This document shows, piece after piece, positions 1 to 64,000 of a DNA stretch of 64,000 nucleotides (its first letter is position 1; each line of letters starts with the position of its first letter). Where the stretch lies: the NCBI RefSeq assembly GCF_001679785.1, contig NZ_CP016286.1:372001-436000 (forward strand), written 5' to 3'. This DNA is from Rhizobium leguminosarum (lineage in GTDB: Bacteria; Pseudomonadota; Alphaproteobacteria; Rhizobiales; Rhizobiaceae). The position numbers and the translations under genes were made by a program. The notes under the pieces are model-generated. The model did no database searches. It was not told the DNA's origin and saw only the letters and a list, made by a program, of their open reading frames with translations.

Positions 1-560
1 TATAGACATTCCAGAGTTCCGGCCGTTGGTTTCGTGGATCCCAGCGATGATCGGGCGTGCGGAAGGAGTAGATCCGCTCCTTGGCGCGGCTGGCTTCCTC
101 ATCGCGCCGCGCGCCGCCGAAAGCGGCGTCGAATTGGCCGGCATCGAGCGCCTGGCGCAGCCCCTCGGTCTTCATAATGTCGGTGAAGGCGGCCGATCCA
201 TGCGTGAACGGCGTGATGTTTTCGGCCTTGCCGCGCGGATTGATGTGCTCGATCAGATCGAGATCGTACTTCTTCGCGGTCTCGTCGCGGAAGGCGATCA
301 TCTCGGAAAACTTCCAGCCGGTGTTCACATGCAAGAGCGGGAAGGGCACGCGGCCGGGATAGAAGGCCTTGCGCGCCAGATGCAGCAGCACCGAGGAATC
401 CTTGCCGATCGAATAGAGCATGACGGGACGCTCGAATTCGGCCGCAACCTCGCGGAAGATGTGGATGGATTCGTTTTCCAGCGCTTTCAGATGCGGGTCG
501 AGCGGCGCCTTGGCGCTCTGCGGATTGCTGAGTTCCGTATCCGGACGGCTATCGGGCATG
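1..560 (-). CDS. cysD: Sulfate adenylyltransferase subunit 2 (CysD), C-terminus cut by window edge
   Basis: This is the small subunit of ATP sulfurylase, which with the GTPase CysN makes adenylylsulfate from sulfate and ATP in the cytoplasm. The first 186 residues are visible. They contain the PP-loop SIGKDSS at about residues 50-56 and the family motif FGGARRDEE near residue 148. The start ATG at 560 follows a GGAG ribosome-binding site. The gene runs off the left edge, so its end and the expected cysN partner are not seen. It lies 113 bp downstream of cysH on the same strand, which fits a cysH-cysD(-cysN) sulfate assimilation operon. Confidence 0.93.
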
Positions 561-673
561 TTTTACTCCAGACTGTCGATCGTTTGCGGGTGCCCGCAAA
601 GCAATTCCTTGATGTTGGTTTTCCCAAGGCTGCGGCGGTCGCCGCGCCCTGATTGGGAAAGCCGTGGGGTGAT

Positions 674-1414
674 TTACTGTGCGGCGATCGCTGCGGCCTC
701 TTCGGCGACATGCAGGCCGCATTCGCGCGTCTCGTCCTGCTCCCACCACCAGCGGCCGGCGCGCTCCGGCTCGCCGGGCTTGATCGCCCGCGTGCAGGGC
801 TCGCAGCCGATCGAGGGGTAACCGCGGGCGTGCAGCGGATTGACCGGCACGCCGTTTGCGGAAACGAAGGCCTTGATCGCCTCCAAGTCCCAGTCGGCGA
901 GCGGATTGACCTTCAGCAGGTGGCGTTCGGCGTCGTATTCGGCAAAGGGCGTCTCGGCGCGGTTGGCCGATTGGCCGCGGCGCAGGCCGGTGATCCAGAT
1001 CGCAGCACCTTCGAGGGCACGCGCAAGCGGCTTCAGCTTGCGCACGCCGCAACAGGCATGCCGGGCTTCGACGCTCTCGTAGAAACCGTTAAGGCCGTAT
1101 TGCGCCGCATAGGCGTCGATATCGGCCTTCTCGGGCTCGAAGCGATGGATATGGATGTCGTACTGGCTTTCAGTCTCTTCGATCAGCGACAGCGTCTCGG
1201 CAAACAGCCGGCCGGTCTGCAGCGTCGCGATATCGATCGGCAGGCGGTGCGTGCCGATCCCGGCGGTGATCACCTGGTCCTCGATGCCGAGTGACGTGGT
1301 GAACACCACGCGGCCGCCAAGGCCGGAGACCAGCGACAGTCGTCCGGCAAGGTCGAGGCCTGCCAGCCGGTCGTTCAGCGCCTCGGCCTCTGCGATGGGA
1401 TTGTTAACAGTCAT
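674..1414 (-). CDS. cysH: Assimilatory adenylylsulfate (APS) reductase
   Basis: The protein of 246 residues reduces activated sulfate to sulfite using thioredoxin. It carries a Cys-Cys pair at residues 121-122 and a CEPC pair at 204-207. These four cysteines bind the 4Fe-4S cluster that marks APS reductases, as opposed to the PAPS reductases of enterobacteria. The C-terminal ECGLH near residue 231 holds the catalytic cysteine. It is the first gene of the cysH-cysD unit and is divergent from an Rrf2 regulator, which makes regulation by that neighbour plausible but unproven. The APS specificity is inferred from the cluster cysteines. Confidence 0.92.
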   Translation of the reverse strand: MTVNNPIAEAEALNDRLAGLDLAGRLSLVSGLGGRVVFTTSLGIEDQVITAGIGTHRLPIDIATLQTGRLFAETLSLIEETESQYDIHIHRFEPEKADIDAYAAQYGLNGFYESVEARHACCGVRKLKPLARALEGAAIWITGLRRGQSANRAETPFAEYDAERHLLKVNPLADWDLEAIKAFVSANGVPVNPLHARGYPSIGCEPCTRAIKPGEPERAGRWWWEQDETRECGLHVAEEAAAIAAQ

Positions 1415-1670
1415 GAGAATCCTGTCCTTTGTTGACGGGAGTATCGCAGTTCACGCATGGATCGGACAGAAAAAGGGATTTCGAAAGCTGCGGCCGGAGG
1501 AGCAAATATCTCTCCGAAGCTGCCGCGATGCAGAAAAGTAGCCGCCTGCGGATGAAAATCCACATCGGCAGCTCGAATGTCTATAGAAATAGTAGGGTTA
1601 CACACAGCCTGTCAATCCGAAATCTGAAGTGATGCCGAAAATGGTGCAGAAAGCGCGGTTTTGGCATAGA

Positions 1671-1723
1671 TTGAGAGAGCTTGGCCGAGGGCGAAAAACA
1701 AGGCCAAAACGCTTGTCTCTCAA
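1671..1723. other. Interrupted inverted repeat upstream of the Rrf2 gene
   Basis: The 420-bp gap between cysH and the Rrf2 gene holds a composite stem. TTGAGAGA at 1671-1678 pairs with TCTCTCAA at 1716-1723, and inside it TTGGCC at 1681-1686 pairs with GGCCAA at 1702-1707. The two arms are in register apart from a few unpaired bases. It may be an RNA structure in the leader of the regulator, a binding site or a decayed intergenic repeat. No other gene is seen in this gap. A weaker repeat, TGCCGAAAA facing TTTTGGCA at 1632-1664, resembles the repeat family found elsewhere in the window. Confidence 0.5.
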
Positions 1724-1834
1724 GGCTTTCTCCGGCGCGTTCAAATTCCGTTCATGCTGGTTGTGTCATAGAGGCAAAAGTACTTCCGTAGCGGTGCGGA
1801 AATTCGCGCCGCCTGTGTGTGTCGATGGTCAAAA

Positions 1835-2281
1835 ATGATTACGCAAAAGGCGAAATATGCGCTGCGGGCGCTCACGGTCTTGGCTGATGCCGATGCCGAC
1901 GAACCGGTGATGATTTCCGATATCGCGGCGCAGCAGAAGATCCCGAAGAAGTTCCTCGAACAGATCCTGCTCGACCTGAAACATCACGGCGTCGTCGCCA
2001 GCCGTCGCGGTAAGCAGGGCGGTTATCTCCTGCTGAAGCCCGCCCACACCATCACCTTCGGCGAGATCCTGCGCATCATCGACGGCCCGATCGCGCCGCT
2101 TCCGTGCCTCTCGATCACCGCCTACCGCCGGTGCGACGATTGCGACGGCGAACAGAACTGCCAGATCCGCCATGTCTTCGCCAAGGTGGCGGACGCCACC
2201 CGCAAGGTGCTGTTCTCCACCACCATCGCCGATGCCATCGCCCCAAAGCACAGCGCCGAAGTCACTCGGCTGCTGGCCTGA
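1835..2281 (+). CDS. Rrf2-family transcriptional regulator
   Basis: This 148-residue protein has the N-terminal winged helix typical of Rrf2 proteins (MITQKAKYALRAL, then the RRGKQGGYLL wing near residue 58). Three clustered cysteines around residues 90-108 (PCLS, RRCDDC, QNC) resemble the Fe-S ligands of IscR and RirA-type members, so redox, iron or cysteine-status sensing is likely. The start at 1835 is preferred over an upstream in-frame start at 1817 because family members begin with MITQKAKYAL. Its position divergent from cysH suggests it controls sulfate assimilation, as CymR-like members do elsewhere, but no operator could be assigned. Confidence 0.85.
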   Translation: MITQKAKYALRALTVLADADADEPVMISDIAAQQKIPKKFLEQILLDLKHHGVVASRRGKQGGYLLLKPAHTITFGEILRIIDGPIAPLPCLSITAYRRCDDCDGEQNCQIRHVFAKVADATRKVLFSTTIADAIAPKHSAEVTRLLA

Positions 2282-2376
2282 GCATACGCCCGCCTCTTGC
2301 TTCAAGATTTGGTGAAATCCCTTTTCTTCCAGTCGGGATGCTCCACCTGCCTGCTCATGCTGGTAGGGAGAATATC

Positions 2377-2763
2377 ATGTTTGGAATTTCAGCACAGCGA
2401 GTAGTGGCTGCGGCCATCCTCTCGGCGGCCCTCGCCACAGGTGCTGCCGCTCATCACGGCTGGTCGTGGGCCGAGGCGGATCAGATCGAGCTGCGCGGCA
2501 CCATCCAAAAGATCTCCATGGGCGGACCACATCCGACGCTCGACGTTGCCACCGCCGATGACGGCGTCTGGCTCGTCGAACTCGGTAATCCGCGCCAGAC
2601 GGAACGCTCCGGTTTCGTCGAAGGTGTGGCCAAGCCCGGCGACCAGGTGGTGGCCCTTGGAAACCGTTCGCAGGATGCAAAAGAGAAGCGGCTGAAGGCC
2701 GTGCGCCTCACCATCGGCGAGAAGCGCTACGATATCTATCCCGACCGCATCAAGACGAACTGA
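2377..2763 (+). CDS. Small exported protein, DUF6152-like
   Basis: The protein has 128 residues and begins with a signal peptide ending in LATGAAA. The mature chain would start with (A)HHGWSW. The remainder looks like a single small beta-barrel domain with an OB-like pattern (IELRGTIQKIS, TLDVATADDGVWLVELG, GDQVVALGN). This layout matches the DUF6152 family, whose function is unknown. The start ATG at 2377 follows GGTAGGGAG. It is 22 bp upstream of a small membrane protein gene on the same strand, so the two probably form an operon. The histidine pair at the predicted mature N-terminus suggests metal binding, which is inference. Confidence 0.75.
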   Translation: MFGISAQRVVAAAILSAALATGAAAHHGWSWAEADQIELRGTIQKISMGGPHPTLDVATADDGVWLVELGNPRQTERSGFVEGVAKPGDQVVALGNRSQDAKEKRLKAVRLTIGEKRYDIYPDRIKTN

Positions 2764-2788
2764 CCTCTGGGCGAACTGACCTGTCGTG

Positions 2789-3259
2789 ATGGACACTCTC
2801 GAATGGCTGTCGGCTACCACGCCTGCGCTCGCGCTCCGGCGCTCCGGAACGCTCTACATGTTCGTCAACGCCGCCCATATCCTGGCGATCGGCCTTTTGG
2901 TCGGCGCCATCCTCCCGCTCGATCTGAGGCTCGCCGGCTTCTTCCGCAAGGTGCCGGTTGAGATCGTCGCGCCGTTTCTGTCACGCTCCGCCAGCGTCGG
3001 CCTCGCCGCGGCCATTGTCACCGGCTTCTGCCTCTTCAGCGTCAGGGCGGTCGAATATGCCGGCAATCCCGCCTTCCTTGCCAAGCTCGGGCTGATTGCC
3101 TTTGGATTGCTCAACGTGCTCGCGGTGCATACCGGGCAGGGCTGGCGAATGGCAACCACGGTCGGCATTCTACGCCCTGCCATAAGAGTTTCGGCGGCTC
3201 TGTCGGCGGCGACATGGATCGCCGCGCTGGTGGCGGGACGCTGGATCGGATTTCTATGA
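2789..3259 (+). CDS. Small integral membrane protein, DUF6644-like
   Basis: This 156-residue protein has about four hydrophobic segments (roughly residues 25-50, 65-85, 95-115 and 130-150) and few charged residues. It resembles the DUF6644 family that often follows DUF6152 genes; the family name is offered with moderate confidence. A GTG codon directly before the ATG at 2789 could also start translation. It follows the exported DUF6152-like gene by 25 bp. The pair may form an export or membrane-redox unit, but nothing in the sequence reveals a reaction. Confidence 0.7.
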   Translation: MDTLEWLSATTPALALRRSGTLYMFVNAAHILAIGLLVGAILPLDLRLAGFFRKVPVEIVAPFLSRSASVGLAAAIVTGFCLFSVRAVEYAGNPAFLAKLGLIAFGLLNVLAVHTGQGWRMATTVGILRPAIRVSAALSAATWIAALVAGRWIGFL

Positions 3260-3347
3260 TGTGATCGCTCCCGATTTTCTCAACCGCGGCGCATATGAAT
3301 TGCGTCAGGTGGAGGGGAGTTGAATATAACACGATGATCCATCATAT

Positions 3348-3367
3348 TGCATTGCAATTGCAACGCA
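3348..3367. promoter_or_regulatory. Palindromic operator upstream of the first toxin-antitoxin pair
   Basis: The 20-bp sequence TGCATTGCAATTGCAACGCA is a palindrome with one mismatched pair and lies just upstream of the antitoxin start at 3379. A second inverted repeat, ATGAT-CC-ATCAT, lies at 3334-3345. A possible -10 (TATAAC, 3325-3330) sits upstream. Type II antitoxins usually repress their own promoter through such palindromes, so this is the likely autoregulatory site. Confidence 0.6.
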
Positions 3368-3378
3368 TGAGGAACGTC

Positions 3379-3660
3379 ATGAAAACGGCATCGCTCCCGT
3401 CTCTTCGCGTGGATCCTGAATTGCGCGCTGCCGCCGAAAGCGTTCTCAAAGAAGGCGAGAGCTTGTCGTCGCTGATAGAGGACTCTCTTCGCCGCCAGAT
3501 CGATTATAGAAAGACCCAAGCGGAGTTCATCGCGCGGGGTCTGGTTGGCTTGGCTGACGCGCAGCGGACTGGTGTGTTTTACACAACGGACGACATTCAG
3601 GAGTTGATGCGCAAAAAGCTTGAAAAGGCGAAAGCCCGTAAAGCAGCACAGCAGAAATGA
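3379..3660 (+). CDS. Antitoxin of a type II toxin-antitoxin pair (YlcI/YnfO or ParD-like)
   Basis: The 93-residue protein has an N-terminal ribbon-helix-helix pattern (LPSLRVDPELRAAAESVL, then SLSSLIEDSLRRQI) that would bind DNA as a dimer. A basic C-terminal tail (KKLEKAKARKAAQQK) would wrap the toxin. The ATG at 3379 is favoured because a GAGG ribosome-binding site lies about 10 bases upstream and the domain begins here; in-frame ATGs at 3334 and 3367 lie inside the operator region. The stop overlaps the toxin start by four bases (ATGA), which is typical of translationally coupled pairs. Confidence 0.82.
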   Translation: MKTASLPSLRVDPELRAAAESVLKEGESLSSLIEDSLRRQIDYRKTQAEFIARGLVGLADAQRTGVFYTTDDIQELMRKKLEKAKARKAAQQK

Positions 3661-3956
3661 CCTTCGAGCTAAAGTATACCCAGACCTTCTATGAAGATCT
3701 GGACCGGCTCGCCGATTTTCTGATCGAACGTGATCCGGATTTGGCGGAACGTGCCCTCAGCGCCATCCAAAAAGCGCTGATGATACTCCAGGATTTCCCG
3801 CTTATGGCCAGACGCGCATCTGCGGATGATCCTTTGCTGCGCGAGCTCGTCGTACCATTCGGTTCAGCCGGACATGTCATTCTTTTCAAAGTGATGAATG
3901 AAACGAGCGTCATTGTCCTCGCCGTCCGTCACCAGCGCGAAGAAGATTACCACTGA
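3657..3956 (+). CDS. RelE/ParE-family toxin
   Basis: This 99-residue protein has the ParE/RelE fold pattern: an N-terminal strand (ELKYTQTFYEDLDRLADFL), two helices, then ELVVPFGSAGHVILFKV and a final strand VIVLAVRHQREEDYH. ParE members poison gyrase and RelE members cut ribosome-bound mRNA; the ending with RHQREEDY is more ParE-like, but the target cannot be read from the sequence. It is coupled to the upstream antitoxin by a four-base overlap. A degraded copy of the betA 3' end begins 6 bp after its stop codon. Confidence 0.85.
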   Translation: MTFELKYTQTFYEDLDRLADFLIERDPDLAERALSAIQKALMILQDFPLMARRASADDPLLRELVVPFGSAGHVILFKVMNETSVIVLAVRHQREEDYH

Positions 3957-3962
3957 CTATCT

Positions 3963-4022
3963 GTCGCTGACCACCCAGCGCAGATTGACCACGGCTCCTG
4001 GTTCGAGCGCGCCAGCGGTTTG
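3963..4022 (-). pseudogene. Degraded fragment of the betA 3' end (distal copy)
   Basis: About 60 bp resemble the last codons of the intact betA gene, whose 3' end is near 7885. On the minus strand the fragment still reads [10 protein letters not shown], the same ten residues found near the BetA C-terminus. A one-base deletion then shifts the frame and the last 15 bases are scrambled. It lies between the ParE-like toxin and HigB. It is shorter and more decayed than the second copy at 4894-5063, so it may be the older remnant. Confidence 0.75.
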
Positions 4023-4052
4023 CGCATCGTCCGCCGGTCTTCGATCTCTTCC

Positions 4053-4102
4053 ATAGCAACTTGCTATAATCGGATAGTTGCGCTAGATTGCAGCCATAGC
4101 AA
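4053..4102 (+). promoter_or_regulatory. higBA promoter with overlapping operator half-sites
   Basis: A perfect inverted repeat ATAGCAA-C-TTGCTAT at 4053-4067 overlaps a consensus -10 box TATAAT at 4065-4070. A further ATAGCAA half-site lies at 4096-4102, and TAG-TTGCG-CTA lies at 4075-4085. The arrangement suggests that the HigA antitoxin, alone or with HigB, represses the promoter. No good -35 hexamer is visible, so an activator or an extended promoter element may be needed. Confidence 0.6.
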
Positions 4103-4126
4103 AATGCGATACACGATTCCGGATTT

Positions 4127-4414
4127 ATGCACGTCATCACGCGGAAAAAAATCTGGGAGGCGAAAGACCGATGGCCTCAAACAGCCAATGCCCTGGATAC
4201 CTGGTATCGACTGATGAAGTCGTCGGAGCCGACAGACTTCGCCGACATGAAATCACTGTTTCCGGCAACGGACAAAGTCGGGCGGCACCACGTGTTCGAC
4301 ATTGGCGGCAACAAGCTGCGCTTGATCGCGGTGGTGCACTACAAATTTAGGAAGGTCTATATTCAGCGGATTATGGATCATGCCGAGTACGACAAAGGAG
4401 CATGGAAGGGTTAG
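4127..4414 (+). CDS. higB: HigB-family mRNA interferase toxin
   Basis: The 95-residue protein matches the HigB toxin family. It has the N-terminal MHVITRKKIWEAKDRWPQ, the DTWYRLMKSSEPTDFADMK block, and FDIGGNKLRLIAVVHYKFRKVYIQRIMDHAEYDK at the C-terminus, where the family's RNase residues lie. HigB enzymes cut mRNA on the ribosome. The gene order toxin-then-antitoxin is the reverse of most type II pairs and is diagnostic of higBA. The antitoxin starts 5 bp downstream. The module sits between two truncated betA 3' ends. Confidence 0.88.
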   Translation: MHVITRKKIWEAKDRWPQTANALDTWYRLMKSSEPTDFADMKSLFPATDKVGRHHVFDIGGNKLRLIAVVHYKFRKVYIQRIMDHAEYDKGAWKG

Positions 4415-4418
4415 GCCG

Positions 4419-4826
4419 ATGAGCGCACTTGTAAAACTGGTAAGCGAGCACTGGACGCATGTGGCTCCTCTTCTTGCCATGCCGGGCAATGAAGCTGAGT
4501 ATGATCATCTCGTGAAGCAACTTGACGAGATTCTCGCTGAAGTAGGCGACGATGAGGATCATCCTTTGGCGTTGCTTGCGTCTCGCATGGCGGACCTTGT
4601 TGAGGCCTATGACGAGCAAAACCGCCCAATGCCTCCGGTGACTGGCGCCGATGCACTCCGTTATGTCATGGAGGAGCGCAGCCTTGGCCAGTCCGAACTG
4701 CCGGAAGTGGGCGCTCAGTCCGTCGTGTCTGAGATTTTGAGCGGGAAGCGACAAATCAATGTTCGACAAGCCCGCGCTCTGAGTGAGCGATTTCTGATAC
4801 CGGCATCCGTATTTCTATCGCTCTGA
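4419..4826 (+). CDS. higA: HigA-family antitoxin with helix-turn-helix
   Basis: The 135-residue protein has an acidic N-terminal half (LDEILAEVGDDEDHPL) and a C-terminal helix-turn-helix of the XRE type (LRYVMEERSLGQSELPEVG, SVVSEILSGKRQI, ALSERFLIPASVFL). This is the longer HigA type found with HigB_toxin proteins. The ATG at 4419 follows GGAAGGG at 4404-4410; an in-frame start at 4380 would lie inside higB and is not preferred. It should neutralise HigB and repress the promoter upstream of higB. Confidence 0.87.
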   Translation: MSALVKLVSEHWTHVAPLLAMPGNEAEYDHLVKQLDEILAEVGDDEDHPLALLASRMADLVEAYDEQNRPMPPVTGADALRYVMEERSLGQSELPEVGAQSVVSEILSGKRQINVRQARALSERFLIPASVFLSL

Positions 4827-4893
4827 CGATAGACATTCCCGACGACCAGCGACAACCGGTCGGTGGCAGTGCTGCCCAATAGCTCTCTACGCT

Positions 4894-5063
4894 TCAGCGG
4901 TCGCTGACGGCCGCGCGCGGGTTGATCCACGGCTCCTGGTTTGAGCGCGCCAGCGGTTGTTTGCCGAGGATATGGTCGGCCGCCTTCTCTCCCGTCATGA
5001 TCGAGTGTCCGTTCAGGTTGCCATAGGTGACGTACGGGAAGATCGAACTGTCGGCGACGCGCA
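4894..5063 (-). pseudogene. Truncated betA 3' end (second copy)
   Basis: About 170 bp match the 3' end of the intact betA at 7885-8055, with about 14 base differences counted by eye. The reading frame is intact to a stop codon at 4894 and gives [18 protein letters not shown] at its start and [13 protein letters not shown] at its end. Only about four residues differ from BetA and most changes are silent. Similarity stops abruptly at about 5063, after which the sequence is unrelated. It has no start or N-terminal domain, so it cannot encode a working enzyme. Confidence 0.85.
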
Positions 5064-5149
5064 CCCTGTCGAAGGCTCGCGCGGCACGGCGGCTTCGACG
5101 TGGTTGTTCGAATCTATCCCCCGAATCCTCTGCCGCGACCATCCCACAG

Positions 5150-5689
5150 TCAGCCTCGCAGCATGCGACGAGCTTCGTAAGCTTCCAGGAACTCCGGAGA
5201 GGCGACGTCATCGGCCAGCGCGCGCAGCGCAGCCGCGGAAGGACCCAGCACCACCTCAACGCGCTGATTGGCATCAGCCCACAGGGCCAATGCCTCGTGC
5301 AGGCGTTGCTCGCCGGACGGCGTCAGCATTGCGTGCTTCGTCCGGCCATCATGTTCGTCAGGCATGAGCTCGACCAGTCCGTCCCGGACGAGCGGGCGAA
5401 GGGCGTGGGTCAAAGCGGAAATGCTGACGGCAAGGCGCTCAGCGAGCAATAGCAAGGTTGGCCATCCATGGCTGCCCTCGTGCAACGCTGCGATCTGGGT
5501 CAGAAGCCCGACCTGGGTGGCCTTCAGGCCGGTTGGCGCCACCGCCTCATCATAAATCTGCCCCAACCGCCGTGACGCGCGCCGGAGGGCGGTGTTTGTG
5601 CACACGAGTTCGGCCAGGAGTTCCGGCGGGCTCAGTCTGCCCGCGCGCAACTCCTCCCCTGGATCACCAATCGACAGTTTTTTGCCCAT
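5150..5689 (-). CDS. MarR-family transcriptional regulator
   Basis: The protein of 179 residues has a MarR winged helix-turn-helix: [62 protein letters not shown]. The wing motif DEHDGRTKH is typical of the family. Such proteins usually repress a divergent gene and are released by a ligand or oxidant. It is divergent from an SDR gene with an 89-bp shared promoter region that holds two similar palindromic sites, which suits autoregulation and control of the SDR and Old Yellow Enzyme genes. Confidence 0.88.
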
Positions 5690-5702
5690 CCCAATAAAAT
5701 AG

Positions 5703-5761
5703 TTGAGGGCTCATCCATTGACAAGACGACATCGCGACCATACGTAAACTTGAGCACTCAA
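5703..5761. promoter_or_regulatory. Shared MarR operator and promoter region
   Basis: TTGAGGGCTCA at 5703-5713 and the perfect palindrome TTGAGCACTCAA at 5750-5761 are two copies of one site. They flank a -35 box TTGACA at 5718-5723, whose possible -10 (TACGTA, 5741-5746) is 17 bases away and points to the SDR gene. A MarR dimer bound at both sites would block both divergent promoters. Confidence 0.6.
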
Positions 5762-5778
5762 CCAAATAGGATTTTGAC

Positions 5779-6579
5779 ATGTCTGCATCATCGCTCAAGC
5801 CCGTCGCCCTCGTCACCGGCGCCTCCGCTGGCATCGGCGCCATCTATGCGGCGCGCCTCGCTGAAAAGGGGTATGACCTCATCCTCGTCGCCCGGCGGGC
5901 CGATCGTCTGAAGGCGCTCTCGGACAAGCTCGGCGCTGCCCACGGCACGAAAGTCGAGGTCGTGGAAGCCGACCTGACGAAAGACGCCGACCTCACCCGC
6001 GTCGAAAAGGTGCTGAAGGACAATTCAGCGATCACGCTCCTCGTCAACAACGCCGGCAACTCGACCTTGGCTCCGGTCGCCAAGACCGCTGAGGAAGACG
6101 CGGCCGCGATGATCGCACTCAACGTCACTGCGCTCACGCGGCTGACACACGCCGTTCTGCCTGCATTCCTCAGCCGCAACCACGGCGCGATCATCAACGT
6201 CGCTTCGGTCTTGTCCTTTCATGCCCTGCCGATTAGCGCGATCTACAGCGGCACCAAGGGCTATGTGATGAACTTCAGCCGGGGTCTGCAGCAGGAATTG
6301 GCTGGGACCAATGTCCGCCTGCAACTCGTCATGCCGGCGGCCACGGCGACCGAACTCTGGGATTTGTCGGGCGTACCGCTGGCGTCGCTCAACCAGGCGA
6401 CCGTCATGACGTCGGAAAACCTGGTCGACGCCGCCCTGGCCGGTTTCGACAAGGGCGAAGATATCACGCTGCCATCCGTTGCCGACGCCAGTCTGTGGGA
6501 CAAGTTCGACCAAGCCCGATCCACACTGTTCGCCGCGACGCAGACCGGTGAACCTGCGCCCCGTTACCGCGCCGTCTAG
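5779..6579 (+). CDS. Short-chain dehydrogenase/reductase
   Basis: This 266-residue protein is a classical SDR. The NAD(P) motif TGASAGIG is at 13-20, NNAG at 90-93, and the catalytic Ser143, Tyr156 and Lys160 (YSGTK) are in place. The basic ARR at about 38-40 after the second strand suggests NADPH. The substrate is unknown. It is followed by an Old Yellow Enzyme gene and divergent from a MarR regulator, so the three genes probably form an electrophile or xenobiotic response module. They lie between a truncated and the complete betA 3' end. Confidence 0.87.
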   Translation: MSASSLKPVALVTGASAGIGAIYAARLAEKGYDLILVARRADRLKALSDKLGAAHGTKVEVVEADLTKDADLTRVEKVLKDNSAITLLVNNAGNSTLAPVAKTAEEDAAAMIALNVTALTRLTHAVLPAFLSRNHGAIINVASVLSFHALPISAIYSGTKGYVMNFSRGLQQELAGTNVRLQLVMPAATATELWDLSGVPLASLNQATVMTSENLVDAALAGFDKGEDITLPSVADASLWDKFDQARSTLFAATQTGEPAPRYRAV

Positions 6580-6672
6580 ACACCCGAAGGATCGAGCGCA
6601 CGGATTAACCCCTACGCCAGCGGCGTCGGCAGATCCGTGCGGTTGATTGATATTCATTTTAAGGAGATTCCA

Positions 6673-7770
6673 TTGCCCAGCTTGTTCGACCAATTCACGC
6701 TGAAAGGCGTCATCCTCCGAAACCGCATCGCGGTATCCCCTATGTGCCAATATTCCGCAACGGATGGCGTTCCGAACGACTGGCACGCCGTCCATCTCAC
6801 AAGCTTTGCGCGCGGTGGCGCTGGCCTCGTCAACGTCGAAGCCACGGCTGTCTCTCCGGAGGGGCGGATCACGCCGGGCTGCACCGGTCTTTGGAATGAT
6901 GTCCAGGCCGAGGCTTTTGAGCCGATCGTCGCCGGCATCGAAAAGGCGGGCGCGGTTGCAGGGATCCAGATCGGCCACGCCGGCCGCAAGGCCAGTGCAA
7001 ACCGTCCTTGGGAAGGCGACGATCATATCGCCGATAGCGATTCGCGCGGCTGGGAAACCATCGCACCGTCCGCCATCGCGTTCGGCGGCGGCTTGGCCAA
7101 GGTGCCGCGCGCCATGACGAAGGCCGACATAGATCGCGTCCGCGGCGATTTTGTTGCTGCAGCGATCCGCGCGCGCGACATCGGATTCCGCTGGCTCGTG
7201 CTGCATTTTGCTCACGGCTATCTCGGCCAGAGCTTCTTCTCGCCGCATTCGAACCAGCGCGACGACGAATATGGCGGCAGCGCCGATAACCGTGGACGCT
7301 TTCTTCTCGAGACGCTGGCAGCCGTTCGTGAGGTCTGGCCCGAGGATCGTCCGCTGACGGCTCGCTTCGGCGTCATCGAGTTTGACGGTCGCGACCAGGA
7401 AACCCTGCGGGACGCGATCAATCTAATCGGAAAATTCAAGGAGGCCGGCCTCGACTTCATCGACGTCAGCCTCGGCTTCTCAACCCCGGCCGCCAATATT
7501 CCCTGGGGTCCAGGGTTTATTGCGCCTTACGCCGATCAAGTCCGCAAGGCCACTGGCCTCCCCGGTGCCGCAAGTTGGAACATCACTCAGCCGGAGCAAG
7601 CGGACGAACTCATCCGAAGCGGGCAGCTTGACCTGGTTATGATCGGCAAGGCGATGCTCGCCAATCCGCATTGGCCGTACTCAGCGGCGCGCAAGCTCGG
7701 TGTCGAGCGTCCGTCCTGGACATTGCCTGCCCCTTACGCACATTGGCTCGCATCCTACCGCACTGCCTGA
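6673..7770 (+). CDS. NADH:flavin oxidoreductase, Old Yellow Enzyme family (YqjM-like)
   Basis: The enzyme would use FMN and NAD(P)H to reduce activated alkenes. Numbered from the proposed TTG start at 6673, Cys25 in SPMCQYSA matches the regulatory cysteine of YqjM/XenA-type enzymes. HAGRK, HFAHGYL and the SPHSNQRDDEYGGS segment mark the FMN and substrate site. The TTG is chosen because AAGGAG lies seven bases upstream and homologues start at this point (LFDQFTLKG); an in-frame ATG at 6637 has no ribosome-binding site. The length of 365 residues is normal. It is probably co-transcribed with the SDR gene. Confidence 0.88.
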   Translation: MPSLFDQFTLKGVILRNRIAVSPMCQYSATDGVPNDWHAVHLTSFARGGAGLVNVEATAVSPEGRITPGCTGLWNDVQAEAFEPIVAGIEKAGAVAGIQIGHAGRKASANRPWEGDDHIADSDSRGWETIAPSAIAFGGGLAKVPRAMTKADIDRVRGDFVAAAIRARDIGFRWLVLHFAHGYLGQSFFSPHSNQRDDEYGGSADNRGRFLLETLAAVREVWPEDRPLTARFGVIEFDGRDQETLRDAINLIGKFKEAGLDFIDVSLGFSTPAANIPWGPGFIAPYADQVRKATGLPGAASWNITQPEQADELIRSGQLDLVMIGKAMLANPHWPYSAARKLGVERPSWTLPAPYAHWLASYRTA

Positions 7771-7884
7771 GTGATCGGGGCTCTCGAACAGCGTTGAGGG
7801 CCCTTGTCTCTCGGCATAAAACAAATCACGAAGTCTTTCGGTCACCTACATAGACGGACAAAGTAACGTCGGACGGCTCGCTTC

Positions 7885-9534
7885 TTATCGATCGCTGACG
7901 GCCGCGCGTGGGTTGACCCATGGCTCCTGGTTCGAGCGTGCCAGCGGCTGTTTGCCGAGAATATGGTCGGCCGCCTTCTCGCCGGTCATGATCGATGGTC
8001 CGTTCAGGTTGCCATAGGTGACGTGAGGGAAGATCGAGCTGTCGGCGACGCGCAGGCCATCGATGCCGATCACCCGCGTTTGCGGATCGACCACCGCCAT
8101 CGGATCGTCCTTGGCGCCCATCCGGCAGGTGCCACAAGGGTGATAGGCGCTTTCCAGATGTTCGCGCAGGAAGGCGTCGATCTCCTCGTCGCTTTGCACG
8201 CTTTCCCCCGGCTGGATCTCCGGCCCGCGATAGTCGTTGAAGGCGCTCTGGCCGAAGATCTCGCGGGTGAGGCGCACGCAGTGGCGGAATTTCTCCCAAT
8301 CCTCCGGATGGCTCATATAGTTGAAGCGCAGCACCGGATCGGCCTTGGGGTCGGCCGAGCGCAAGCTCACGCTGCCGCGCGATTTCGACAGGTTATAGCC
8401 GACATGAACCTGGAAGCCGTGGCTTTTCGCCGCCGCCTTGCCGTCATAGCTGATCGCCACGGGCAGGAAATGATACTGGATGTCAGGCTGCTTCAGCCCC
8501 GGCGCCGAGCGCAGGAAGGCGCAGGCTTCGAACTGGTTGGAGGCGCCGAGCCCGCCGCGCGAGAGCAGCCATTGCGCGCCCGCCACCCCCTGCCAGAACC
8601 ACGGCAGCCAGGAATAGAGCGACACCGGCTTGGTGCTGACCTGCTGGAAGTAGAATTCCATATGGTCCTGCAGGTTGGCGCCGACACCCGGCCGGTCTGC
8701 CTTGACCGCAATGCCCATGTCCTGCAGATGTTGGCCCGGACCGATGCCCGACAGCATCAAGAGCTTCGGCGAGTTGAAGGAGGAGGCCGAGACGATCACC
8801 TCGCGGTTCGCCTTCACCATCTCTATTCTGCCGTTGCGCTCGATCTCGACGCCGGTCGCCCGTCCGCCCTCGATCACGATCTTGCGGGCGAAGCCATAGA
8901 TGATCCCGACATTCTGCCGCTTCAGCGCCGGTCTCAGATAGGCATTGGCAGCAGACCAGCGGCGGCCGCCGAAGATCGTCTGCTCCATCAGCCCGAAGCC
9001 TTCCTGCTTGCTGCCGTTATAATCTTCCGTCGTCTCGAAACCCGCCTGTTTTCCGGCCTCGACGAAGGCTTTGAAGAGCGGATTGGTGAAACCGCCGCGC
9101 TGGACATGCAGCGGCCCATCGGTGCCGCGCCAACCTTCCTCGCCGCCATGCGAATGTTCCATCCGCTTGTAATAGGGAAGCACGTCGGCATAGGCCCAGC
9201 CGCTGGCGCCGAGCTCCTCCCAGCGGTTGAAGTCCTCGGCATGGCCGCGCACATAGACCATGCCGTTGATTGAGGAGGAGCCGCCGATCACCTTGCCGCG
9301 CGGCGCGGTGATACGCCGGTTGTTGAGGTTCGCCTCCGGCTCGGACAGATAACCCCAGTTATATCGCTTCATGCTCATCGGCCAGGCAAGCGCGGCCGGC
9401 ATCTGGATGAACGGCCCAAAATCGCTGCCGCCCGCCTCGACGACGATGACGCTGTTCTTGCCGTCTTCCGACAAGCGGTAGGCGAGGGCGGAGCCGGCCG
9501 AGCCGGAGCCGATGATGACGAAATCTGCTTGCAT
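7885..9534 (-). CDS. betA: Choline dehydrogenase
   Basis: BetA is an FAD-dependent GMC oxidoreductase that oxidises choline to betaine aldehyde at the inner membrane. The protein of 549 residues begins with the FAD motif [15 protein letters not shown], has [14 protein letters not shown], and carries the catalytic HPCGTCRMG near residue 465. The ATG at 9534 is used because the Rossmann motif starts there; the longer open frame upstream is part of a repeat element. It is the last gene of betI-betB-betA. Its final 170 bp are copied, truncated, at 4894-5063, and about 60 bp again at 3963-4022. Confidence 0.94.
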
Positions 9535-9589
9535 AGTCTTGTTCCCTCGAGCTGCCATCATCCGGCTGCGTCTTGTTTTTCCCAGAGCC

Positions 9590-9724
9590 TGCCCCTCATC
9601 CGCCTGCCGGCACTTCTCCCCGTAAACGGGGCGAAGGGGATATGCCGCACCGCCTTTCCAACCTCGACGCTGCGTTTGGCACGTCCCCTCTCCCCGCATG
9701 CGGGGAGAGGGTTAGGGTGAGGGG
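9590..9724. repeat. RIME-like palindromic intergenic repeat between betA and betB
   Basis: The element starts with GCCCCTCATC and ends with GGGTGAGGGGC, its near inverse. Inside are two hairpins: CTTCTCCCCGTAAACGGGG and CCCTCTCCCCGCATGCGGGG, each followed by its matching arm. This is the layout of rhizobial intergenic mosaic elements. Related copies occur at 23664-23819, 45384-45535 and 49540-49690. A short simple repeat of AAAGGC/AAGGGC units follows at 9725-9750. Confidence 0.75.
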
Positions 9725-9762
9725 CAAAGGCAAAGGCAAGGGCAAGGGCAGATGTTTTCAAT

Positions 9763-11226
9763 TCAATAAGGCGCCACCACCGGTCCCATGCCCACGTAGA
9801 CCGTCTTCAGTTCGGAATAATGCTCCAGCGCGGCCAGCGAATTCTCGCGGCCGAAGCCGGATTGTTTCGAGCCGCCGAAGGGGATTTCCACCGGGCAGAG
9901 ATTATAGGTGTTGATCCACAGCGTGCCCGCTTCCAGCCGGTCGACGACGCGGTGGGCGCGGGTGAGGTCGGCGGTGAAGACGCCGCCGGAAAGGCCGAAT
10001 TCGCTGGCATTGGCGCGCGCGATCACCTCGTCCTCGGCGTCGAAATCGAGCACGCACATGACAGGCCCGAAGATCTCCTCGCGGGCGATGGTCATGTCGT
10101 CGGTGACATCGGCAAACACCGTCGGCTGCACGTAATAGCCTTCGCCGGAGACGTTGTTCGGAATGCCGCCGCCGGCAATCAGCGTCGCGCCCTCGGTCTT
10201 GCCCTTCTCGATGTAGGAGATCACCTTCTCGCGCTGCGCCCAGGAGACCATAGGCCCGACCTGCGTCGCCTCGTCCATCGGATCGCCGATCAGCATCGCC
10301 TCGGTGCGCATCTTCAGCCGCTTGAGGAATTCGTCCTTGATCGCCTTCTGCACGAAGACGCGTGTGCCGTTCGAGCAGACCTGGCCGGTCGAATAGAAAT
10401 TGCCGAGCATGGCGCCGCCGACCGCCGAATCGAGATCGGCATCGTCAAAGATGATCAGCGGCGACTTGCCGCCGAGTTCCATCGTCACGTGCTTGAGGTT
10501 GCCGGCCGCCGCCGCCGCCGCCCTGCGCCCCGTCGGCACCGAGCCGGTCAGCGACACCTTGGCGACATCGGCATGGTTGACGAGCAGCGGCCCGGTGTCG
10601 CGGTCGCCCTGGATCACATTGAAGAGCCCCTTCGGCAGTCCTGCCTCATGCAGGATCTCGGCGATCTTCAGCGCCCCGAGCGGCGTGTTCTCGGACGGTT
10701 TGAACACCATGGCATTGCCGCAGACAAGCGCCGGCGCAGCTTTCCAGCAGGCGATCTGCTGCGGATAGTTCCAGGCGCCGATGCCGACGCAGACGCCGAG
10801 CGGCACCCGCTTGGTATAGGCAAAATCCTGGCCGAGCGGGATCTGCGAACCGTTGAGGCCGGCCGGCGCGATACCGCCGAAGAACTCGAAGGCATCGGCA
10901 CCCGAGGTCGGGTCGGCGACAACAGTCTCCTGGATTGGCTTGCCGGTATCGAGAGTCTCGAGTTCGGACAGCGCCCGGTTTCTCTCGCGCATGATGTCGG
11001 CCGCCCGTTTCAGGATGCGCCCACGCGCCATCGGGCTCATCGCCGCCCATTCCGGCTGGGCGCGTTTGGCGGCTGCGATCGCCCGCTCGACGATCGCAGG
11101 CGTTGCGGCATGCAGCCGGGCGATCACCTCGCCGGTCGCGGGATAGAGGCTCTCGATGACGGTGCCGTCGGTATCCTCGACATATTCGCCGTCGATGAAG
11201 TGCGAGGCTTTCGGCTGGGCTTTCAT
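9763..11226 (-). CDS. betB: Betaine aldehyde dehydrogenase
   Basis: BetB oxidises betaine aldehyde to the osmoprotectant glycine betaine with NAD+. The 487-residue protein has the general base in MELGGKSPL (about residue 252), the catalytic cysteine in GQVCSNGTR (about 286) and the C-terminal [12 protein letters not shown]. The ATG at 11226 ([10 protein letters not shown]) is preferred over an open frame extending to 11259. It lies between betI and betA on the same strand, with a repeat element in each gap. In the rhizobial betICBA order a choline sulfatase gene (betC) would sit between betI and betB; it is absent here. Confidence 0.95.
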
Positions 11227-11269
11227 GTCATTTGTCCTTCGTTTTGTCGGCCACGGCATAATGAAAACG

Positions 11270-11410
11270 CCCTCATTCCTGTGCTCGTCACAGGAATCCC
11301 GCCACCGCGCGTCCGCGCGGTGAATGACTCTTTATTTTGGAAAATATTCCCTCTCGTGCCCAAGGACTTGGGCGCACTGGATTCCTGTGACAAGCACAGG
11401 AATGAGGGAG
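11270..11410. repeat. Mosaic repeat with terminal inverted repeats (copy 1)
   Basis: The element begins CCTCATTCCTGTG and ends CACAGGAATGAGGG, an inverted pair. Just inside are TCACAGGAATCC and its partner GGATTCCTGTGA, and GCGCGTCCGCGC forms a central hairpin. A second copy at 34936-35093 shares the ends, the CCAAGGACTTGG core and the GCCACCGCGCGTC segment. It occupies the betI-betB gap. No open frame is inside, so it would be a non-autonomous element. Confidence 0.8.
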
Positions 11411-11419
11411 CGGATATGA

Positions 11420-12007
11420 TCATCGTCCAAATCCTCGCAACTGCGTCGTCAGATAATCTTCCGTCAGCGCGATCGAGGCTTCAATGCCGATCGGCGCGGA
11501 TTTCAGACTTTGCCTGATATACAGCCCGTCGATCATCGCCGCAGCGCCTTCGGCGATGCGTTCTACGGCGTCATCTGGCAACAGCACTCTCAGATTGGCC
11601 AGCAGATTGGAGCGCAGCCGCCGCGCATAGATCACCAGGAAGCGCCGCGTCTCTTCCGAGCGCTGCGCTTCGGCGTAAAAGGCAAGCCAGGCGGCAATCG
11701 TCTCCGGCGCGAACTGATCGGCGTGGAAGCTGACGCGGATGACGGCCGAAAGCCGGGCGCGCGGCGTCCTGGCGGCCTTGAGTGCCGCCACCGTATCGCT
11801 GCGCAACTGTCGGAGAAGCGAGCGGATCGTTTCGATCAGCAATTGCTCCTTGCTGCCGAAATAGTGATGCGCCAGGGCCGGCGACACGCCCGCCTGCCGG
11901 GCGATGTCGGACATGGTGACGGCAAGCGAGCCGTGATCGCCGATCACCCGCAGCGCCGCATCGACAAGCGCCTTGCGGCGCACCGGCTCCATTCCGACCT
12001 TCGGCAA
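11420..12007 (-). CDS. betI: TetR-family repressor BetI
   Basis: BetI represses the choline-to-betaine genes and is released by choline. The 195-residue protein has the N-terminal MPKVGMEPVRRKALVDAAL, the helix-turn-helix MSDIARQAGVSPALAHHYFGSK at about residues 32-53, and a C-terminal ligand domain of normal length. It is the first gene of the betI-betB-betA unit. A 20-bp palindrome containing TTGATTGA and TCAATCAA lies 36 bp upstream of its start, between it and the divergent HdeD gene, and is the likely BetI operator. Confidence 0.94.
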   Translation of the reverse strand: MPKVGMEPVRRKALVDAALRVIGDHGSLAVTMSDIARQAGVSPALAHHYFGSKEQLLIETIRSLLRQLRSDTVAALKAARTPRARLSAVIRVSFHADQFAPETIAAWLAFYAEAQRSEETRRFLVIYARRLRSNLLANLRVLLPDDAVERIAEGAAAMIDGLYIRQSLKSAPIGIEASIALTEDYLTTQLRGFGR

Positions 12008-12042
12008 CAGACCACTCCTTTGAAGTCAGCGGCAGGTTATTT

Positions 12043-12062
12043 TTGATTGACTGATCAATCAA
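12043..12062. promoter_or_regulatory. Probable BetI operator
   Basis: TTGATTGA-CTGA-TCAATCAA is an inverted repeat with perfect 8-bp arms, placed 36 bp upstream of betI. It resembles the AT-rich palindrome that BetI binds in Escherichia coli in position and half-site composition. The assignment rests on its place and symmetry. Confidence 0.65.
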
Positions 12063-12146
12063 TAAAAATCTTTACCGATTTGCTCGAACGCAGATCTTTC
12101 CCTCCCGAATTGCTGCAGCATATTCGAACCTGTCAGGAGGTGCGTC

Positions 12147-12695
12147 ATGGCCGATGTCTTCGAGGGAACGCCGACATCTTCGCTGCAGTCGAAATGGATC
12201 TGGTTTGCCGGCCTCGGCGTGCTGCTGCTCGTCTGCGGTCTGATCGCGCTCGGCAATCTGATGCTCGCCACCGTCGTCTCGGTCTATTATGTCGGCATGC
12301 TCATGCTGTTCGGCGGCGTGATCTATCTCGTCCATGCCTTCCAGGTGCGCGGCTGGGATCACGTGCTGTTCTGGATACTGAGTGGCCTGCTTTATGTGCT
12401 TGCCGGCATCTGCGCCTTCGTCAATCCGATCCTGACTTCGGCGGCGCTGACGCTGTTTCTGTCGCTGGCACTCGTCGTCGCCGGCGTCTTCCGCACCTGG
12501 GTCGGCATGCGCATGAAGCCCACCAAGGGCTGGCGCTGGATCGTCGCAAGCGGCGTCATCACCGCCCTTGCGGGTTTCGTCATCGCGCTCGGCTGGCCGG
12601 TGAATAGCTTGTGGATACTTGGCCTGTTCCTGGCCGCCGATCTTATCGTCCAGGGTTCGACGATGATTGCCTTCGGTCTTGGCATCCGCAGTTGA
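12147..12695 (+). CDS. HdeD-family membrane protein
   Basis: The protein of 182 residues has six hydrophobic segments, beginning at about residues 17, 44, 72, 98, 130 and 155, in the even pattern of the HdeD/DUF308 family. Family members are inner-membrane proteins linked with acid resistance in enterobacteria; the role in rhizobia is not known. The ATG at 12147 follows a strong CAGGAGG site. It is divergent from betI. Confidence 0.82.
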   Translation: MADVFEGTPTSSLQSKWIWFAGLGVLLLVCGLIALGNLMLATVVSVYYVGMLMLFGGVIYLVHAFQVRGWDHVLFWILSGLLYVLAGICAFVNPILTSAALTLFLSLALVVAGVFRTWVGMRMKPTKGWRWIVASGVITALAGFVIALGWPVNSLWILGLFLAADLIVQGSTMIAFGLGIRS

Positions 12696-12710
12696 AACTG
12701 ATGCCGCTGA

Positions 12711-12769
12711 CCGTTCTTTTTTGACAAGGCCCGTTCTTTTTTGACAAGACTATGACAGGGGATTAGACT
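12711..12769 (+). promoter_or_regulatory. 20-bp tandem duplication carrying a doubled -35 box
   Basis: The 20-bp unit CCGTTCTTTTTTGACAAGGC at 12711-12730 is repeated at 12731-12750 with one change near its end. Each copy holds TTGACA. The second TTGACA (12741-12746) is 17 bases upstream of TAGACT (12764-12769), which makes a good sigma-70-type promoter pointing toward the orphan antitoxin gene at 12914. Confidence 0.6.
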
Positions 12770-12913
12770 TAAGGGGTTACGGGCCAATCCCAGCACACGG
12801 ATGGTCCGATGTGCGAATGCACCAAGGCACCGGCGAGATCGCCGAGAATGCTGAAAATGGTCATGCGTCCCCCAGAGGCAGGGTTCTGCCTGATCAGAAA
12901 AGGGAGGAAGTTC

Positions 12914-13153
12914 ATGCCGATGGTCACCGTTTCCATCTCTCCGCAACAGGCAGCGGGCATCCGCGCCGCCGTCGATAATGGCGGTTATGCCTCGAGCAGC
13001 GAGGTCGTCCGCGAGGCGCTCCGTCTTTGGGATAGCACCCGCAAGCTCAATGAGTTCCGGGACGATATTCTTGACGACGGCACTCCATCCGGCGGCAGAT
13101 GCGTCGCCGACATGTTCGCCGATCACGAGGCGGAGCGCCGTCGCTCGGCCTGA
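12914..13153 (+). CDS. Orphan ParD-family antitoxin
   Basis: The 79-residue protein is a ribbon-helix-helix antitoxin: MVTVSISPQQAAGIRAAVDNGGYASSSEVVREALRLWD is the ParD N-terminal domain, followed by an acidic tail that would bind a ParE toxin. The ATG at 12914 has AAAAGGGAGG six bases upstream. No ParE-like open frame follows: 13154-13311 holds only intergenic sequence before an EAL-domain gene. It may be a solitary antitoxin left after toxin loss, or may act on a toxin encoded elsewhere. Confidence 0.82.
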   Translation: MPMVTVSISPQQAAGIRAAVDNGGYASSSEVVREALRLWDSTRKLNEFRDDILDDGTPSGGRCVADMFADHEAERRRSA

Positions 13154-13311
13154 ACAAGCATTTGATTGCATTGGAAAAATTGAATAAACGCGGAGCGCGT
13201 GGGACACCCTTGCGCGTTTCATAAAACTTTCACATTGGCGAAAGACTTCATTGATCCTTCTGCGGCATGTTCCTGGCGAAAAAGAACAAGTCACAGTGGA
13301 GATCAACCCCA

Positions 13312-15144
13312 ATGAAGACCGGCCACGTGAAGACTGGGGTGTCCTTGGCTGCCACCGTCGCGCCGGATGTCCTGCGCCGCTACGCCAGCGATCAGATCGT
13401 AACCCTTGCCAAGCTTGTGGTCGAGAATGCCTTCCAGCCGATCGTCGAGGCCGGCACCGGCACGGTTTTCGGCTACGAATCCCTGATGCGCGGCCAGGAT
13501 CGCATCGGCTACGAGACGCCGGTCGACATCCTCGACGAGGCTCACCAGGCCGGCCAGCTGCTGCAGCTCGAACAGATGGTCGCGAGCCGCGCCCTTGCCA
13601 AATTCGCGACGCTGTCGAATTTCTCCACCTCGACGCTGTTCCTCAATCTTGATGTGCGGCTCATTCCACATGGCGAAAGCCTGGTCGAGACCCTGCTGCA
13701 ACACTTGCGCAAGGCCAATATTCCGCCATCCTCCGTCTGCTTCGAATTCTCCGAACGTTTCGATAATACCAGCGTGCCGGAATTTTCCGGCCTGGTTTCC
13801 AGGCTGCGCAAGGCCGGTTTCAAGCTGGCGATCGACGATTTCGGCGTCGGTCACGGCGAGATGAAGCTGCTCTGCGATTATGCCGTCGATTATCTCAAAA
13901 TCGACCGCCATTTCGTCGCCGAGATCGATCGCAGCCCGCGCAAGCGCCATCTGTTGAAGAGCATCGTCAACATCGCCCATGTGCTCGGCACGCGCGTCAT
14001 CGCCGAAGGCATCGAGACCGAGGCCGAATTCATCGCCTGCCGCGAATATGGCGTCGACCTCGTCCAGGGCTGGTTCATCTCCCGCCCGACGACGCATATA
14101 TCGGAGCTGGCGCCGTCCTTTCCGCATCTGCAGGAGCTCGGCAAGAGCAAGCGGGGCAGCCAGTCGCTCGACGAAATCCTCATCCGCAAGCAGATCGAGC
14201 TGCTGCCGACGGTCTACGAGAACGACAGCATCGACAGCGTCTTCGAACTCTTCCGCCGCAATCCGCGCCAGGCCTACTTTCCCGTCCTCAACGCCAACGA
14301 CGAGCCGCGTGGCATCATTCACGAGCATCATCTCAAGGAATATATCTACCAGCCCTTCGGCCGCGATCTCTTAAAGAACAAGATGTATGAGCGCAGCATC
14401 TCGCATTTCGTCGAGATGGCGCCGATCGTCGGCCTCGACAGCGACGCCGAGCAGTTGATGGTGATCTTCGCCAATATGGAAGGCAGCAACTGCCTGATCC
14501 TGACCGACAATATGCGCTATGCCGGCGTCGTCTCCGCCGCCTCGCTGATCAAGGTCATCAACGAGAAACAGCTGAAGACCGCGCAGGACCAGAACCCGCT
14601 GACCGGCCTGCCGGGCAATCGCGCCATTCGCGATTTCATGCGCCAGTCCGGCCGCGACGGCGATGAGCTCCGCCACTTCTGCTATTGCGACTTCGACAAT
14701 TTCAAGCCGTTCAACGATGCCTATGGCTTCCATCTCGGCGACCACGCGATCTCGCTGTTTGCCGCGCTGATGCGCCGCTATTTCTTCGCCGAGCGGCATT
14801 TCCTCGGCCATGTCGGCGGCGACGATTTTTTCATCGGCGTCGTCGGCTGGAACAAGGAAGAGCTGACGGAAATCCTCGACCGGTTGATCAGCGATTTTCA
14901 TGACGATGTGCGGGATTTCTATTCCGATGAAGACCGTGCCGCCGGCCGTATCCTCGGTCACGACCGCACCGGCGCCGAAGCTTTGTTCCCGCTGATGCGC
15001 TGCTCGATCGGCGTCATCGAACTGCCACAAGGCCTCGTCGTCGACGATATCAACCGCGTCAGCGCCGAAATCGCCATCATCAAGTCGGCCGCCAAGGACA
15101 GCGAGGAAGGTCTCGTCTTCCATTTGCTGGGCGAGGCGAATTGA
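13312..15144 (+). CDS. EAL-CBS-GGDEF cyclic-di-GMP protein with variant GGDDF motif
   Basis: The protein of 610 residues runs EAL (about 35-265), a CBS-pair-like segment (about 285-420) and GGDEF (about 435-605). The EAL-type domain keeps its catalytic acids (YESL, LNLD, CFEFSER, IDDFG, LKIDR, AEGIET, VQGWF), so it may hydrolyse cyclic-di-GMP. The GGDEF motif reads GGDDF and no RxxD inhibitory site precedes it, so cyclase activity is uncertain. ATG 13312 has TGGAGAT eight bases upstream; an in-frame ATG at 13267 lacks one. The order with CBS between the two domains resembles known phosphodiesterases that respond to nucleotides. Confidence 0.88.
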   Translation: MKTGHVKTGVSLAATVAPDVLRRYASDQIVTLAKLVVENAFQPIVEAGTGTVFGYESLMRGQDRIGYETPVDILDEAHQAGQLLQLEQMVASRALAKFATLSNFSTSTLFLNLDVRLIPHGESLVETLLQHLRKANIPPSSVCFEFSERFDNTSVPEFSGLVSRLRKAGFKLAIDDFGVGHGEMKLLCDYAVDYLKIDRHFVAEIDRSPRKRHLLKSIVNIAHVLGTRVIAEGIETEAEFIACREYGVDLVQGWFISRPTTHISELAPSFPHLQELGKSKRGSQSLDEILIRKQIELLPTVYENDSIDSVFELFRRNPRQAYFPVLNANDEPRGIIHEHHLKEYIYQPFGRDLLKNKMYERSISHFVEMAPIVGLDSDAEQLMVIFANMEGSNCLILTDNMRYAGVVSAASLIKVINEKQLKTAQDQNPLTGLPGNRAIRDFMRQSGRDGDELRHFCYCDFDNFKPFNDAYGFHLGDHAISLFAALMRRYFFAERHFLGHVGGDDFFIGVVGWNKEELTEILDRLISDFHDDVRDFYSDEDRAAGRILGHDRTGAEALFPLMRCSIGVIELPQGLVVDDINRVSAEIAIIKSAAKDSEEGLVFHLLGEAN

Positions 15145-15222
15145 CGCCTTTGCCACATCGTGCCTTCCCAAGCCTGCGGGGCTGATTTATTCCGGTTGCT
15201 TTCGATTAGGGAGGAGCCGGTC

Positions 15223-16221
15223 ATGCCTTTGCCTCAGGATATGCGTTTCGTCGATCTGCCGTCCTTCGGCGGACCGGAGGTGATGGCGATTGGCAGGCGT
15301 CCGCTTCCTGTGCCCGGCGACGGAGAGGTCCTGGTGCGCGCCGAGGCGATCGGTGTCAACCGCCCCGATATAGCCCAGCGCCTGGGCAGCTATCCCCCGC
15401 CTAAGGATGCGAGCCCGATCCTCGGCCTGGAATTGTCGGGCGAAATCGTTGCCGTCGGCTCGGGCGTCAGCGGCCATGCCGTCGGCGACAAAGTCTGCGG
15501 CCTCGCCAATGGTGGCGCCTACGCCGAATATTGCCTGCTGCCGGCAGGCCAGATCCTGCCCTTTCCCAAGGGCTATGACGCGGTGAAGGCGGCAGCTTTG
15601 CCTGAGACCTTCTTCACCGTCTGGGCCAATCTCTTCCAGATGGCCGGGTTGACGGAAGGCGAGACGGTGCTGATCCATGGCGGTTCAAGCGGCATCGGCA
15701 CGACGGCGATCCAGCTCGCCCGCGCCTTCGGCGCCGAGGTCTACGCGACGGCGGGCTCGAAGGAGAAATGCGAGGCCTGCGAGAGGCTCGGCGCCAAGCG
15801 CGCGATCAACTACAGGACCGAGGATTTCGCCGAGGTGATCAAGGCCGAGACCGGCCATGGCGTCGATATCATCCTCGATATGATCGGCGCCTCCTATTTC
15901 GAGCGCAACATCGCCTCGCTGGCAAGGGATGGCTGCCTGTCGATCATCGCCTTCCTCGGCGGCGCTGTCACCGAAAAGGTCAATCTCTCGCCGATCATGG
16001 TCAAGCGCCTGACGGTCACCGGCTCCACCATGCGGCCGCGCACGGCGGAAGAAAAACGCGCCATCCGCGACGACCTGCTCTCCGAGGTCTGGCCGCTGCT
16101 GGAAGCCGGCACCGTCGCCCCGGTCATCCACAAGCTCTTTGCCTTCGAAGAGGTCGTCGAAGCCCACCGGCTGCTGGAAGAGGGCAGCCATGTCGGCAAG
16201 GTCATGCTGCGCGTCGGCTAG
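15223..16221 (+). CDS. NAD(P)H:quinone oxidoreductase, PIG3-like
   Basis: This 332-residue medium-chain reductase has the N-terminal GroES-like domain ([17 protein letters not shown]) and the cofactor motif [15 protein letters not shown] near residue 145. It lacks the zinc ligands of alcohol dehydrogenases, as expected for the quinone oxidoreductase branch (PIG3/QorA). [16 protein letters not shown] near residue 270 is typical of PIG3 types. The ATG at 15223 follows AGGGAGGAG. It lies 78 bp after the EAL-GGDEF gene and may be transcribed separately. Confidence 0.88.
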
Positions 16222-16293
16222 AGCAATTCCAGCAAAAGTGTGCAGCGGTTTTGCCAGGCAAAGCGCGAAGCGCTTTTGCCGGGAATTCCGCCA
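16221..16293. repeat. Rhizobial intergenic repeat (GAGCAATTCC type)
   Basis: The segment starts AGAGCAATTCCAGCAAAAGTG and contains GCGGTTTTGCC facing GGCAAAGCG, with AGCGCGAAGCGCTTTTG as a hairpin and GGGAATTCCG at the end. Related repeats with AAAAGTG and GCGGTTTTC are at 41914-41963 and 43928-44003. It fills the gap between two convergent genes and may help terminate transcription. Confidence 0.6.
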
Positions 16294-16314
16294 AAACAAA
16301 GAGATAGAGCGTCC

Positions 16315-17754
16315 TTAGCGCGTCCCGTCGGACGCGCGGCGCTCTAGCGTTAGCGAGATGCCGACGGCGAGAACACCGGGCAGCGCCATCAGCAGATAGA
16401 GCCAGTGCGCCGCCGACAGCGCGCCTGATATGCCGCCGGGATGAACGAGGCCGGCGCCATTGGCGATGACGCCGGCAAAGGCGGCCCCGAACGCCCCGCC
16501 GAGCGAACTCATTGTCGGGATCGCGGCAGAAGCCTTGTCCTTCTCGTTGTCGGCGACGAGCCTCAAAACCATGGCGACCAGATGCGCCCAGCCGAGACCG
16601 ATACCGAAGCCCATCATGAACATGCCGATCGCCGCCGGCACGATGAGGAGCATATGCCCCTCGGGATTGTCCTTGGCGAGGAAGACGGCGAGGCAAGCAG
16701 TCGCCGCCGCCTCGATGAGGGCGCCAATGACGATTGCCCAATAGGCTCGGCCGCCGGCCCACGAGCCGTTGAGGAAGGCCGCGAAGGTCCAGCCGAGGGC
16801 GACGAGCGCTACGAGATAACCCGAGACGATCGCCGGCACCCCATGCAAGGTTTGCAGGAAATAGGGAATGAAGATGTCGCTGACGAGAACGACGGTCATG
16901 GCGAGCATCGCCAGGTAGACCCGTGAAATCGGTTGGGAAAGGCTGACGGCGCCGGAGGGCAGCAGCCGGTTCGGGCTTCGGCCCTCGATGAAGAGCATGC
17001 CGGCGACAGCGACGACCGAAGCCGCGATCAGCGCGACCTTCGTGGCTGTCGCCTCGATCGCGCCGGCCGCACTCACCATCAGCACGGCGGCAAGCAGCAG
17101 CCCGATCTGCGCAACCGGGGTTTTTGCCTGCTCGCGGTCGTCATCGACGTCGGGCAACAGCCGCGGCGCCAGGAACGCCATCAGCAGGCCGAGCGGCACG
17201 AGCACGACGAAAGCATAGCGCCAGGCGTGGCCCGCAGAAAAGAAGCTGCCGAGTGTCGGCCCGATGACGGTCGAGACCCCCCAGATTGCCGCATAGAGCG
17301 TCGAGGCCTTCGGCCACAGCGGCTCGGGATAAACGAAGCGAATGAAGGCATAGCCGAGTGCGGCAAGTGCGCCGGTTCCGAGACCTTGCACTGCGCGTCC
17401 GATCAGCACCACCGGCATCGACGGTGCGGCTGCGGCAATCAGGCTGCCGGCGCCGAAGACCAGTGCTGCGATCACATAGACGGATCGAAGCCCGATGCCG
17501 CGCGGCCGCATGGCGACGAAGATCGAGCCGAGCACGGCGGCGGCGACGAACAGGCTGGTGACCCAGGAAAAAAGCGCAAGGCCACCGATATCGCGCACGA
17601 TCGAAGGCGCGATCGTCGCCATGATGTAACTCTCCACCGCATAAAGCGTCACGCCGCCCGCCAGCATCAAGGTTGCCGGCAGGTGCTCGGGCAGGAAGAG
17701 GCGGAAGACGGAGCTGGCGCTGGGGATGGCTGCAGTCTGGTCGATATTCGACAT
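16315..17754 (-). CDS. MFS transporter, DHA2-like drug exporter
   Basis: The 479-residue protein has about 14 hydrophobic segments and the MFS motif C-like GRAVQGLGTGALAALGYAF near residue 115, which marks proton-driven drug exporters. A WGVSTVIGPTLGSFF segment follows. The length and segment count suit the 14-helix DHA2 group. It is divergent from a cysteine-containing regulator (17856-18479), with a palindrome between them, so export is probably induced by that regulator's signal. The substrate is unknown. Confidence 0.85.
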   Translation of the reverse strand: MSNIDQTAAIPSASSVFRLFLPEHLPATLMLAGGVTLYAVESYIMATIAPSIVRDIGGLALFSWVTSLFVAAAVLGSIFVAMRPRGIGLRSVYVIAALVFGAGSLIAAAAPSMPVVLIGRAVQGLGTGALAALGYAFIRFVYPEPLWPKASTLYAAIWGVSTVIGPTLGSFFSAGHAWRYAFVVLVPLGLLMAFLAPRLLPDVDDDREQAKTPVAQIGLLLAAVLMVSAAGAIEATATKVALIAASVVAVAGMLFIEGRSPNRLLPSGAVSLSQPISRVYLAMLAMTVVLVSDIFIPYFLQTLHGVPAIVSGYLVALVALGWTFAAFLNGSWAGGRAYWAIVIGALIEAAATACLAVFLAKDNPEGHMLLIVPAAIGMFMMGFGIGLGWAHLVAMVLRLVADNEKDKASAAIPTMSSLGGAFGAAFAGVIANGAGLVHPGGISGALSAAHWLYLLMALPGVLAVGISLTLERRASDGTR

Positions 17755-17791
17755 GGGAGGACCCCGAGATTTTTACTGGCGAAGGTTTATA

Positions 17792-17811
17792 TTCCAAGTT
17801 ATAAATTGGAA
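17792..17811. promoter_or_regulatory. Inverted repeat between MFS gene and its divergent regulator
   Basis: TTCCAA at 17792-17797 and TTGGAA at 17806-17811 form an inverted repeat with an 8-base AT-rich spacer. Another TTGGAAAAT-like half (CTTGGAAAAT) lies at 17846-17855, next to the regulator start. This is the likely binding site controlling both genes. Confidence 0.5.
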
Positions 17812-17855
17812 AATTACATGCCGCCTTGATTAAAACAAGACTTGACTTGGAAAAT

Positions 17856-18479
17856 ATGCGCCAGTCCCCAGCCAACCGGATCCTGATCCTGATAAAGACC
17901 GACGGCCCGCAGCTCGCCGCCGCGATCGGCGACGCGCTCGGCATATCGGGCGAGGCCGCCCGCCAACAGCTTTCGAAGATGGCGGAGGAGGGGCTGGTGG
18001 AACCGGTCGCCGTTGCCGGCGCGGGCCGCGGCCGGCCGCGTCAGCTCTGGCATCTCACAGTGAGCGGCAACCGCCAGTTCCCTGACGGCCACGCCGAGCT
18101 GACGGCAAATCTCCTCGGCACGCTCGTCGAACAGCTCGGCCCCGCAGCCCTCGACACCGTCATTTCCGCCCGCGAGACCGCGACGCTGAAGCGCTATCGG
18201 GAGGAGCTCAGCCCGGCGCATGATCTTGCCGCGCGCGTCGAGGCCCTTGCCGGCATCCGCACCCGGGAGGGTTATATGGCCGATTGCTGGCAGCAAGCGG
18301 ACGGCTCCTTCATGCTGGTGGAAAATCACTGCCCGATCTGCGCCGCCGCCACCGCCTGCGCCGGCTTCTGCCGCTCCGAACTCGAAACCTTCCGCGCGGT
18401 CCTCAGTGCTAAGGTCGAACGCAGCGAACACATCCTCGCCGGCGCCCGCCGCTGCGCCTATCGCATCACGCCCGGTTGA
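17856..18479 (+). CDS. Winged-helix regulator with C-terminal cysteine cluster (COG2345/SufR-like)
   Basis: The protein of 207 residues starts with a winged helix (RILILIKTDGPQLAAAIGDAL, ISGEAARQQLSKMAEEGLVEPV) and ends with a cysteine-rich segment, HCPICAAATACAGFC near residues 165-180. This arrangement is shared with SufR-type proteins, which bind an Fe-S cluster. It therefore probably senses iron, redox or nitric oxide and controls the divergent MFS exporter. The ATG at 17856 is preferred; an in-frame TTG at 17826 overlaps the operator region. The cluster is inferred from the cysteines only. Confidence 0.8.
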   Translation: MRQSPANRILILIKTDGPQLAAAIGDALGISGEAARQQLSKMAEEGLVEPVAVAGAGRGRPRQLWHLTVSGNRQFPDGHAELTANLLGTLVEQLGPAALDTVISARETATLKRYREELSPAHDLAARVEALAGIRTREGYMADCWQQADGSFMLVENHCPICAAATACAGFCRSELETFRAVLSAKVERSEHILAGARRCAYRITPG

Positions 18480-18499
18480 CGTCTGTAGATCGTCGCACT

Positions 18500-19711
18500 T
18501 CACGCGGGCTGCCGCGCCTGCCGCCTGCCGCTTTCGAGATAGAGCAGCACTCCGATCGATGCGAGACCCGCGGCCGCGCCGACGAAGGCGGTGCCGGAAT
18601 AATCGGTGATCGCGGTGCCGAAGGCGAAGAGGCCGGCGCTGACGCCAACCCCAATGAACGTGTTCAGCGAGATCAGCGAGGTTCCGAGCCCCGGCCGGTC
18701 TGCGATCAGGTCCTGCAGATAGGTGATTGGCACGCTGAGGATCGCTGCCGCCCCGCAGGCATTGAAGAGGAGGAGTGCGTAGACGTGCCAGGGTGCGGAA
18801 GCAAAACCGAGCAGCAGCAGATAGACGCAATAGATCAGCGCGCCGAAGGCGAGCACATGTGCGCTTCGGAAGCGGCGCTGCGCAAAGCCCCACATCATCA
18901 TGAACGGCATCTCGAGCAAGGCGGTCAAGCCGGCAATGAAGCCGACATCGACCACGGTGCCGCCGGCCGCATGGGTGATGATCAGCGGCAGGAGCATGGC
19001 GTTCAGCCGCTGCAGCCCGAACAGCATCGCCATGACGATGACCCGCGACAGCACATGCGGCACGAAAATCCGTTTCAGCGAAGCAAAGAAGCCGACTGGA
19101 TCGGGGGCAGGGCCGCCGGAGCCATTTCCGGGTGCGAAGAAGAAATACAGGCAGAAGCAGGTGCAGCTTGCCAATGCCGCGATCCCATAGGCAGGTGTCA
19201 TCGACGGCGAACTGACGAGATAGAGGCCGATCAACCCCGGCGCCAGCGCCCACGAGCCGGAAAAGAGCGCCCGCACCATTGCGGTGATCGCCGCCCCCTG
19301 GCCGCGGTCCATCTGGTTGGTCCTGGCGCGCAGGCTGGCGAACAGCAGCGAATAGGTGGAATTGCTCATCGGCACCAGCAACAGCGTGGAGAAGATGAAG
19401 ACCGCGGGGCAATGAATGAGCGCGATCGACCCGAAGCCGAGCATGCCGGCGACGGAAAGCCCTAGCACCAGCGGCCGGCGCTCCTTCAGCCTGTCCGACC
19501 AGATGCCGAACGTCAGGCTCGTGGTAACGTTGACGATCGCCGAGAAAAACACCAGCGCCGAATAGGCGCCGTTGCTCAAGCCCAGTTCGTTGATCCCGAT
19601 GATCGACTGATAGGGCGCGGTCGACGCATAGGTGAAGGCGAGCGCGACGAGGGTCACGGTTGGGATGCGGATCCTGTTGTCACGAAGGATCAAGGAAAAG
19701 GTGGATGGCAT
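18500..19711 (-). CDS. MFS transporter, sugar-efflux (SET)-like
   Basis: The protein has 403 residues and 12 hydrophobic segments. The segment FGIWSDRLKERRPLVLGLS near residue 65 is MFS motif A in the form seen in SetA-type sugar exporters. The start at 19711 (MPSTFSLIL) follows AGGAA and is preferred over a longer frame to 19756. It is convergent with the SufR-like regulator, with 20 bp between stops. The substrate is inferred from family resemblance only. Confidence 0.8.
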   Translation of the reverse strand: MPSTFSLILRDNRIRIPTVTLVALAFTYASTAPYQSIIGINELGLSNGAYSALVFFSAIVNVTTSLTFGIWSDRLKERRPLVLGLSVAGMLGFGSIALIHCPAVFIFSTLLLVPMSNSTYSLLFASLRARTNQMDRGQGAAITAMVRALFSGSWALAPGLIGLYLVSSPSMTPAYGIAALASCTCFCLYFFFAPGNGSGGPAPDPVGFFASLKRIFVPHVLSRVIVMAMLFGLQRLNAMLLPLIITHAAGGTVVDVGFIAGLTALLEMPFMMMWGFAQRRFRSAHVLAFGALIYCVYLLLLGFASAPWHVYALLLFNACGAAAILSVPITYLQDLIADRPGLGTSLISLNTFIGVGVSAGLFAFGTAITDYSGTAFVGAAAGLASIGVLLYLESGRRQARQPA

Positions 19712-19855
19712 GGGGAGCGGTTCCTGATGCACCACTCTTAGTCGCATCGGACCCATCAGAGAAACGATAGTTTTCGATCGCCTCGGTCAATTTATGTGAT
19801 GAATATTTGGACGATGTGATCGCGATCCGACCCCACAGCGGGCTGAGCGCCTAGC

Positions 19856-20077
19856 TCAGAATGTCGCGACCAAATTAGACAGCCAGAAGTCGATTTGCCC
19901 GAAGGGAAGCACCTTTCCCAAAAATCCGACCAGAGCTGACGTGCTGACGATCAGCGCTAGCCCCAGAAGTGTTCCGAGGATTATTCCAACGCTCGCCTTT
20001 GCCGGCCGGCGTGCCAGCCAAGACGCCAGACCCAAAGAGACAATCGTCAAAAATGCCAACAATATGGATTCGGTCAT
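19856..20077 (-). CDS. Small hypothetical membrane protein
   Basis: The 73-residue frame [16 protein letters not shown]... has two or three hydrophobic segments separated by the basic ARRPAKAS loop and no recognisable family. The start at 20077 gives a protein that begins at its first membrane segment; the frame continues upstream to 20236 without sensible content. Ribosome-binding evidence is weak. No neighbour suggests a role. Confidence 0.45.
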
Positions 20078-20244
20078 AGACAGGCCTGCTTGCAACAATC
20101 CCTTTGGGATGTGAACCCGACTGCACGATAGCGTCCCGATGGGTCCAAACTCAAGGCCTGGGATGGCGGAGGTTGCGGCGCGACCCGCAGGAGGCGCAAT
20201 TCGGTCGACTTGGCTGTACTTGCTCCAGAGGCTCACCCCACCCT

Positions 20245-20332
20245 CCGTCTTCCTCGGGCTTGACCCGAGGATCTACGCCGGCCTCCACCGGCAGCGGGCA
20301 TGGATCCTCGGCTCAAGGCCGAGGATGACGGA
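20245..20332. repeat. Palindromic intergenic repeat (CCTCGGGCTTGACCCGAGG type)
   Basis: CCTCGGGCTTGACCCGAGG at the left and CCTCGGCTCAAGGCCGAGG at the right form two hairpins, with CCGTCTTCC and GGATGACGG as outer ends. This repeat is common between genes in alphaproteobacteria. A partial relative, CCTCGGGTCAAGCCCGAGG, is embedded in the element at 34936-35093. The gap 20078-20485 holds this element and the upstream region of the asparaginase gene. Confidence 0.7.
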
Positions 20333-20485
20333 ATATGCGGTGACGCCCAGCCACCGATAGAGCCGGTGCACTATCACCAGGCACCCGCGCAGCCGCCCGA
20401 GCCCCGACGTCACGTCAACCCCGTTGGCTTTCCCCGCGTGACGCGTTATGGCTGCCTCATCCCGCCAGCATCCGGACAAAAGCTC

Positions 20486-21493
20486 ATGACCAATCCCGTC
20501 ACCGTCGAAGTCACCCGCGGCCTGCTCGTCGAAAGTCGCCATCGCGGCGCGGTGGCTGTGGTCGATGGCGATGGCAAGCTTGTCTTCTCGCTGGGCGACA
20601 TCGAAGCTGCGGTCTTCCCGCGCTCGTCCTGCAAGGCGATGCAGGCGCTGCCGCTGGTCGAGAGCGGTGCGGCCGATGCCTATGGCTTCGGCGACAAGGA
20701 ATTGGCGCTGGCCTGCGCCTCGCATAATGGCGAGGACGAGCATGTGGCGCTTGCCGCCTCTATGCTGTCGCGCGCCGGCCGCGATATTGAAATGCTGGAA
20801 TGCGGTGCCCATTGGTCGATGAACCAGAAAGTCCTGATCCATCAGGCCCGCACGCTCGATGCGCCAACCGCGCTGCACAACAATTGCTCGGGAAAACATG
20901 CCGGCTTCATCTGCGCCTGCTGCCATCAGGACATCGATCCGACGGGCTATGTCGGCTATCAGCACCCGCTGCAGGTCGAGATCCGCGCGGCGATGGAAAG
21001 CCTGACCGGCGCCGTGCTCGGCGCGGAAAGCTGCGGCACGGATGGCTGCTCGATTCCGACCTATGCCGTGCCGCTCAGGAGCCTTGCCCACGGTTTCGCC
21101 AAGATGGCGACCGGCATCGGCCTGGAACCTTTGCGCGCCAAGGCATCCCGCAGGGTGATCGAGGCTTGCATCGCCGAACCTTTCTATGTCGCGGGTTCGG
21201 GCCGCGCCTGCACCAAGCTGATGCAGATCGCCCCAGGCCGCATCTTCGTCAAGACAGGTGCTGAGGGCGTCTTCTGTGCCGCGATTCCGGAAAAGGGCAT
21301 CGCCATCGCGCTCAAATGCGAGGATGGCATGACCCGCGCCGCCGAAGCCATGGTGGCCGCGACACTCGCCCGTTTCTTCGAGACGGGAGATGAGGTGCAC
21401 GCGGCCCTGATGGCCTATGCCGCAACGCCGATGCGCAATTGGAACGGTATCCATGTCGGCGATATCAGGGTCACCTCCGCCTTGGCCGGGTGA
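20486..21493 (+). CDS. L-asparaginase, Rhizobium ReAV/Asparaginase_II family
   Basis: The 335-residue enzyme would hydrolyse L-asparagine to aspartate and ammonia. It belongs to the PF06089-type asparaginases known from Rhizobium, which are unrelated to the E. coli enzymes. The SSCK motif at about residues 47-50, ASHNGED near 80, NNCSGKHAGF near 135 and ESCGTDGCS near 188 fit the serine/lysine active site and the Cys/Lys metal site described for ReAV. The ATG at 20486 is chosen because homologues begin with similar sequence; the longer frame overlaps a repeat. Confidence 0.9.
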   Translation: MTNPVTVEVTRGLLVESRHRGAVAVVDGDGKLVFSLGDIEAAVFPRSSCKAMQALPLVESGAADAYGFGDKELALACASHNGEDEHVALAASMLSRAGRDIEMLECGAHWSMNQKVLIHQARTLDAPTALHNNCSGKHAGFICACCHQDIDPTGYVGYQHPLQVEIRAAMESLTGAVLGAESCGTDGCSIPTYAVPLRSLAHGFAKMATGIGLEPLRAKASRRVIEACIAEPFYVAGSGRACTKLMQIAPGRIFVKTGAEGVFCAAIPEKGIAIALKCEDGMTRAAEAMVAATLARFFETGDEVHAALMAYAATPMRNWNGIHVGDIRVTSALAG

Positions 21494-21622
21494 GTGCGAG
21501 CTTTCATATATAAGTTATTAGAAAAATAAGAATTGCCTAATATAAAGGAGTACGTCCTGCGATCGCGGATGCACCCTTTCGCGGCGACGTGAGCACAGTC
21601 CTGGAAGCCGTGAGGGCAGGGC

Positions 21623-22363
21623 ATGTTTGCAGGCCGCTATCTCTGGTGGATGCTGATGGGGATCGGCATCTTCATGTTCGCCGCGCTGAGCCTCGATTAT
21701 ATCACCTGGCTCACGATCCAGCTGTCCGGCTGCGGCGATATGGCCGGCGCCTGCGAGCCGGTTCTCCGGCTGATATCGGGCATGTTGAAACCCGCCTGCA
21801 TCTGGGCTGCGATCGGCATGCTCTTCATGGCGACACTGCTCCGTCTTCACGCTCTCTCGCTCATCTGGTTCTGGGGACCGGTCGCCGCTGTCTGGTTCGT
21901 CGCCTCCACGCCGATCCTGCTCTTCCTGGCGGCGGATGCGGCGGCTCTGACGCAACCCGCTACCCTGGCGGCACTGCCCGTCGCCTTGCTGTTTCTGGCG
22001 GCTTTCGCAGCCTATCTCGTGATTGCCGTCGAGGATGGCGACAGGCTGCCGCTTGCAGCCTCCGTGCCGTTGCGCCTCACACTCCGCCTGACGGCGGTCT
22101 ACGGCGCGCTTGCCGGTGCGGCCTTTATGCCGGAACTGTCGCGGATCGCCGGGACCCTGCTCGACATGCCGGCACTTTCCGTCATCATCGCGCTGGCGCA
22201 ACCCTATCTGCAGACTGTGCTCACCCTTGGAACCGGCAGCATGGCGCCGGCCTATGCCGTGCTGGCGGCCTTCATCGCGGCCCTTGCCGCAAGCCTCCTG
22301 CCGCATGCTGCAGCACCACAGCCCTCTCGCAGCACCATCATGCTGCGGCGATTGCGCCGTTGA
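21623..22363 (+). CDS. Hypothetical integral membrane protein
   Basis: The protein of 246 residues has about six or seven hydrophobic segments with short loops, and a cysteine pair in the first periplasmic loop (SGCGDMAGACEP, about residues 36-47) that could form a disulfide. No family was recognised. The start at 21623 has GTGAGGGCAGG upstream. Its last 26 bp overlap the 3' end of the convergent DeoR regulator gene. Confidence 0.65.
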   Translation: MFAGRYLWWMLMGIGIFMFAALSLDYITWLTIQLSGCGDMAGACEPVLRLISGMLKPACIWAAIGMLFMATLLRLHALSLIWFWGPVAAVWFVASTPILLFLAADAAALTQPATLAALPVALLFLAAFAAYLVIAVEDGDRLPLAASVPLRLTLRLTAVYGALAGAAFMPELSRIAGTLLDMPALSVIIALAQPYLQTVLTLGTGSMAPAYAVLAAFIAALAASLLPHAAAPQPSRSTIMLRRLRR

Positions 22364-23093
22364 GATCGCGATAGGGTTTCAGCTTTTCCGCCGTCATCTC
22401 CACGGGCACGATCAGCCCCGCCACCTCGGAAATGCCAAGCACCGGGCAGGGCGAGACGAGGTCGAATTTCTCTTCGGTCAGCAGCACATGCGTTTCAGCC
22501 GAGCAGCGGGCGATATGCCGCTTGATCGCCGCTTCCTCGAAATCGCCGGTGGAAAGCCCGTGCACCGGATGCGCTGCAGTCACCCCGAGGAAGAAGAGGT
22601 CGGGGCGAAGCTGCGAGATCGCTGCCGCCGCTGCCGCTCCCGTTGCCACCATCGAATGTTTGTAGAGCCGTCCGCCGGTGAGGATCACCTCGGCCGTCGG
22701 ATGGTGTTCGAGTTCGGCGGCGATCGTCGGGCTGTGGGTTGCAACCGTCAGCGGCATGTCGTGCGGCAAGTGCCTGGCGATCTCCGCCGTCGTCGTGCCG
22801 CCGTCGAGGAAGATCATCTGTCCGGGCTTCACCATCGCCGCCGCCGCCGCGCCAAGCCGCGCCTTGATCTGCGACGAGACGCCGCGCCGCGCGGTGAAAT
22901 CAGGCAAGTCAGGCGCCAGCGGCATTGCCCCGCCATGCACCCGTTTCAGCAGCCCCTCCGCCGCCATTTCCCTGAGGTCGCGGCGGATCGTGTCCTCCGA
23001 AAGCGCGAAATCCTCGGCGACGCGCTTGGCGATCACCTGGCCGTCATGGCGCAGGATGTCGAGAATGAGGGTCTTGCGTTGCGTTGTCAGCAT
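22338..23093 (-). CDS. DeoR/GlpR-family transcriptional regulator
   Basis: The 251-residue protein has the DeoR helix-turn-helix (RKTLILDILRHDGQVIAKRVA, LSEDTIRRDLREMAAEGLLKRVHGGA) and the sugar-phosphate binding domain with FLDGGTTTAEIARHL near residue 95. DeoR proteins bind phosphorylated sugars. It is divergent from a DUF4406 protein, and the 143-bp gap carries repeated TGCACGAAAT half-sites that are probably its operators. Its 3' end overlaps the convergent membrane-protein gene by 26 bp. Confidence 0.9.
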   Translation of the reverse strand: MLTTQRKTLILDILRHDGQVIAKRVAEDFALSEDTIRRDLREMAAEGLLKRVHGGAMPLAPDLPDFTARRGVSSQIKARLGAAAAAMVKPGQMIFLDGGTTTAEIARHLPHDMPLTVATHSPTIAAELEHHPTAEVILTGGRLYKHSMVATGAAAAAAISQLRPDLFFLGVTAAHPVHGLSTGDFEEAAIKRHIARCSAETHVLLTEEKFDLVSPCPVLGISEVAGLIVPVEMTAEKLKPYRDLNGAIAAA

Positions 23094-23101
23094 CGGATCT
23101 C

Positions 23102-23193
23102 TGCACGAAATTAAACATAATAGCCCGATATTGCACGAAATGACTCGACATTCAAGAAATATCGTGCATTTTCATGAAATCCCGTGCATGAGG
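23102..23193. promoter_or_regulatory. Array of DeoR-type operator half-sites
   Basis: TGCACGAAAT occurs at 23102-23111 and again at 23132-23141, exactly 30 bp apart. The inverse form, ATATCGTGCA (23159-23168), and TCCCGTGCAT (near 23180) follow. TTCATGAAA lies between them. The regular spacing on one DNA face suggests cooperative binding of the adjacent DeoR-type repressor to control both divergent genes. Confidence 0.55.
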
Positions 23194-23236
23194 CCGGGAA
23201 AGTGCTCACGCATAAAGCGGAGCGAAGGAGTGGATC

Positions 23237-23593
23237 ATGTTGATTTTGATTGCCGGGCCTTATCGGTCCGGAACGGGCGACGACCCGGAAAAGATGGCCG
23301 CCAACCTGAAGCGGCTGGAAGCGCCTTCGCACGCGCTGTTTGAGGCCGGCCATGTGCCGATGATCGGCGAATGGGTGGCCCTGCCGATCTGGCACGCCGC
23401 CGGCGGCCGGTCGGTCGGCGACGCGCTCTACGAAGAGATCTTCCACCCGGTCGCCGGCCGGCTGCTGCAGCTCTGCGAGGGCGTGCTGCGCCTGCCCGGC
23501 GATTCCAAGGGAGCGGACAACGACGTCCGCATCGCCCGGGAACGCGGCATCCCGGTCTGGCACAGGCTGGAGGATGTGCCGGGCTGCGGCTGA
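23237..23593 (+). CDS. DUF4406-like protein with nucleoside deoxyribosyltransferase-type fold
   Basis: The 118-residue protein begins LILIAGPYRSGT, the start seen in DUF4406 proteins and nucleoside 2-deoxyribosyltransferases. It has GHVPMIGEWVALP in the middle and LPGDSKGADNDVRIARERGIPVW at the end, where the family places its nucleotide-binding residues (SKGADND). The reaction is unknown, although N-glycosidic or nucleotide chemistry is possible. It is divergent from a DeoR regulator and shares its operator region. Confidence 0.75.
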   Translation: MLILIAGPYRSGTGDDPEKMAANLKRLEAPSHALFEAGHVPMIGEWVALPIWHAAGGRSVGDALYEEIFHPVAGRLLQLCEGVLRLPGDSKGADNDVRIARERGIPVWHRLEDVPGCG

Positions 23594-23663
23594 GCGGATT
23601 GCTCACCCGCGCGCCTCTACATTGCCCTTCGCTTGCGCTCAGGCCATTCGCGGCTTTGCCGCT

Positions 23664-23819
23664 CACCCCCTCAACCGACCCTTCGGGCCACCTTCTCCCC
23701 GCTGGGGAGAAGAGGGAGCAAGCCGATTGCCCTCGTTTCAACAGACGCTTGGAAGTGAGGCGCTGCCACGAATCTCTTCTCCCCAGCGGGGAGAAGGTGC
23801 CGGCAGGCGGTTGAGGGGC
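23664..23819. repeat. RIME-like palindromic repeat
   Basis: The ends CCCCTCAACCG and CGGTTGAGGGG are inverted copies. Inside are CCTTCTCCCCGCTGGGGAGA and TCTTCTCCCCAGCGGGGAGA, each a hairpin, and the two are also inverted relative to each other. It fills most of the 364-bp gap between the DUF4406 gene and a GST gene. The flanks TTGCCCTTCGCTTGCGCTC (near 23621) and TTGCCCTTCGCTCGCGCTC (near 23838) form a direct repeat around it. Confidence 0.75.
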
Positions 23820-23957
23820 TGCACGGCACACCATTCATTGCCCTTCGCTCGCGCTCAACGCACCTCACTTGTCCCGATGGACGTCAAAACCCAATCTCAC
23901 CAGTTCCGACGCGCGCACCGCTGCGCTATAACCCTTGCCGAAAGGGAGTCGAAACCA

Positions 23958-24578
23958 ATGCTGACACTCTACTACGCGCCGGGAAGCTGCGCGCTCGCAA
24001 GCCTTATTGCCCTGGAAGAATCCGGCCTGGCCTTCGTTGTCAGGAAGATTAGTCTCCGCGACGGCGAGCAGCGCTCGCCGGATTATCTGCAGATCAACCC
24101 GAAAGGCCGTGTGCCGGCACTTGTCACCGAGCGCGGCGTGCTGACGGAAACGCCGGCGATCCTGACTTATATCGCCCAGAGCGCGCCGGCCGCCAAGCTG
24201 GCGCCGCTTGACGATGCCTTCGAATTTGCCAGGCTCCAGTCCTTCAACAGCTATATCTGCTCGACCGTGCATGTGAACCATGCCCATCGCCCGCGCGGCT
24301 CGCGCTGGGCCGACGAGCCGGCGGCAATCGAGGCGATGAAGGCCAAGGTGCCTGAGAATATGGCCGATTGTTTTACGCTGATCGAGCAGACGATGTTCGA
24401 AGGCCCATGGGTGATGGGCGAGGCCTATTCGCTCGCCGATCCCTACCTCTTCGTCATGACCGACTGGCTGCCGTCGGACGGCGTCGATCCCGCCCGGTTC
24501 GAAAAGGCGAGCGACCATCACGCCCGCATGCTGCAGCGTCCCGCCGTCCAGCGGGCGCTGGCCTACGACCGGGCCTGA
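23958..24578 (+). CDS. Glutathione S-transferase family protein
   Basis: The protein of 206 residues has the thioredoxin-like N-terminal domain (LTLYYAPGSCALASLIALEE) and the glutathione-site motif TETPAILTYIAQ near residue 65. Cys10 in PGSCALA matches the catalytic cysteine of bacterial beta-class enzymes. The all-helical C-terminal domain ends normally. The ATG at 23958 begins at the conserved strand; upstream codons in this frame are repeat sequence. Its end overlaps the convergent YjbR gene by 16 bp. The substrate is unknown. Confidence 0.88.
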   Translation: MLTLYYAPGSCALASLIALEESGLAFVVRKISLRDGEQRSPDYLQINPKGRVPALVTERGVLTETPAILTYIAQSAPAAKLAPLDDAFEFARLQSFNSYICSTVHVNHAHRPRGSRWADEPAAIEAMKAKVPENMADCFTLIEQTMFEGPWVMGEAYSLADPYLFVMTDWLPSDGVDPARFEKASDHHARMLQRPAVQRALAYDRA

Positions 24579-24928
24579 TCCTTAAATCCGGCGGCAAGTT
24601 TTTTCGGCGCCCGGAACAGCCAGGCGCCGATCAGCCGCAGCCGCAATTCCTCGTCGCCGATCACGGCGGCGCGCACCGGCAGATGCGGCCAGCCGACATA
24701 ATGATCGGTTTGAAAATAGACGTCGGGCGCCATCTCCAGCAGGTGATCCTTGTCGTCGAGCGAAATCGAGATCACGATCGTCTCTGCATTCTTCACCGCG
24801 ACGAAGCCCTTGCCGCCGACCTTCAGCGCCGGATTGCCGTAGGAGGTGCTCTCCTCGACATCAGGCAGCCCGGCTTCCGCCGCCAGCCGCTTCAGGCGTT
24901 CGAAGATCGCATCGACATGACAGGCCAT
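24563..24928 (-). CDS. MmcQ/YjbR-family protein
   Basis: The 121-residue protein matches the small YjbR/MmcQ family with a double-wing DNA-binding-like fold: PDVEESTSYGNPALKVGGKGFVAV, then VISISLDDKDHLLEMAPDVYFQTDHYVGWPHLPVR. The cellular role of the family is not established. It converges on a GST gene with 16 bp of overlap. Confidence 0.82.
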   Translation of the reverse strand: MACHVDAIFERLKRLAAEAGLPDVEESTSYGNPALKVGGKGFVAVKNAETIVISISLDDKDHLLEMAPDVYFQTDHYVGWPHLPVRAAVIGDEELRLRLIGAWLFRAPKKLAAGFKDQARS

Positions 24929-24966
24929 GGTTCCACCCTTTCTGCCAGGGCGAAGCTATCATATTT

Positions 24967-25167
24967 TCATGCGCATTTCGCCAGCGGCGGCTTGGCCTCC
25001 GCTTGAAAGCCAACCGGCATCCCGAGCGGCAGATCGGCGATTTCGCGCATCGACATGCGCTCGACCTCGGGATGCCGCAACGGATCGTCCTTCCAGGCTG
25101 GGGCATCGGCAATTTCCGCATTGCCCAGATGAAGGACGGGCCTCAAGAAGAACTTCAGCAACGACAT
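24967..25167 (-). CDS. Small protein with DUF1127-like C-terminal motif
   Basis: This 66-residue frame begins MSLLKFFLRPVLH and contains HPEVERMSMREIADLPLGMP. The pattern of a basic start followed by MS-x-RE-[IL]-AD-[IL]-G/PLG resembles small DUF1127 proteins of rhizobia, but the match is partial. The upstream GAGGCAGG gives a fair ribosome-binding site. It lies between the YjbR gene and a divergent LysR regulator. Confidence 0.5.
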   Translation of the reverse strand: MSLLKFFLRPVLHLGNAEIADAPAWKDDPLRHPEVERMSMREIADLPLGMPVGFQAEAKPPLAKCA

Positions 25168-25328
25168 GGCCTGCCTCGCTTTCTTCCGTGGCGCGGTGAT
25201 CGCCCATCGGCGCTCGGCCTCCGAGCCATCCTACCGGCCAACGCTCTAGATTGCCTATGCTTGCAATGTCGGCCCCGCCAGGCAGATTTTCAATTGAGAA
25301 TAACGCTGAGGCGGTATAGAAAAACTAT

Positions 25329-26225
25329 ATGAAGAACCTGAATATGGTCCATCTCAACGGCCTGCGGGCGCTGGAAGCCGTCGGCCGTCTCGGCTCGCTG
25401 CAGGCCGCCGCCGACGAGCTCGGCGTCTCGGTCGGCGCCGTCAGCCAGCAGGTGATCAAGGCCGAAGCCCAGCTCGGTCAGGTGATCTTCGAGCGCACCG
25501 CCAGGGGAATGATCGCCACTGAAGCCGGCCGGCCGGTTCTTCTGGCGCTCGACGAGGGTTTTGCCCGTCTTTCGGCGGCGGTGTCGATCGCCAGCCGCAA
25601 GGACGATACGATCCTGACGATCTCGGTAGCGCCGGTTTTCGCCGCACGCTGGCTCGTCTGCCGGCTCGATCGCTTCGCCGAGCGTCATCCCGACATCAAG
25701 CTGCGGCTGGATGCGACCACCAATCTCGTCAATCCGGCGCTTTGCGACGTCGATATCGGCATCCGCGTCGGCAGCGGCAAGTGGCCTGACGTGAAGGCCG
25801 AGCTGCTGTTGGAGCAGGAGGTCTTTCCCGTCTGTTCCCCCGAGATGGCGGCGACATTGAAGGAGCCCGCCGATATCCTCGCACTGCCTGCCATCATCGA
25901 TGGCCGCGCCATGTTTACCTGGGAGGTCTGGATGCGCGAGGCCGGACTATCCGGCGCCACCCTTTCGACCCGCCACGTCTTCAACGATGCCTCGCTCTGC
26001 CTCGATGCGGCGATCGCCGGCCAGGGCGTCATGCTGGCCTGGCAGACCCTTGCCGGCTTCGCGCTCGTCGAGGGCCGGCTCGTCGCCCCATTCGGCATTC
26101 GCGCCCGCACCGGCTTCGGTCACTATTTCGTCACCGCCGAAGGCACGCGCGAGCCGAAGAAGGTCAAGGATTTCAAGGCCTGGATCCGTGAGGAAATGGC
26201 CGGCACGCTGGCGCTTTTCACGTAG
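25329..26225 (+). CDS. LysR-family transcriptional regulator, GcvA-like
   Basis: The 298-residue protein has the LysR N-terminal helix-turn-helix (LNGLRALEAVGRLGSLQAAADELGVSVGAVSQQVIKAEAQLG) and an effector domain with the DVDIGIRVGSGKWPDV loop typical of the GcvA subgroup. The target is unknown. A GST gene converges on it with 3 bp between stops. The upstream gap of about 160 bp holds the divergent small-protein gene's start and no evident T-N11-A site. Confidence 0.88.
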   Translation: MKNLNMVHLNGLRALEAVGRLGSLQAAADELGVSVGAVSQQVIKAEAQLGQVIFERTARGMIATEAGRPVLLALDEGFARLSAAVSIASRKDDTILTISVAPVFAARWLVCRLDRFAERHPDIKLRLDATTNLVNPALCDVDIGIRVGSGKWPDVKAELLLEQEVFPVCSPEMAATLKEPADILALPAIIDGRAMFTWEVWMREAGLSGATLSTRHVFNDASLCLDAAIAGQGVMLAWQTLAGFALVEGRLVAPFGIRARTGFGHYFVTAEGTREPKKVKDFKAWIREEMAGTLALFT

Positions 26226-26228
26226 TTT

Positions 26229-26894
26229 TCAAACCTCGACCGGCTCCTTGGCACGCGTTGCTTGCATCGCCTTGTAGGCCGGGCGGGACTGGCAGCGCTC
26301 GATCCAGGCTTTGATATTCGGATGCGCGTCGAACAGGGCCTCTTCGCTCTGGGCGTAGCGCAGCACCTCGGCGATGTTGAGATCGGCGACGGTGAAGCGG
26401 TCGCCGACGATCCATTGCCGGCCGTGAAGGTGGCTTTCGAGAGCCGCCAGCGGCCTGCGCAGCAGGCGACAGGCGACGGCGATCGTCTGCTTGCCGTCTT
26501 CGCTGTTTTCGAGCCCGTCATCGTAAGTGAGCACGATCTTCACCGTCTGCGGTTCGACCTGCGACGCCGCCCAGACCGTCCACATTGTCAGCAATCCGTC
26601 TTCTTCGACGGTTTGCCCGCCAAGCGGTCCGCCATATTTGCGCGCGAGGTAGAGGTTGATGGCGAGCGACTCGTGCATAACGAACTCGCCGTCCCTGATG
26701 CTGGGAATCTGCGCCATCGGATTGACGGCAGCGAAGTCAGGCGAGTGCGTGTTAAGCGCCGCCTCCGGCGCCAGCGGATCTGCGAGCCGCCTTGCCTGCA
26801 GCACTGGCACCGACCGGAATTCGAGCCCAAGCTCCTCGGCCATCCAGTAGACACGCGAAGCGCGCGAGCGATAGACCCCGTAGACTGTCAGCAT
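26229..26894 (-). CDS. Glutathione S-transferase family protein
   Basis: This protein of 221 residues has a thioredoxin-like N-terminal domain ([23 protein letters not shown]) with a serine/arginine region at the usual catalytic position, the [30 protein letters not shown] glutathione-binding segment, and a helical C-terminal domain ([15 protein letters not shown]). It is not closely similar to the GST at 23958, so the two are not a recent tandem duplication. The substrate is unknown. Confidence 0.87.
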
Positions 26895-27181
26895 GATGGA
26901 TATCCCCTCGATATTTGTCCAGGAGAGCGTAAATGCTGGATCGGGTTGCGAAAAGTCCCTGCCGCTAATGGGATGATGAAAGCTTTTGATGCGAGTGCTT
27001 GGACCGACCAGGGCTCAGTTCGGATGCACTTCCCCGCCCGCAAAGATCGAAGCACAATTGCTGCCGTTTCGAAGGAACAATGGCAACGCCAGCGGGTTCG
27101 ACTCGGAGATTGGAACCCCCAAGGTGTCCACAGCGATCAACCGCACCCCAAAACATACACCTGCAACAAAAGGAGAATGTC

Positions 27182-27421
27182 ATGACGGGGAAGAAGACGC
27201 ATGAACAGCAGCTTCGCATCATCGAAAAACGCGAGAAAACCGCCAATGCCGACGAGGCCTTCGACGCGGCGGCGGATCTGCACCGCAATGAACAGGCGAA
27301 AGAAGCTTATCGAAAAGGAAGCGATCTGAAGACCGGCACCGATTCCGGAAACGAGGATCGGAGCATTGTGCGCGGCCGCAATCAGGAAAGCGGGCATAAA
27401 AAGGGAAGCGGTCGCCCCTGA
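27182..27421 (+). CDS. Small hydrophilic hypothetical protein
   Basis: The 79-residue protein is almost entirely charged and polar (HEQQLRIIEKREK, AADLHRNEQAKEAYRKGSD, GRNQESGHKKGSGRP) and is probably disordered. AAAAGGAGAATGTC precedes the ATG at 27182, a strong ribosome-binding site. It is 17 bp upstream of the PEBP-like gene and likely in the same operon. No family could be named. The 287 bp upstream hold no other supported gene. Confidence 0.65.
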   Translation: MTGKKTHEQQLRIIEKREKTANADEAFDAAADLHRNEQAKEAYRKGSDLKTGTDSGNEDRSIVRGRNQESGHKKGSGRP

Positions 27422-27438
27422 GAGGGAAGGAGAACGTC

Positions 27439-27903
27439 ATGGCTTTGACATTGATCAGCAAAGCTTTTGCCCAAGACCAGCCGATTCCTGCGAAATATGC
27501 GCGAACGGGCGAGAACCTCTTCCCGCCGCTGGCCTGGAGCGAAGCTCCTGACAAAACCAGGAGCTTCGCTCTGGTGGTCGAGGATCCGGACGCCCCTCAT
27601 GGCACGTTCCGCCATTGCGGGATCGCCAACATCCCGGCTGAGTGGACTGCTCTTGACGAAAGTGCCGATACGGCGCCGGAGCATGCGCCGCGATTCTATC
27701 AGAATGATTTCGGCCACGCCCGTTATGACGGCCCGCAACCGCCGCCCGGCGATCCCCCGCATCGCTATATCTTCCGCCTCGCTGCTCTCGACGTGCCGAC
27801 ACTTTCGATTCCCGATGCCGCCGGCATAGGCGTGATGTGGGCAGAGGCAAAGAAACACACATTGGAGGAAGCGACCGTCACCGGCACCTATCAGGCGCGA
27901 TAA
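27439..27903 (+). CDS. YbhB/YbcL (PEBP, Raf kinase inhibitor-like) protein
   Basis: The 154-residue protein is a phosphatidylethanolamine-binding-like protein: LALVVEDPDAPHGTF-type segment (FALVVEDPDAPHGTFRHCGI) near residue 44, YDGPQPPPGDPPHRYIFRLAALD near 95, and WAEAKKHTL at the C-terminus. The DPDAP and GPxPPxGxxHRY motifs form the ligand pocket. Bacterial members have no firm function. The AGGGAAGGAG site precedes ATG 27439. Confidence 0.88.
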   Translation: MALTLISKAFAQDQPIPAKYARTGENLFPPLAWSEAPDKTRSFALVVEDPDAPHGTFRHCGIANIPAEWTALDESADTAPEHAPRFYQNDFGHARYDGPQPPPGDPPHRYIFRLAALDVPTLSIPDAAGIGVMWAEAKKHTLEEATVTGTYQAR

Positions 27904-27938
27904 CCGATGGAAATTGACCGTGGATGACGACGTGCTCC

Positions 27939-29324
27939 TCAGGAGACGCGGTTCCGCTCGACGGTGAGCTGCGCATAGGGCGTGCCGCCGCCCGCCATCT
28001 CGCCGGAGACCTTCTTCTCCCATTGGAATCCTAAAACCGCCCCTTCGGCGGTCTCCTGGAAGATGTTGTCGGTGATGACGGCGGTTCCTGCGCCATCGGC
28101 GACCGAGACCGCGCATCCCACAGGCGCCTTGCGCACCACATTGCCTGTCACAACGACGTTGCGCAGATAAGGACCCCAGCCGATCTGCAGGCCCCAGCGC
28201 GGCGCGCCCTCGATCACATTGCCTGAAATCAGCGTATCGGCCTCCGCCGCGATGCCGATGCCGAAACCGACCTCGTGTTGATAGGGGCCTTTTAGCGTCA
28301 GGTTGCGCACGACGTTGCCGGTGACGCTCGCCAGCCGGCCGCCCTCGTCGAAATTGGCGATCGAGATGCCGTTTGCCGCCCCGTCGATCATATTGGCGGA
28401 AACGACGGCGCCCTCGAATGCGAATTCGACGTAGATTGCCGTCTCGCCGGAACGCCGGCACTGATTGCTGCTGATCTGGATGTTCGAGGCAGAATTGGCG
28501 CGGATCGCTGTAAAGGCGCAATCGGAGATCTGGTTGTTCACCACCATCACGCCGTCGGCGCGGAAGATGTTGATGCCGTTGCCGTTTTGCCCGGTGCCGC
28601 CGTCATTGGCGCGGATATTGGAGATGCGGTTGCCGGAGACGACAGTGCCGTCCTCCGCCTTCTTCCAGCGGTGCACCAGGATGCCGCCATTGCCGCAATC
28701 CGAGACCGTGTTGCCGGTGACCGAGAGGGTGGTGGAATCCACCGCGTAAAGCCCGGATTGGACAGCCCCTGAAATACGGCTGCGCTCGATCCGCCCGCCG
28801 CAGCGCTCCAGTTGCAGCCCGTGCTTGCGGCTGCCGCCGATCTGGCAATTGTCGATCAGCACCTCGTCCACGCCGGTAAATTGTAAAAGTCCGCCGGCAT
28901 AGTCGCCGAGCCAGCGGTTGCCGCCGTCGATGACGAGATTGGAAAGCTCGATCCGCCGCACGTTCTCGGCCGCAAACAGGTGGCCTTCGCCGGTATAGAC
29001 GATCCGCGAGGCGCCGGGAACGCCGGTGATACGCGTATTGTCCGGCAAATTGAGATTGGAGACCCGATAGGTGCCGGGCGGCAGGAAGACCGGCAGGTTC
29101 TCGCGTGCCGCCTGTTCGATCATCTGCTGCAGGTTGCGGGTCTTGCGGTTGCCGCTTTCGGGAATGGCGCGATATTCCACCGCGTCGATCGCCCCGCGCA
29201 GATCGGGCTGAGCGGCCGCCGTCAGCGGCGAGGCAAGCGTGCGCGATGCCCCTCCCGCAACGGCCGAGGCAGCGAGGAATAGAAGCATGTCGCGGCGTGA
29301 AGGCATCCGGGGATCACTTGTCAT
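27939..29324 (-). CDS. Tat-exported right-handed beta-helix protein (TIGR03808 type)
   Basis: The 461-residue protein begins with a twin-arginine signal (PSRRDMLLFLAASAVAGGA). The rest is a series of about 20-25-residue repeats rich in N, G, I and V, such as VSGNRISNI, VVNNQISDC, ISSNQCRRS, VSANMIDGA and VTGNVVRN. These are coils of a pectate-lyase-like parallel beta helix. It matches the TIGR03808 Tat-translocated repetitive proteins of rhizobia and relatives. Polysaccharide binding or cleavage in the periplasm is a fair guess, but the family has no known reaction. Confidence 0.85.
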   Translation of the reverse strand: MTSDPRMPSRRDMLLFLAASAVAGGASRTLASPLTAAAQPDLRGAIDAVEYRAIPESGNRKTRNLQQMIEQAARENLPVFLPPGTYRVSNLNLPDNTRITGVPGASRIVYTGEGHLFAAENVRRIELSNLVIDGGNRWLGDYAGGLLQFTGVDEVLIDNCQIGGSRKHGLQLERCGGRIERSRISGAVQSGLYAVDSTTLSVTGNTVSDCGNGGILVHRWKKAEDGTVVSGNRISNIRANDGGTGQNGNGINIFRADGVMVVNNQISDCAFTAIRANSASNIQISSNQCRRSGETAIYVEFAFEGAVVSANMIDGAANGISIANFDEGGRLASVTGNVVRNLTLKGPYQHEVGFGIGIAAEADTLISGNVIEGAPRWGLQIGWGPYLRNVVVTGNVVRKAPVGCAVSVADGAGTAVITDNIFQETAEGAVLGFQWEKKVSGEMAGGGTPYAQLTVERNRVS

Positions 29325-29560
29325 AACGCGCCCGTAGCAGGAAATGTGCCAAGCGCGCAGTATTCTTTTGGGACAAGCTTGGCAACGGCGGGCGAAATTG
29401 CCGTTATGGCCGAGGCCGACGGCAGGATATCGCCGCTTATATTGTCGTCTTGTTCACCCTTTCATTTAAGCAAGCCGAAGGAAATGAGGACTACTTTTAA
29501 GGGAATTTCTACGATGACGGGTGCGGGATACGGCCTTCGGCCGGCGGGGAGAATGGCGGC

Positions 29561-31858
29561 ATGCACAAACCGAGTGCCGGGCGATGGGAATCAGCCGATG
29601 CCCTGACGGCCGAAACGCGGCGTATCGTCGCCGCGACGGAGGCAATGATGGCATCGACCGCCCACCACCTTTCCGAGGGCATCGAGAATCTGCGCCTCAA
29701 GGAAATCGTTCACGAACTTCCGGATTTTCTCTACGTCAAGGATCGTGACAGCCGCTTCGTTTTTGCCAATGCCGTCACCGCCAGCAGCCTCGGCCTGCAG
29801 AGCGCCGCGCTGATCACCGGCAAGCGCGATTTCGACCTGTTCGATTTCGAGACGGCGTGCCGCCATTTCGATATCGAACAGCAGATCATGGCGACGGGTG
29901 AAGCCCGCATCGACATGGAGGAATCCTACGTCCTTCCCGGCAGCAGAAGACCGATATGCCGGCTGACCTCGAAGATACCGCTGCGCAACGATCGCGGCGA
30001 AATCATCGGCCTGATCGGTGTTTCCCGTGATATCACCGAACGCAAGCGCCAGGAGGATCTGCATCGCGGCCAGGCGAGCCTGCTCGAAATGATTGCCCGC
30101 AACGAGCCGTTGCCGATGATCCTCGAGGCGCTCGTGCTGATGATCGAGGCGCAGCTGGATGGGATTGACGGATCGGTGCTGCTGCTCGACGGCGAGGGCA
30201 CCAGGCTCTATCACGGCGCGTCCCCCAATCTGCCCGGCGGCTACAGCCGCCTGATCGATGGTGTCACGATCGGTCCCAAGGTCGGCTCCTGCGGCACCGC
30301 GGTGTGGCGCGGCCAGACGGTGATCGTCGAGGACGTGACGATCGATCCGCTCTGGGAGGATTTCCGCGCGATGATCGCCCCGTTCGGCTTCCGCTCCTGC
30401 TGGTCGACGCCGATCGCCACCTCGCAGAACAATATGCTCGGCACGTTTGCGCTCTATTCCCGGGAAGTCCGCCGTCCCACCGAGCACGAGATGACGCTGG
30501 TGGCGCTCGCCACCCATATCGCCGGCATCGCCATCGAGCGCAAGCGCGTCGATGACCGCATCCATTTCATGGCCCATCATGACGATCTGACGGGCCTGCC
30601 GAACCGCGCCTTCCTCAAGGAACGGCTGGCGAGCATCCTCGACCAGGCCCGGCGCAACAACCGAAAGGTGACCGTCGCCTATATCGATCTCGACAATTTC
30701 AAGGACATCAACGACGGCCGCGGCCACGCCGCCGGCGACGAGGTGCTGAAAGAGATCGCCGCCCGCATGGCCAACAGCGTCAGGGCGTCCGATATGGTGG
30801 TGCGTCTCGGCGGCGACGAATTCCTCGTCGTGCTCGTCCACCAGTCGAGCCACGATGCCGGCATCACGCGCCGCCTTCGCGATCTGCAGAAGGCGATCAA
30901 CCGGCCGATCCGCGGCGCGGACGGCGAAATCACCGTCACCTCGAGCATCGGCGTTGCGGCCTTCCCCTTCGATGGCGCGACCTCGGAAGAGCTCCTCGCC
31001 AATGCCGACCGCGCCATGTACCGCGCCAAGGAACTCGGCCGCAACACATTGCAGCATCACGATGGCGGCAGCACGCCTGTGGGAATGCCGCTCGGCGAGC
31101 AGGAGGAGCTGCACCAGGCGATCACTGGCCAGCAGTTGTTCCTGCAATACCAGCCGCAGGTCGATGTCGCCACCGGCCGCATCACCGGGCTCGAGGCGCT
31201 GGTGCGCTGGAACCATCCGGCAAAGGGCAGGGTGCCGCCGGTTAATTTCATTCCGCTCGCCGAAGAGACCGGCCTCATCGTCCCCCTCGGCCTCTGGGTG
31301 CTGAACGAGGCCTGCCGCCAGGCGAGTCTTTGGCAAGACATGGGCCTGCCGCCTCTGACGATCGCCGTCAACGTCTCGGCCAAGCAGTTCGCCGATCCGG
31401 ATTTCGCAACCCACGTCGCCGAGGCGCTGGAGCGCCACCGCCTGCAGTCCCGCTGGCTGGAGCTTGAAGTTACCGAAAGCGTGGTGATGCAGAATGCCGA
31501 ACGCGCGCTTGCCATGATGGAAACGCTGCGGGGGCTGGGCGTGCGCCTGTCGATCGACGATTTCGGCTCCGGTTATTCCAGCCTTGCGGCGCTGAAGACC
31601 TTCCCTTTCGACCGCCTGAAGATGGACCGCTCGCTGGTCGAGGCTCTGCCGGGCGACAAGACCGCCGTCGCCATCGCCTCGGCGGTCATTTCGCTGGCGC
31701 AGACGCTGAAGCTTTCGGTACTCGCCGAAGGCGTCGAAACCGACGCCCAGATGGATTTCCTGCGCCAGGCCCATTGCGAGGAGGCGCAAGGCTTCCGCTT
31801 CTCCAAGCCGGTCTCCCCGGAGGAGATCCCGGCATTGCTGCGGGCGCGTAGTCTCTGA
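29561..31858 (+). CDS. PAS-GAF-GGDEF-EAL cyclic-di-GMP enzyme
   Basis: The 765-residue cytosolic protein runs PAS with PAC (about 50-165), GAF (about 180-335), GGDEF (about 345-500) and EAL (about 515-760). LGGDEF is intact and preceded by RASD, an RxxD inhibitory site. The EAL domain keeps LEALVRW, NVSAKQF, LEVTES, IDDFGSGYSS, LKMDRS and AEGVET. Both synthesis and hydrolysis of cyclic-di-GMP are therefore possible, controlled by the two sensor domains. No membrane segment is seen. The start at 29561 follows GGGGAGAATGG; a downstream start is possible. Confidence 0.93.
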   Translation: MHKPSAGRWESADALTAETRRIVAATEAMMASTAHHLSEGIENLRLKEIVHELPDFLYVKDRDSRFVFANAVTASSLGLQSAALITGKRDFDLFDFETACRHFDIEQQIMATGEARIDMEESYVLPGSRRPICRLTSKIPLRNDRGEIIGLIGVSRDITERKRQEDLHRGQASLLEMIARNEPLPMILEALVLMIEAQLDGIDGSVLLLDGEGTRLYHGASPNLPGGYSRLIDGVTIGPKVGSCGTAVWRGQTVIVEDVTIDPLWEDFRAMIAPFGFRSCWSTPIATSQNNMLGTFALYSREVRRPTEHEMTLVALATHIAGIAIERKRVDDRIHFMAHHDDLTGLPNRAFLKERLASILDQARRNNRKVTVAYIDLDNFKDINDGRGHAAGDEVLKEIAARMANSVRASDMVVRLGGDEFLVVLVHQSSHDAGITRRLRDLQKAINRPIRGADGEITVTSSIGVAAFPFDGATSEELLANADRAMYRAKELGRNTLQHHDGGSTPVGMPLGEQEELHQAITGQQLFLQYQPQVDVATGRITGLEALVRWNHPAKGRVPPVNFIPLAEETGLIVPLGLWVLNEACRQASLWQDMGLPPLTIAVNVSAKQFADPDFATHVAEALERHRLQSRWLELEVTESVVMQNAERALAMMETLRGLGVRLSIDDFGSGYSSLAALKTFPFDRLKMDRSLVEALPGDKTAVAIASAVISLAQTLKLSVLAEGVETDAQMDFLRQAHCEEAQGFRFSKPVSPEEIPALLRARSL

Positions 31859-31861
31859 ACC

Positions 31862-32833
31862 CTACTTGACAAGCCTGCCGATCGCCTCGATTTCATTCGT
31901 CCATATGCCCCCTGCATAGTTTGGCGGCAGCCGCGCCAGTTGCGCGGGGTCGTCGATGCCGGTGGAAAAATCGCTGCCGCGATAGGGGCCGAGAACGAAA
32001 ACCTCGGTCCCGGCATCCGCCATCCGGTTGAGAAAACGATCCGGCCAGCCCCAGAGCCAAGGCGCGATATTGATCGGCACCAGCATCATCGCATGTTTGC
32101 ACTCGTTCGGCAGCAGGCCGGTCCAGCCATAGCCGATATAACCGGTGAGGCAGCCCTTCAGGCTCTTGCGCGAGGCGGTCTTGATATCGGGCACGAGCCG
32201 GCGGAGCACGTCGATCGGCTCGTCACCGCCATAGACGATGATCTCCGCCCGCCGCTCAGTGGAAAGCCCGTTGAGCACGGCGGCGAGCTTTTCGCCCTCG
32301 GACGGATCGCGGCTCTTGACGTTGATCAGGAAGCGCCGATCCGGAAAGGTGGACAGCACCTCGGCAAGCGTCGGCATCATGCCGATGCCCCGGCCGCGAA
32401 AGGGAAAGGTCTTGCCGCTATCGGCGGTATAGCCATAGCCGATGTCGAGCCTCTTCATGTCAGCCATCGAATGCTCGCGCGTGACGCCATGCCCATTGGT
32501 GCGGCAGTTGAGCGTCCAGTCGTGAAAAACCGCGAATTCGCTGTCGGTCGTCGGATGCACGTCGATCTCGACGATATCCGCGCCGGCCGCAAAACCTGCC
32601 TGCATCGACGGAATGGTGTTTTCCAGATAATCGTGTTTCGGCGCGAGCATGCGGCTCGCCGTACAGGTGTCGTTCTTGAGATCGGTTTCGTCGAACCGTT
32701 GGGCTATGCCGCGATGGGCGAGCAGCACCGGCTTTCCCGGCCGATGTTCGGCGAGCAGGTTGGTATTGTTGAGATAGATGCCGGCGACTGCAACCGCGAT
32801 CGCCGCGGCGCAATAAAAAAGCTTCCCGCCCAA
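31862..32833 (-). CDS. Glycerophosphodiester phosphodiesterase family protein
   Basis: The protein of 323 residues has one N-terminal membrane anchor or signal (LFYCAAAIAVAVAGIYL) and a GDPD TIM barrel with LLAHRGIAQ, GADIVEIDVHPTTDSEFAVFHD and INVKS, the catalytic and metal-binding blocks. It would split glycerophosphodiesters into glycerol-3-phosphate and an alcohol at the membrane surface. A TTG start at 32833 is proposed because GAGGGGGA precedes it; a TTG at 32866 is an alternative. It is divergent from a hydrolase gene. Confidence 0.82.
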   Translation of the reverse strand: MGGKLFYCAAAIAVAVAGIYLNNTNLLAEHRPGKPVLLAHRGIAQRFDETDLKNDTCTASRMLAPKHDYLENTIPSMQAGFAAGADIVEIDVHPTTDSEFAVFHDWTLNCRTNGHGVTREHSMADMKRLDIGYGYTADSGKTFPFRGRGIGMMPTLAEVLSTFPDRRFLINVKSRDPSEGEKLAAVLNGLSTERRAEIIVYGGDEPIDVLRRLVPDIKTASRKSLKGCLTGYIGYGWTGLLPNECKHAMMLVPINIAPWLWGWPDRFLNRMADAGTEVFVLGPYRGSDFSTGIDDPAQLARLPPNYAGGIWTNEIEAIGRLVK

Positions 32834-32929
32834 AGTTGATCCCCCTCTGGTTGCATCGACGAGCAAGTGCTAGAAAGCGATTCCGGTTGTTCTTGGGCTG
32901 TTTTCTGGCTTTTCTATGCTGCGACAACA

Positions 32930-33751
32930 ATGAGTCTGATCGCTATGGAATTTGACGACGACGAGCTTGTCCATTTCGAAGCGCACGGCGCTGCCCCGTT
33001 GCCGCCGGCAGCAGTCGACGGTCATGTCGCGCATGACGGCGCCCGTATCTGGTATGCGAGCTATGGCTCTGGCCCGCCCGTCATTTTGCTGCATGGCGGC
33101 CTCGGCCACAGCGGCAACTGGGGTTATCAGGTCCCGGCACTCTTGCGCCGCGGCCGCCGCGTCGTACTGATCGACAGCCGCGGCCATGGACGAAGCACCC
33201 GCGATTCCCGTCCTTATAGCTATGAGCTGATGGCTGCCGATGTGCTCGCCGTCATGGACGAACTGCATCTCGACAAGGCGGCCATCATCGGCTGGAGCGA
33301 CGGCGCCTGCATCGCTCTGATCCTCGCCATGGCGGCGCCGTCGCGGGTCGAGGGCGTCTTTTTCTTCGGCTGCAACATGGATCCGAGCGGCACGCGGGAA
33401 TTCGTCGCGACCCCGCTCATCGACCGATGCTTCAGCCGGCACGCCAAGGACTATGCCGCATTGTCCACCACGCCGGATGATTTTAATCCCTTCGTCGAGG
33501 CGGTCAGCCTGATGATGCGGACGGAGCCGAATTATCAGGCCGCCGACTTGGGCCTGATCCGCGTGCCGGTTGCGATCGTGCTTGCCGAGCACGACGAATT
33601 CATCAAGCCAGACCATGCCGAATATCTTGCCCGCAGCATTCCGAACGCTGAGATGATCTATCTCACGGGCGTCAGCCATTTCGCGCCGCTGCAGCGGCCG
33701 TCGCAATTCAATGCCGCCGTGGAATCCTTCCTTGGTGGAATAGGGTCGTGA
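32930..33751 (+). CDS. Alpha/beta hydrolase
   Basis: The protein of 273 residues has the alpha/beta hydrolase core: LLHGGLGHSGNW for the oxyanion hole, the nucleophile elbow GWSDGA, AEHDEF for the acid and GVSHFAP for the catalytic histidine. The substrate is unknown. The start is uncertain: ATG 32930 (MSLIAMEF) or ATG 32945 (MEFDDDE), with no strong ribosome-binding site for either. It is divergent from the GDPD gene and upstream of a DNA exonuclease gene by 87 bp. Confidence 0.82.
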   Translation: MSLIAMEFDDDELVHFEAHGAAPLPPAAVDGHVAHDGARIWYASYGSGPPVILLHGGLGHSGNWGYQVPALLRRGRRVVLIDSRGHGRSTRDSRPYSYELMAADVLAVMDELHLDKAAIIGWSDGACIALILAMAAPSRVEGVFFFGCNMDPSGTREFVATPLIDRCFSRHAKDYAALSTTPDDFNPFVEAVSLMMRTEPNYQAADLGLIRVPVAIVLAEHDEFIKPDHAEYLARSIPNAEMIYLTGVSHFAPLQRPSQFNAAVESFLGGIGS

Positions 33752-33838
33752 CGATCGCCGGCGTTGAGCCACGGCGCATTCCCCAGTCCCTTCTTCCGCC
33801 CTCTGGCCTCGCGCCCATTTCCCGCTATCTCTCGTTTC

Positions 33839-34849
33839 ATGAGACCTGATGCGCTGCTTTATCCCGCCCCCGAGGGGCTCTATTGCCCGGAAGGCGGCTT
33901 TTATGTCGATCCGGTGCGGCCCGTCGAGCAGGCGCTCGTCACCCACGGCCATTCGGACCATGCCCGCCCCGGCCATGTGAACGTGCTTGCCACCCGCCAG
34001 ACGCTCGACATCATGCGCTTGCGTTACGGCGACGGTTTCTGCGCCAGCGAGCAGGCGGCAGCCTTCGGCGAGGAACTGCTGGTCAACGGCGTCAAGGTAA
34101 GTTTTCACCCGGCCGGCCATGTGCTCGGCTCCGCCCAGATCGCCATCGAGAAGAACGGCACCCGCATCGTCGTCTCCGGCGACTACAAGCGCCGCCCCGA
34201 CCCGACCTGCGCCGCCTACGTGCCGGTTGCCTGCGATGTCTTCATCACCGAGGCGACCTTCGGCCTGCCGGTCTTCCATCATCCCGATCCGATGGACGAG
34301 ATTGGCAAGCTTTTGGCATCGCTGCGGCAATTTCCCGAGCGGACCCATCTCGTCGGCGCCTATGCGCTCGGCAAGGCCCAGCGCGTCATCCGGCTGCTGC
34401 GCGATGCCGGTTATGCTGAACCGATCTATATCCACGGCGCCATGGAAACTCTCTGCGACTATTACATCGGGCAGGGCATCGATCTCGGGGAACTGCTGCC
34501 GGCGACAATCGAAAGCCGCGACAAATCCGCCTTCAGGGGTGCGGTCGTCATCGGCCCGTCATCGGCCTTCGCCGACCGCTGGGCTCGGCGCTTCAACGAG
34601 CCGCTGCCGGCCTTCGCCTCCGGCTGGATGATGGTGCGCCAGCGCGCCAAACAGCACGGCGTCGAGCTGCCCCTCGTCATCTCCGATCATTGCGACTGGC
34701 CGGAACTGACGGAAACGATCCGGGAACTGCACCCGGCCGAGGTCTGGGTGACGCATGGCCGCGAGGAGGCCCTGGTGCGCTGGTGCCAATTGCAGGGCAT
34801 CAAGGCGAAGCCGCTGCATCTGGTGGGTTATGAGGATGAGGGGGATTGA
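33839..34849 (+). CDS. Ligase-associated DNA exonuclease (metallo-beta-lactamase/beta-CASP)
   Basis: The 336-residue protein has the metallo-beta-lactamase motif THGHSDH at residues 35-41, the GHVLGSAQI and VVSGDYKRRPDPT metal-ligand blocks, and a beta-CASP-type tail (LVISDHCDWPELTETI, VWVTHGREE). It matches the exonuclease encoded next to bacterial ATP-dependent DNA ligases and proposed to act in DNA damage repair. The ATG at 33839 gives the family's start (PDALLYPAPEGLYCP). The ligase gene follows after a 280-bp gap filled by repeats. Confidence 0.87.
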   Translation: MRPDALLYPAPEGLYCPEGGFYVDPVRPVEQALVTHGHSDHARPGHVNVLATRQTLDIMRLRYGDGFCASEQAAAFGEELLVNGVKVSFHPAGHVLGSAQIAIEKNGTRIVVSGDYKRRPDPTCAAYVPVACDVFITEATFGLPVFHHPDPMDEIGKLLASLRQFPERTHLVGAYALGKAQRVIRLLRDAGYAEPIYIHGAMETLCDYYIGQGIDLGELLPATIESRDKSAFRGAVVIGPSSAFADRWARRFNEPLPAFASGWMMVRQRAKQHGVELPLVISDHCDWPELTETIRELHPAEVWVTHGREEALVRWCQLQGIKAKPLHLVGYEDEGD

Positions 34850-34935
34850 GCGTGGAGTTTGTTGTTGAAAACCCCTCCCCAACCCCTCCCCACAAGGGGG
34901 AGGGGCTTTCGTGCCGCGCCCGTCGCATTTCTCGC

Positions 34936-35093
34936 TCCCTCATTCCTGTGCTTGTCACAGGAATCCAGCCACCGCGCGTCGGCGCGGTGAAAGACTCATG
35001 CAACGGAAAAGAGCCTCCCGCGTCCAAGGACTTGGACGCACTGGATTCCTGTGACATCCCTCGGGTCAAGCCCGAGGACAGGAATGAGGGAGC
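34936..35093. repeat. Mosaic repeat with 16-bp terminal inverted repeats (copy 2)
   Basis: GCTCCCTCATTCCTGT at the left end and ACAGGAATGAGGGAGC at the right end are perfect 16-bp inverted repeats. The interior shares the CACAGGAATCC, GCCACCGCGCGTC, CCAAGGACTTGG and GGATTCCTGTGAC blocks with copy 1 at 11270-11410. This copy also holds CCTCGGGTCAAGCCCGAGG, the hairpin of another repeat class, inserted near its right end. A further palindrome, CCCCTCCCC facing GGGGAGGGG, lies just upstream at about 34867-34909. Confidence 0.82.
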
Positions 35094-35129
35094 ACTCGTG
35101 GGGGCCCTTCGCGCGGGCAGGAGGCACCC

Positions 35130-36755
35130 ATGAAAGCCTTCGCCGACCTCCTCGACCGCCTGGTGCTGACCCCCAGCCGCAACGGCAAGCTGAAGCTTCT
35201 CACCGACTATTTCCGCGACACGCCGGACCCCGACCGCGGTTACGGCCTTGCCGCCATCGCCGGCACGCTGGAGGTGCGCAACGTCAAGCCCGCCATGCTG
35301 CGCGAGCTGGTGCTGGAGCGTATGGACGAGGTGCTGTTTCGCTATTCCTACGACTATGTCGGCGATCTTGCCGAAACCATCTCGCTCGTCTGGGACAATG
35401 AGAGGGATATCGACCGCTCGGCCCTTGCCCAGCCGCGTCTCAGCGAGATCGTCACCGGCATGAATGCCCTCGGCCGAACCGAAGTGCGCAGCTACGTCCG
35501 CGATCTTCTCGACCGGCTGGATTCGTCCGGCCGTTTCGCCTTCATCAAGCTTGCCACCGGCGCCATGCGCATCGGCGTTTCCGCCCGCCTTGCCAAGCAG
35601 GCGCTCGCCGATCTCGGCGACAAGGACGTCACCGAGATCGAAACCCTTTGGCATGGCCTGCAGCCGCCCTATGAGACGCTGTTCGAATGGCTGGCGGGTG
35701 GCGGCGAAAAGCCGGTGCTGGCCACACCGGCGATCTTCCATTCCGTCATGCTCGCCAATGCGGTGGAGGAGGGGGATCTGACCAGTCTCGATCCGGCGAA
35801 TTATGCCGCCGAATGGAAATGGGACGGCATCCGCGTCCAGCTCTCCCGCTCCGGCGACAGGCGCAAGATTTATTCCCGCTCCGGCGACGACATATCAGGC
35901 GCCTTTCCCGATATTCTCGACGCGATCAATTTTTCCGGCGTCGTCGACGGCGAGCTGCTGGTCGGCGGCACCGCCCGCTCCAATAGCCCGACCCGTACCT
36001 TCTCCGACCTGCAGCAGCGCCTGAACCGCAAGACGGTGACGGCAAAGATGCTTGGCGATTACCCCGCCTTCATCCGCACCTATGACCTGCTCTTCGATGG
36101 CGACGACGACGTCCGCGGCCGCACCTATGTCGATCGTCGCGACCGGCTGACCGAGATCATCGATCGCGCCCCGCACGACCGTTTCGACATCTCGCCGCTC
36201 GTGCCGTTCTCGTCGTGGGAAGAGCTCGATACTCTGCGCGCCGCCCCGCCCGATCCGGTCATCGAAGGCGTGATGATCAAGCGCCGCGACAGCATCTACC
36301 AGGCCGGCCGCATGAAGGGTCCCTGGTTCAAGTGGAAGCGCGACCCCTATAGTGTCGATGCGGTGCTGATGTATGCCCAGCGCGGCCACGGCAAGCGCTC
36401 CAGCTACTATTCCGATTTCACCTTCGGCGTCTGGGCCGACGACGAGGACGGCGAACAGCTGGTGCCCGTCGGCAAGGCCTATTTCGGCTTCACCGATGCA
36501 GAGCTCGAAGTGCTCGACAAGTTCGTGCGCAACAATACCACCGAGCGTTTCGGCCCGGTGCGGGCCGTGCGCGCCGATAAGGAGTTCGGCTTCGTCGTCG
36601 AAGTGGCCTTCGAGGGCATCAACCGTTCGACCCGGCATAAATCGGGGGTCGCCATGCGCTTCCCCCGCATCGCCCGCCTTCGCCCCGACAAACCTTCCTA
36701 CGAAGCCGACCGGCTGCGCACGCTGATCGCCATGATCGAGGCCAAGCCGGCGTGA
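35130..36755 (+). CDS. ATP-dependent DNA ligase (LigC/LigB-type, repair-associated)
   Basis: The 541-residue enzyme joins DNA nicks using ATP. An N-terminal DNA-binding domain (about 1-195) is followed by the nucleotidyltransferase core with the adenylated Lys230 in EWKWDGIR, VDGELLVG, IEGVMIKR and WFKWKRD, and then an OB domain. This is the repair-type ligase that accompanies the exonuclease upstream, not the essential NAD-dependent LigA. The helicase and PdeM endonuclease genes that often complete this cluster are not next to it. Confidence 0.9.
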   Translation: MKAFADLLDRLVLTPSRNGKLKLLTDYFRDTPDPDRGYGLAAIAGTLEVRNVKPAMLRELVLERMDEVLFRYSYDYVGDLAETISLVWDNERDIDRSALAQPRLSEIVTGMNALGRTEVRSYVRDLLDRLDSSGRFAFIKLATGAMRIGVSARLAKQALADLGDKDVTEIETLWHGLQPPYETLFEWLAGGGEKPVLATPAIFHSVMLANAVEEGDLTSLDPANYAAEWKWDGIRVQLSRSGDRRKIYSRSGDDISGAFPDILDAINFSGVVDGELLVGGTARSNSPTRTFSDLQQRLNRKTVTAKMLGDYPAFIRTYDLLFDGDDDVRGRTYVDRRDRLTEIIDRAPHDRFDISPLVPFSSWEELDTLRAAPPDPVIEGVMIKRRDSIYQAGRMKGPWFKWKRDPYSVDAVLMYAQRGHGKRSSYYSDFTFGVWADDEDGEQLVPVGKAYFGFTDAELEVLDKFVRNNTTERFGPVRAVRADKEFGFVVEVAFEGINRSTRHKSGVAMRFPRIARLRPDKPSYEADRLRTLIAMIEAKPA

Positions 36756-36871
36756 AGTTGCATGCCCTGCGCAACAATGACGCAGGGCAATATTTTCAAC
36801 AGCATGTGTATTGGCGGCAACGATCTTCCGGTGCAGATTTTGCATGCCGGGGAAATGATGGGTGCTGCGTT

Positions 36872-37792
36872 ATGAACTCGCGTGAACGAAATTCCCTTTT
36901 CCTCCAGCGCCGTGCCGTGCTGGCGGGTCTTGCCGGTGCATTTATCCTGCCGCGCATGGCGGCCGCTTTCGATGTCCCGGACGAGCCGCGCCTTGCAAAG
37001 CGCGACTATGCCCAAGTCCGCCACCATTTCCGCACCAAGCTTTTGCAGAAGGGCCCGGCGCCTGACAAATACGAACCGCTGAATGCGCCTGCAGATGCCG
37101 ACAAGATTTTCTACCGCTCGGGCTACGGCGAGTTGGAACTGGTGGCCTTTGTCTCGAAATACAAGCGCGAGCGCGCCGCCAGGCCCGCCGTGCTCTTCCT
37201 GCACGGCGGCAATGCCATGGGCATCGGCCACTGGCAGCTGATGAAGCCCTATATGGATGCCGGTTATGTCGTGATGATGCCGTCGCTGCGCGGCGAGAAC
37301 GGCCAGATGGGCAATTTCTCCGGCTTCTACGACGAGGTCGACGACGTGCTCGCCGCCGCCGAGAGGCTGGCGCATCTGCCGGGTGTCGATCCCGAACGGC
37401 TCTTCATCGCCGGCCACAGCATCGGCGGTACGCTGACCATGCTGACGGCGATGAGCACCCACAAATTCCGCGCCGCTGCACCGATTTCAGGCAACCCCGA
37501 TGCCTTCCGCTTCTTCAACCGCTATCCCCAGGACATCCGTTTCGACGACAGCAACGCGCATGAATTCGAGGTGCGTTCGGCGCTGTGTTACGCCCACAGC
37601 TTCAAATGCCCGGTCCGTGTCGTCCACGGCACCGAGGAGCCGCATTTCAACGACCGCGCCGATCTGCTGGCCCGCCGCGCCCGGGGCGCCGGCGTTCATA
37701 TCGAAACGGAAACCGTCGCCGGCAATCACACCTCGGCGCTGCCGGCCGAGATCGAACAGAGCATCCGCTTCTTCCACGGGGTGGCGGCCTGA
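36872..37792 (+). CDS. Exported alpha/beta hydrolase or S9-like peptidase
   Basis: The protein of 306 residues starts with a Tat-like signal, LQRRAVLAGLAGAF. The core has LFLHGGNAMGIGHWQL, the nucleophile elbow AGHSIGG near residue 183, VVHGTEEPHF and a C-terminal GNHTSALP with the likely catalytic histidine. It resembles dienelactone hydrolase or prolyl-oligopeptidase domains. The substrate is unknown. The ATG at 36872 directly precedes the signal. It lies 107 bp before a pair of L,D-transpeptidase genes, so a cell-envelope role is possible. Confidence 0.78.
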   Translation: MNSRERNSLFLQRRAVLAGLAGAFILPRMAAAFDVPDEPRLAKRDYAQVRHHFRTKLLQKGPAPDKYEPLNAPADADKIFYRSGYGELELVAFVSKYKRERAARPAVLFLHGGNAMGIGHWQLMKPYMDAGYVVMMPSLRGENGQMGNFSGFYDEVDDVLAAAERLAHLPGVDPERLFIAGHSIGGTLTMLTAMSTHKFRAAAPISGNPDAFRFFNRYPQDIRFDDSNAHEFEVRSALCYAHSFKCPVRVVHGTEEPHFNDRADLLARRARGAGVHIETETVAGNHTSALPAEIEQSIRFFHGVAA

Positions 37793-37898
37793 ATTTCGCC
37801 GCCGCCTTTCCCACACCAACGCCAGCTTCGCGCCAGCCGCAGATGCCATCGTTCCGGCAGATATCGCTGTCTCGCCGATCGTTGATAAGGGTGGTTCC

Positions 37899-38705
37899 AT
37901 GAATTTTCTGCGCCGGGTCTTCCCGCTTGCCGGGCTCGTGATTGCGGTTGCGTCGCTGAGCGGCTGCAACATCCTCATTCCCGATGTCGCCGCTGATTCG
38001 CCCGCCCGCTTCGTCCAGGAGACCTCGCCGGTCTTCTATCAGCCACCCGGCGTCGATCCGCGCCGGGTGCGGCCGATCCCCGATCAGCCGGTGCCGCAGA
38101 CGCGCGAGCTCTACAAGACCCAGTTCCACCAGACCTATGGCCTGCCGGTCACCAATCCCGTGCATATGGCGATGTATGGCCAGCTGCGTGACGAGGATTT
38201 CACCCTGCCGGCGATCCCGGTCAGCCGCGTACAGCCGCAGTTCCTGCGCCAGGAGGTCGATTATCAGACGACCGAGCGTCCCGGCACCGTGGTCATCGAT
38301 ACCAAGGCGCATTTCCTCTATTTCGTCGAGGGCAACGGCAAGGCGATGCGCTACGGCGTCGGCCTCGGCCGCGACGGTTACGCCTGGTCGGGCCGCGGCG
38401 TCATCCAGTGGAAGCAGAAATGGCCGCGCTGGACGCCGTCGGTCGAAATGGTCTCGCGCCAGCCTGAGGTTCGCCCCTTCGGGGCGGAGAATGGCGGCAT
38501 GAATCCGGGGCTGATGAACCCGCTCGGCGCCCGCGCCATGTATATCTTCAAGGACGGGCAGGATACGCTCTACCGTGTCCACGGCACACCCGATTGGCAG
38601 TCGATCGGCAAGGCCACCTCGTCGGGCTGCGTGCGCATGCTGAACCAGGACGTCGTCGATCTCTACGACCGCCTTCCTGCCAAGGCCGAGATCGTTGTGA
38701 TGTAG
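37899..38705 (+). CDS. L,D-transpeptidase (YkuD family), lipoprotein
   Basis: The 268-residue protein has a lipoprotein signal with lipobox LSGC (about residues 22-25), so it is probably anchored in an outer or inner membrane leaflet facing the periplasm. The YkuD domain ends with HGTPDWQSIG and SSGCVRM, the catalytic histidine and cysteine (about residue 244). It would make 3-3 peptidoglycan cross-links or attach proteins. The next gene is a paralogue. The start at 37899 follows AAGGGTGG. Confidence 0.9.
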   Translation: MNFLRRVFPLAGLVIAVASLSGCNILIPDVAADSPARFVQETSPVFYQPPGVDPRRVRPIPDQPVPQTRELYKTQFHQTYGLPVTNPVHMAMYGQLRDEDFTLPAIPVSRVQPQFLRQEVDYQTTERPGTVVIDTKAHFLYFVEGNGKAMRYGVGLGRDGYAWSGRGVIQWKQKWPRWTPSVEMVSRQPEVRPFGAENGGMNPGLMNPLGARAMYIFKDGQDTLYRVHGTPDWQSIGKATSSGCVRMLNQDVVDLYDRLPAKAEIVVM

Positions 38706-38882
38706 CGCTGCAACAGCGCTTCCCATATCGTCTGCTCCGGGCCGGACACGTCTGCGTGAAGCTATGGTTTATTTGGCGCAAGCCGATAGATATTCCTAAT
38801 GTCGTTATCGGCATCGGACGAATCACCGGTTTAACCGGCGTCTTGTCCGGCTTCCCGTATCAAAGGAAATCAGTCTCGCGTC

Positions 38883-39617
38883 ATGAGCTTCGATAGACAT
38901 CTTTCCCGCCGCAGCTTTCTTTCCTTTTCGGCGTTGACCGCAGCCTCCGCGCTCGCCGGCTGCGCCTCCTCAGCCAACACCGTGACATCAGGCGATACGA
39001 CGATCACTTACCGTTCGCCCATGCGCCTGTTCCAGTCCCCGGGTGCGTCGAGCGTGCCGAGTGGGGCCGAGCTTGCCGTGATGTATGGCCCCATCGAAGA
39101 CGGCGGCTTTCTCATTCCAGCCGTTCCCTACGAGCAGATCGATCCGCGCTATTATCGCCAGCGCGTCGTCGATCCCACCGGCCAGCCCCCCGGCACCATT
39201 GTTGTCGATACGCCGTCGCGTTTCCTCTATCTCGTCCAGGGCGACGGCATGGCGATGCGTTACGGCGTCGGCATCGGCCGCGAGGGTTTCGCCTGGCAGG
39301 GGTCGGGCGTCATCCAGTGGCGTCAGAGATGGCCGCGCTGGAAGCCGCCGAACGAGATGGTCGCCCGCCAGCCCGAACTCGTCAAATATTCGATCGAGAA
39401 CGGCGGCATGGAGCCGGGTCTGAAGAACCCGCTCGGCGCCCGCGCACTCTATATCTTCTCGAATGGAGAGGACACGCTCTATCGCCTGCACGGAAATCCC
39501 GATTGGCGCTCGATCGGCAAGGCCGTCTCGTCAGGCTGCGTGCGGCTGATGAACCAGGATATCATCGATCTCTACGACCGTGTTCCGACCAAGGCGCCGA
39601 TCGTCGTCTGGCAGTAA
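38883..39617 (+). CDS. L,D-transpeptidase (YkuD family), Tat-exported lipoprotein
   Basis: This protein of 244 residues is a paralogue of the preceding one. It has a twin-arginine signal (LSRRSFLSFSALTAASALAGC) that ends in a lipobox, so it seems to be a Tat-dependent lipoprotein, in contrast to its neighbour. The catalytic HGNPDWRSIG and SSGCVRL are intact. The two enzymes are tandem, with a 177-bp gap, so each probably has its own promoter. A 13-bp palindrome CCGGTTTAACCGG lies at 38826-38838 in that gap. Confidence 0.9.
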   Translation: MSFDRHLSRRSFLSFSALTAASALAGCASSANTVTSGDTTITYRSPMRLFQSPGASSVPSGAELAVMYGPIEDGGFLIPAVPYEQIDPRYYRQRVVDPTGQPPGTIVVDTPSRFLYLVQGDGMAMRYGVGIGREGFAWQGSGVIQWRQRWPRWKPPNEMVARQPELVKYSIENGGMEPGLKNPLGARALYIFSNGEDTLYRLHGNPDWRSIGKAVSSGCVRLMNQDIIDLYDRVPTKAPIVVWQ

Positions 39618-39625
39618 TTTTCACG

Positions 39626-39650
39626 GAGGCGGCCGCGATCCGGCCGCCTC
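39626..39650 (+). terminator. GC-rich hairpin after the L,D-transpeptidase gene
   Basis: GAGGCGGCCG at 39626-39635 and CGGCCGCCTC at 39641-39650 form a 10-bp perfect stem with a five-base loop, nine bases after the stop codon. There is no T-run, so it is either a weak intrinsic terminator or a structure that protects the mRNA end. Confidence 0.6.
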
Positions 39651-39843
39651 GGATCGATCCCTTTTCCCAGGCAAGCCGGCGCTTTGCCTCGGGCAAGCGG
39701 CTGCTTTGCCTCTGGAAAGGAGCTTCATTTTGCGCCCGCAAGAGAATTATTTTCCGAAATACCATTGCTTAATTCGGTAAATATCCTACATGGTGCGTAT
39801 CGAATTGCTTGCGACCTTTGTCCACGCGCTTGAGCGCACCGTC

Positions 39844-39882
39844 AGATATCCTCTCAACATCGATACGGCTTGTCGGATATCT
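39844..39882 (+). promoter_or_regulatory. Stem-loop in the probable 5' leader of the cold-shock gene
   Basis: AGATATCC at 39844-39851 and GGATATCT at 39875-39882 are perfect 8-bp inverted arms with a 23-base loop, 40 bases upstream of the cold-shock gene start. Cold-shock mRNAs in other bacteria have long structured leaders that respond to temperature. The region 39651-39843 shows nothing else that can be named. Confidence 0.5.
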
Positions 39883-39921
39883 TTCCGCAAGCGAACACAA
39901 ACGGTTGAAAAGGAGATCGTT

Positions 39922-40131
39922 ATGAATTCAGGCGTCGTAAAGTGGTTCAATGGCACCAAGGGTTTTGGCTTCATTCAGCCCGATGATGGTTCTACGGACG
40001 TTTTTGTCCATATTTCAGCGGTCGAACGCGCCGGAATGCGCGAACTCGTTGAAGGTCAGAAGATCCGCTACGATCTCGTCCGCGACAAGAAGTCCGGCAA
40101 GAATTCGGCCGACAACCTTCAGGCCGCATAA
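39922..40131 (+). CDS. Cold-shock domain protein (CspA family)
   Basis: The 69-residue protein is a single OB-fold cold-shock domain with both RNA-binding motifs, KGFGFI (RNP1) and VFVHIS (RNP2). The acidic DDGSTD loop and the [10 protein letters not shown] end fit alphaproteobacterial Csp proteins. It would bind single-stranded RNA and melt structures at low temperature. AAAAGGAGATCGTT precedes ATG 39922; the longer upstream frame is leader sequence. Confidence 0.95.
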
Positions 40132-40162
40132 TTTGTCATTCGCCTACGCTGACCACGGATGT

Positions 40163-40235
40163 ACTGGCAGCGGGCTGACCAAACTGGCAGCGGGCTGAGT
40201 GACTGGAAGAGGTCGGGTTCGAGCCCGGCCTTTTT
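40163..40235 (+). terminator. Direct repeat and intrinsic terminator after the cold-shock gene
   Basis: ACTGGCAGCGGGCTGA is present twice, at 40163-40178 and 40183-40198. It is followed by the hairpin GTCGGGTTC-GAGCCCGGC at 40212-40229 and TTTTT at 40231-40235, a good intrinsic terminator. The GGTTCGAGCC part looks like a tRNA T-arm, but no tRNA can be folded around it. Confidence 0.65.
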
Positions 40236-40337
40236 GCTTTGATCGCAGGCTTTTCCCGAATGCCCCGGTCGTTCCTGAATGACCCCGGTCGTTCTGATTG
40301 ACCGATTGAGCAGCCGAAGAGTCGAAGGGACGCTGAA

Positions 40338-40622
40338 ATGGGCAGACAAAACTATAAAGTCGGCGACATGATCGTGCTGAAATCCGGCCTTACCCGCACG
40401 GCGAAAGCCGACAAGCGGTGCCGGATCTCCAGCATCCTGCCCAACGACCACGGGCATGTGCAATATCGTGTCCAGTTCGACGCGGAGAATTTCGAGCGCC
40501 GCATCACTGAGGCCGACATCGATACCGGTGAATCTCCGTCGAGGGCTTCCCCCGAGGCGGCTGCCAAGTCCGACGGCGCCGAGCCCTGGCTGAAGTTTTC
40601 GAGCATCAAAATCGGGAAGTAG
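40338..40622 (+). CDS. Small conserved-type hypothetical protein
   Basis: The 94-residue protein has an N-terminal half that looks like a small beta-barrel ([56 protein letters not shown]) with a KOW- or Tudor-like pattern, and a polar tail. No family was identified with confidence. It lies between the cold-shock gene and rpsU; a role in RNA metabolism would be a guess from context. A GGGACGCTGAA ribosome-binding region precedes the start. Confidence 0.65.
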
Positions 40623-40623
40623 T

Positions 40624-40650
40624 TCCGGGTTTTTTTGGCCCGGGTTTTTT
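40624..40650 (+). terminator. Intrinsic terminator upstream of rpsU
   Basis: TCCGGGTTTTTTTGGCCCGGG followed by TTTTTTATTTT lies directly after the preceding gene. CCGGG and CCCGG pair across a T-rich loop, and a second T-run follows. It should end transcription from the small hypothetical gene; rpsU then needs its own promoter within a short gap or partial read-through. Confidence 0.55.
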
Positions 40651-40696
40651 ATTTTGGACAATGCGGCCTCGCCGCCGCAACAGGAAGGATATCGTT

Positions 40697-40936
40697 TTGC
40701 AGGTACTCGTCAGAGATAACAATGTCGATCAGGCGCTCCGCGTGCTCAAGAAAAAGATGCAGCGGGAAGGCCTGTTCCGGGAAATGAAGGCGCGCAGCGC
40801 CTTTGAGAAGCCGTCCGAGAAGCGCGCCCGCGAAAAGGCCGAGGCCATTCGCCGCCAGCGCAAGCTCGCTCGCAAGAAGCTGCAGCGCGAAGGTCTGCTG
40901 CCGGCGCCGAAGAAGGTTCTCCGCCCCACCCGCTAA
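40697..40936 (+). CDS. rpsU: 30S ribosomal protein S21
   Basis: The 79-residue protein is S21: [24 protein letters not shown] at the start and a basic C-terminal helix ([21 protein letters not shown]). A TTG start at 40697 is proposed because AGGAAGGA lies eight bases upstream and S21 begins MQVLVRDN; no ATG or GTG precedes it at the right place. The C-terminal KKVLRPTR matches alphaproteobacterial forms. Confidence 0.93.
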
Positions 40937-40950
40937 TCCCGGGCTTGGCA

Positions 40951-40987
40951 TCACGGCCCAACCGTGACAATCACGGTTCAGCCGTGA
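40951..40987 (+). other. Tandem alternative hairpins downstream of rpsU
   Basis: TCACGG-CCCAA-CCGTGA at 40951-40967 and TCACGG-TTCAG-CCGTGA at 40971-40987 are two hairpins with identical stems. AACCGTGA-CAA-TCACGGTT between them (40960-40978) is a third, stronger palindrome that excludes the other two. CATGG and CCATGG follow. This could be a terminator region or mRNA-end structure. The rest of 40988-41143 shows no supported gene. Confidence 0.5.
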
Positions 40988-41143
40988 ATCATGGTTTCTG
41001 CCGTTGAGCCATGGCTTACAGCGCCGCGCGTCTTTTCCAGACGCGCAAGGAGGCTGTAACACTTGAATTCAGCATAATTCCTTGAACCGATTCCGATTTG
41101 AGGAACTATGCAGTAACGCCGCCATCACCTGGGAAAGGGGCCT

Positions 41144-41368
41144 ATGACCGCCACCAAGGGAGAATTCTTCAATCCCGCCAAGCTTTCGTCTCGCGACAAG
41201 GCGGAAGCGACCGATCACACGGCGCGCGCCATTATTGCCGCCGAGGCATCGGCCCGTGACAAGAAGACGGAGAAGCTGAAGGCACTGCGTTTGCAGCAGG
41301 AGGCCGATGCCGAACCTAAGGCGGCGCCTGCAAAGAAGCGCCGGTCGCCAGCCAAACCGCGCCCCTGA
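41144..41368 (+). CDS. Small basic hypothetical protein
   Basis: The 74-residue protein is charged and probably helical then disordered: GEFFNPAKLSSRDKAEATDHTARAII, ARDKKTEKLKALRLQQEADAE and a lysine/proline tail PAKKRRSPAKPRP. GGGAAAGGGGCCT precedes the ATG. The basic tail suggests binding to nucleic acid, which is inference. No family was recognised. Confidence 0.6.
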   Translation: MTATKGEFFNPAKLSSRDKAEATDHTARAIIAAEASARDKKTEKLKALRLQQEADAEPKAAPAKKRRSPAKPRP

Positions 41369-41423
41369 TTTCTCGGCGCGCACGCCGGCTCTACCGGGTG
41401 CCGGCTCTTACGGGCAAATGCAT

Positions 41424-41909
41424 TCAGCCGCCCGTGCCGGCCCGCCCGAGGTTGCCCCGCAGCCGATGCAGCATGTCGCGCATCTCGGCCATTTCTTCAA
41501 GCGTGCAGCCGGCGGCTTGTCCGATCGCCGTCATGATCGTATCGATCTCCCCCTTCATTGCCTCACCTCTAGGGGTCAACGACACGATCACCTGCCGTTC
41601 GTCGCGCAGGTCGCGGATGCGCTTGATCAGCCCGCTCTGTTCCAGCCGTTTCAACAGCGGCGACAGCGTGCCGGAATCGAGATCCAGCTGCTCGCCGATC
41701 GTCTTGACCGGCAGTTCGCCGCGTTCCCACAGCACCAGCATCACCAGATATTGCGGGTAGGTCAGGCCGACCCTGTCGAGGATTGGCTTGTAGGCGCGGG
41801 TGAAAGCATGCGCCGTCGCGTAGACGGCGAAGCACAACTGCTTTTCCAGCCGCTTCTCCTCTTGCGGTATCTCCATCGTCTTCGTCGTTTGCGCTTTCAT
41901 ATCCATCAT
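41424..41909 (-). CDS. ohrR: Organic hydroperoxide sensor OhrR (MarR family)
   Basis: OhrR represses ohr until a reactive cysteine is oxidised by organic hydroperoxide. The 161-residue protein has that cysteine in LEKQLCFAVYATAHA (Cys26), followed by the MarR winged helix (LPVKTIGEQLDLDSGTLSPLLKRLEQSGLIKRIRD, RDERQVIVSLTPRG). It is divergent from ohr. The start may be 41909 or ATG 41900. A palindromic repeat pair lies between it and the ohr operator. Confidence 0.92.
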   Translation of the reverse strand: MMDMKAQTTKTMEIPQEEKRLEKQLCFAVYATAHAFTRAYKPILDRVGLTYPQYLVMLVLWERGELPVKTIGEQLDLDSGTLSPLLKRLEQSGLIKRIRDLRDERQVIVSLTPRGEAMKGEIDTIMTAIGQAAGCTLEEMAEMRDMLHRLRGNLGRAGTGG

Positions 41910-41913
41910 CCCT

Positions 41914-42027
41914 AGAGCATGATGCCGAAAAGTGTCCGCGGTTTTCGGGCAACATCATGCTCTAACTCTTTAATTTAGAACAGGATTCAGATTTTAGTCC
42001 GGTCCGGCTAAAATCATCCTGTTCTAA
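41914..42027. repeat. Two adjacent palindromic repeats between ohrR and ohr
   Basis: AGAGCATGATG and CATCATGCTCT are perfect 11-bp arms of the first (41914-41963). TTAGAACAGGAT and ATCCTGTTCTAA are 12-bp arms of the second (about 41975-42027). The first belongs to the class with GCCGAAAAGTG and GCGGTTTTCGG seen also at 16221, 43928 and, as a short form, at 62331. They could act as a transcription barrier between the divergent promoters. Confidence 0.7.
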
Positions 42028-42083
42028 GACGCTGATTGTCCTCTTTTCGAATCCCAAATGCAATTTGCAAAATTCACTTGCGT

Positions 42084-42096
42084 ACAATTTAATTGT
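42084..42096. promoter_or_regulatory. Probable OhrR operator
   Basis: ACAATT-T-AATTGT is a perfect 13-bp palindrome 51 bp upstream of the ohr start. It resembles the TACAATT/AATTGTA-type sites of OhrR proteins. A second AT-rich partial site, GCAATTTGCAAAATT, lies just upstream at about 42060-42074. Confidence 0.65.
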
Positions 42097-42146
42097 GCGA
42101 TAGTAAAAATCCAACCCGATCGAAGGGCCAACCAAAGGAGATTGTC

Positions 42147-42569
42147 ATGCCTATTCTCTATACGACCAAAGCCTCTGCCACCGGCGGCCGCGCGGGCCGC
42201 GCCGTTTCCGAAAACGGCGTTCTGGACGTGACGCTGACCGTTCCCAAGGAACTCGGCGGCGACGGCGCAACCGGCACCAATCCCGAACAGCTCTTTGCTG
42301 CCGGCTACTCCGCCTGCTTCCTCGGTGCATTGAAATTTGTCGCGGGCCAGCAGAAGGTCAAGATTCCGGAAGATACGACGGTTTCCGCCAAGGTCGGCAT
42401 CGGCCCGCGTGAAGATGGCGGCGGCTTCGGCATCGAAGTGGCGCTGACGGTCAACATCCCGGGTCTCGACCGTGAAACCGCTGAAAAGCTCGCAGCCGCA
42501 GCCCACATCGTCTGCCCCTACAGCCACGCGATGCGCACCTCGACCGAGGTCCCGGTCACCGTCGCCTGA
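42147..42569 (+). CDS. ohr: Organic hydroperoxide resistance protein Ohr
   Basis: Ohr is a lipoyl-dependent thiol peroxidase that reduces fatty-acid and other organic hydroperoxides. The 140-residue protein has the two catalytic cysteines, Cys57 in YSACFLGA and Cys123 in VCPYSHAMR, and the arginine in AVSENGVLDV context (GRAGRAV). The ATG at 42147 follows AAAGGAGA. It is divergent from ohrR. Confidence 0.95.
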   Translation: MPILYTTKASATGGRAGRAVSENGVLDVTLTVPKELGGDGATGTNPEQLFAAGYSACFLGALKFVAGQQKVKIPEDTTVSAKVGIGPREDGGGFGIEVALTVNIPGLDRETAEKLAAAAHIVCPYSHAMRTSTEVPVTVA

Positions 42570-42663
42570 TCGATTTTAAAAAACTTGGTAGCCGTTATCG
42601 GCTGCCGCCATCCGCCGGCCGGGCAGCGTACTTTCCGGCCGGCTTCGGCGTTTTTGCCGTCAC

Positions 42664-43110
42664 TCATGACAGCGCCTGCAGATCCTCCCGCAGCCGTTCG
42701 GCGCTGCCATCCGGCAGCTTGCCGTCTATCATTGCATGTGTGCTTTTCCAGATCGGCAGGGCCTTTGCCAGCACCGCCTTGCCCTCAGGGGTGAGACACA
42801 GCAGCCGGCCGCGCCTATCCCGCGGATTTTCCATCACCGTCACCCAGCCCTTGCGCTGCAGCGGCTTCAGCGCCGCCGTCAGCGTCGTCTGATCCATGGC
42901 GAGCAGGGCAGCGACCGGCCCCATCGGCGGTGGCTCGGGCCGGTTCAGCGACATCATCAGCGAAAACTGCCCGTTGGTCAGCCCGGCCGGCCTCAGCGCA
43001 TCGTCGAACAGCCGGGCAAGCGCGCGTGCTGCCCGCTGCACATGCAGGCAGAGGCAGGTGTCGCGCACCATCAGCGTCGTGGAAAAGGGAATCTCGATCG
43101 AATTTGACAT
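42664..43110 (-). CDS. MarR-family transcriptional regulator
   Basis: The 148-residue protein has a MarR winged helix: TNGQFSLMMSLNRPEPPPMGPVAALLAMDQTTLTAALKPLQRKGWVTVMENPRDRRGRLLCLTPEG. CLCLHVQRAAR near the N-terminus holds two cysteines that could be redox-active. It is divergent from a DUF899 gene and a perfect 12-bp palindrome lies 11 bp upstream of its start, which indicates autoregulation and control of the DUF899-DUF1579-VOC genes. Confidence 0.87.
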   Translation of the reverse strand: MSNSIEIPFSTTLMVRDTCLCLHVQRAARALARLFDDALRPAGLTNGQFSLMMSLNRPEPPPMGPVAALLAMDQTTLTAALKPLQRKGWVTVMENPRDRRGRLLCLTPEGKAVLAKALPIWKSTHAMIDGKLPDGSAERLREDLQALS

Positions 43111-43121
43111 GCTCCATTTCT

Positions 43122-43133
43122 ATTGATATCAAT
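43122..43133. promoter_or_regulatory. Palindromic operator for the MarR regulator
   Basis: ATTGATATCAAT is a perfect 12-bp palindrome in the 88-bp gap between the MarR gene and the DUF899 gene. Its size and place suit a MarR dimer that represses both directions. Confidence 0.6.
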
Positions 43134-43198
43134 CTATTTAGTCAAGGAGAAGGAGATGAGCCGGCTTCACCGGCAAGCGCCGGAGGAGGGCGCATTCC

Positions 43199-43927
43199 AT
43201 GCAGAATGAAGTTGTGTCCCGCGAAGAGTGGCTTGAAGCCCGCCGTGCCTTGCTGGCCAAGGAGAAGGAGGCGACACGGCTGCGCGACAGCGTCAACGCC
43301 GCCCGTCTGGCGCTGCCCTGGGTGAAGGTCGACAAGGATTATGTCTTCGAAACGCCGGAGGGCAGGAAGTCGCTCGCCGATCTCTTCGACGGCCGCAGCC
43401 AGTTGCTGGTCTACCATTTCATGCTTGGCCCGGATTGGGAGGCCGGCTGCACCGGCTGCTCCTTCCTGTCGGATCATGTCGATGGCGCCCTGCCGCATTT
43501 GAACCATCACGACGTCACCTGGGTCGCCGTTTCGCGCGCGCCGCTCGATAAGATCGCCGCCTACAAGCAGCGCATGGGCTGGCAATTTCCCTGGGTCTCT
43601 TCCTTCGGCAGCGATTTTAATTTCGATTATCACGTTTCTTTCAGCCCGGAGGATCTTGCCAAAGACAAGGTCTTCTACAATTTCACGCCTATACCGCCGG
43701 CTGACGCCAACGACGAACTGCCGGGCCTCAGCGCTTTCTACCGCAACGACAAGGGCGAGGTCTTCCATACCTATTCGAGTTATGCCCGCGGGCCGGAAGA
43801 ACTGGTCGGCACCCTGATGATCCTCGACCGCGCGCCGAAGGGCCGCAACGAGGACAGCACGATGAATTTCGTGCGCCGCCACGACGAATATGAGGAGGCC
43901 GCCAAGGCGCCATCCTGCTGTCACTGA
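43199..43927 (+). CDS. DUF899 family thioredoxin-fold protein
   Basis: The protein of 242 residues matches DUF899, a family with a peroxiredoxin-like thioredoxin fold: LLVYHFMLGPDWEAGCTGCSFLSDHVDG near residue 70, then VAVSRAPLDKI, WQFPWVSSFGSDFN and VFHTYSSYARG. The GCTGC pair sits where thioredoxin-like active cysteines occur. An aldehyde- or peroxide-related role is possible, but the family has no established reaction. It is first in a cluster with DUF1579 and VOC proteins. Confidence 0.85.
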   Translation: MQNEVVSREEWLEARRALLAKEKEATRLRDSVNAARLALPWVKVDKDYVFETPEGRKSLADLFDGRSQLLVYHFMLGPDWEAGCTGCSFLSDHVDGALPHLNHHDVTWVAVSRAPLDKIAAYKQRMGWQFPWVSSFGSDFNFDYHVSFSPEDLAKDKVFYNFTPIPPADANDELPGLSAFYRNDKGEVFHTYSSYARGPEELVGTLMILDRAPKGRNEDSTMNFVRRHDEYEEAAKAPSCCH

Positions 43928-44003
43928 GCCGGAGCATCATGCCGAAAAGTGTAAGCGGCTTTGCCCGGAAAGTCGCGAAGTGACTTTCCCAGGATGCGGA
44001 AAA
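43928..44003. repeat. Intergenic repeat (GCATCATGCCGAAAAGTGT type)
   Basis: The segment has GAGCATCATGCCGAAAAGTG followed by AGCGGCTTTGCCCGG and the hairpin AAAGTCGCGAAGTGACTTT. It is in the gap between DUF899 and DUF1579 genes, so it may reduce read-through inside the probable operon. Confidence 0.55.
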
Positions 44004-44035
44004 ACTAACACCACCATCATTCAAGGGAGAAGAGG

Positions 44036-44503
44036 ATGATGAAGACCGCTGAAGTGCTGAAGGAACATTCCTTCCTGGAAAGACTGGTCGGCGACTGGAC
44101 CGTCACCGCACCCGATATGAGTGGCGGAGAGCCCTGGACGGAGACCGTCCGCTCGCTGCACGGCATCTGGTTCGTCGCCGAAGGGACCGGCCGTATGCCC
44201 GATGGTAAGGAGGCGACCAGCATCCTGACGCTCGGCTACAATGCTTCGAAAGCCAAGTACATCGGCAGTTGGATCGGCAGCATGATGGACTATATGTGGG
44301 TCTATGAGGGCGAGGTCGACGCGTCGGGCAATGTGCTCGACCTCTATACGACAGGTCCCGACTTCAACACCGAAGGCCTTGCCGATTATCGTGAGCAGAT
44401 CACCTTCGTCGACGCAGACCACCGCACCTTCGTCTCCAGCGTCAAGCAGCCCGATGGCTCGTGGAAGCAGTTCATGGAAGCGCATTACGCCCGCAAGATC
44501 TGA
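44036..44503 (+). CDS. DUF1579 family protein
   Basis: The 155-residue protein resembles DUF1579, small lipocalin-like beta barrels: FLERLVGDWTVTAPDMSGGEPWTETVRSLHGIWFVAEGTG, ILTLGYNASKAKYIGSWIGSMMDYMWVYEG and a C-terminal WKQFMEAHYARK. The ligand is unknown. AAGGGAGAAGAGG precedes the start; ATG 44036 or 44039 could be used. It lies between DUF899 and VOC genes on the same strand. Confidence 0.8.
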   Translation: MMKTAEVLKEHSFLERLVGDWTVTAPDMSGGEPWTETVRSLHGIWFVAEGTGRMPDGKEATSILTLGYNASKAKYIGSWIGSMMDYMWVYEGEVDASGNVLDLYTTGPDFNTEGLADYREQITFVDADHRTFVSSVKQPDGSWKQFMEAHYARKI

Positions 44504-44568
44504 CAATCACGGCGCGCCCCAACCCCGAAAACGGGGCCTAGGAAAAGCGGCGTCGAAAAAGGGAGAGT

Positions 44569-45351
44569 ATGATGTCTGAGACGCATGGAAAGTTCATCTG
44601 GTGCGAGTTGATGACCCCCGACACATCGGCTGCCGCGAAATTCTATAGCTCGGTCGTCGGCTGGACCACCTCCGAGATGAAAATGGAGGGCATGCCCACC
44701 TACACGATCTTCGAGGCGAACGGCATCGGCGTCGCCGGCCTGATGGAATTTCCGGCCGAACTCGAAGGCAAGGGCATTCCACCGAACTGGACGGGTTATG
44801 TCGATGTCGACGACGTCGACCAGTCGGCCAAGGATTTCGCCGCCAATGGCGGCTCGGTCCGCCGTCCGCCGGAAGACATCCCGACCATCGGCCGCTTCGC
44901 CGTCGTCGCCGATCCGCATGGCGCGGTGCTCTGCATCATGACGCCGGCGCCGATGGAGAAGCCCATGCCGGAACTGGCCTTCGACGCACCCGGCAATATC
45001 GGCTGGCGCGAACTCTATGCCGGCAATGGCGCTGACGCGCTGGCTTTCTATTCCAAGCTGTTCGGCTGGACGAAGGACAGCGAAATGGACATGGGCCCGA
45101 TGGGCGTCTACTACATCTTCGCCCACAACGGCAGGCAGACCGGCGGCATGATGACTAAGCCGGAAAGCATGCCGATGACCTTCTGGTGCTATTATTTCAT
45201 CGTGCCCACCCTCGATGCCGCGATCGAACGCGTCACCTCAGGCGGCGGCAAGGTCGTCACCGGCCCGATGGAGGTCCCCGGCGGCAGCTGGATCATCCAG
45301 GCCACCGACCCGCAAGGCGCCTTCTTCTGCCTAGTCGCACCGAAGCGGTAG
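44569..45351 (+). CDS. VOC superfamily protein with two glyoxalase-like domains
   Basis: The 260-residue protein is a tandem of two vicinal-oxygen-chelate domains. The first starts GKFIWCELMTPDTSAAAKFYSSVVGW and the second GWRELYAGNGADALAFYSKLFGWTKD. Each ends with a GAVLCIM- or GAFFCLV-type strand. Such proteins are often annotated as glyoxalase or bleomycin-resistance relatives; metal and substrate cannot be told. It ends the DUF899-DUF1579-VOC cluster. Confidence 0.85.
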   Translation: MMSETHGKFIWCELMTPDTSAAAKFYSSVVGWTTSEMKMEGMPTYTIFEANGIGVAGLMEFPAELEGKGIPPNWTGYVDVDDVDQSAKDFAANGGSVRRPPEDIPTIGRFAVVADPHGAVLCIMTPAPMEKPMPELAFDAPGNIGWRELYAGNGADALAFYSKLFGWTKDSEMDMGPMGVYYIFAHNGRQTGGMMTKPESMPMTFWCYYFIVPTLDAAIERVTSGGGKVVTGPMEVPGGSWIIQATDPQGAFFCLVAPKR

Positions 45352-45383
45352 GTTTGGGAGCGACGTTGGCGGTGTGCCGTGAG

Positions 45384-45535
45384 GCCCCCTCATCCGGCTG
45401 CCGCCACCTTCTCCCCGAGGGGAGAAGAGATATGCCGCTGCGTCTCGATTCCCTCTTCTCCCCTCGGGGGTCCGAAGGACGGGTCGAGACCAGTGGCTCG
45501 GCCCCGGCCAGTGCCCGTAGGGCGGATGAGGGGGC
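45384..45535. repeat. RIME-like repeat with 13-bp terminal inverted repeats
   Basis: GCCCCCTCATCCG at 45384-45396 and CGGATGAGGGGGC at 45523-45535 are perfect inverted ends. Inside, CTTCTCCCCGAGGGGAGAAG and CTCTTCTCCCCTCGGGG form hairpins. It separates the convergent VOC and ABC-F genes. Confidence 0.78.
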
Positions 45536-45559
45536 GGCACGGCATGCCGTCAACATCTA

Positions 45560-47086
45560 TCACCCCACACTTTTTATCGAAGCAAAAAACCCTTCCGGGC
45601 TTTCCACTTCCACCAACCGCTTCCTCTCGATCAGCCAGAACCGGTTTCCCACCGCCCGCACGAAACTGCGGTCGTGGGAGACCAGCAGGCAGCTCGCTTC
45701 GTGCGCCATCAGCTCGCTCTCCAGCGCCTCCTGTCCCTCGATGTCGAGGTGGTTGGTCGGTTCGTCGAGCAGGTAGAAGTTCGGCTCCGTCAGCCGCAGC
45801 ACCAGCATGCCGAGCCTGGCCTTCTGGCCGCCGGAGAGCTGGCCGATCGGTTTTGCCTGCATATCGATCATCATGCCGGCGCCTGCGAGCAAAGCCCGCG
45901 CCCGCTGGTCGCCGACATCGAAGCGGCGAATGATCGTGCCGATCGGCGTGTCGGTGTCGGCAAGATCGGCAAGTGCCTGGTCGCCATAGCCGAGAACCAG
46001 CGAAGGCGTCGCCTTGATGCTGTCCCGCGCCGTCTCCGGCCTTTCGATCGCCTGCTTCAGCATCGATACCAGCCGTGACTTGCCGGCGCCGTTGAGGCCG
46101 AGCAGCACGATGCGGTCGCCCTGGCAGATGAATTGCCGGCCGGTCTTGAACAGCAGGGTTCCATCCGGCGTCGTCACCGCCGCATCCTCCAGCGTCATCA
46201 GCACCTTGGCATGCGTGCCGCGATTGGCAAGCCGGATGGCGCCGGCCGAGCGTTCCAGATGCGCCGGTTTTGCCGCGTCCTCCAGCTTCTCCGCCCGCTG
46301 CTTGAGCTGCTTCGTCTTGACGACGAGCAGATCGCTGCCGGAATTGATGCCGATATTGTTGAGCTTCGCCGCCTGCTTGCGCAATTGCTCCGCCACCTTC
46401 ATGTCGCGCTCGTAGCGCCGCGCCTCCGAGGCGTCGGCGTCGTCGAGGGCAGCGCGCGCCCTTGTATAGGGCAGGGCGAAGACCGGCGATTGCTCCGGCC
46501 GCAGGAACAGCGTCCGGTTGGTCGTCGCATCGAGGAAGGCGCGATCGTGGCTGGACAGGATAACCGGCACGTCGCGCGGCAGCGCATTCAGCCAGCTCTC
46601 CAGCTGCGAGATCTTTTCGAGGTCGAGATGGTTGGTCGGCTCGTCGAGCAGAAGCACGTCGGGCTCGCTCACCCAGGTGCGGGCAAGCATGGCAAGCCGC
46701 TGCCATCCGCCGCTCAACTGCTTCAGCGGCCGGCCGCGCATGACCTCCGGCACGTCGAGCGATTCCAGCACCACGTCGACCCGCCAGCTCTCGCTTTCGG
46801 CCTGATCGGCCGGCAGGGCCTGCAGCACCGCATCGTAGAATGGCGTGTCGAAAAGGGCAGGGGGCACGTTCTGCGCGACATGGCCGACGGTCAGCCCGCG
46901 CGCCTTGGTGATCTCGCCCTCGCTCGGCTCCAGCGCGCCGGTGATGCAGGCAAGCAGCGTCGATTTCCCCCGCCCGTTGGCGGCGACCAGGCCGATGCGA
47001 TCGCCGGCATTGACGACGAGATTGAGCTTGGAAAACAAGGGATTGCCCAGCGTCACGCCGAGATTGCGGATATTGATGAGTGTCAT
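45560..47086 (-). CDS. ABC-F family ATPase (ribosome-associated type)
   Basis: The 508-residue cytosolic protein has two ABC ATPase domains without membrane segments. Walker A motifs are NGRGKST and NGAGKSR, signatures are LSGGWQR and LSGGQKAR, and both Walker B regions read LLDEPTNHLD. The linker between them is long and basic (MKVAEQLRKQAAKLNN onward), as in ABC-F proteins that act on the ribosome in translation or antibiotic protection. The ATG at 47086 begins MTLINIRNLG. A leader ORF and attenuator-like RNA lie upstream, which suggests induction by translation stress. Confidence 0.9.
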   Translation of the reverse strand: MTLINIRNLGVTLGNPLFSKLNLVVNAGDRIGLVAANGRGKSTLLACITGALEPSEGEITKARGLTVGHVAQNVPPALFDTPFYDAVLQALPADQAESESWRVDVVLESLDVPEVMRGRPLKQLSGGWQRLAMLARTWVSEPDVLLLDEPTNHLDLEKISQLESWLNALPRDVPVILSSHDRAFLDATTNRTLFLRPEQSPVFALPYTRARAALDDADASEARRYERDMKVAEQLRKQAAKLNNIGINSGSDLLVVKTKQLKQRAEKLEDAAKPAHLERSAGAIRLANRGTHAKVLMTLEDAAVTTPDGTLLFKTGRQFICQGDRIVLLGLNGAGKSRLVSMLKQAIERPETARDSIKATPSLVLGYGDQALADLADTDTPIGTIIRRFDVGDQRARALLAGAGMMIDMQAKPIGQLSGGQKARLGMLVLRLTEPNFYLLDEPTNHLDIEGQEALESELMAHEASCLLVSHDRSFVRAVGNRFWLIERKRLVEVESPEGFFASIKSVG

Positions 47087-47093
47087 GATCGTT

Positions 47094-47281
47094 CTCTGGT
47101 CTTGACCGGGTATCAAGCGCGGCCCGGGGCGTTCAGCCATCACGGGATTGCGCGGTTCGAGCCCGGGAAATGAGAGGAATGCGCGCTGTCATCTACGGCG
47201 CCGCATTGGCCACGAAGGGCAGACCAGGAAGAGATGTCGAGAAACGGTCTCTGGTCAGCCCTGCAAACGCACTTGCAGGGC
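47094..47281 (-). promoter_or_regulatory. Attenuator-like leader RNA of the ABC-F gene
   Basis: Reading the minus strand, a 9-bp stem GCCCTGCAA/TTGCAGGGC (47281-47258) ends the leader ORF. The sequence CTGGTCT at 47227-47221 can pair with GACCAG at 47256-47251, next to the leader stop codon, or with AGACCAG at 47102-47096. The latter overlaps the probable ribosome-binding region (AGAGAA) just upstream of the ABC-F start. The two pairings exclude each other, as in translation attenuators. Confidence 0.6.
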
Positions 47282-47326
47282 GTTGACGGGACCACGCTGG
47301 CGATTAAACCGAAAATAATATTGCAT
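47255..47326 (-). CDS. Leader peptide upstream of the ABC-F gene
   Basis: A 23-codon ORF, MQYYFRFNRQRG followed by PVNALQVRLQG, starts with ATG at 47326 after a consensus AGGAGG eight bases upstream. The stop TGA lies at 47255-47257. The last seven codons overlap the left and right arms of a 9-bp hairpin. It is 168 bp upstream of the ABC-F start on the same strand. Short leader ORFs of this kind control some antibiotic-resistance ABC-F and methylase genes through ribosome stalling. The function here is inferred. Confidence 0.6.
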   Translation of the reverse strand: MQYYFRFNRQRGPVNALQVRLQG

Positions 47327-47524
47327 TGCGTGATCCTCCTTTCTCAAAAGCTTGCGCGATCCAAATAACATTGCCCGCAAAAAGAGGCAAGAGAACTGCA
47401 GGCACGCCGATTTCCGGTCACCGCGCCGGCGGCGAGCTTGGCCGGAAGGCGTCCTCCAAACTCTGCTATCGCCTATTTGCCGTTGTTGGTGGCTGAGCGA
47501 GGATGGTGCTGGTGCTCTGCGCTC

Positions 47525-47668
47525 ACGAGAGCCTCACCCTGAGGTGCCCTGTAAGGGCCTCGAAGGGCGGGGCGGGTGCGCTGGCGGTTAATGGATTCAA
47601 GGAGCAGCGCCGAGCGTGTCCTTCGAGGCTTCGGCCTTCGGCCTGCGCGCCTCAGGATGAGGGACGTT
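47525..47668. repeat. Intergenic repeat (CCTCACCCTGAGG / CCTCAGGATGAGG type)
   Basis: CCTCACCCTGAGGTGCC at the left and GCGCCTCAGGATGAGGG at the right are near inverse, with GCCTCGAAGG and CCTTCGAGGC inside and TTCGGCCTTCGGCC near the right arm. This type is common in Rhizobiales genomes. The 697-bp gap between the ABC-F genes also holds the leader region (47087-47340) and, at 47690-47783, a further GC-rich stretch with no gene. Confidence 0.6.
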
Positions 47669-47783
47669 GGAGGATGCCGCGCTCCCCTCGCAAACAACGG
47701 GGCGAGGGGACTTGCCATGCGGGAGGCGGGTGGGGGACGGAGAGGTGGCGGCAGACGGATGGGCACGCTACCCAATCCCAAAA

Positions 47784-49376
47784 TCACCCGGCCGGGTCGC
47801 CAAGCAGCTCCAGCCGCCGCGTAATCCCGACACTCCTGAGGAATGTCTCGTCGTGGCTGACCACCAGCAGCGCGCCGTCATAGGCGCGCAGTCCTGCCTC
47901 GACCGCGGCGATCGAGTCGATGTCGAGATGATTGGTCGGCTCGTCGAGGATCAACAGCGGAGGCGGCGCCGAGCCGAGGACGCAGGCAAGGCCCGCCCGC
48001 AGCAATTGCCCGCCGCTCAGCGTCGATACGGTCTGTAGCGCCGCATCGGCTCTGAACATGAAGCGGGCAAGGGCAGCCCGGCAAGTATTTTCATCGGCCT
48101 GCGGATTGATCCGGCGAAAATTGTCGCGGATCGAAGCCGACGGATCGAGCAGGCTCACCTTCTGATCGAGCATCGAGAAAGCGGTCATGACGCTGACCGT
48201 GCCGGCCCAGGGTTTCAGCGCGCCTGTAACAAGCGCCAGCAAGGTCGTCTTGCCCGAGCCGTTGCGGCCGGTGACGGCGATACGCTCCGGTCCCGTCACG
48301 TCGAAGGAGAGATCGCGGATGACGGGATCACCCGGCTGGTAGCCCGATGTCACGCCATCCATCCTCAGCACGATCTTGCTGGCGGGCAGCCCGGTCGGCG
48401 GCAGGGTGACCGACAAGGGCTGGAGGATCTCGATCTTCTCGCGCGCTGCCCTTGCCTCTTCCAGTGCGTGGGCGCGCCGGCGTTCGGCGAGGCGGGCATT
48501 GTCGCCGCCGGTCGTTTCGCTCCGCTCCTTCATGCCGCCGAGCATGATGCGCGGTATGCCGCCCTTGGCGGCCATCTTCCGCCCGGTGCTGTCCCTCTGC
48601 GCCTGACGCTCCACCGTCGCCTGCGCTTTCCGCGCCACCTCGGCCATGCGTTTTTCGGCTTCAGTGAGATCATGCTGTGCCGCCGCGAGCTCGAGAGCCT
48701 TACGCTCGCGGTAATGGCTCCAGTTTCCGCCGTAGCGCGTGGCACTGAGCGACGTCAGTTCAACGATCGCATCGACGCTTTCGAGCAGTTCCCGATCATG
48801 GCTGATGATGATGGCGCCGGCCCGCCAGTCTGACATCAGCGCGATCACCGCCTCGCGGCCTTCGCGATCGAGATTGTTGGTCGGTTCGTCGAGCAAAAGG
48901 AAATCCGATTCTGTGAAGATCAGCCCCGCAAGCCCGGCACGGGTACGCTGTCCGCCAGAGAGTACCGCAAGTGGCGTCTCCGGCGGTGCGTTGAGCCCCG
49001 TCCGATTGAGCGCTGCGGCGATGCGCGCCTCCAGCATCCAGTCCGCCGATGCAAGCTCGTCGGCCGTTGCCTCGCCACCTTCGGCGCGGCGAAGAATAGC
49101 GAGCGCATCGGTCACGCCGAAGAGATCGGCGATCGTTTTCTTGGGCGTCACCTGAACGTTCTGCCGCAGCACGCCGAGGCTGCCGCCGACGGATACCGTC
49201 CCGGAATGCGGCTGGATCTCACCGGAGACGAGTTTGAGCAGCGTCGTCTTGCCGACGCCGTTGCGCCCGACGAGACCGGTACGCTCGGCCCCGAAACTCA
49301 GGTCAAGATTGGAAAAAAGCGGCCACCCGTCAGGAGCGGACCATGAAATTTGGGAGAGAGTGATGGATGCAGGCAT
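47784..49376 (-). CDS. ABC-F family ATPase (second)
   Basis: The 530-residue protein has two ABC domains: Walker A GRNGVGKTT and GRNGSGKTT, signatures LSGGQRTR and LSGGQLLR, Walker B LLDEPTNNLD and ILDEPTNHLD. The linker holds RKAQATVERQAQRDSTGRK, typical of some drug-resistance-like ABC-F members. It differs from the neighbouring ABC-F and is not a recent copy. The ATG at 49376 (MPASITLSQI) fits homologues; a GTG at 49442 in frame is possible. A short ORF starting at 49434 overlaps its start in another frame. Confidence 0.88.
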   Translation of the reverse strand: MPASITLSQISWSAPDGWPLFSNLDLSFGAERTGLVGRNGVGKTTLLKLVSGEIQPHSGTVSVGGSLGVLRQNVQVTPKKTIADLFGVTDALAILRRAEGGEATADELASADWMLEARIAAALNRTGLNAPPETPLAVLSGGQRTRAGLAGLIFTESDFLLLDEPTNNLDREGREAVIALMSDWRAGAIIISHDRELLESVDAIVELTSLSATRYGGNWSHYRERKALELAAAQHDLTEAEKRMAEVARKAQATVERQAQRDSTGRKMAAKGGIPRIMLGGMKERSETTGGDNARLAERRRAHALEEARAAREKIEILQPLSVTLPPTGLPASKIVLRMDGVTSGYQPGDPVIRDLSFDVTGPERIAVTGRNGSGKTTLLALVTGALKPWAGTVSVMTAFSMLDQKVSLLDPSASIRDNFRRINPQADENTCRAALARFMFRADAALQTVSTLSGGQLLRAGLACVLGSAPPPLLILDEPTNHLDIDSIAAVEAGLRAYDGALLVVSHDETFLRSVGITRRLELLGDPAG

Positions 49377-49539
49377 GGATATGGATGTCCCCGTTGGCAA
49401 GGCGAACTGGCGTTGCGATCGGGTTGAAATCCATTGCGGCACACATCCTGTTGAAATGGTCGATGGCAGGTAATTTAGGGAATAAGGGCTGAAGGTTCAA
49501 GGCGAGGCAGCCAATCGGGCTGCAGGCAGTGATCCTGCT

Positions 49540-49690
49540 CCCTTCTTCTCCCCAGCGGGGAGAAGGTGGCCCGAAGGGTCGGATGAGGGGGCCACACGGT
49601 ACTCCGTTACGGCCTTTCACTGGCCGCTCAAGGCGTTCGTCGCTGGCGCTTCTCACCCCCTTATCTGCCTGCCGGCGTCTTCTCCCCGAG
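49540..49690. repeat. RIME-like repeat fragments
   Basis: CCTTCTTCTCCCCAGCGGGGAGAAGG forms a hairpin near 49541, followed by GGATGAGGGGGCC. Near the other end CACCCCCTTATCTGCCTGCCGG and CTTCTCCCCGAG appear. The halves resemble the RIME-like elements at 9590 and 23664 but the ends do not match perfectly, so this copy looks rearranged. Confidence 0.6.
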
Positions 49691-49703
49691 AAGAGACCCC
49701 GAT

Positions 49704-51269
49704 TTACCGCTTCAAGCTCCCCAAGATCCCACGCACCAGCGCCCGGCCGACTTGGGTCGCAACCGTGCGCGCCACGCTCTTCATCGCCGCTTCCACCACC
49801 GTTTCGCGCTGATAGCCGGACGTCCGGCCGCGCGATTGGCCGCGGCCCTGGTTGTCGTCGTCATTGCCGCCGCCGAAGCCCGGCAGGTTCCAGCCGGAGG
49901 TCGTGCCGCCCTGCTGCTGTGCTGCTTCTTCCTGCGCTCGCTTGGCGGCCTCGGCGTCGGCCGCCTTCTTTGCCCGCGCCACCAGCATCTCGAAGGCGGA
50001 TTCGCGGTCGACATCCTCGTCATAGACGCCGAGGACCGGGCTTTTGTCCATGATCTGCCGGCGCTCTGCATCGGTCACCGGGCCGACGCGGCCGGAGGGT
50101 GGGCGGATCAGTGTGCGCTCGACGATCGAAGGTGCGCCCTTGGCCTCGAGCGTCGAGACCAGTGCCTCGCCGGTGCCGAGATTGGTGATGACGGTGGCGC
50201 AATCGAAGGCCGGGTTTGCACGGAAGGTATCGGCCGCCGTCCTCACCGCCTTCTGCTCGCGCGGCGAATAGGCGCGAAGCGCATGCTGCGCCCGGTTGCC
50301 GAGCTGGGCGAGCACCGTTTCCGGCACGTCGAGCGGGTTCTGCGTCACGAAGTAGACGCCGACCCCCTTGGAACGGATCAGCCGCACCACCTGCTCGACG
50401 CGTTCGGTCAGCACCTTCGGCGCGTCGTTGAAGAGCAGGTGCGCCTCGTCGAAGAAGAAGACGAGCTTCGGCTTGTCGGGGTCGCCGACCTCGGGCAATT
50501 CCTCGAAGAGCTCGGAAAGCAGCCAGAGCAGGAAGGTGGCGTAAAGCCGCGGGTTCATCATCAGCTTGTCGGCGGCCAGCACCGAGATCTGGCCGTAGCC
50601 ATTATTGTTGGTGCGCATGATGTCGGTGATCTTCAGCGCCGGTTCGCCGAAGAAGTGCTCCGCACCCTGCTGTTCGAGAACGAGCAGTGCCCGCTGGATC
50701 GAGCCGACCGAAGCCTTGGAGATCAGCCCGTATTGGTTGGAAAGTTGGCTGGCGTTCTCGCCCATATAGTTGAGCAGCGAGCTGAAATCCTTGAGGTCGA
50801 GCAATGGCAGCCCGCCCTGGTCGGCGATCTTGAAGGCGATGTTGATGACGCCTTCCTGCGGTTCGGAGGCATCCATCAGGCGGGCGAGCAGCAGCGGTCC
50901 CATCTCGGCGATGGTGGTGCGCACCCGGTGGCCCTTCTCGCCGAACAGATCCCAGAAGATCACCGGAAACTGGTCGAATTCATAGTCGGCAAAGCCGATC
51001 TGCTCGGCGCGCTTCGTCAGGAAGTCCTTGGGCTCGCCCCTGGCGGCGATGCCGGAAAGGTCGCCCTTGATATCGGCCGCAAACACCGGAACGCCGGCCC
51101 GCGAAAAGCCTTCGGCCAGCACCTGCAGAGTCACCGTCTTGCCGGTGCCGGTGGCGCCGGTGACGAGGCCGTGGCGATTGCCGAATTTCAGGTCGAGATA
51201 TTCCGGCTTGTTGATGCTGTCATCGGGATTGCGGCTCGCGCCGATGAAAATCTTGCCTTCCTCGATCAT
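49704..51269 (-). CDS. HerA-like ATPase (DUF853 family)
   Basis: The 521-residue protein is a DUF853 / YjgR-type helicase-like ATPase: Walker A GATGTGKT at 38-45, [13 protein letters not shown], Walker [13 protein letters not shown], and [37 protein letters not shown]. The C-terminal 100 residues are low-complexity and glycine/glutamine-rich ([26 protein letters not shown]), then a basic end. It may act on DNA as a HerA relative, but the family's role is not settled. Start [10 protein letters not shown] at 51269 fits homologues. Confidence 0.88.
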
Positions 51270-51458
51270 TCGGAATGCTCCCTTGGGGCTCTGCCGCCAT
51301 TGTATGAGAAGGCGTGCTTCTGCCGCCTTCATTGAACTATCGTTTCCCTGTTATAAGCAGGCATGCGCATGCGGACAACTGTTTGCATTGAAAGCAAAAC
51401 CGGACAAAGTGTGGCCCGGGGAGGGCCGGCTTGAGTTGTGGTCGAATCTCGATTAACG

Positions 51459-51474
51459 TTGACGTTAACGTCAA
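51459..51474. promoter_or_regulatory. Perfect 16-bp palindrome (MerR-type operator-like)
   Basis: TTGACGTTAACGTCAA is a perfect palindrome 18 bp upstream of the DUF2267-like gene. TTAACG just before it extends the repeat pattern. It resembles LiuR/MerR-type sites (TTNACGTNNACGTNAA). A matching ten bases, TTGACGTTAA, occur again at 52686-52695 between the parD and NUDIX genes. Confidence 0.6.
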
Positions 51475-51492
51475 AAAAACAGGAGGCTGACG

Positions 51493-51885
51493 ATGAATGA
51501 AATTGTGACCCAGATCGCCGATCGCGTGGGTATTGCGCCTGATCTGGCCGAAAAGGCGCTCGGCATGATGCTCGGCTTCCTGCAGCGCGAGGCCGCCGAT
51601 GGTCCGGTTGCCAAGATGATCGAAGCGATCCCCGGCGGCGCCGATCTCGTTGCCCAGTTCAATGGCGAGGGCGCCGGCGGCGGCGGTCTGCTCGGCGGGC
51701 TGATGAGCTCGCTCGGCGGCGGCGGCATCATGGGGCTCGGCCAGCAGCTGATGGGCGAAGGCCTCGGCATGGGCGAGATCACCTCGCTTGCCAAGGAAAC
51801 CATCGCGATCGCCAAGCAATATGCCGGCGAGGAGGTCGTCGACGAGGTCGTAGCTTCCGTCCCGGGTCTCAGCCAGTTCGTCTGA
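51493..51885 (+). CDS. DUF2267-like glycine-rich small protein
   Basis: The 130-residue protein has an N-terminal helical segment (EIVTQIADRVGIAPDLAEKALGMMLGFLQREAADGPVAKMIEAIPG) that resembles DUF2267, then a glycine-rich middle (GAGGGGLLGGLMSSLGGGGIMG) and a helical end (ITSLAKETIAIAKQYAGEEVVDEVV). The function is unknown. ACAGGAGGCTGACG precedes the ATG. A perfect 16-bp palindrome in the promoter region suggests tight control, and a strong hairpin follows the gene. Confidence 0.72.
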   Translation: MNEIVTQIADRVGIAPDLAEKALGMMLGFLQREAADGPVAKMIEAIPGGADLVAQFNGEGAGGGGLLGGLMSSLGGGGIMGLGQQLMGEGLGMGEITSLAKETIAIAKQYAGEEVVDEVVASVPGLSQFV

Positions 51886-51899
51886 GCGACGACGAGAAA

Positions 51900-51926
51900 G
51901 AGCCTTCGCGGCGTTGCCGCGAGGCT
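51900..51926 (+). terminator. Strong hairpin after the DUF2267-like gene
   Basis: GAGCC-T-TCGCGGC and GCCGCGA-GGCTC form a stem of 12 or more pairs with a GTT loop, 14 bases after the stop codon. A weak T-rich stretch (ATATTTGTCTT) follows. It should stop transcription toward the convergent parE gene. Confidence 0.65.
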
Positions 51927-52037
51927 CATCATATTTGTCTTGGTCCCACTTGAAGAGGTGGCCAGTCGGCAGCACGGCAAGCTGAACCTGAGGGGAGCCG
52001 TACCTGCCGTTCATTCGGAAGGGGCTCGCCGGTCTGC

Positions 52038-52352
52038 TCACCGTTGTCGCTCTTCGAGGAGTTCGTCGGTGATATCACGCCCACGCGCAAACACGCCCAA
52101 TATCGTGACGTTATTGCCGCTCACCGAGAACGCCACGCTGACGCTACGCCGATAGCCGATGATCCGGAGGCCGGGAATCCGGCTTTCCCGCACCGTGCCC
52201 CGTTCCGGGAACGTCTCCAGGGCCTCGATGAATGTGATCACCGCGTCGACAAAGTCGCCTGCGATGCCGGTTCCCGCCTCAACGGCGATATCGGCATAGA
52301 GCTTGTCGAGTTCGGCTTCTGCCTTCGGATGGTAGATAATGCGGTAGGCCAT
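52038..52352 (-). CDS. parE: ParE-family toxin
   Basis: The 104-residue protein has the RelE/ParE pattern: YRIIYHPKAEAELDKLYADIA, FVDAVITFIEALETFPERGT, IPGLRIIGYRRSVSVAFSVSGNNVTILGVFARGRDI. The FPERG and RRSVSVAF features favour ParE, whose target is DNA gyrase. It lies 3 bp downstream of its antitoxin on the same strand. It is the third toxin gene in this window. Confidence 0.87.
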   Translation of the reverse strand: MAYRIIYHPKAEAELDKLYADIAVEAGTGIAGDFVDAVITFIEALETFPERGTVRESRIPGLRIIGYRRSVSVAFSVSGNNVTILGVFARGRDITDELLEERQR

Positions 52353-52355
52353 GCC

Positions 52356-52622
52356 CTACTTGGCTTTCGCCGCGTCATTCCGGCGCTTGGTTTCAAAGCG
52401 GGCGCGCACTGTCTCGGCCGGGATGCCGAGGCCCGGCTTGTTCACTAGGTCGTCGTAGCGCGCCGGAATTTCTTCATTGAGCCAGCGCTCGCGGGCCGCC
52501 TCATGATCCTCCAGTAGCCGCAGGCCTGCACGGACAACCTCGCTGGCATTATTGTAGCGGCCGGACTCCAGCTGCTTCCGGACAAATTCTTCATAGTGGT
52601 TCCCGAGCGCAACGTTGGGCAT
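52356..52622 (-). CDS. parD: ParD-family antitoxin
   Basis: The 88-residue protein has the ParD ribbon-helix-helix (MPNVALGNHYEEFVRKQLESGRYNNASEVVRAGLRLLEDHEA) and a C-terminal acidic/basic tail. It would neutralise the adjacent ParE and repress the operon. GAAAGGAAAACC precedes its ATG. A TTGACA (minus strand, 52682-52677) may be the -35 box; the operator is not clear. This pair differs in sequence from the ParDE-like pair at 3379-3956. Confidence 0.87.
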   Translation of the reverse strand: MPNVALGNHYEEFVRKQLESGRYNNASEVVRAGLRLLEDHEAARERWLNEEIPARYDDLVNKPGLGIPAETVRARFETKRRNDAAKAK

Positions 52623-52817
52623 GGTTTTCCTTTCGTTGTCGTCAATATGAAGCTGTCACACCGTGATGGCAATAGATGTCAATCCTTGACGTTAAACGGT
52701 CGCTACCTCCTCCGGTCGTCTGGTGATCGGCGGTATCCGGCCGCGGTGGCCCTGATCGCCTTGCCTTGCAGCCTCCGCCCGCTAATTAACGGCTGCCATT
52801 GGATGGAAGGAGAGCTC

Positions 52818-53273
52818 GTGACCGTCTGGCGCCCATCGCAGCAGATCAGGGTGAAGGTGATCGGCCTCGCCTGGCTGAAAGACCAGTTGCTTGCCGCCGA
52901 GGTGGAGGACGACAGCGGCCGCATCAAGGGCGTTCGCCCGCTCGGCGGCGCCATTGAATTCGGCGAGAGCCGCGGGGAGGCTCTGCACCGCGAATTCAGG
53001 GAGGAACTCGAGACCGATATCCGCATCGTTGGTCCCTGGCATCTGCTTGAAAACATCTACGAGCATCATGGCGCAATCGGTCACGAATACATCTTCGCGG
53101 CCGATATCGAACTGGCCGATGCGTCGCTCTATCAGCGCGAGGAAATCCGCTACTCCGAACTCGACGAGACGGCGGCGACGGCGCGCTGGTTCGGCCGCGA
53201 CGGCCTGCGTGACGCCGGCATCGATCTCTATCCGACAGGTCTCGACAGACTGCTGTCGCGCTGGCGCGATTGA
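52818..53273 (+). CDS. NUDIX hydrolase
   Basis: The 151-residue protein holds the Nudix box GGAIEFGESRGEALHREFREELE near residue 43, with the catalytic EExxE region REFREELE intact. It would cleave a nucleoside diphosphate linked to another group. A GTG start at 52818 is proposed because AAGGAG lies six bases upstream; an in-frame ATG at 52803 lies before that site. The 3' part ends normally. It is divergent from parD. Confidence 0.87.
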   Translation: MTVWRPSQQIRVKVIGLAWLKDQLLAAEVEDDSGRIKGVRPLGGAIEFGESRGEALHREFREELETDIRIVGPWHLLENIYEHHGAIGHEYIFAADIELADASLYQREEIRYSELDETAATARWFGRDGLRDAGIDLYPTGLDRLLSRWRD

Positions 53274-53404
53274 ACCGGAGATCGCCCGCCCTGAGGCGCC
53301 AGATTCCGATCGCCAAACTTTGATCGTCCGCCCCCGCTTCCGGGGGAACAATGAGGTCATCCTGCTGTTTCTGTCGCATCGCTGAAACCATAGGGAATAG
53401 CATC

Positions 53405-53692
53405 ATGCGTATGTTTCTTGCAGCAGCCTCGATCATTCTCCTCGGCTTCGCCGCTCCGGCTTTCTCCCAGGCACTTGCTGATATGGACTCTAGCGGCCGC
53501 TTCGGCGGCATGCCACCCGGCACGGTGCCGGGGGCGGAATCCAATGGCGGACTCATGATTCCGCTCGATCCAGTCGAAACCGGTGATATCACCGTCGTCA
53601 TTCCGTCCGATCGGACCACCTGCCCGCGGCCCGGAACGCGTCAGTACCGCGCGGTAGAGCGCGACGGTACGCTAAGCGACGCCTGCCGCTGA
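53405..53692 (+). CDS. Small exported hypothetical protein
   Basis: The 95-residue protein has a signal peptide (MFLAAASIILLGFAAPAFSQA). The mature part is short, with GMPPGTVPGAESNGGL, IPLDPVETGDITVVIPSD and two cysteines (TTCPRPG, SDACR) that may form a disulfide. No family was recognised. The ATG at 53405 lies just upstream of the signal. It is convergent with the zwf gene. Confidence 0.65.
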   Translation: MRMFLAAASIILLGFAAPAFSQALADMDSSGRFGGMPPGTVPGAESNGGLMIPLDPVETGDITVVIPSDRTTCPRPGTRQYRAVERDGTLSDACR

Positions 53693-53724
53693 CGGGATAG
53701 GCCCAGATCAGAAAGCAGGAACGG

Positions 53725-55233
53725 CTATTTGTCGTTTCCGTGCAGGATGACGCCGAGTTCATGCCACTGCCGTCTGTCGCGCTGGATCAGTTCGTCGGCG
53801 CAGATCGGTCCCATGCTGCCCGGCGCGTAAGCGTCAGGCACGCTCTCATCCATGGCCCAGATATCGAGGAAGGGTTGCACCGCCGCCCATCCGGCCTCGA
53901 TGCCGTCGGCGCGCTGGAACAGCGTCTGGTCGCCGATGAAGAGATCGTAGAGCAGTGATTCATAGCCGGTCGTCTTGGCAATATCGAATTTGTCGGCATA
54001 GCGGAAATCGAGCGAGACCGGCACGGTATCGACCGAAAGCCCCGGCGATTTGATCGAGATTTCCATGCTCATGCCTTCGTCGGGCTGCACCTGGATCACC
54101 AGCCGGTTCGGCGGCAGGCGGCGCTTGACGTCGGTCTCGCGAAACTGCGCGAAGGGCACCGGCTGGAAGGTGATGACGATTTCGGTGTCGCGCGCCGTCA
54201 GCGCCTTGCCGGTCCTGAGATAGAACGGCACGCCGGCCCAGCGCCAGGTATCGGCATAGAGCTTCAGCGCCACGAAAGTCTCGGTCCGGCTGTCGGGCGA
54301 GACGTCCTTGGTATCGCGGTAGGCCGGAAGCACAGCACCGTGGAGCGGGCCTGCGCCATAGGCGCCGCGCACGCCATGCGTCTTGGCCTCTTCCGGCGTA
54401 TAGATGCGCAGCGCCTTCAGCACCTTGCTCTTCTCGTTGCGGATCGCTTCGGCATCGAAGCTGTTCGGCGGCTCCATGGCGATCATCGCCAGCAGTTGGA
54501 AGAGATGGTTCGGCACCATGTCGCGCAGGGCGCCGGTTGCATCGTAGAATTTGCCGCGGCTGCCGACATCGACGATTTCGGCGGCGGTGATCTGCACATG
54601 ATCGATGTAGCGGCTGTTCCACAAAGACTCGATCATCATATTGGCGAAACGCGCTGTCATCAGGTTCTGCACCGTCTCCTTGCCGAGGAAATGGTCGAGC
54701 CGGTAGACTTGGCTTTCCCCAACCTGGGCGAGGATCTGTGCATTGAGCGCCTGCGCCGAGGCGAGATCGGTGCCGAACGGCTTTTCGATGGCGACGCGGC
54801 GAAAGACGCCGTCGCTTTCATTGGTCAGCCCATGGGCGGCAAGTTTCTCGACGATCGTCCCGAAGAAGGATGGCGGCACCGCGAGATAGAAGGCGGCATT
54901 GGCATTCGGCCCCAGCCGCTTGCCGATCTCGACGAAAATATCGTCCCTGGTGAAATCGCCGGACGTATAGGAAATGCGCCGCCGCAGGCTTTCCCAGGCT
55001 TCGTCCTTCACCGTCGGCTCCTCGCCGTGCAGATGGCTCAGGAACGCGTCGAGCCGCCCGCGCAGGAACTCGTCGTCACCAGGCTCGATGCCGATACCGA
55101 GAATGTGGAGATCCTCGCCCACCAGGCGGCTGCGCGTCAGATTGATGATCGCCGGCACCAGCAGGCGGCGCGTCAGGTCTCCCGTGGCGCCGAAGATGAC
55201 GAGAGTGACCGGCGGGGTAGGGGCAGCGTCCAT
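53725..55233 (-). CDS. zwf: Glucose-6-phosphate 1-dehydrogenase
   Basis: The 502-residue enzyme makes 6-phosphogluconolactone and NADPH or NADH at the entry to the Entner-Doudoroff and pentose phosphate pathways. The nucleotide motif IFGATGDLTRRLL is at 13-25, EKPFG near 150 and the catalytic RLDHFLGKE near 175 (RIDHYLGKE in most homologues). The gene stands alone, without pgl or edd neighbours, and could be a second copy beside a zwf-pgl-edd operon elsewhere in the genome. Confidence 0.93.
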   Translation of the reverse strand: MDAAPTPPVTLVIFGATGDLTRRLLVPAIINLTRSRLVGEDLHILGIGIEPGDDEFLRGRLDAFLSHLHGEEPTVKDEAWESLRRRISYTSGDFTRDDIFVEIGKRLGPNANAAFYLAVPPSFFGTIVEKLAAHGLTNESDGVFRRVAIEKPFGTDLASAQALNAQILAQVGESQVYRLDHFLGKETVQNLMTARFANMMIESLWNSRYIDHVQITAAEIVDVGSRGKFYDATGALRDMVPNHLFQLLAMIAMEPPNSFDAEAIRNEKSKVLKALRIYTPEEAKTHGVRGAYGAGPLHGAVLPAYRDTKDVSPDSRTETFVALKLYADTWRWAGVPFYLRTGKALTARDTEIVITFQPVPFAQFRETDVKRRLPPNRLVIQVQPDEGMSMEISIKSPGLSVDTVPVSLDFRYADKFDIAKTTGYESLLYDLFIGDQTLFQRADGIEAGWAAVQPFLDIWAMDESVPDAYAPGSMGPICADELIQRDRRQWHELGVILHGNDK

Positions 55234-55364
55234 GTGTCATCTCCGTGGAATTTGCGGCCGACTATACTGCGCGCCGGCTGTGTCGCAACATAGGCGGCGA
55301 GGGGTAACAGTCATTTGACATGCGGAGTGGCTGACCTCGCGTCACTTTGGTCGGGCGCGGCCGA

Positions 55365-56135
55365 TTACCCTTTCACCGCCACCATGAAGATCCTCGGAAA
55401 CCTGAGCAGCACCCGCCGGTCCGACATCTTCGGATAGGCCTTTTCCAACCGCTCCAGGTAATCGGCCAGGAATGCCTCGCGATGCTTTTCGCCGGCATGG
55501 GCGAGATAGGGCATCAGCCCGGTTCCCTTGACCCATTCGACGATCGCTGCAGCATCCGCCATCGGGTGATTGTAGATGGTGTGCCAGATATCGACGCGCG
55601 CCGCTTTGGCAATCAGCCTGGAGTAATAGGTGGACGACGACGGCAGCGGCTTGCGGCGCACGCTCTTCGCGTCGAAGGCGGATTTCCACGGGCCGGCATG
55701 GGCTGTCTCTTCCATTGCCAGATGCGAGGGCTCGCCGAGATTATCGGGCATCTGCACGGCAAGGACGCCGCCTTCGGAAAGCCCGTCCATCAGCCTCTCG
55801 AAGATGTCGAGGTGATCCGGCAGCCACTGGAAGACCGCATTGGCAAAGAGCAGATCGGCCGGTTCAGTCGGGTGCCAGCTGGCGAGATCAGCCTCGACGA
55901 AGGCTGTGCCCGGTAGCCGTTTGCGTGCCGCCTCCAGCATGTTGATGTCGCTGTCGAGGCCGGAGACGCCGGCAGCCCCATAACGCTCGATGATGAGTTC
56001 GGTGGAATTGCCCGGCCCGCAGCCGAGGTCGATGGCACGACGAAGACTCTGCAGCGGCACCTGCGCCAGAAGATCGCGCGCCGGCCGCGTGCGCTCGTCC
56101 TCGAATTTCACATATTGGCTGGCGGACCATGCCAT
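55365..56135 (-). CDS. tam: Trans-aconitate 2-methyltransferase
   Basis: Tam methylates trans-aconitate with S-adenosylmethionine to remove this inhibitor of aconitase. The 256-residue protein has [23 protein letters not shown] at its start, the SAM motif [14 protein letters not shown] near residue 35, [12 protein letters not shown], and [12 protein letters not shown]. It matches Tam along the whole length. It lies downstream of the CorC/HlyC-like gene on the same strand, 87 bp away. Confidence 0.92.
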
Positions 56136-56222
56136 GGCGGTACCTCCTGGTGTCGGGCCACGTCTTCCATGCGCATCGTGTCGATGTTGCTGCCGTCGAG
56201 CTTGACGACACCGGCCAAGCCG

Positions 56223-57503
56223 TCACCCTCGATCTTCAGACACAAGTATTTTGTCGACGCGCCTCCCGTCGAGATCGATGACCTCGAAGCGCCATCCACC
56301 TCTCGTGAAGCTCTCCCCCAATTCTGGCAGATGTTTCAGCTCTTCCAACACCAGGCCAGCGACAGTCTGATATTCCAGATCATCATCGAGCCTGAGGTTT
56401 AAGAATTCAGCGAACTCGTCAATTGGCGTCCAGCCCGACACGAGATAAGACCCGTCGTCTCGACGAGCGATGGCTTGCTCATCGACAGGTCCCTCCTGGA
56501 GAGCCCCCATGATTGCTTCCAAAATGTCACCCGACGAGACAATCCCCTCGAAATGGCCGTACTCGTCGAAAACCAGCACCATGTGAACGGGCGATTTCCT
56601 GATTGCTTCGATCACATTGATGGCAGTTGAAAGGTCTGAAACCACTGGGACGTCTTGCGTCAGAGCCTTGATGTCGACAGTGCCGTGTTCGGACATCGCG
56701 TCGTAGAAGTCCTTGACCGGAAGGATACCGATCACCTCGTCCGAACTGCCTTTTCGAACCGGCAACCGCGACCGCTTCGTCCTGTGCAACTGGGTCCGAA
56801 TTTCATCAAGGCTGTCGTCGATATCGATAATTTCGACGTCGCGTCGGGGCGTCATAAGCGCTCGGGCGGTGCGGTCAGCCAGCCGCATGACACCTGATAT
56901 CATCGCGGACTCTTCGCTTTCGATAACTCCAGCCGACTGCGCCTCGGCCAGAACGGTTTTGATCTCTGCGTCAGAGACATTGTCGCCACCTTTTCCTGCC
57001 TGGCCCAAGAGCTTGAGCACAAGATTTCCGGAGGCGTTCAGAAGCCACACGAGTGGCAGCGCGATTTTCGAAAGGACCGCCATGGCTGGTGCGACCTTGG
57101 CCGCAACCGCTTCGGGTTCCCGTAACGCGATCTGCTTTGGAACAAGTTCGCCTATGATCAGCGAAAGATAGGTGATTGCCACCACGACTGAACCTACGCC
57201 AAGGGCATCAGCGGCTGTCGATGACATTCCCTGGGCTTCCAGCCATCCGCTCAGGCGGCCGCCGAGCGTGGCCCCTGAGAAAGCGCCGGATAGAACGCCG
57301 ACCAGCGTGATGCCGATCTGCACCGTAGAGAGAAAACGACCGGGGTTTTCGGCAAGTTTGATCGCTTGAGCTGCACCCTTGCTTCCATTGTCGGAGAGAA
57401 CCTTCAGGCGGGCCGTTCGAGAAGACACGACGGCCAGCTCAGACATGGCGAGCACACCATTCAGGATGGTGAGAAACGCCACAATTCCAATTTCCAGAAA
57501 CAC
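56223..57503 (-). CDS. CorC/HlyC-type membrane protein (DUF21-CBS-CorC)
   Basis: The 426-residue protein has an N-terminal DUF21 membrane domain with about four helices (to about residue 180), a CBS pair (about 205-335) with TPRRDVEIIDIDDS and VFDEYGHFEGIVSSGDILEAIMG, and a C-terminal CorC/HlyC domain (about 345-425). Family members are linked to magnesium or cobalt efflux and are called hemolysin-like by older naming. The DNA seems less GC-rich than its neighbours by eye. Confidence 0.88.
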   Translation of the reverse strand: MFLEIGIVAFLTILNGVLAMSELAVVSSRTARLKVLSDNGSKGAAQAIKLAENPGRFLSTVQIGITLVGVLSGAFSGATLGGRLSGWLEAQGMSSTAADALGVGSVVVAITYLSLIIGELVPKQIALREPEAVAAKVAPAMAVLSKIALPLVWLLNASGNLVLKLLGQAGKGGDNVSDAEIKTVLAEAQSAGVIESEESAMISGVMRLADRTARALMTPRRDVEIIDIDDSLDEIRTQLHRTKRSRLPVRKGSSDEVIGILPVKDFYDAMSEHGTVDIKALTQDVPVVSDLSTAINVIEAIRKSPVHMVLVFDEYGHFEGIVSSGDILEAIMGALQEGPVDEQAIARRDDGSYLVSGWTPIDEFAEFLNLRLDDDLEYQTVAGLVLEELKHLPELGESFTRGGWRFEVIDLDGRRVDKILVSEDRG

Positions 57504-58180
57504 GGGGACCCTATTCGTTGAGGTTGTAATGCCGCATTCGTCAGGCGAAGCGGCGAGGCATTCGAAGGGACGCTCTATATACGCATATACGCATCGCCGA
57601 TCGTCTTTCCATTATCGTGTTGACATCAGTTGAGGTTCCATCAGACCGCTCCTCTGAAGTGAAAGTCAGGGACATCGGTAAAACCGGCAGGCTGCGGCCA
57701 CCCGTCATTGACAATGGGAAGCGGCCCTCTCTGCGGGAGCCTTGACATGCCTGAGGGGAGGCGGAGGTCATCGCACCGTCTACAATGGTCGCCTGCTTCC
57801 TCGGCCGGGAGATCCCGGTTGGAAGGGGCGGAGCTTGTACTGGATGGGTCGCTGTCAGGCATGTCGCAATTTTGACGGTGAAACAGTGCCGACGCAAGAG
57901 GCGCCGGGGGAAAATCCTTATAGCGTCTTGATGTGACAGTTTCGCCAACGGCAGCAGCACCGCATTTGCGCGTCTTAAAAGAGGCGCAGCAGGCTACCCA
58001 GTCATAAGTAAAGCTGGCGCAATACACCGTAAATTAACAGCCGCTCCGTATTTCTTTAAATTGCGAACGATTTCCGCGACGTGCAGGCACGTCTTGAAAT
58101 CAGTTCTCGGTCAGGGGGAAGCCGGGACGGAATAGATCGGTGCGCGATCGACGACCTACCCGCTCGAGGAGGTTAAGCGC
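57504..58180. other. Long intergenic region without a supported gene; upstream region of the chemoreceptor
   Basis: This 677-bp stretch has no open frame with both a credible start and family resemblance. It has TATACGCATATACGCAT near 57579, a hairpin-like GCGCGTCTT/AAGAGGCGC near 57967-57986, and the palindrome GACGTGC-AG-GCACGTC at 58078-58093, about 88 bp before the chemoreceptor start. The last may be an operator. The composition is mixed, which suggests decayed sequence. Confidence 0.5.
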
Positions 58181-60562
58181 ATGCAGTTCAAATCGGCGAC
58201 CGGACGCAACATTTTTTCCGTGGCAGCCTGCGGTGTCATCGCCACGATCGCGGCATCGGGCGTTCTTTTTTACATCGCCTACAACGATATGCGCAAATCG
58301 AGCCTCGACGAGATGCTGCAGATCGCTGCTGCCAATGCGCTCAACGTCGAGAAATCCATGGGTGTGGCGCTCGGCATCGTCAATGCGTTGGAAACGTCGC
58401 TGTCGACGATGAAGGATGGCGGAAACGCCAATCGTGCGGCCGCCGACGCCCTGCTGAAGAACATGCTGCAGGATAATCCGATGGCGCTCGGTGTTTGGAC
58501 CGGCTGGGAACCGAATGCCTTTGACGGCAAGGACAAAGATTTCGTCGGCAAGGAAGGCCATGACACGACCGGCCGCTACGTGCCTTACTGGGTCCGCAGT
58601 GGCGACAAGATCCAGCACACACCCCTGGTCGACTATGCCGTATCGGGCGCCGGCGATTACTACCAGCTGCCCTTTACCCAGAAAAAGGCCGTGGTCGTTG
58701 AACCTTATGTCTACGCGGTCGACGGCAAGGACGTGCTGATGACCTCGGTCGCCAAGCCGATCATGGTCGAGGGCAAGGCGCTCGGCGTCGCCGGCATGGA
58801 TATTTCGCTCGACGACGCCAACAAGGCGATCTCGGCAGTCCACCCGATGGAGACCGGCTATCTCAGCCTGGTGACGGGCACCGGCAGCATCATCAGCCAT
58901 CCCTCCGCCGAGCTCGCAGGCAAGAATATCAAGGACGGCGGTGATCTGACCGCCGGCTGGGATCAGTTGATCGCCAAGCCCGGCGTCGCTGAGGAGATCG
59001 CGGGCCGGGATGGCCAGACCTATTTCTCGGTCGCCTATCCGGTAAAGCTGACAACTGACCTGAACTGGTACGCCGTCGTTTCGGTGCCCAAATCCACCGT
59101 CTTTGCCCAGCTCAACAACATGGCCTGGAGCGCCGTTGCGATCACCGCCATCGCTGCTCTCCTGCTCGGTCTTTCAGGCTGGCTCATTGCCCGTAAATTC
59201 ATCCGCCGCATAGAGGGCGTGATCGCCGAGACCGATCGTATCGCCCATGGCCAACTCGACGTGCAATTGAGTGACAGACGTGCAAAGGACGAAATCGGCG
59301 ACCTCTCGCGCTCCCTCGCCATCCTGCTGGAAAGCAATCGCCAGAAGATCAAGCTCGAAGCCGATGCGGAAACCTCCCGGGCCCGCGAAGAGATCGAACG
59401 GCAGGAGCGTTCCGTCCACCATGCCGCGCGTGAGGATTCGATCAAGTTCGCAGTCAGCGAACTCGGCAACGGACTGGCCGGCCTTTCGAATGGAGACATG
59501 ACCGTCCGGCTGGAAAAGCCCTTTGCCGACTCGCTTGACGAAATCCGCGTCGATTTCAACGCCTCTGTCGAAAAGCTCCAGGCGGCCCTGATTTCCTTCT
59601 CCGAAAACGCCGCCGTCATCCAGGCCGGTTCGGAAGAAATCCGCTCGGGCGCCGACGATCTCGCCCGCCGCACCGAACAGCAGGCCGCTTCCGTCGAGGA
59701 AACCGCCGCCGCGCTCGAGCAGATCACCACCTCTGTCAAGGACTCCACCCTTCGCGCCGAGGAAGCGGGCGCGCTCGTCAGCCGCACCAAGGAAGGTGCA
59801 GAAAAGTCTGGAGAGGTCGTGCGCAATGCCGTCGACGCCATGACCGGCATCGAACAATCCTCGCAGTCGATCTCCAACATCATCGGCGTGATCGACGATA
59901 TTGCCTTCCAGACGAACCTGCTGGCCCTCAATGCAGGCGTTGAGGCAGCACGTGCGGGGGAGGCCGGCAAGGGCTTCGCCGTCGTCGCACAGGAAGTGCG
60001 TGAACTGGCGCAGCGCTCGGCGACGGCCGCCAAGGAGATCAAGGCGCTGATCACCTCGTCCGGCGACCAGGTCAAGCGTGGCGTCGATCTCGTCGGTCAG
60101 ACCGGCAAGGCGCTGCAGGCGATCGTCGCCGAAGTCCAGCAGATCAACAGCAATGTCCAGGCGGTCGTCCAGGCCGCCCGCGAACAGTCGACGGGTCTCC
60201 TGGAGATCAACACGGCAGTCAACCAGATGGACCAGTCGACCCAGAAGAACGCCGCAATGGTCGAGGAATCGAATGCCGCCTCGCACACGCTGGTGACCGA
60301 GGTGTCTGCACTCTCGGAGCGTCTGGCGCAGTTCAATCTCGGCCGGATGGCAAAGGCGGCCCCCTTCGCGCGGACGGCTGCCAAGCCGCTCGCGCGCCCG
60401 GTCGCGGCGACGCTTGCGGCGCGCAGACAGGTTCCCGCCTCGGCCACCGACCATGCCAGGCCCGCTCCCTCGCCGGCCCGCGCACTCGGCGGTAAGCTCG
60501 CAGCCGCCTTCGGCACCTCAGCCGCACCGGCTTCGACCGAGGGCAACTGGGAAGAGTTCTAG
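58181..60562 (+). CDS. Methyl-accepting chemotaxis protein with dCache domain and CheR-binding tail
   Basis: The 793-residue receptor has two membrane segments (about 10-33 and 315-340) around a periplasmic Cache domain ([41 protein letters not shown]). HAMP-like regions follow (about 345-395, and again near 430-480), then the signalling domain with the hairpin tip [24 protein letters not shown]. The last five residues are NWEEF, the pentapeptide that tethers CheR and CheB. GAGGAGG precedes ATG 58181. The ligand is unknown; dCache receptors often sense amino or organic acids. Confidence 0.94.
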
Positions 60563-60719
60563 ACACTCCACACGCGTCCTCGAAGGCGGCAGACATTGTT
60601 TTCCTCCAGCGGACAGAGCTGCAAGGATAAGACGCGCTCAATTTTGATTTGAACGCATTCAATACCTCGCGCTAAGGTCACGCAAAACCAGCATCAGCGC
60701 AAAGTCCTCGGAGTTGCCG

Positions 60720-61283
60720 ATGACGTTTCCCCATCCGCCAATCGCCTTTGACCGCATGCTCATCATGGGCAATGGCGGCGCAGGCAAAACATGGCTCGCC
60801 AGTCGCGTCGGTGAGCAGCTTCACCATCCGGTTGTCCACCTTGATGACATGCATTGGGAGCCGGGGCGCTATGGCATCGCTCGCGACAGGGCGTTGAGGG
60901 ATGAGATGGTCAAGACAGCGGCCGAACGCGATGTCTGGGTCATGGAGGGCGTTTACGGGCAACTGGCGAACATGGTCTTCAACTGCACGACGATCCTGAT
61001 CTGGATTGATCTGCCGGAGGAGGAATGCATCGCCAACATCAAGGAGCGAGGCATCCAGGGCGGCGAGTCCCAAACCCAGTTCGATGGCCTGTTGAACTGG
61101 GTGGCCGAATACAGAAGTAGAACGAACAACTGGAATTCCTTCGAGACGCACGCGCGATTGTTCTCGGTCTTTTCCCGTCCGAAATTCCTGTTATCGAGCC
61201 GTGAGGCCGTCACCGATTTTGCTGACCGGTTGTCAACGAGCATCGACGAGGCCATCGATGAAAGAGCCCATATTTCCGAATGA
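60720..61283 (+). CDS. P-loop nucleotide kinase-like protein (FlaR/topology-modulation type)
   Basis: The 187-residue protein has Walker A GNGGAGKT at 17-24, LDDMHWEPG near residue 44 and VWVMEGVYGQLA near 75, the layout of small adenylate-kinase-like proteins annotated as FlaR or topology modulation proteins. Its substrate is unknown. The start ATG 60720 follows GGAG; an in-frame TTG at 60714 overlaps that site. The next gene starts 26 bp inside its 3' end, so the two are translationally coupled. Confidence 0.8.
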   Translation: MTFPHPPIAFDRMLIMGNGGAGKTWLASRVGEQLHHPVVHLDDMHWEPGRYGIARDRALRDEMVKTAAERDVWVMEGVYGQLANMVFNCTTILIWIDLPEEECIANIKERGIQGGESQTQFDGLLNWVAEYRSRTNNWNSFETHARLFSVFSRPKFLLSSREAVTDFADRLSTSIDEAIDERAHISE

Positions 61284-61728
61284 CGAGGGCAAAGACGCCT
61301 GGATGGTCGTCCAGGTGTCTGCGGATGAACACTGGAACGCCTACCACGACATCCGCCGCGCTGTCCTTTTCGAGGCCCGCGGGTTGATTGACTATGATGC
61401 GAACCATCCCGATGATCGAAGGGATGGGCATTTCCCTTTGCTTCTTCTGCTTGAAAATACGCCGGTCGGCGCGGCTCGCCTCGATCTGACGGGCGACGAG
61501 ACAGCATGGGTGCGAACCGTCGCAATCAGCGAGGAATGCCAGGGAAAAGGGTACGGGCGGATGCTCATGACCGGTCTCGAAAAATTCGCATCACAACACG
61601 GGGTCGAGAGATTGCTTGTGAATGCGGCGCGAGACGCCGTGGGATTCTACGGCGCGCTCGGGTGGACCGTCGTTGAAGCCGGTGGTGAAAACCCGGTGCT
61701 GACTAAGGAATTGCGAACCGGGCCTTAA
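61258..61728 (+). CDS. GNAT-family N-acetyltransferase
   Basis: The 156-residue protein has the GNAT acetyl-CoA motif A: TAWVRTVAISEECQGKGYGRMLMTGLEKFA, with the QGKGYG pyrophosphate loop. It ends with FYGALGWTVVEAGGE, a common GNAT end. The substrate is unknown. The ATG at 61258 overlaps the upstream gene by 26 bp, and the stop TAA overlaps the ATG at 61728, so it lies inside a compact operon. Confidence 0.87.
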   Translation: MKEPIFPNDEGKDAWMVVQVSADEHWNAYHDIRRAVLFEARGLIDYDANHPDDRRDGHFPLLLLLENTPVGAARLDLTGDETAWVRTVAISEECQGKGYGRMLMTGLEKFASQHGVERLLVNAARDAVGFYGALGWTVVEAGGENPVLTKELRTGP

Positions 61729-61802
61729 TGGTGAAGTATTGCGCTGACCGCGAGCTGCTCAGACGTTCTCGTGGAGCTTCTGCAACCAACGCCGAGGTCA
61801 CG

Positions 61803-62312
61803 ATGCTCATTATTTTTGGCGGTCTGCCTGGCAGTGGAAAGACGACGATCGCCCGCGCTTTAGCCGAACGGTTGAATGCGGTCCATGTGCGCGTCGATAC
61901 CATCGAGCAGGCAATTCGCGCTTCCGGGATAGCCGATGATGCCGGGCCTGCAGGCTATATCGCGGCTTACGGTATCGCCGGAGACAATCTGACCCTCGGC
62001 AGAACCGTTATCGCCGACTCCGTCAACCCGCTCCGGATAACCCGGTCAGCGTGGCTTTCGGTCGCGCAAGCGGCTGGGGTGGTGGCGGCGGAGGTCGAGG
62101 TCGTTTGCTCGGATAAAGCCGAGCACCGCAAACGTGCTGAAACGCGCCTCACCGATGTCGAAGGTCTGGTGAAGCCGACATGGCAAGAGACTTCCGAAAG
62201 AGCCTATGACGAATGGCACAATGCAATCGTCATCGATACGGCTTCGAAAACGGTCGACGCCGTTTTGGATGAGCTGGTGAGCCGATTGAAATCGACCCCG
62301 CCAAATGCCTAA
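61803..62312 (+). CDS. AAA-type kinase-like protein
   Basis: The 169-residue protein begins MLIIFGGLPGSGKTT, a P-loop at residues 6-15, has VRVDTIEQAIR, then GRTVIADSVNPLRITRSAWL and a CSDKAEHRKRAETR segment. It resembles small kinases that phosphorylate sugars, nucleosides or drugs (chloramphenicol-phosphotransferase-like and shikimate-kinase-like folds). ATG 61803 is preferred because the P-loop starts there. A start at 61728 overlapping the upstream stop would add 25 residues. Confidence 0.82.
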   Translation: MLIIFGGLPGSGKTTIARALAERLNAVHVRVDTIEQAIRASGIADDAGPAGYIAAYGIAGDNLTLGRTVIADSVNPLRITRSAWLSVAQAAGVVAAEVEVVCSDKAEHRKRAETRLTDVEGLVKPTWQETSERAYDEWHNAIVIDTASKTVDAVLDELVSRLKSTPPNA

Positions 62313-62330
62313 GATGATCGATGAAGGAAT

Positions 62331-62361
62331 GCATGATGTCGTCCGAAAAGCCGCATCATGC
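62331..62361. terminator. Hairpin between convergent genes
   Basis: GCATGATG at 62331-62338 and CATCATGC at 62354-62361 pair perfectly around CCGAAAAG. It lies between the kinase-like gene and the convergent cupin gene and may end transcription in both directions. The sequence belongs to the GCATGATGCCGAAAAG repeat class. Confidence 0.55.
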
Positions 62362-62371
62362 ACTCACGCCG

Positions 62372-62836
62372 TTACGCCGCGAGAATAGTAATCCCGTAGG
62401 CATTGGCCGCCGCCGTCATGCGGGCGATGGTCTCCGTCGAAGGGCTGGTCTTTGGCGGCTCGGTTGCGCCTTCAGCTTCGATGAACTCGGCCATGTCCCG
62501 ATCGACCACCGCGGAAAAGACCACGGGGATGGTTCCGCGGTTGGAATAGCCGTGCACCATGAAGGGCGGGATGGTGACGATATCGCCGGCGCTGGCCTCG
62601 ATCTCTTCGGGGCCGCTGTCGCTCAGGCGCCAGATCGTCAGGCGTCCCTCGATGATGCGGAACACTTCGGGGCTCGCATGCGCATGTTTCGGCGTCCGGC
62701 TGCCTGATGGCACGGTGACGTCGAAGATATTGAGCCAGGTTCCGCTGATTCTAAGCCGCCGCTCGACGCGGTCGCCGAGGACGAAAAACCGTTTCGCCTC
62801 GTCGCTCGCAGGCATTTTCACAAATGAGTTGGACAT
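62372..62836 (-). CDS. Cupin-domain protein
   Basis: The 154-residue protein has a single cupin barrel: PKHAHASPEVFRIIEGRLTIW holds two histidines and a glutamate of the first cupin motif, and AGDIVTIPPFMVHGYSN is the second motif with another histidine. A metal site is therefore likely. The reaction is unknown. The ATG at 62836 is used; another ATG directly precedes it. Repeated 14-bp units lie just upstream. Confidence 0.82.
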   Translation of the reverse strand: MSNSFVKMPASDEAKRFFVLGDRVERRLRISGTWLNIFDVTVPSGSRTPKHAHASPEVFRIIEGRLTIWRLSDSGPEEIEASAGDIVTIPPFMVHGYSNRGTIPVVFSAVVDRDMAEFIEAEGATEPPKTSPSTETIARMTAAANAYGITILAA

Positions 62837-62847
62837 CATGTCTCTTT

Positions 62848-62903
62848 CTTTTTCTTACGGGCTTTTTCTTACAGGGCTTCTTCTTATGGGCTTTTCTTGC
62901 GGG
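62848..62903. repeat. Four imperfect 13-15-bp tandem repeats upstream of the cupin gene
   Basis: Units of the form CTTTTTCTTACGGG occur four times in a row with small changes (CTTTTTCTTACAGGG, CTTCTTCTTATGGG, CTTTTCTTGCGGG). They sit 12 bp upstream of the cupin start. They may influence its expression or be slippage-prone DNA. Confidence 0.6.
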
Positions 62904-63285
62904 CGCAGCCGTTAGACCTTTGCGGCGCCTTTGACAACCCGCCCTGTTGTTGGGGGTAGCATCGCCGAACGCTTTCAAAGAAGCGCGCTAGATCAGCCGA
63001 AGCGGTGAACAAACGGCTCCGTTGCCGGGGTTCAACGCCGCTCGCGCGCCACTGCGTCACGAGACTGTCGGGGCCGATATCGGTACTTCGGGGCGTTTCT
63101 GCAAGGCCCGCCAATGCCGCATCAGCTATGCGGAAATGACTGAGGCCGGAGGGGTTCGAAAGACTCGGCGCCTGTAATACCGCCGACACAGAAGGGGCGC
63201 ATAGAACGCGGCGGCCGTTCTTGGGGCCGTCCTTCCACGCCGTCCCGGCATTCACATTGATCATTCACATTGATGGAGCGCATCC
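62904..63285. other. Intergenic stretch ending in a 13-bp perfect tandem repeat
   Basis: No gene is supported here; a 126-codon minus-strand frame has no family resemblance or ribosome-binding site that I can defend. CATTCACATTGAT is repeated exactly at 63249-63261 and 63262-63274. The second copy abuts the GGAG ribosome-binding site of the next gene. Confidence 0.5.
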
Positions 63286-64000
63286 ATGTCCTCTCTTCCC
63301 GTCGTCGGCGCCGCCATGACGCTCGATGAAGTTGAACTTCACCGTGATTGGCTCTTCGAAAGGTCCCGCGATCTCGAATTGCAGAGCTTCATCGATGCCG
63401 AGGTTCTGAACGGCGATTGGGCGCCGCTTGCCGCCCGCACCAGGCGGCTTCTCGACGGTCATGGCGGCCGCCTCGGCATTCACGGCCCGTTCTGGGGCTT
63501 CACCATCGCCTCGGAAGATCCGGATATCCGCGCCATCGTCACCCGGCGCCTGCTGCAGGGCCTCGATGTCTGCGCCGCCATCGGCGCGAGCCATATGGTC
63601 ATCCACAGCCCTTATACGTCCTGGTCCTACAACAATCTCGACGACAATTCCGGCGCCCGCGAAGCCTTGACCGAGCGCACACACATGACCCTGCGCGACG
63701 CCGTCAGGCGGGCCGAGGATATCGGCTGCACCATGGTCATCGAGAACATCGAGGACAAGGATCCGCATATTCGCGTGGCGCTCGCCGAAAGCTTCAACTC
63801 GCCCGCCGTCGCCGTCTCGATCGACACCGGCCACGCCCATTATGCCCACGGCTATACCGGTGCTCCGCCGGTCGATTATTACGTCAAGGCCGCCGGCAAT
63901 CGCCTCCAGCATGTCCACCTGCAGGATGCCGACGGATATGCCGACCGCCACTGGAGCCTCGGCGAAGGCACGATCCGCTGGCATGCCGTCTTCGCAGCCC
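63286..64000 (+). CDS. Sugar phosphate isomerase/epimerase family protein, cut by window edge
   Basis: The 238 visible residues form most of a TIM-barrel enzyme of the xylose-isomerase-like family. Visible elements are RLGIHGPFWGFTIAS, HMVIHSPY, TMVIENIEDKDP and AVSIDTGHAHYA, then LQHVHLQDADGY; these H, E and D residues are the metal ligands. It may act on inositol or another sugar, which the sequence does not reveal. GGAG lies seven bases before ATG 63286. The C-terminus is beyond the window. Confidence 0.85.
   Translation, partial: MSSLPVVGAAMTLDEVELHRDWLFERSRDLELQSFIDAEVLNGDWAPLAARTRRLLDGHGGRLGIHGPFWGFTIASEDPDIRAIVTRRLLQGLDVCAAIGASHMVIHSPYTSWSYNNLDDNSGAREALTERTHMTLRDAVRRAEDIGCTMVIENIEDKDPHIRVALAESFNSPAVAVSIDTGHAHYAHGYTGAPPVDYYVKAAGNRLQHVHLQDADGYADRHWSLGEGTIRWHAVFAA

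Follow-up and report, generated by a model that had tools for sequence, protein, structure and literature searches.

In the 64,000-nt window of Rhizobium leguminosarum contig NZ_CP016286.1 analyzed here, the choline dehydrogenase gene betA was followed by two further copies of its own 3′ end, designated tail2 and tail3, which were probably cast off in two rounds of cargo joining. The locus is a recombination scar of a known kind, the steps of which are seen in relatives, and not a new element. Features of the locus are summarized in Table 1.

Table 1. Features from betA to the DUF6644 gene (coordinates of the window; positions with a minus sign are counted back from the betA stop)
Feature	Position	Strand	Evidence or remark
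betA, choline dehydrogenase, intact; 3′ end is the anchor	7885..9534	-	NCBIfam TIGR01810, 949 bits (cut-off 732)
betA-OYE spacer	7771..7884	.	GAAGCGAG directly after betA stop
OYE-family flavin oxidoreductase, latest cargo	6673..7770	+	Pfam PF00724
Short-chain dehydrogenase (SDR), latest cargo	5779..6579	+	Pfam PF00106
MarR-type regulator, latest cargo	5150..5689	-	Weak: MarR 24.0 of 24.6 bits; HTH_27 26.2 of 22.2 bits
Cargo-side spacer up to tail2 junction	5064..5149	.	Present in 6/148 genomes
tail2, displaced betA 3′ end of a betA-higBA allele (about -170 to stop)	4894..5063	-	BLASTN, alignments
HigA-type antitoxin	4419..4826	+	Named by position; no Pfam or NCBIfam match at 1e-3
HigB toxin	4127..4414	+	Pfam PF09907
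higB-distal flank up to tail3 junction	4024..4126	.	
tail3, oldest of the displaced betA 3′ ends (about -71 to stop), adjoining parE	3957..4023	-	
ParE toxin, betA neighbor before any displacement	3657..3956	+	Pfam PF05016
ParD-like antitoxin	3379..3660	+	NCBIfam NF041551, YlcI/YnfO N-terminal domain; position
DUF6644 gene, frequent right border of hotspot	2789..3259	+	Pfam PF20349

BLASTN of positions 7401-8200 against the window gave two matches on the betA strand, one at 4890-5063 (tail2; 90%, E 2e-63) and one at 3958-4018 (tail3; 81%, E 1e-9), confirming the double recurrence of the betA end reported in a preliminary description of this DNA. The tails matched betA best; outside the window, the betA 3′ end query returned three weak matches in the whole genome (69-88%, E 3e-5 to 1e-4). 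tail2 kept the reading frame and ended in TGA (4894-4896, minus strand). It differed from the betA of the window at 17/168 nt, of which 13 were silent and four fell in codons with a changed residue (H to Y, P to H, and V to I), consistent with the earlier remark that this copy differs mainly at silent positions. In alignment with betA, tail3 showed gaps of 3 nt and 1 nt; its strong match started at -63, and five more bases extended it to about -71. The TAG stop of tail3 (3957-3959, minus strand) directly adjoined the parE stop (3954-3956). In all 50 genomes of the first set, the reading frame of betA itself ran uninterrupted for 1600 nt or more. Pfam matches agreed with the names given earlier to higBA and MarR-SDR-OYE, while a third module on the far side of tail3, parDE (3379-3956), had been left unnamed.

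The preliminary description had suggested comparing the betA-rrf2 interval across genomes. In a genus sample of 148 genomes, betA was matched in every genome and the cargo was always behind it. The distance from betA to rrf2 ranged from 20 to 6,806 bp, with a median of 2,117 bp, in 147 genomes (in the remaining one, the contig ended first). Relatives differed in arrangement: some sites were empty, some held a single cargo, and some carried partial stacks. With the tails also matching betA best, neither of the outcomes named in the preliminary description as refuting it was observed. The interval is a hotspot without integrase, with variable content between the same conserved genes. A profile search for tyrosine integrase (PF00589) gave 42 matches in the genome and none in the window, in agreement with the integrase-free locus described earlier, and the nearest among the matches listed on the same contig was about 0.9 Mb off in contig coordinates. 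Other recombinase classes were judged from the ORF list, in which no additional gene was recognized between betA and the DUF6644 gene.

The 148 genomes were scanned for tails at E 0.01, which gave plus-strand matches in 17 genomes and minus-strand matches in 11. In 10 of the 17, the match was background, consisting only of inner betA sequence far downstream (G079 at E 2e-5). A 19-nt stub in G070 (E 0.009), not significant alone, was accepted for its position and alignment. Displaced tails were present in 8/148 genomes and came from two founding junctions, the only two that support the displacement model; no tail was detectable in the other 140. Each displaced end was separated from betA by a cargo, and none was closer than +866.

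The use of one gene end repeatedly by different cargo might suggest that a site-specific integrase, an integron-like system, or a transposon put the modules at the betA 3′ end. However, the window gave no tyrosine integrase match, and no further gene was recognized as far as DUF6644. The junctions were also unequal (about -71 and about -170) with no fixed core, and most genomes had no detectable tail. We find this explanation barely credible, and site-specific integration was dropped.

Simpler arrangements were read among 50 oriented genomes. parDE was flush with betA in G075, G031, G001, G037, G083, G003, G068, and G057, and in 46/148 genomes the first probe match, no more than 300 bp from the betA stop, was ParE. 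The order betA-higBA-tail3-parDE, lacking OYE, was seen in G028 and G014, betA-OYE-tail2-higBA without parDE in G011 and G030, and betA-OYE-tail2-parDE in G035; the window has both stacks together, with tail2 and tail3. The position of the higBA-tail3 junction was identical in G000, G028, and G014. The OYE-tail2 junction was common to G000, G035, G011, and G030, and stubs of about 20 nt were found in G034 and G070. Because tail3 touches parE as betA does in the uninterrupted relatives, it represents the original betA end, displaced by higBA. tail2 together with higBA aligned with the intact betA-higBA of Rhizobium sp. R635 (L025) over an unbroken 1,030 bp at 83.6%, and owing to this collinearity tail2 is taken as the second end, displaced later by OYE-SDR-MarR. 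As the end of a betA-higBA allele, tail2 also fits the earlier view that it diverged as in another strain.

The intermediates, empty sites, and partial stacks in relatives bore out one part of the earlier interpretation, the stepwise displacement of old betA ends with the distal one being older. The other part, in which discrete elements enter at the end of the gene and reconstitute it as integrative elements do, was not supported: the junctions lie at about -170 versus about -71, higBA and OYE were also found behind betA without any tail (G010, G079, and G006), and the interval is apparently exchanged via its flanks.

We favor the explanation that two successive events in the integrase-free hotspot each joined cargo to the betA 3′ end and kept the old end. 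The mechanism that fits them best has one end recombining within betA as the anchor and a far end that lacks homology, by analogy with the proposal for T6SS immunity arrays of Vibrio (PMC5361080). From an ancestral betA-parDE-DUF6644, an incoming betA 3′ end with higBA would have paired by homology with the resident betA, and its far end would have been attached non-homologously at about -71 of the resident gene, giving betA-higBA-tail3-parDE. An incoming betA end with OYE-SDR-MarR would then have been joined in the same way at about -170 of the betA-higBA allele, giving the arrangement of the window. The displaced tails would later decay as pseudogene pieces, and could be deleted or serve as homology for more recombination. 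We infer that homologous pairing in betA was the anchor and that the far end was joined illegitimately, with no dedicated recombinase. At the higBA-tail3 join, the flank in betA-higBA-DUF6644 and betA around -71 shared at most a few nt by eye. For the OYE junction, no genome with an unbroken donor (far) side was found.

The cargo lies between direct repeats, about 70 and 170 nt long, which would also be produced by insertion with long target duplication, or by a single crossover of a circle carrying a betA 3′ piece and cargo, the tail being the target copy. Insertion with long target duplication has a precedent in Helicobacter restriction-modification genes, where addiction-type modules are likewise reported to lie between long direct repeats of the target (PMC3154945). 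Self-duplication would also explain why tail3 of G028 was identical to its own betA over -63 to -8 (56 nt). However, the repeat lengths were unequal between the two events, tail2 was 17/168 nt off the betA of the window and contiguous with higBA as in the betA-higBA allele, and intact and displaced ends differed in synonymous end codons and flanks. Unlike in the Helicobacter case, the repeats here look like different betA-end alleles rather than copies of a single end. We regard this origin as possible but doubtful. An initial tandem duplication of the betA end, with modules captured between the copies afterwards, would likewise yield same-strand direct repeats. No bare tandem betA tail was found in the scan of 148 genomes, however, each displaced end being beyond cargo, and cargo also occurred behind betA without tails, which makes this order of events quite improbable.

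The last R codon and stop were spelled CGATAA in the intact betA, CGCTGA in tail2, and AGATAG in tail3. Given these three spellings, they appear to be homologous ends of betA from different lineages rather than one duplicate. Without correction for relatedness, CGATAA was found in 6/7 genomes where OYE came first after betA, within 300 bp, versus 5/141 others, and CGCTGA in 4/7 genomes with HigA first behind betA versus 6/141 others. GAAGCGAG stood behind the betA stop in 6/148 genomes, all six with OYE; the seventh OYE genome, G006, did not have it. Over the last 200 nt of betA in G028, mean similarity to the leguminosarum group dropped and that to G014 climbed, and G014 had five of the six unusual betA sites of G028. 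In each of the last four comparison windows of G028 betA, the best leguminosarum-group genome equaled or exceeded G014, and similarity to G014 showed like rises elsewhere in the gene. We infer, with weak support from these comparisons, that this intact end of betA came from the donor.

OYE and SDR of G070 were 94-97% identical to those of G000, G035, G011, G030, and G034, where betA was 90-92% and MarR 87.5-96% identical. This difference between OYE/SDR and betA indicated that cargo moves between species, and the sequences suggest that the interval is exchanged between species via its flanks. In G070, a secondary transfer, foreign sequence covers no more than about the last 12 nt of betA, a point against a donor-derived intact end and against rebuilding of the gene by an integrative element. 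The tail of G035 had the 5′ junction of the OYE stack and the 3′ end and flank of betA-parDE, and therefore at least one crossover within a displaced tail is implied. Its 3′ part matched G083 betA at 81/90 and G028 tail3 at 79/90; direct entry and excision of higBA would both fit these scores. The crossover in G035 touches on a tentative idea, to which we give limited credence, that a displaced tail makes a self-sufficient cassette of betA end, cargo, and tail, able to enter a naive betA or to leave by RecA recombination.

A plasmid-borne donor of the whole arrangement was rejected, as megablast of 3250-8300 against plasmids gave 10 records, none with more than 80% of the query. These matches were the higBA stretch in three Rhizobium records, the OYE part in four Burkholderia records and one Pseudomonas record, and betA in one Shinella and one Azospirillum record. 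At the opposite border, no displaced ends of the DUF6644 or Rrf2 genes were found in 50 genomes at E 1e-4. DUF6152 matches in 22 genomes, all best from a truncated gene of G068, were read as spacer matches and rejected as displaced ends. Eight loci with higBA or OYE copies elsewhere were checked for repeats at E 1e-4. In L198, a truncated higBA copy directly adjoined a direct repeat of 408 bp, and L197 had two repeats of 104 and 47 nt not touching higBA; the other six had none. A limited literature search found no account of the betA-rrf2 site.

The closest parallel is found in Vibrio cholerae, where T6SS effector-immunity modules are displaced sequentially (Kirchberger 2017, PMC5361080). Both systems have a conserved anchor behind which old 3′ ends or genes are pushed back in order, the order was rebuilt from simpler intermediates, and homology-facilitated illegitimate recombination was proposed with no evidence of integrase. 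In Vibrio, the effector module's own upstream part serves as the anchor and immunity genes are kept, whereas here that role falls to an unrelated housekeeping gene, with toxin-antitoxin and redox-type modules as cargo. Homology-facilitated illegitimate recombination, with one homologous and one illegitimate end as proposed here, was shown experimentally in other bacteria (PMC2884548), whereas here it is deduced from junctions. Hotspots without mobile elements are reported to be common, with exchange through recombination in the core genes that flank them (Oliveira 2017, PMC5635113). The betA-rrf2 interval resembles them in its variable content, conserved surrounding genes, lack of tyrosine integrase, and signs of flank exchange. 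A double homologous crossover of that kind leaves no displaced end, however, and the two tails here need a non-homologous far junction.

How a module first gets into a hotspot is difficult to observe, since no scar remains after exchange between the flanking genes. At betA, the sequence of the two entries can be read from the displaced tails, and other genomes still carry intermediates. This makes the locus a natural test bed for the entry of toxin-antitoxin modules into chromosomes, and also for the reuse of displaced gene ends as homology. If the cassette reading is true, toxin-antitoxin and stress modules would spread without an integrase, using betA alone.

The window spans 372001-436000 of contig C1, in a genome of 8.57 Mb, and carries an intact betA on the minus strand. 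Among 80 named loci, the betA protein was 97% identical to that of Rhizobium leguminosarum Tri-43 and several other strains of that group; the closest match of the betA 3' end was in genome G035 (97%). The host therefore probably belongs in or close to the R. leguminosarum complex. The preliminary description had reported the truncated betA 3' end twice more on the betA strand, and both copies were matched (tail2 and tail3, Table). Followed from betA, the gene order is betA / OYE-SDR-MarR (flavin oxidoreductase, short-chain dehydrogenase and regulator) / tail2 / higA-higB / tail3 / parE-parD / DUF6644 / DUF6152 / rrf2 / cysH, where higBA and parDE are toxin-antitoxin pairs. No gene was recognised among the ORFs between betA and DUF6644 beyond these modules.

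Table. Coordinates of betA ends and repeats in the window
Feature	Position	Strand	Detail
betA, intact	stop at 7885	minus	
tail2	4894-5063	minus	match to betA 3' end at 4890-5063, 90%, E 2e-63
tail3	3957-4023	minus	match to betA 3' end at 3958-4018, 81%, E 1e-9
tail3 stop	3957-3959	minus	
parE stop	3954-3956		
palindromic intergenic repeat	11270-11408; 34933-35056		30-nt arms, 97% complementary
separate repeat family	23657-23861; 45370-45452; 49536-49634	both	78-96% alike, some palindromic
421-nt direct repeat	38280-38698; 39189-39607		79% identity, 0.9 kb apart

In relatives where parDE adjoins betA, the parE match starts 4 nt from the betA stop, and because this gap leaves out the stop codon of parE itself, the two stops touch. 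This spacing was found in 15 of the 46 genomes with parE as first neighbour (a spacing of 16 in another 19). The stops of tail3 and parE touch in the same way in the window, which argues that tail3 is the old betA end, still next to its original neighbour. The BLAST match of tail3 starts at -63 (nt before the betA stop), and five further bases and the ungapped copy in G014 placed the higBA-tail3 junction at about -71. Three nucleotides are absent from tail3 in both the window and G028, and one more in the window. Genomes G028 and G014 carry betA/higBA/tail3/parDE with the same junction but without OYE; therefore the higBA step was independent of OYE and came first in the history of the window, as expected from the earlier proposal that the distal copy is older.

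Tail2 and higBA together gave an unbroken 1,030-bp alignment (83.6%) to the intact betA/higBA of Rhizobium sp. R635 (L025), which identifies tail2 as the end of a betA/higBA allele pushed aside by OYE-SDR-MarR. The OYE-tail2 junction at about -170 is common to the window, G035, G011 and G030. About 20 nt of tail2 are left before DUF6644 in G034 and G070 (G034 by eye only), and in G006 OYE stands behind betA without spacer or tail. Frame-breaking gaps occur in tail2 of each of G035, G011 and G030, as would be expected of unselected sequence. The tail2 of the window has no such gap, and its 13 silent differences against 4 in replacement codons agree with the claim that this copy differs from betA mainly at silent positions.

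We consider it fairly probable that both cargoes entered by recombination anchored in betA by homology, with the far end of the incoming DNA joined without homology, because no tyrosine integrase match was found in the window (as the preliminary description had stated of integrases), the junctions differ, and each cargo tends to have its own betA end. The junctions lie at unequal positions; where higBA meets tail3, its flank and betA have, by eye, no more than a few nucleotides in common. The betA end was D-R-stop in 147 of 148 genomes. It was CGATAA in 6 of 7 OYE-first genomes versus 5 of 141 others, and CGCTGA in 4 of 7 HigA-first genomes versus 6 of 141 others, counts not corrected for relatedness; each cargo would thus tend to arrive with its own betA end. 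Two observations count against betA-anchored entry: foreign sequence in G070 starts only about 12 nt before the betA stop, and tail3 of G028 is identical to that genome's own betA end over 56 nt. The latter would also be accounted for by target duplication, in which the tail is a copy of the target made at insertion; we regard this as unlikely. Duplications of this kind, with long copies of the target, are noted for restriction-modification genes in PMC3154945. In its betA profile, G028 seems to change over to G014-like sequence at about -150, with 5 of 6 unusual sites shared, but this decides little because the best leguminosarum-group genome equals or beats G014 in all four of the final profile segments; it leaves betA-anchored entry slightly less probable, and target duplication slightly more so, than before.

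The OYE-SDR-MarR cargo also appears to have been exchanged later. OYE and SDR of G070 were 94-97% identical to those of the window, G035, G011, G030 and G034, whereas betA was 90-92% identical and MarR more variable (87.5-96%); the cargo has therefore crossed species. Between G070 and G034, DUF6644 was 96.8% and Rrf2 90.3% identical, suggesting a crossover on the right-hand side, past DUF6644. G035 has the OYE stack's 5' junction together with the 3' end and flank of betA/parDE; if that junction had a single origin, at least one crossover would have occurred inside a displaced tail. Candidate routes are that a parDE genome was entered, that higBA was lost, or that higBA came in afterwards. G+C was 54% in higBA and parDE and 62-66% in OYE-SDR-MarR, betA and core genes, so the latest cargo is not distinct by composition.

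All 148 genomes of the genus that were searched, including that of the window, yielded betA and its downstream flank (50, then 98 more; one genome per species). Displaced betA ends were present in 8 of 148, all tracing to two junctions: strong matches in the window (two tails), G035, G011, G030, G028 and G014, a 19-nt stub in G070, and G034 by eye. The remaining 140 gave no betA tail at E 0.01. L007 (= G035) was the only one of the 80 named loci with a displaced end. The distance between betA and rrf2 had a median of 2,117 bp and extremes of 20 and 6,806 bp (n = 147); thus, in this sample of one genome per species, the tails are an uncommon by-product at an active hotspot.

Copies were also seen elsewhere. 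Those of higBA away from betA (L197 6001-6786 in G035, L195, L196, and L087 on a plasmid of Rhizobium sp. T1470) share with the window a core of about 780 bp at 88-89%, which suggests that higBA moves as an independent unit. A truncated higBA away from betA (L198 5594-6596, G066) adjoins one of the copies of a direct repeat of 408 bp (82%), which may be a comparable scar elsewhere. OYE-SDR-MarR occurs at other sites in L199, L200 and L201 (G010, G083, G144) at about 84-85% identity, with homology in G010 and G083 running from the MarR stop to just beyond the OYE stop. Beside betA, parE is split in G109, higA survives as a remnant in G036, and G067 and G112 have higA but no higB; these cases suggest that toxin-antitoxin pairs decay in place in the betA-rrf2 interval. 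In the rest of the window, the palindromic repeat, with at least two occurrences, may resemble the intergenic mosaic elements of rhizobia; the 421-nt direct repeat is possibly two related adjacent genes.

The sections of Oliveira and colleagues (PMC5635113) that bear on this describe many hotspots without mobile elements, with recombination at flanking core genes. For Vibrio T6SS modules, part of the account of Kirchberger and colleagues (PMC5361080) gives homology-facilitated illegitimate recombination with shifted 3' ends, and the betA locus shares the logic of module displacement described there. The betA locus belongs to an already known kind, and is distinctive for its unusual anchor and its good set of intermediates.
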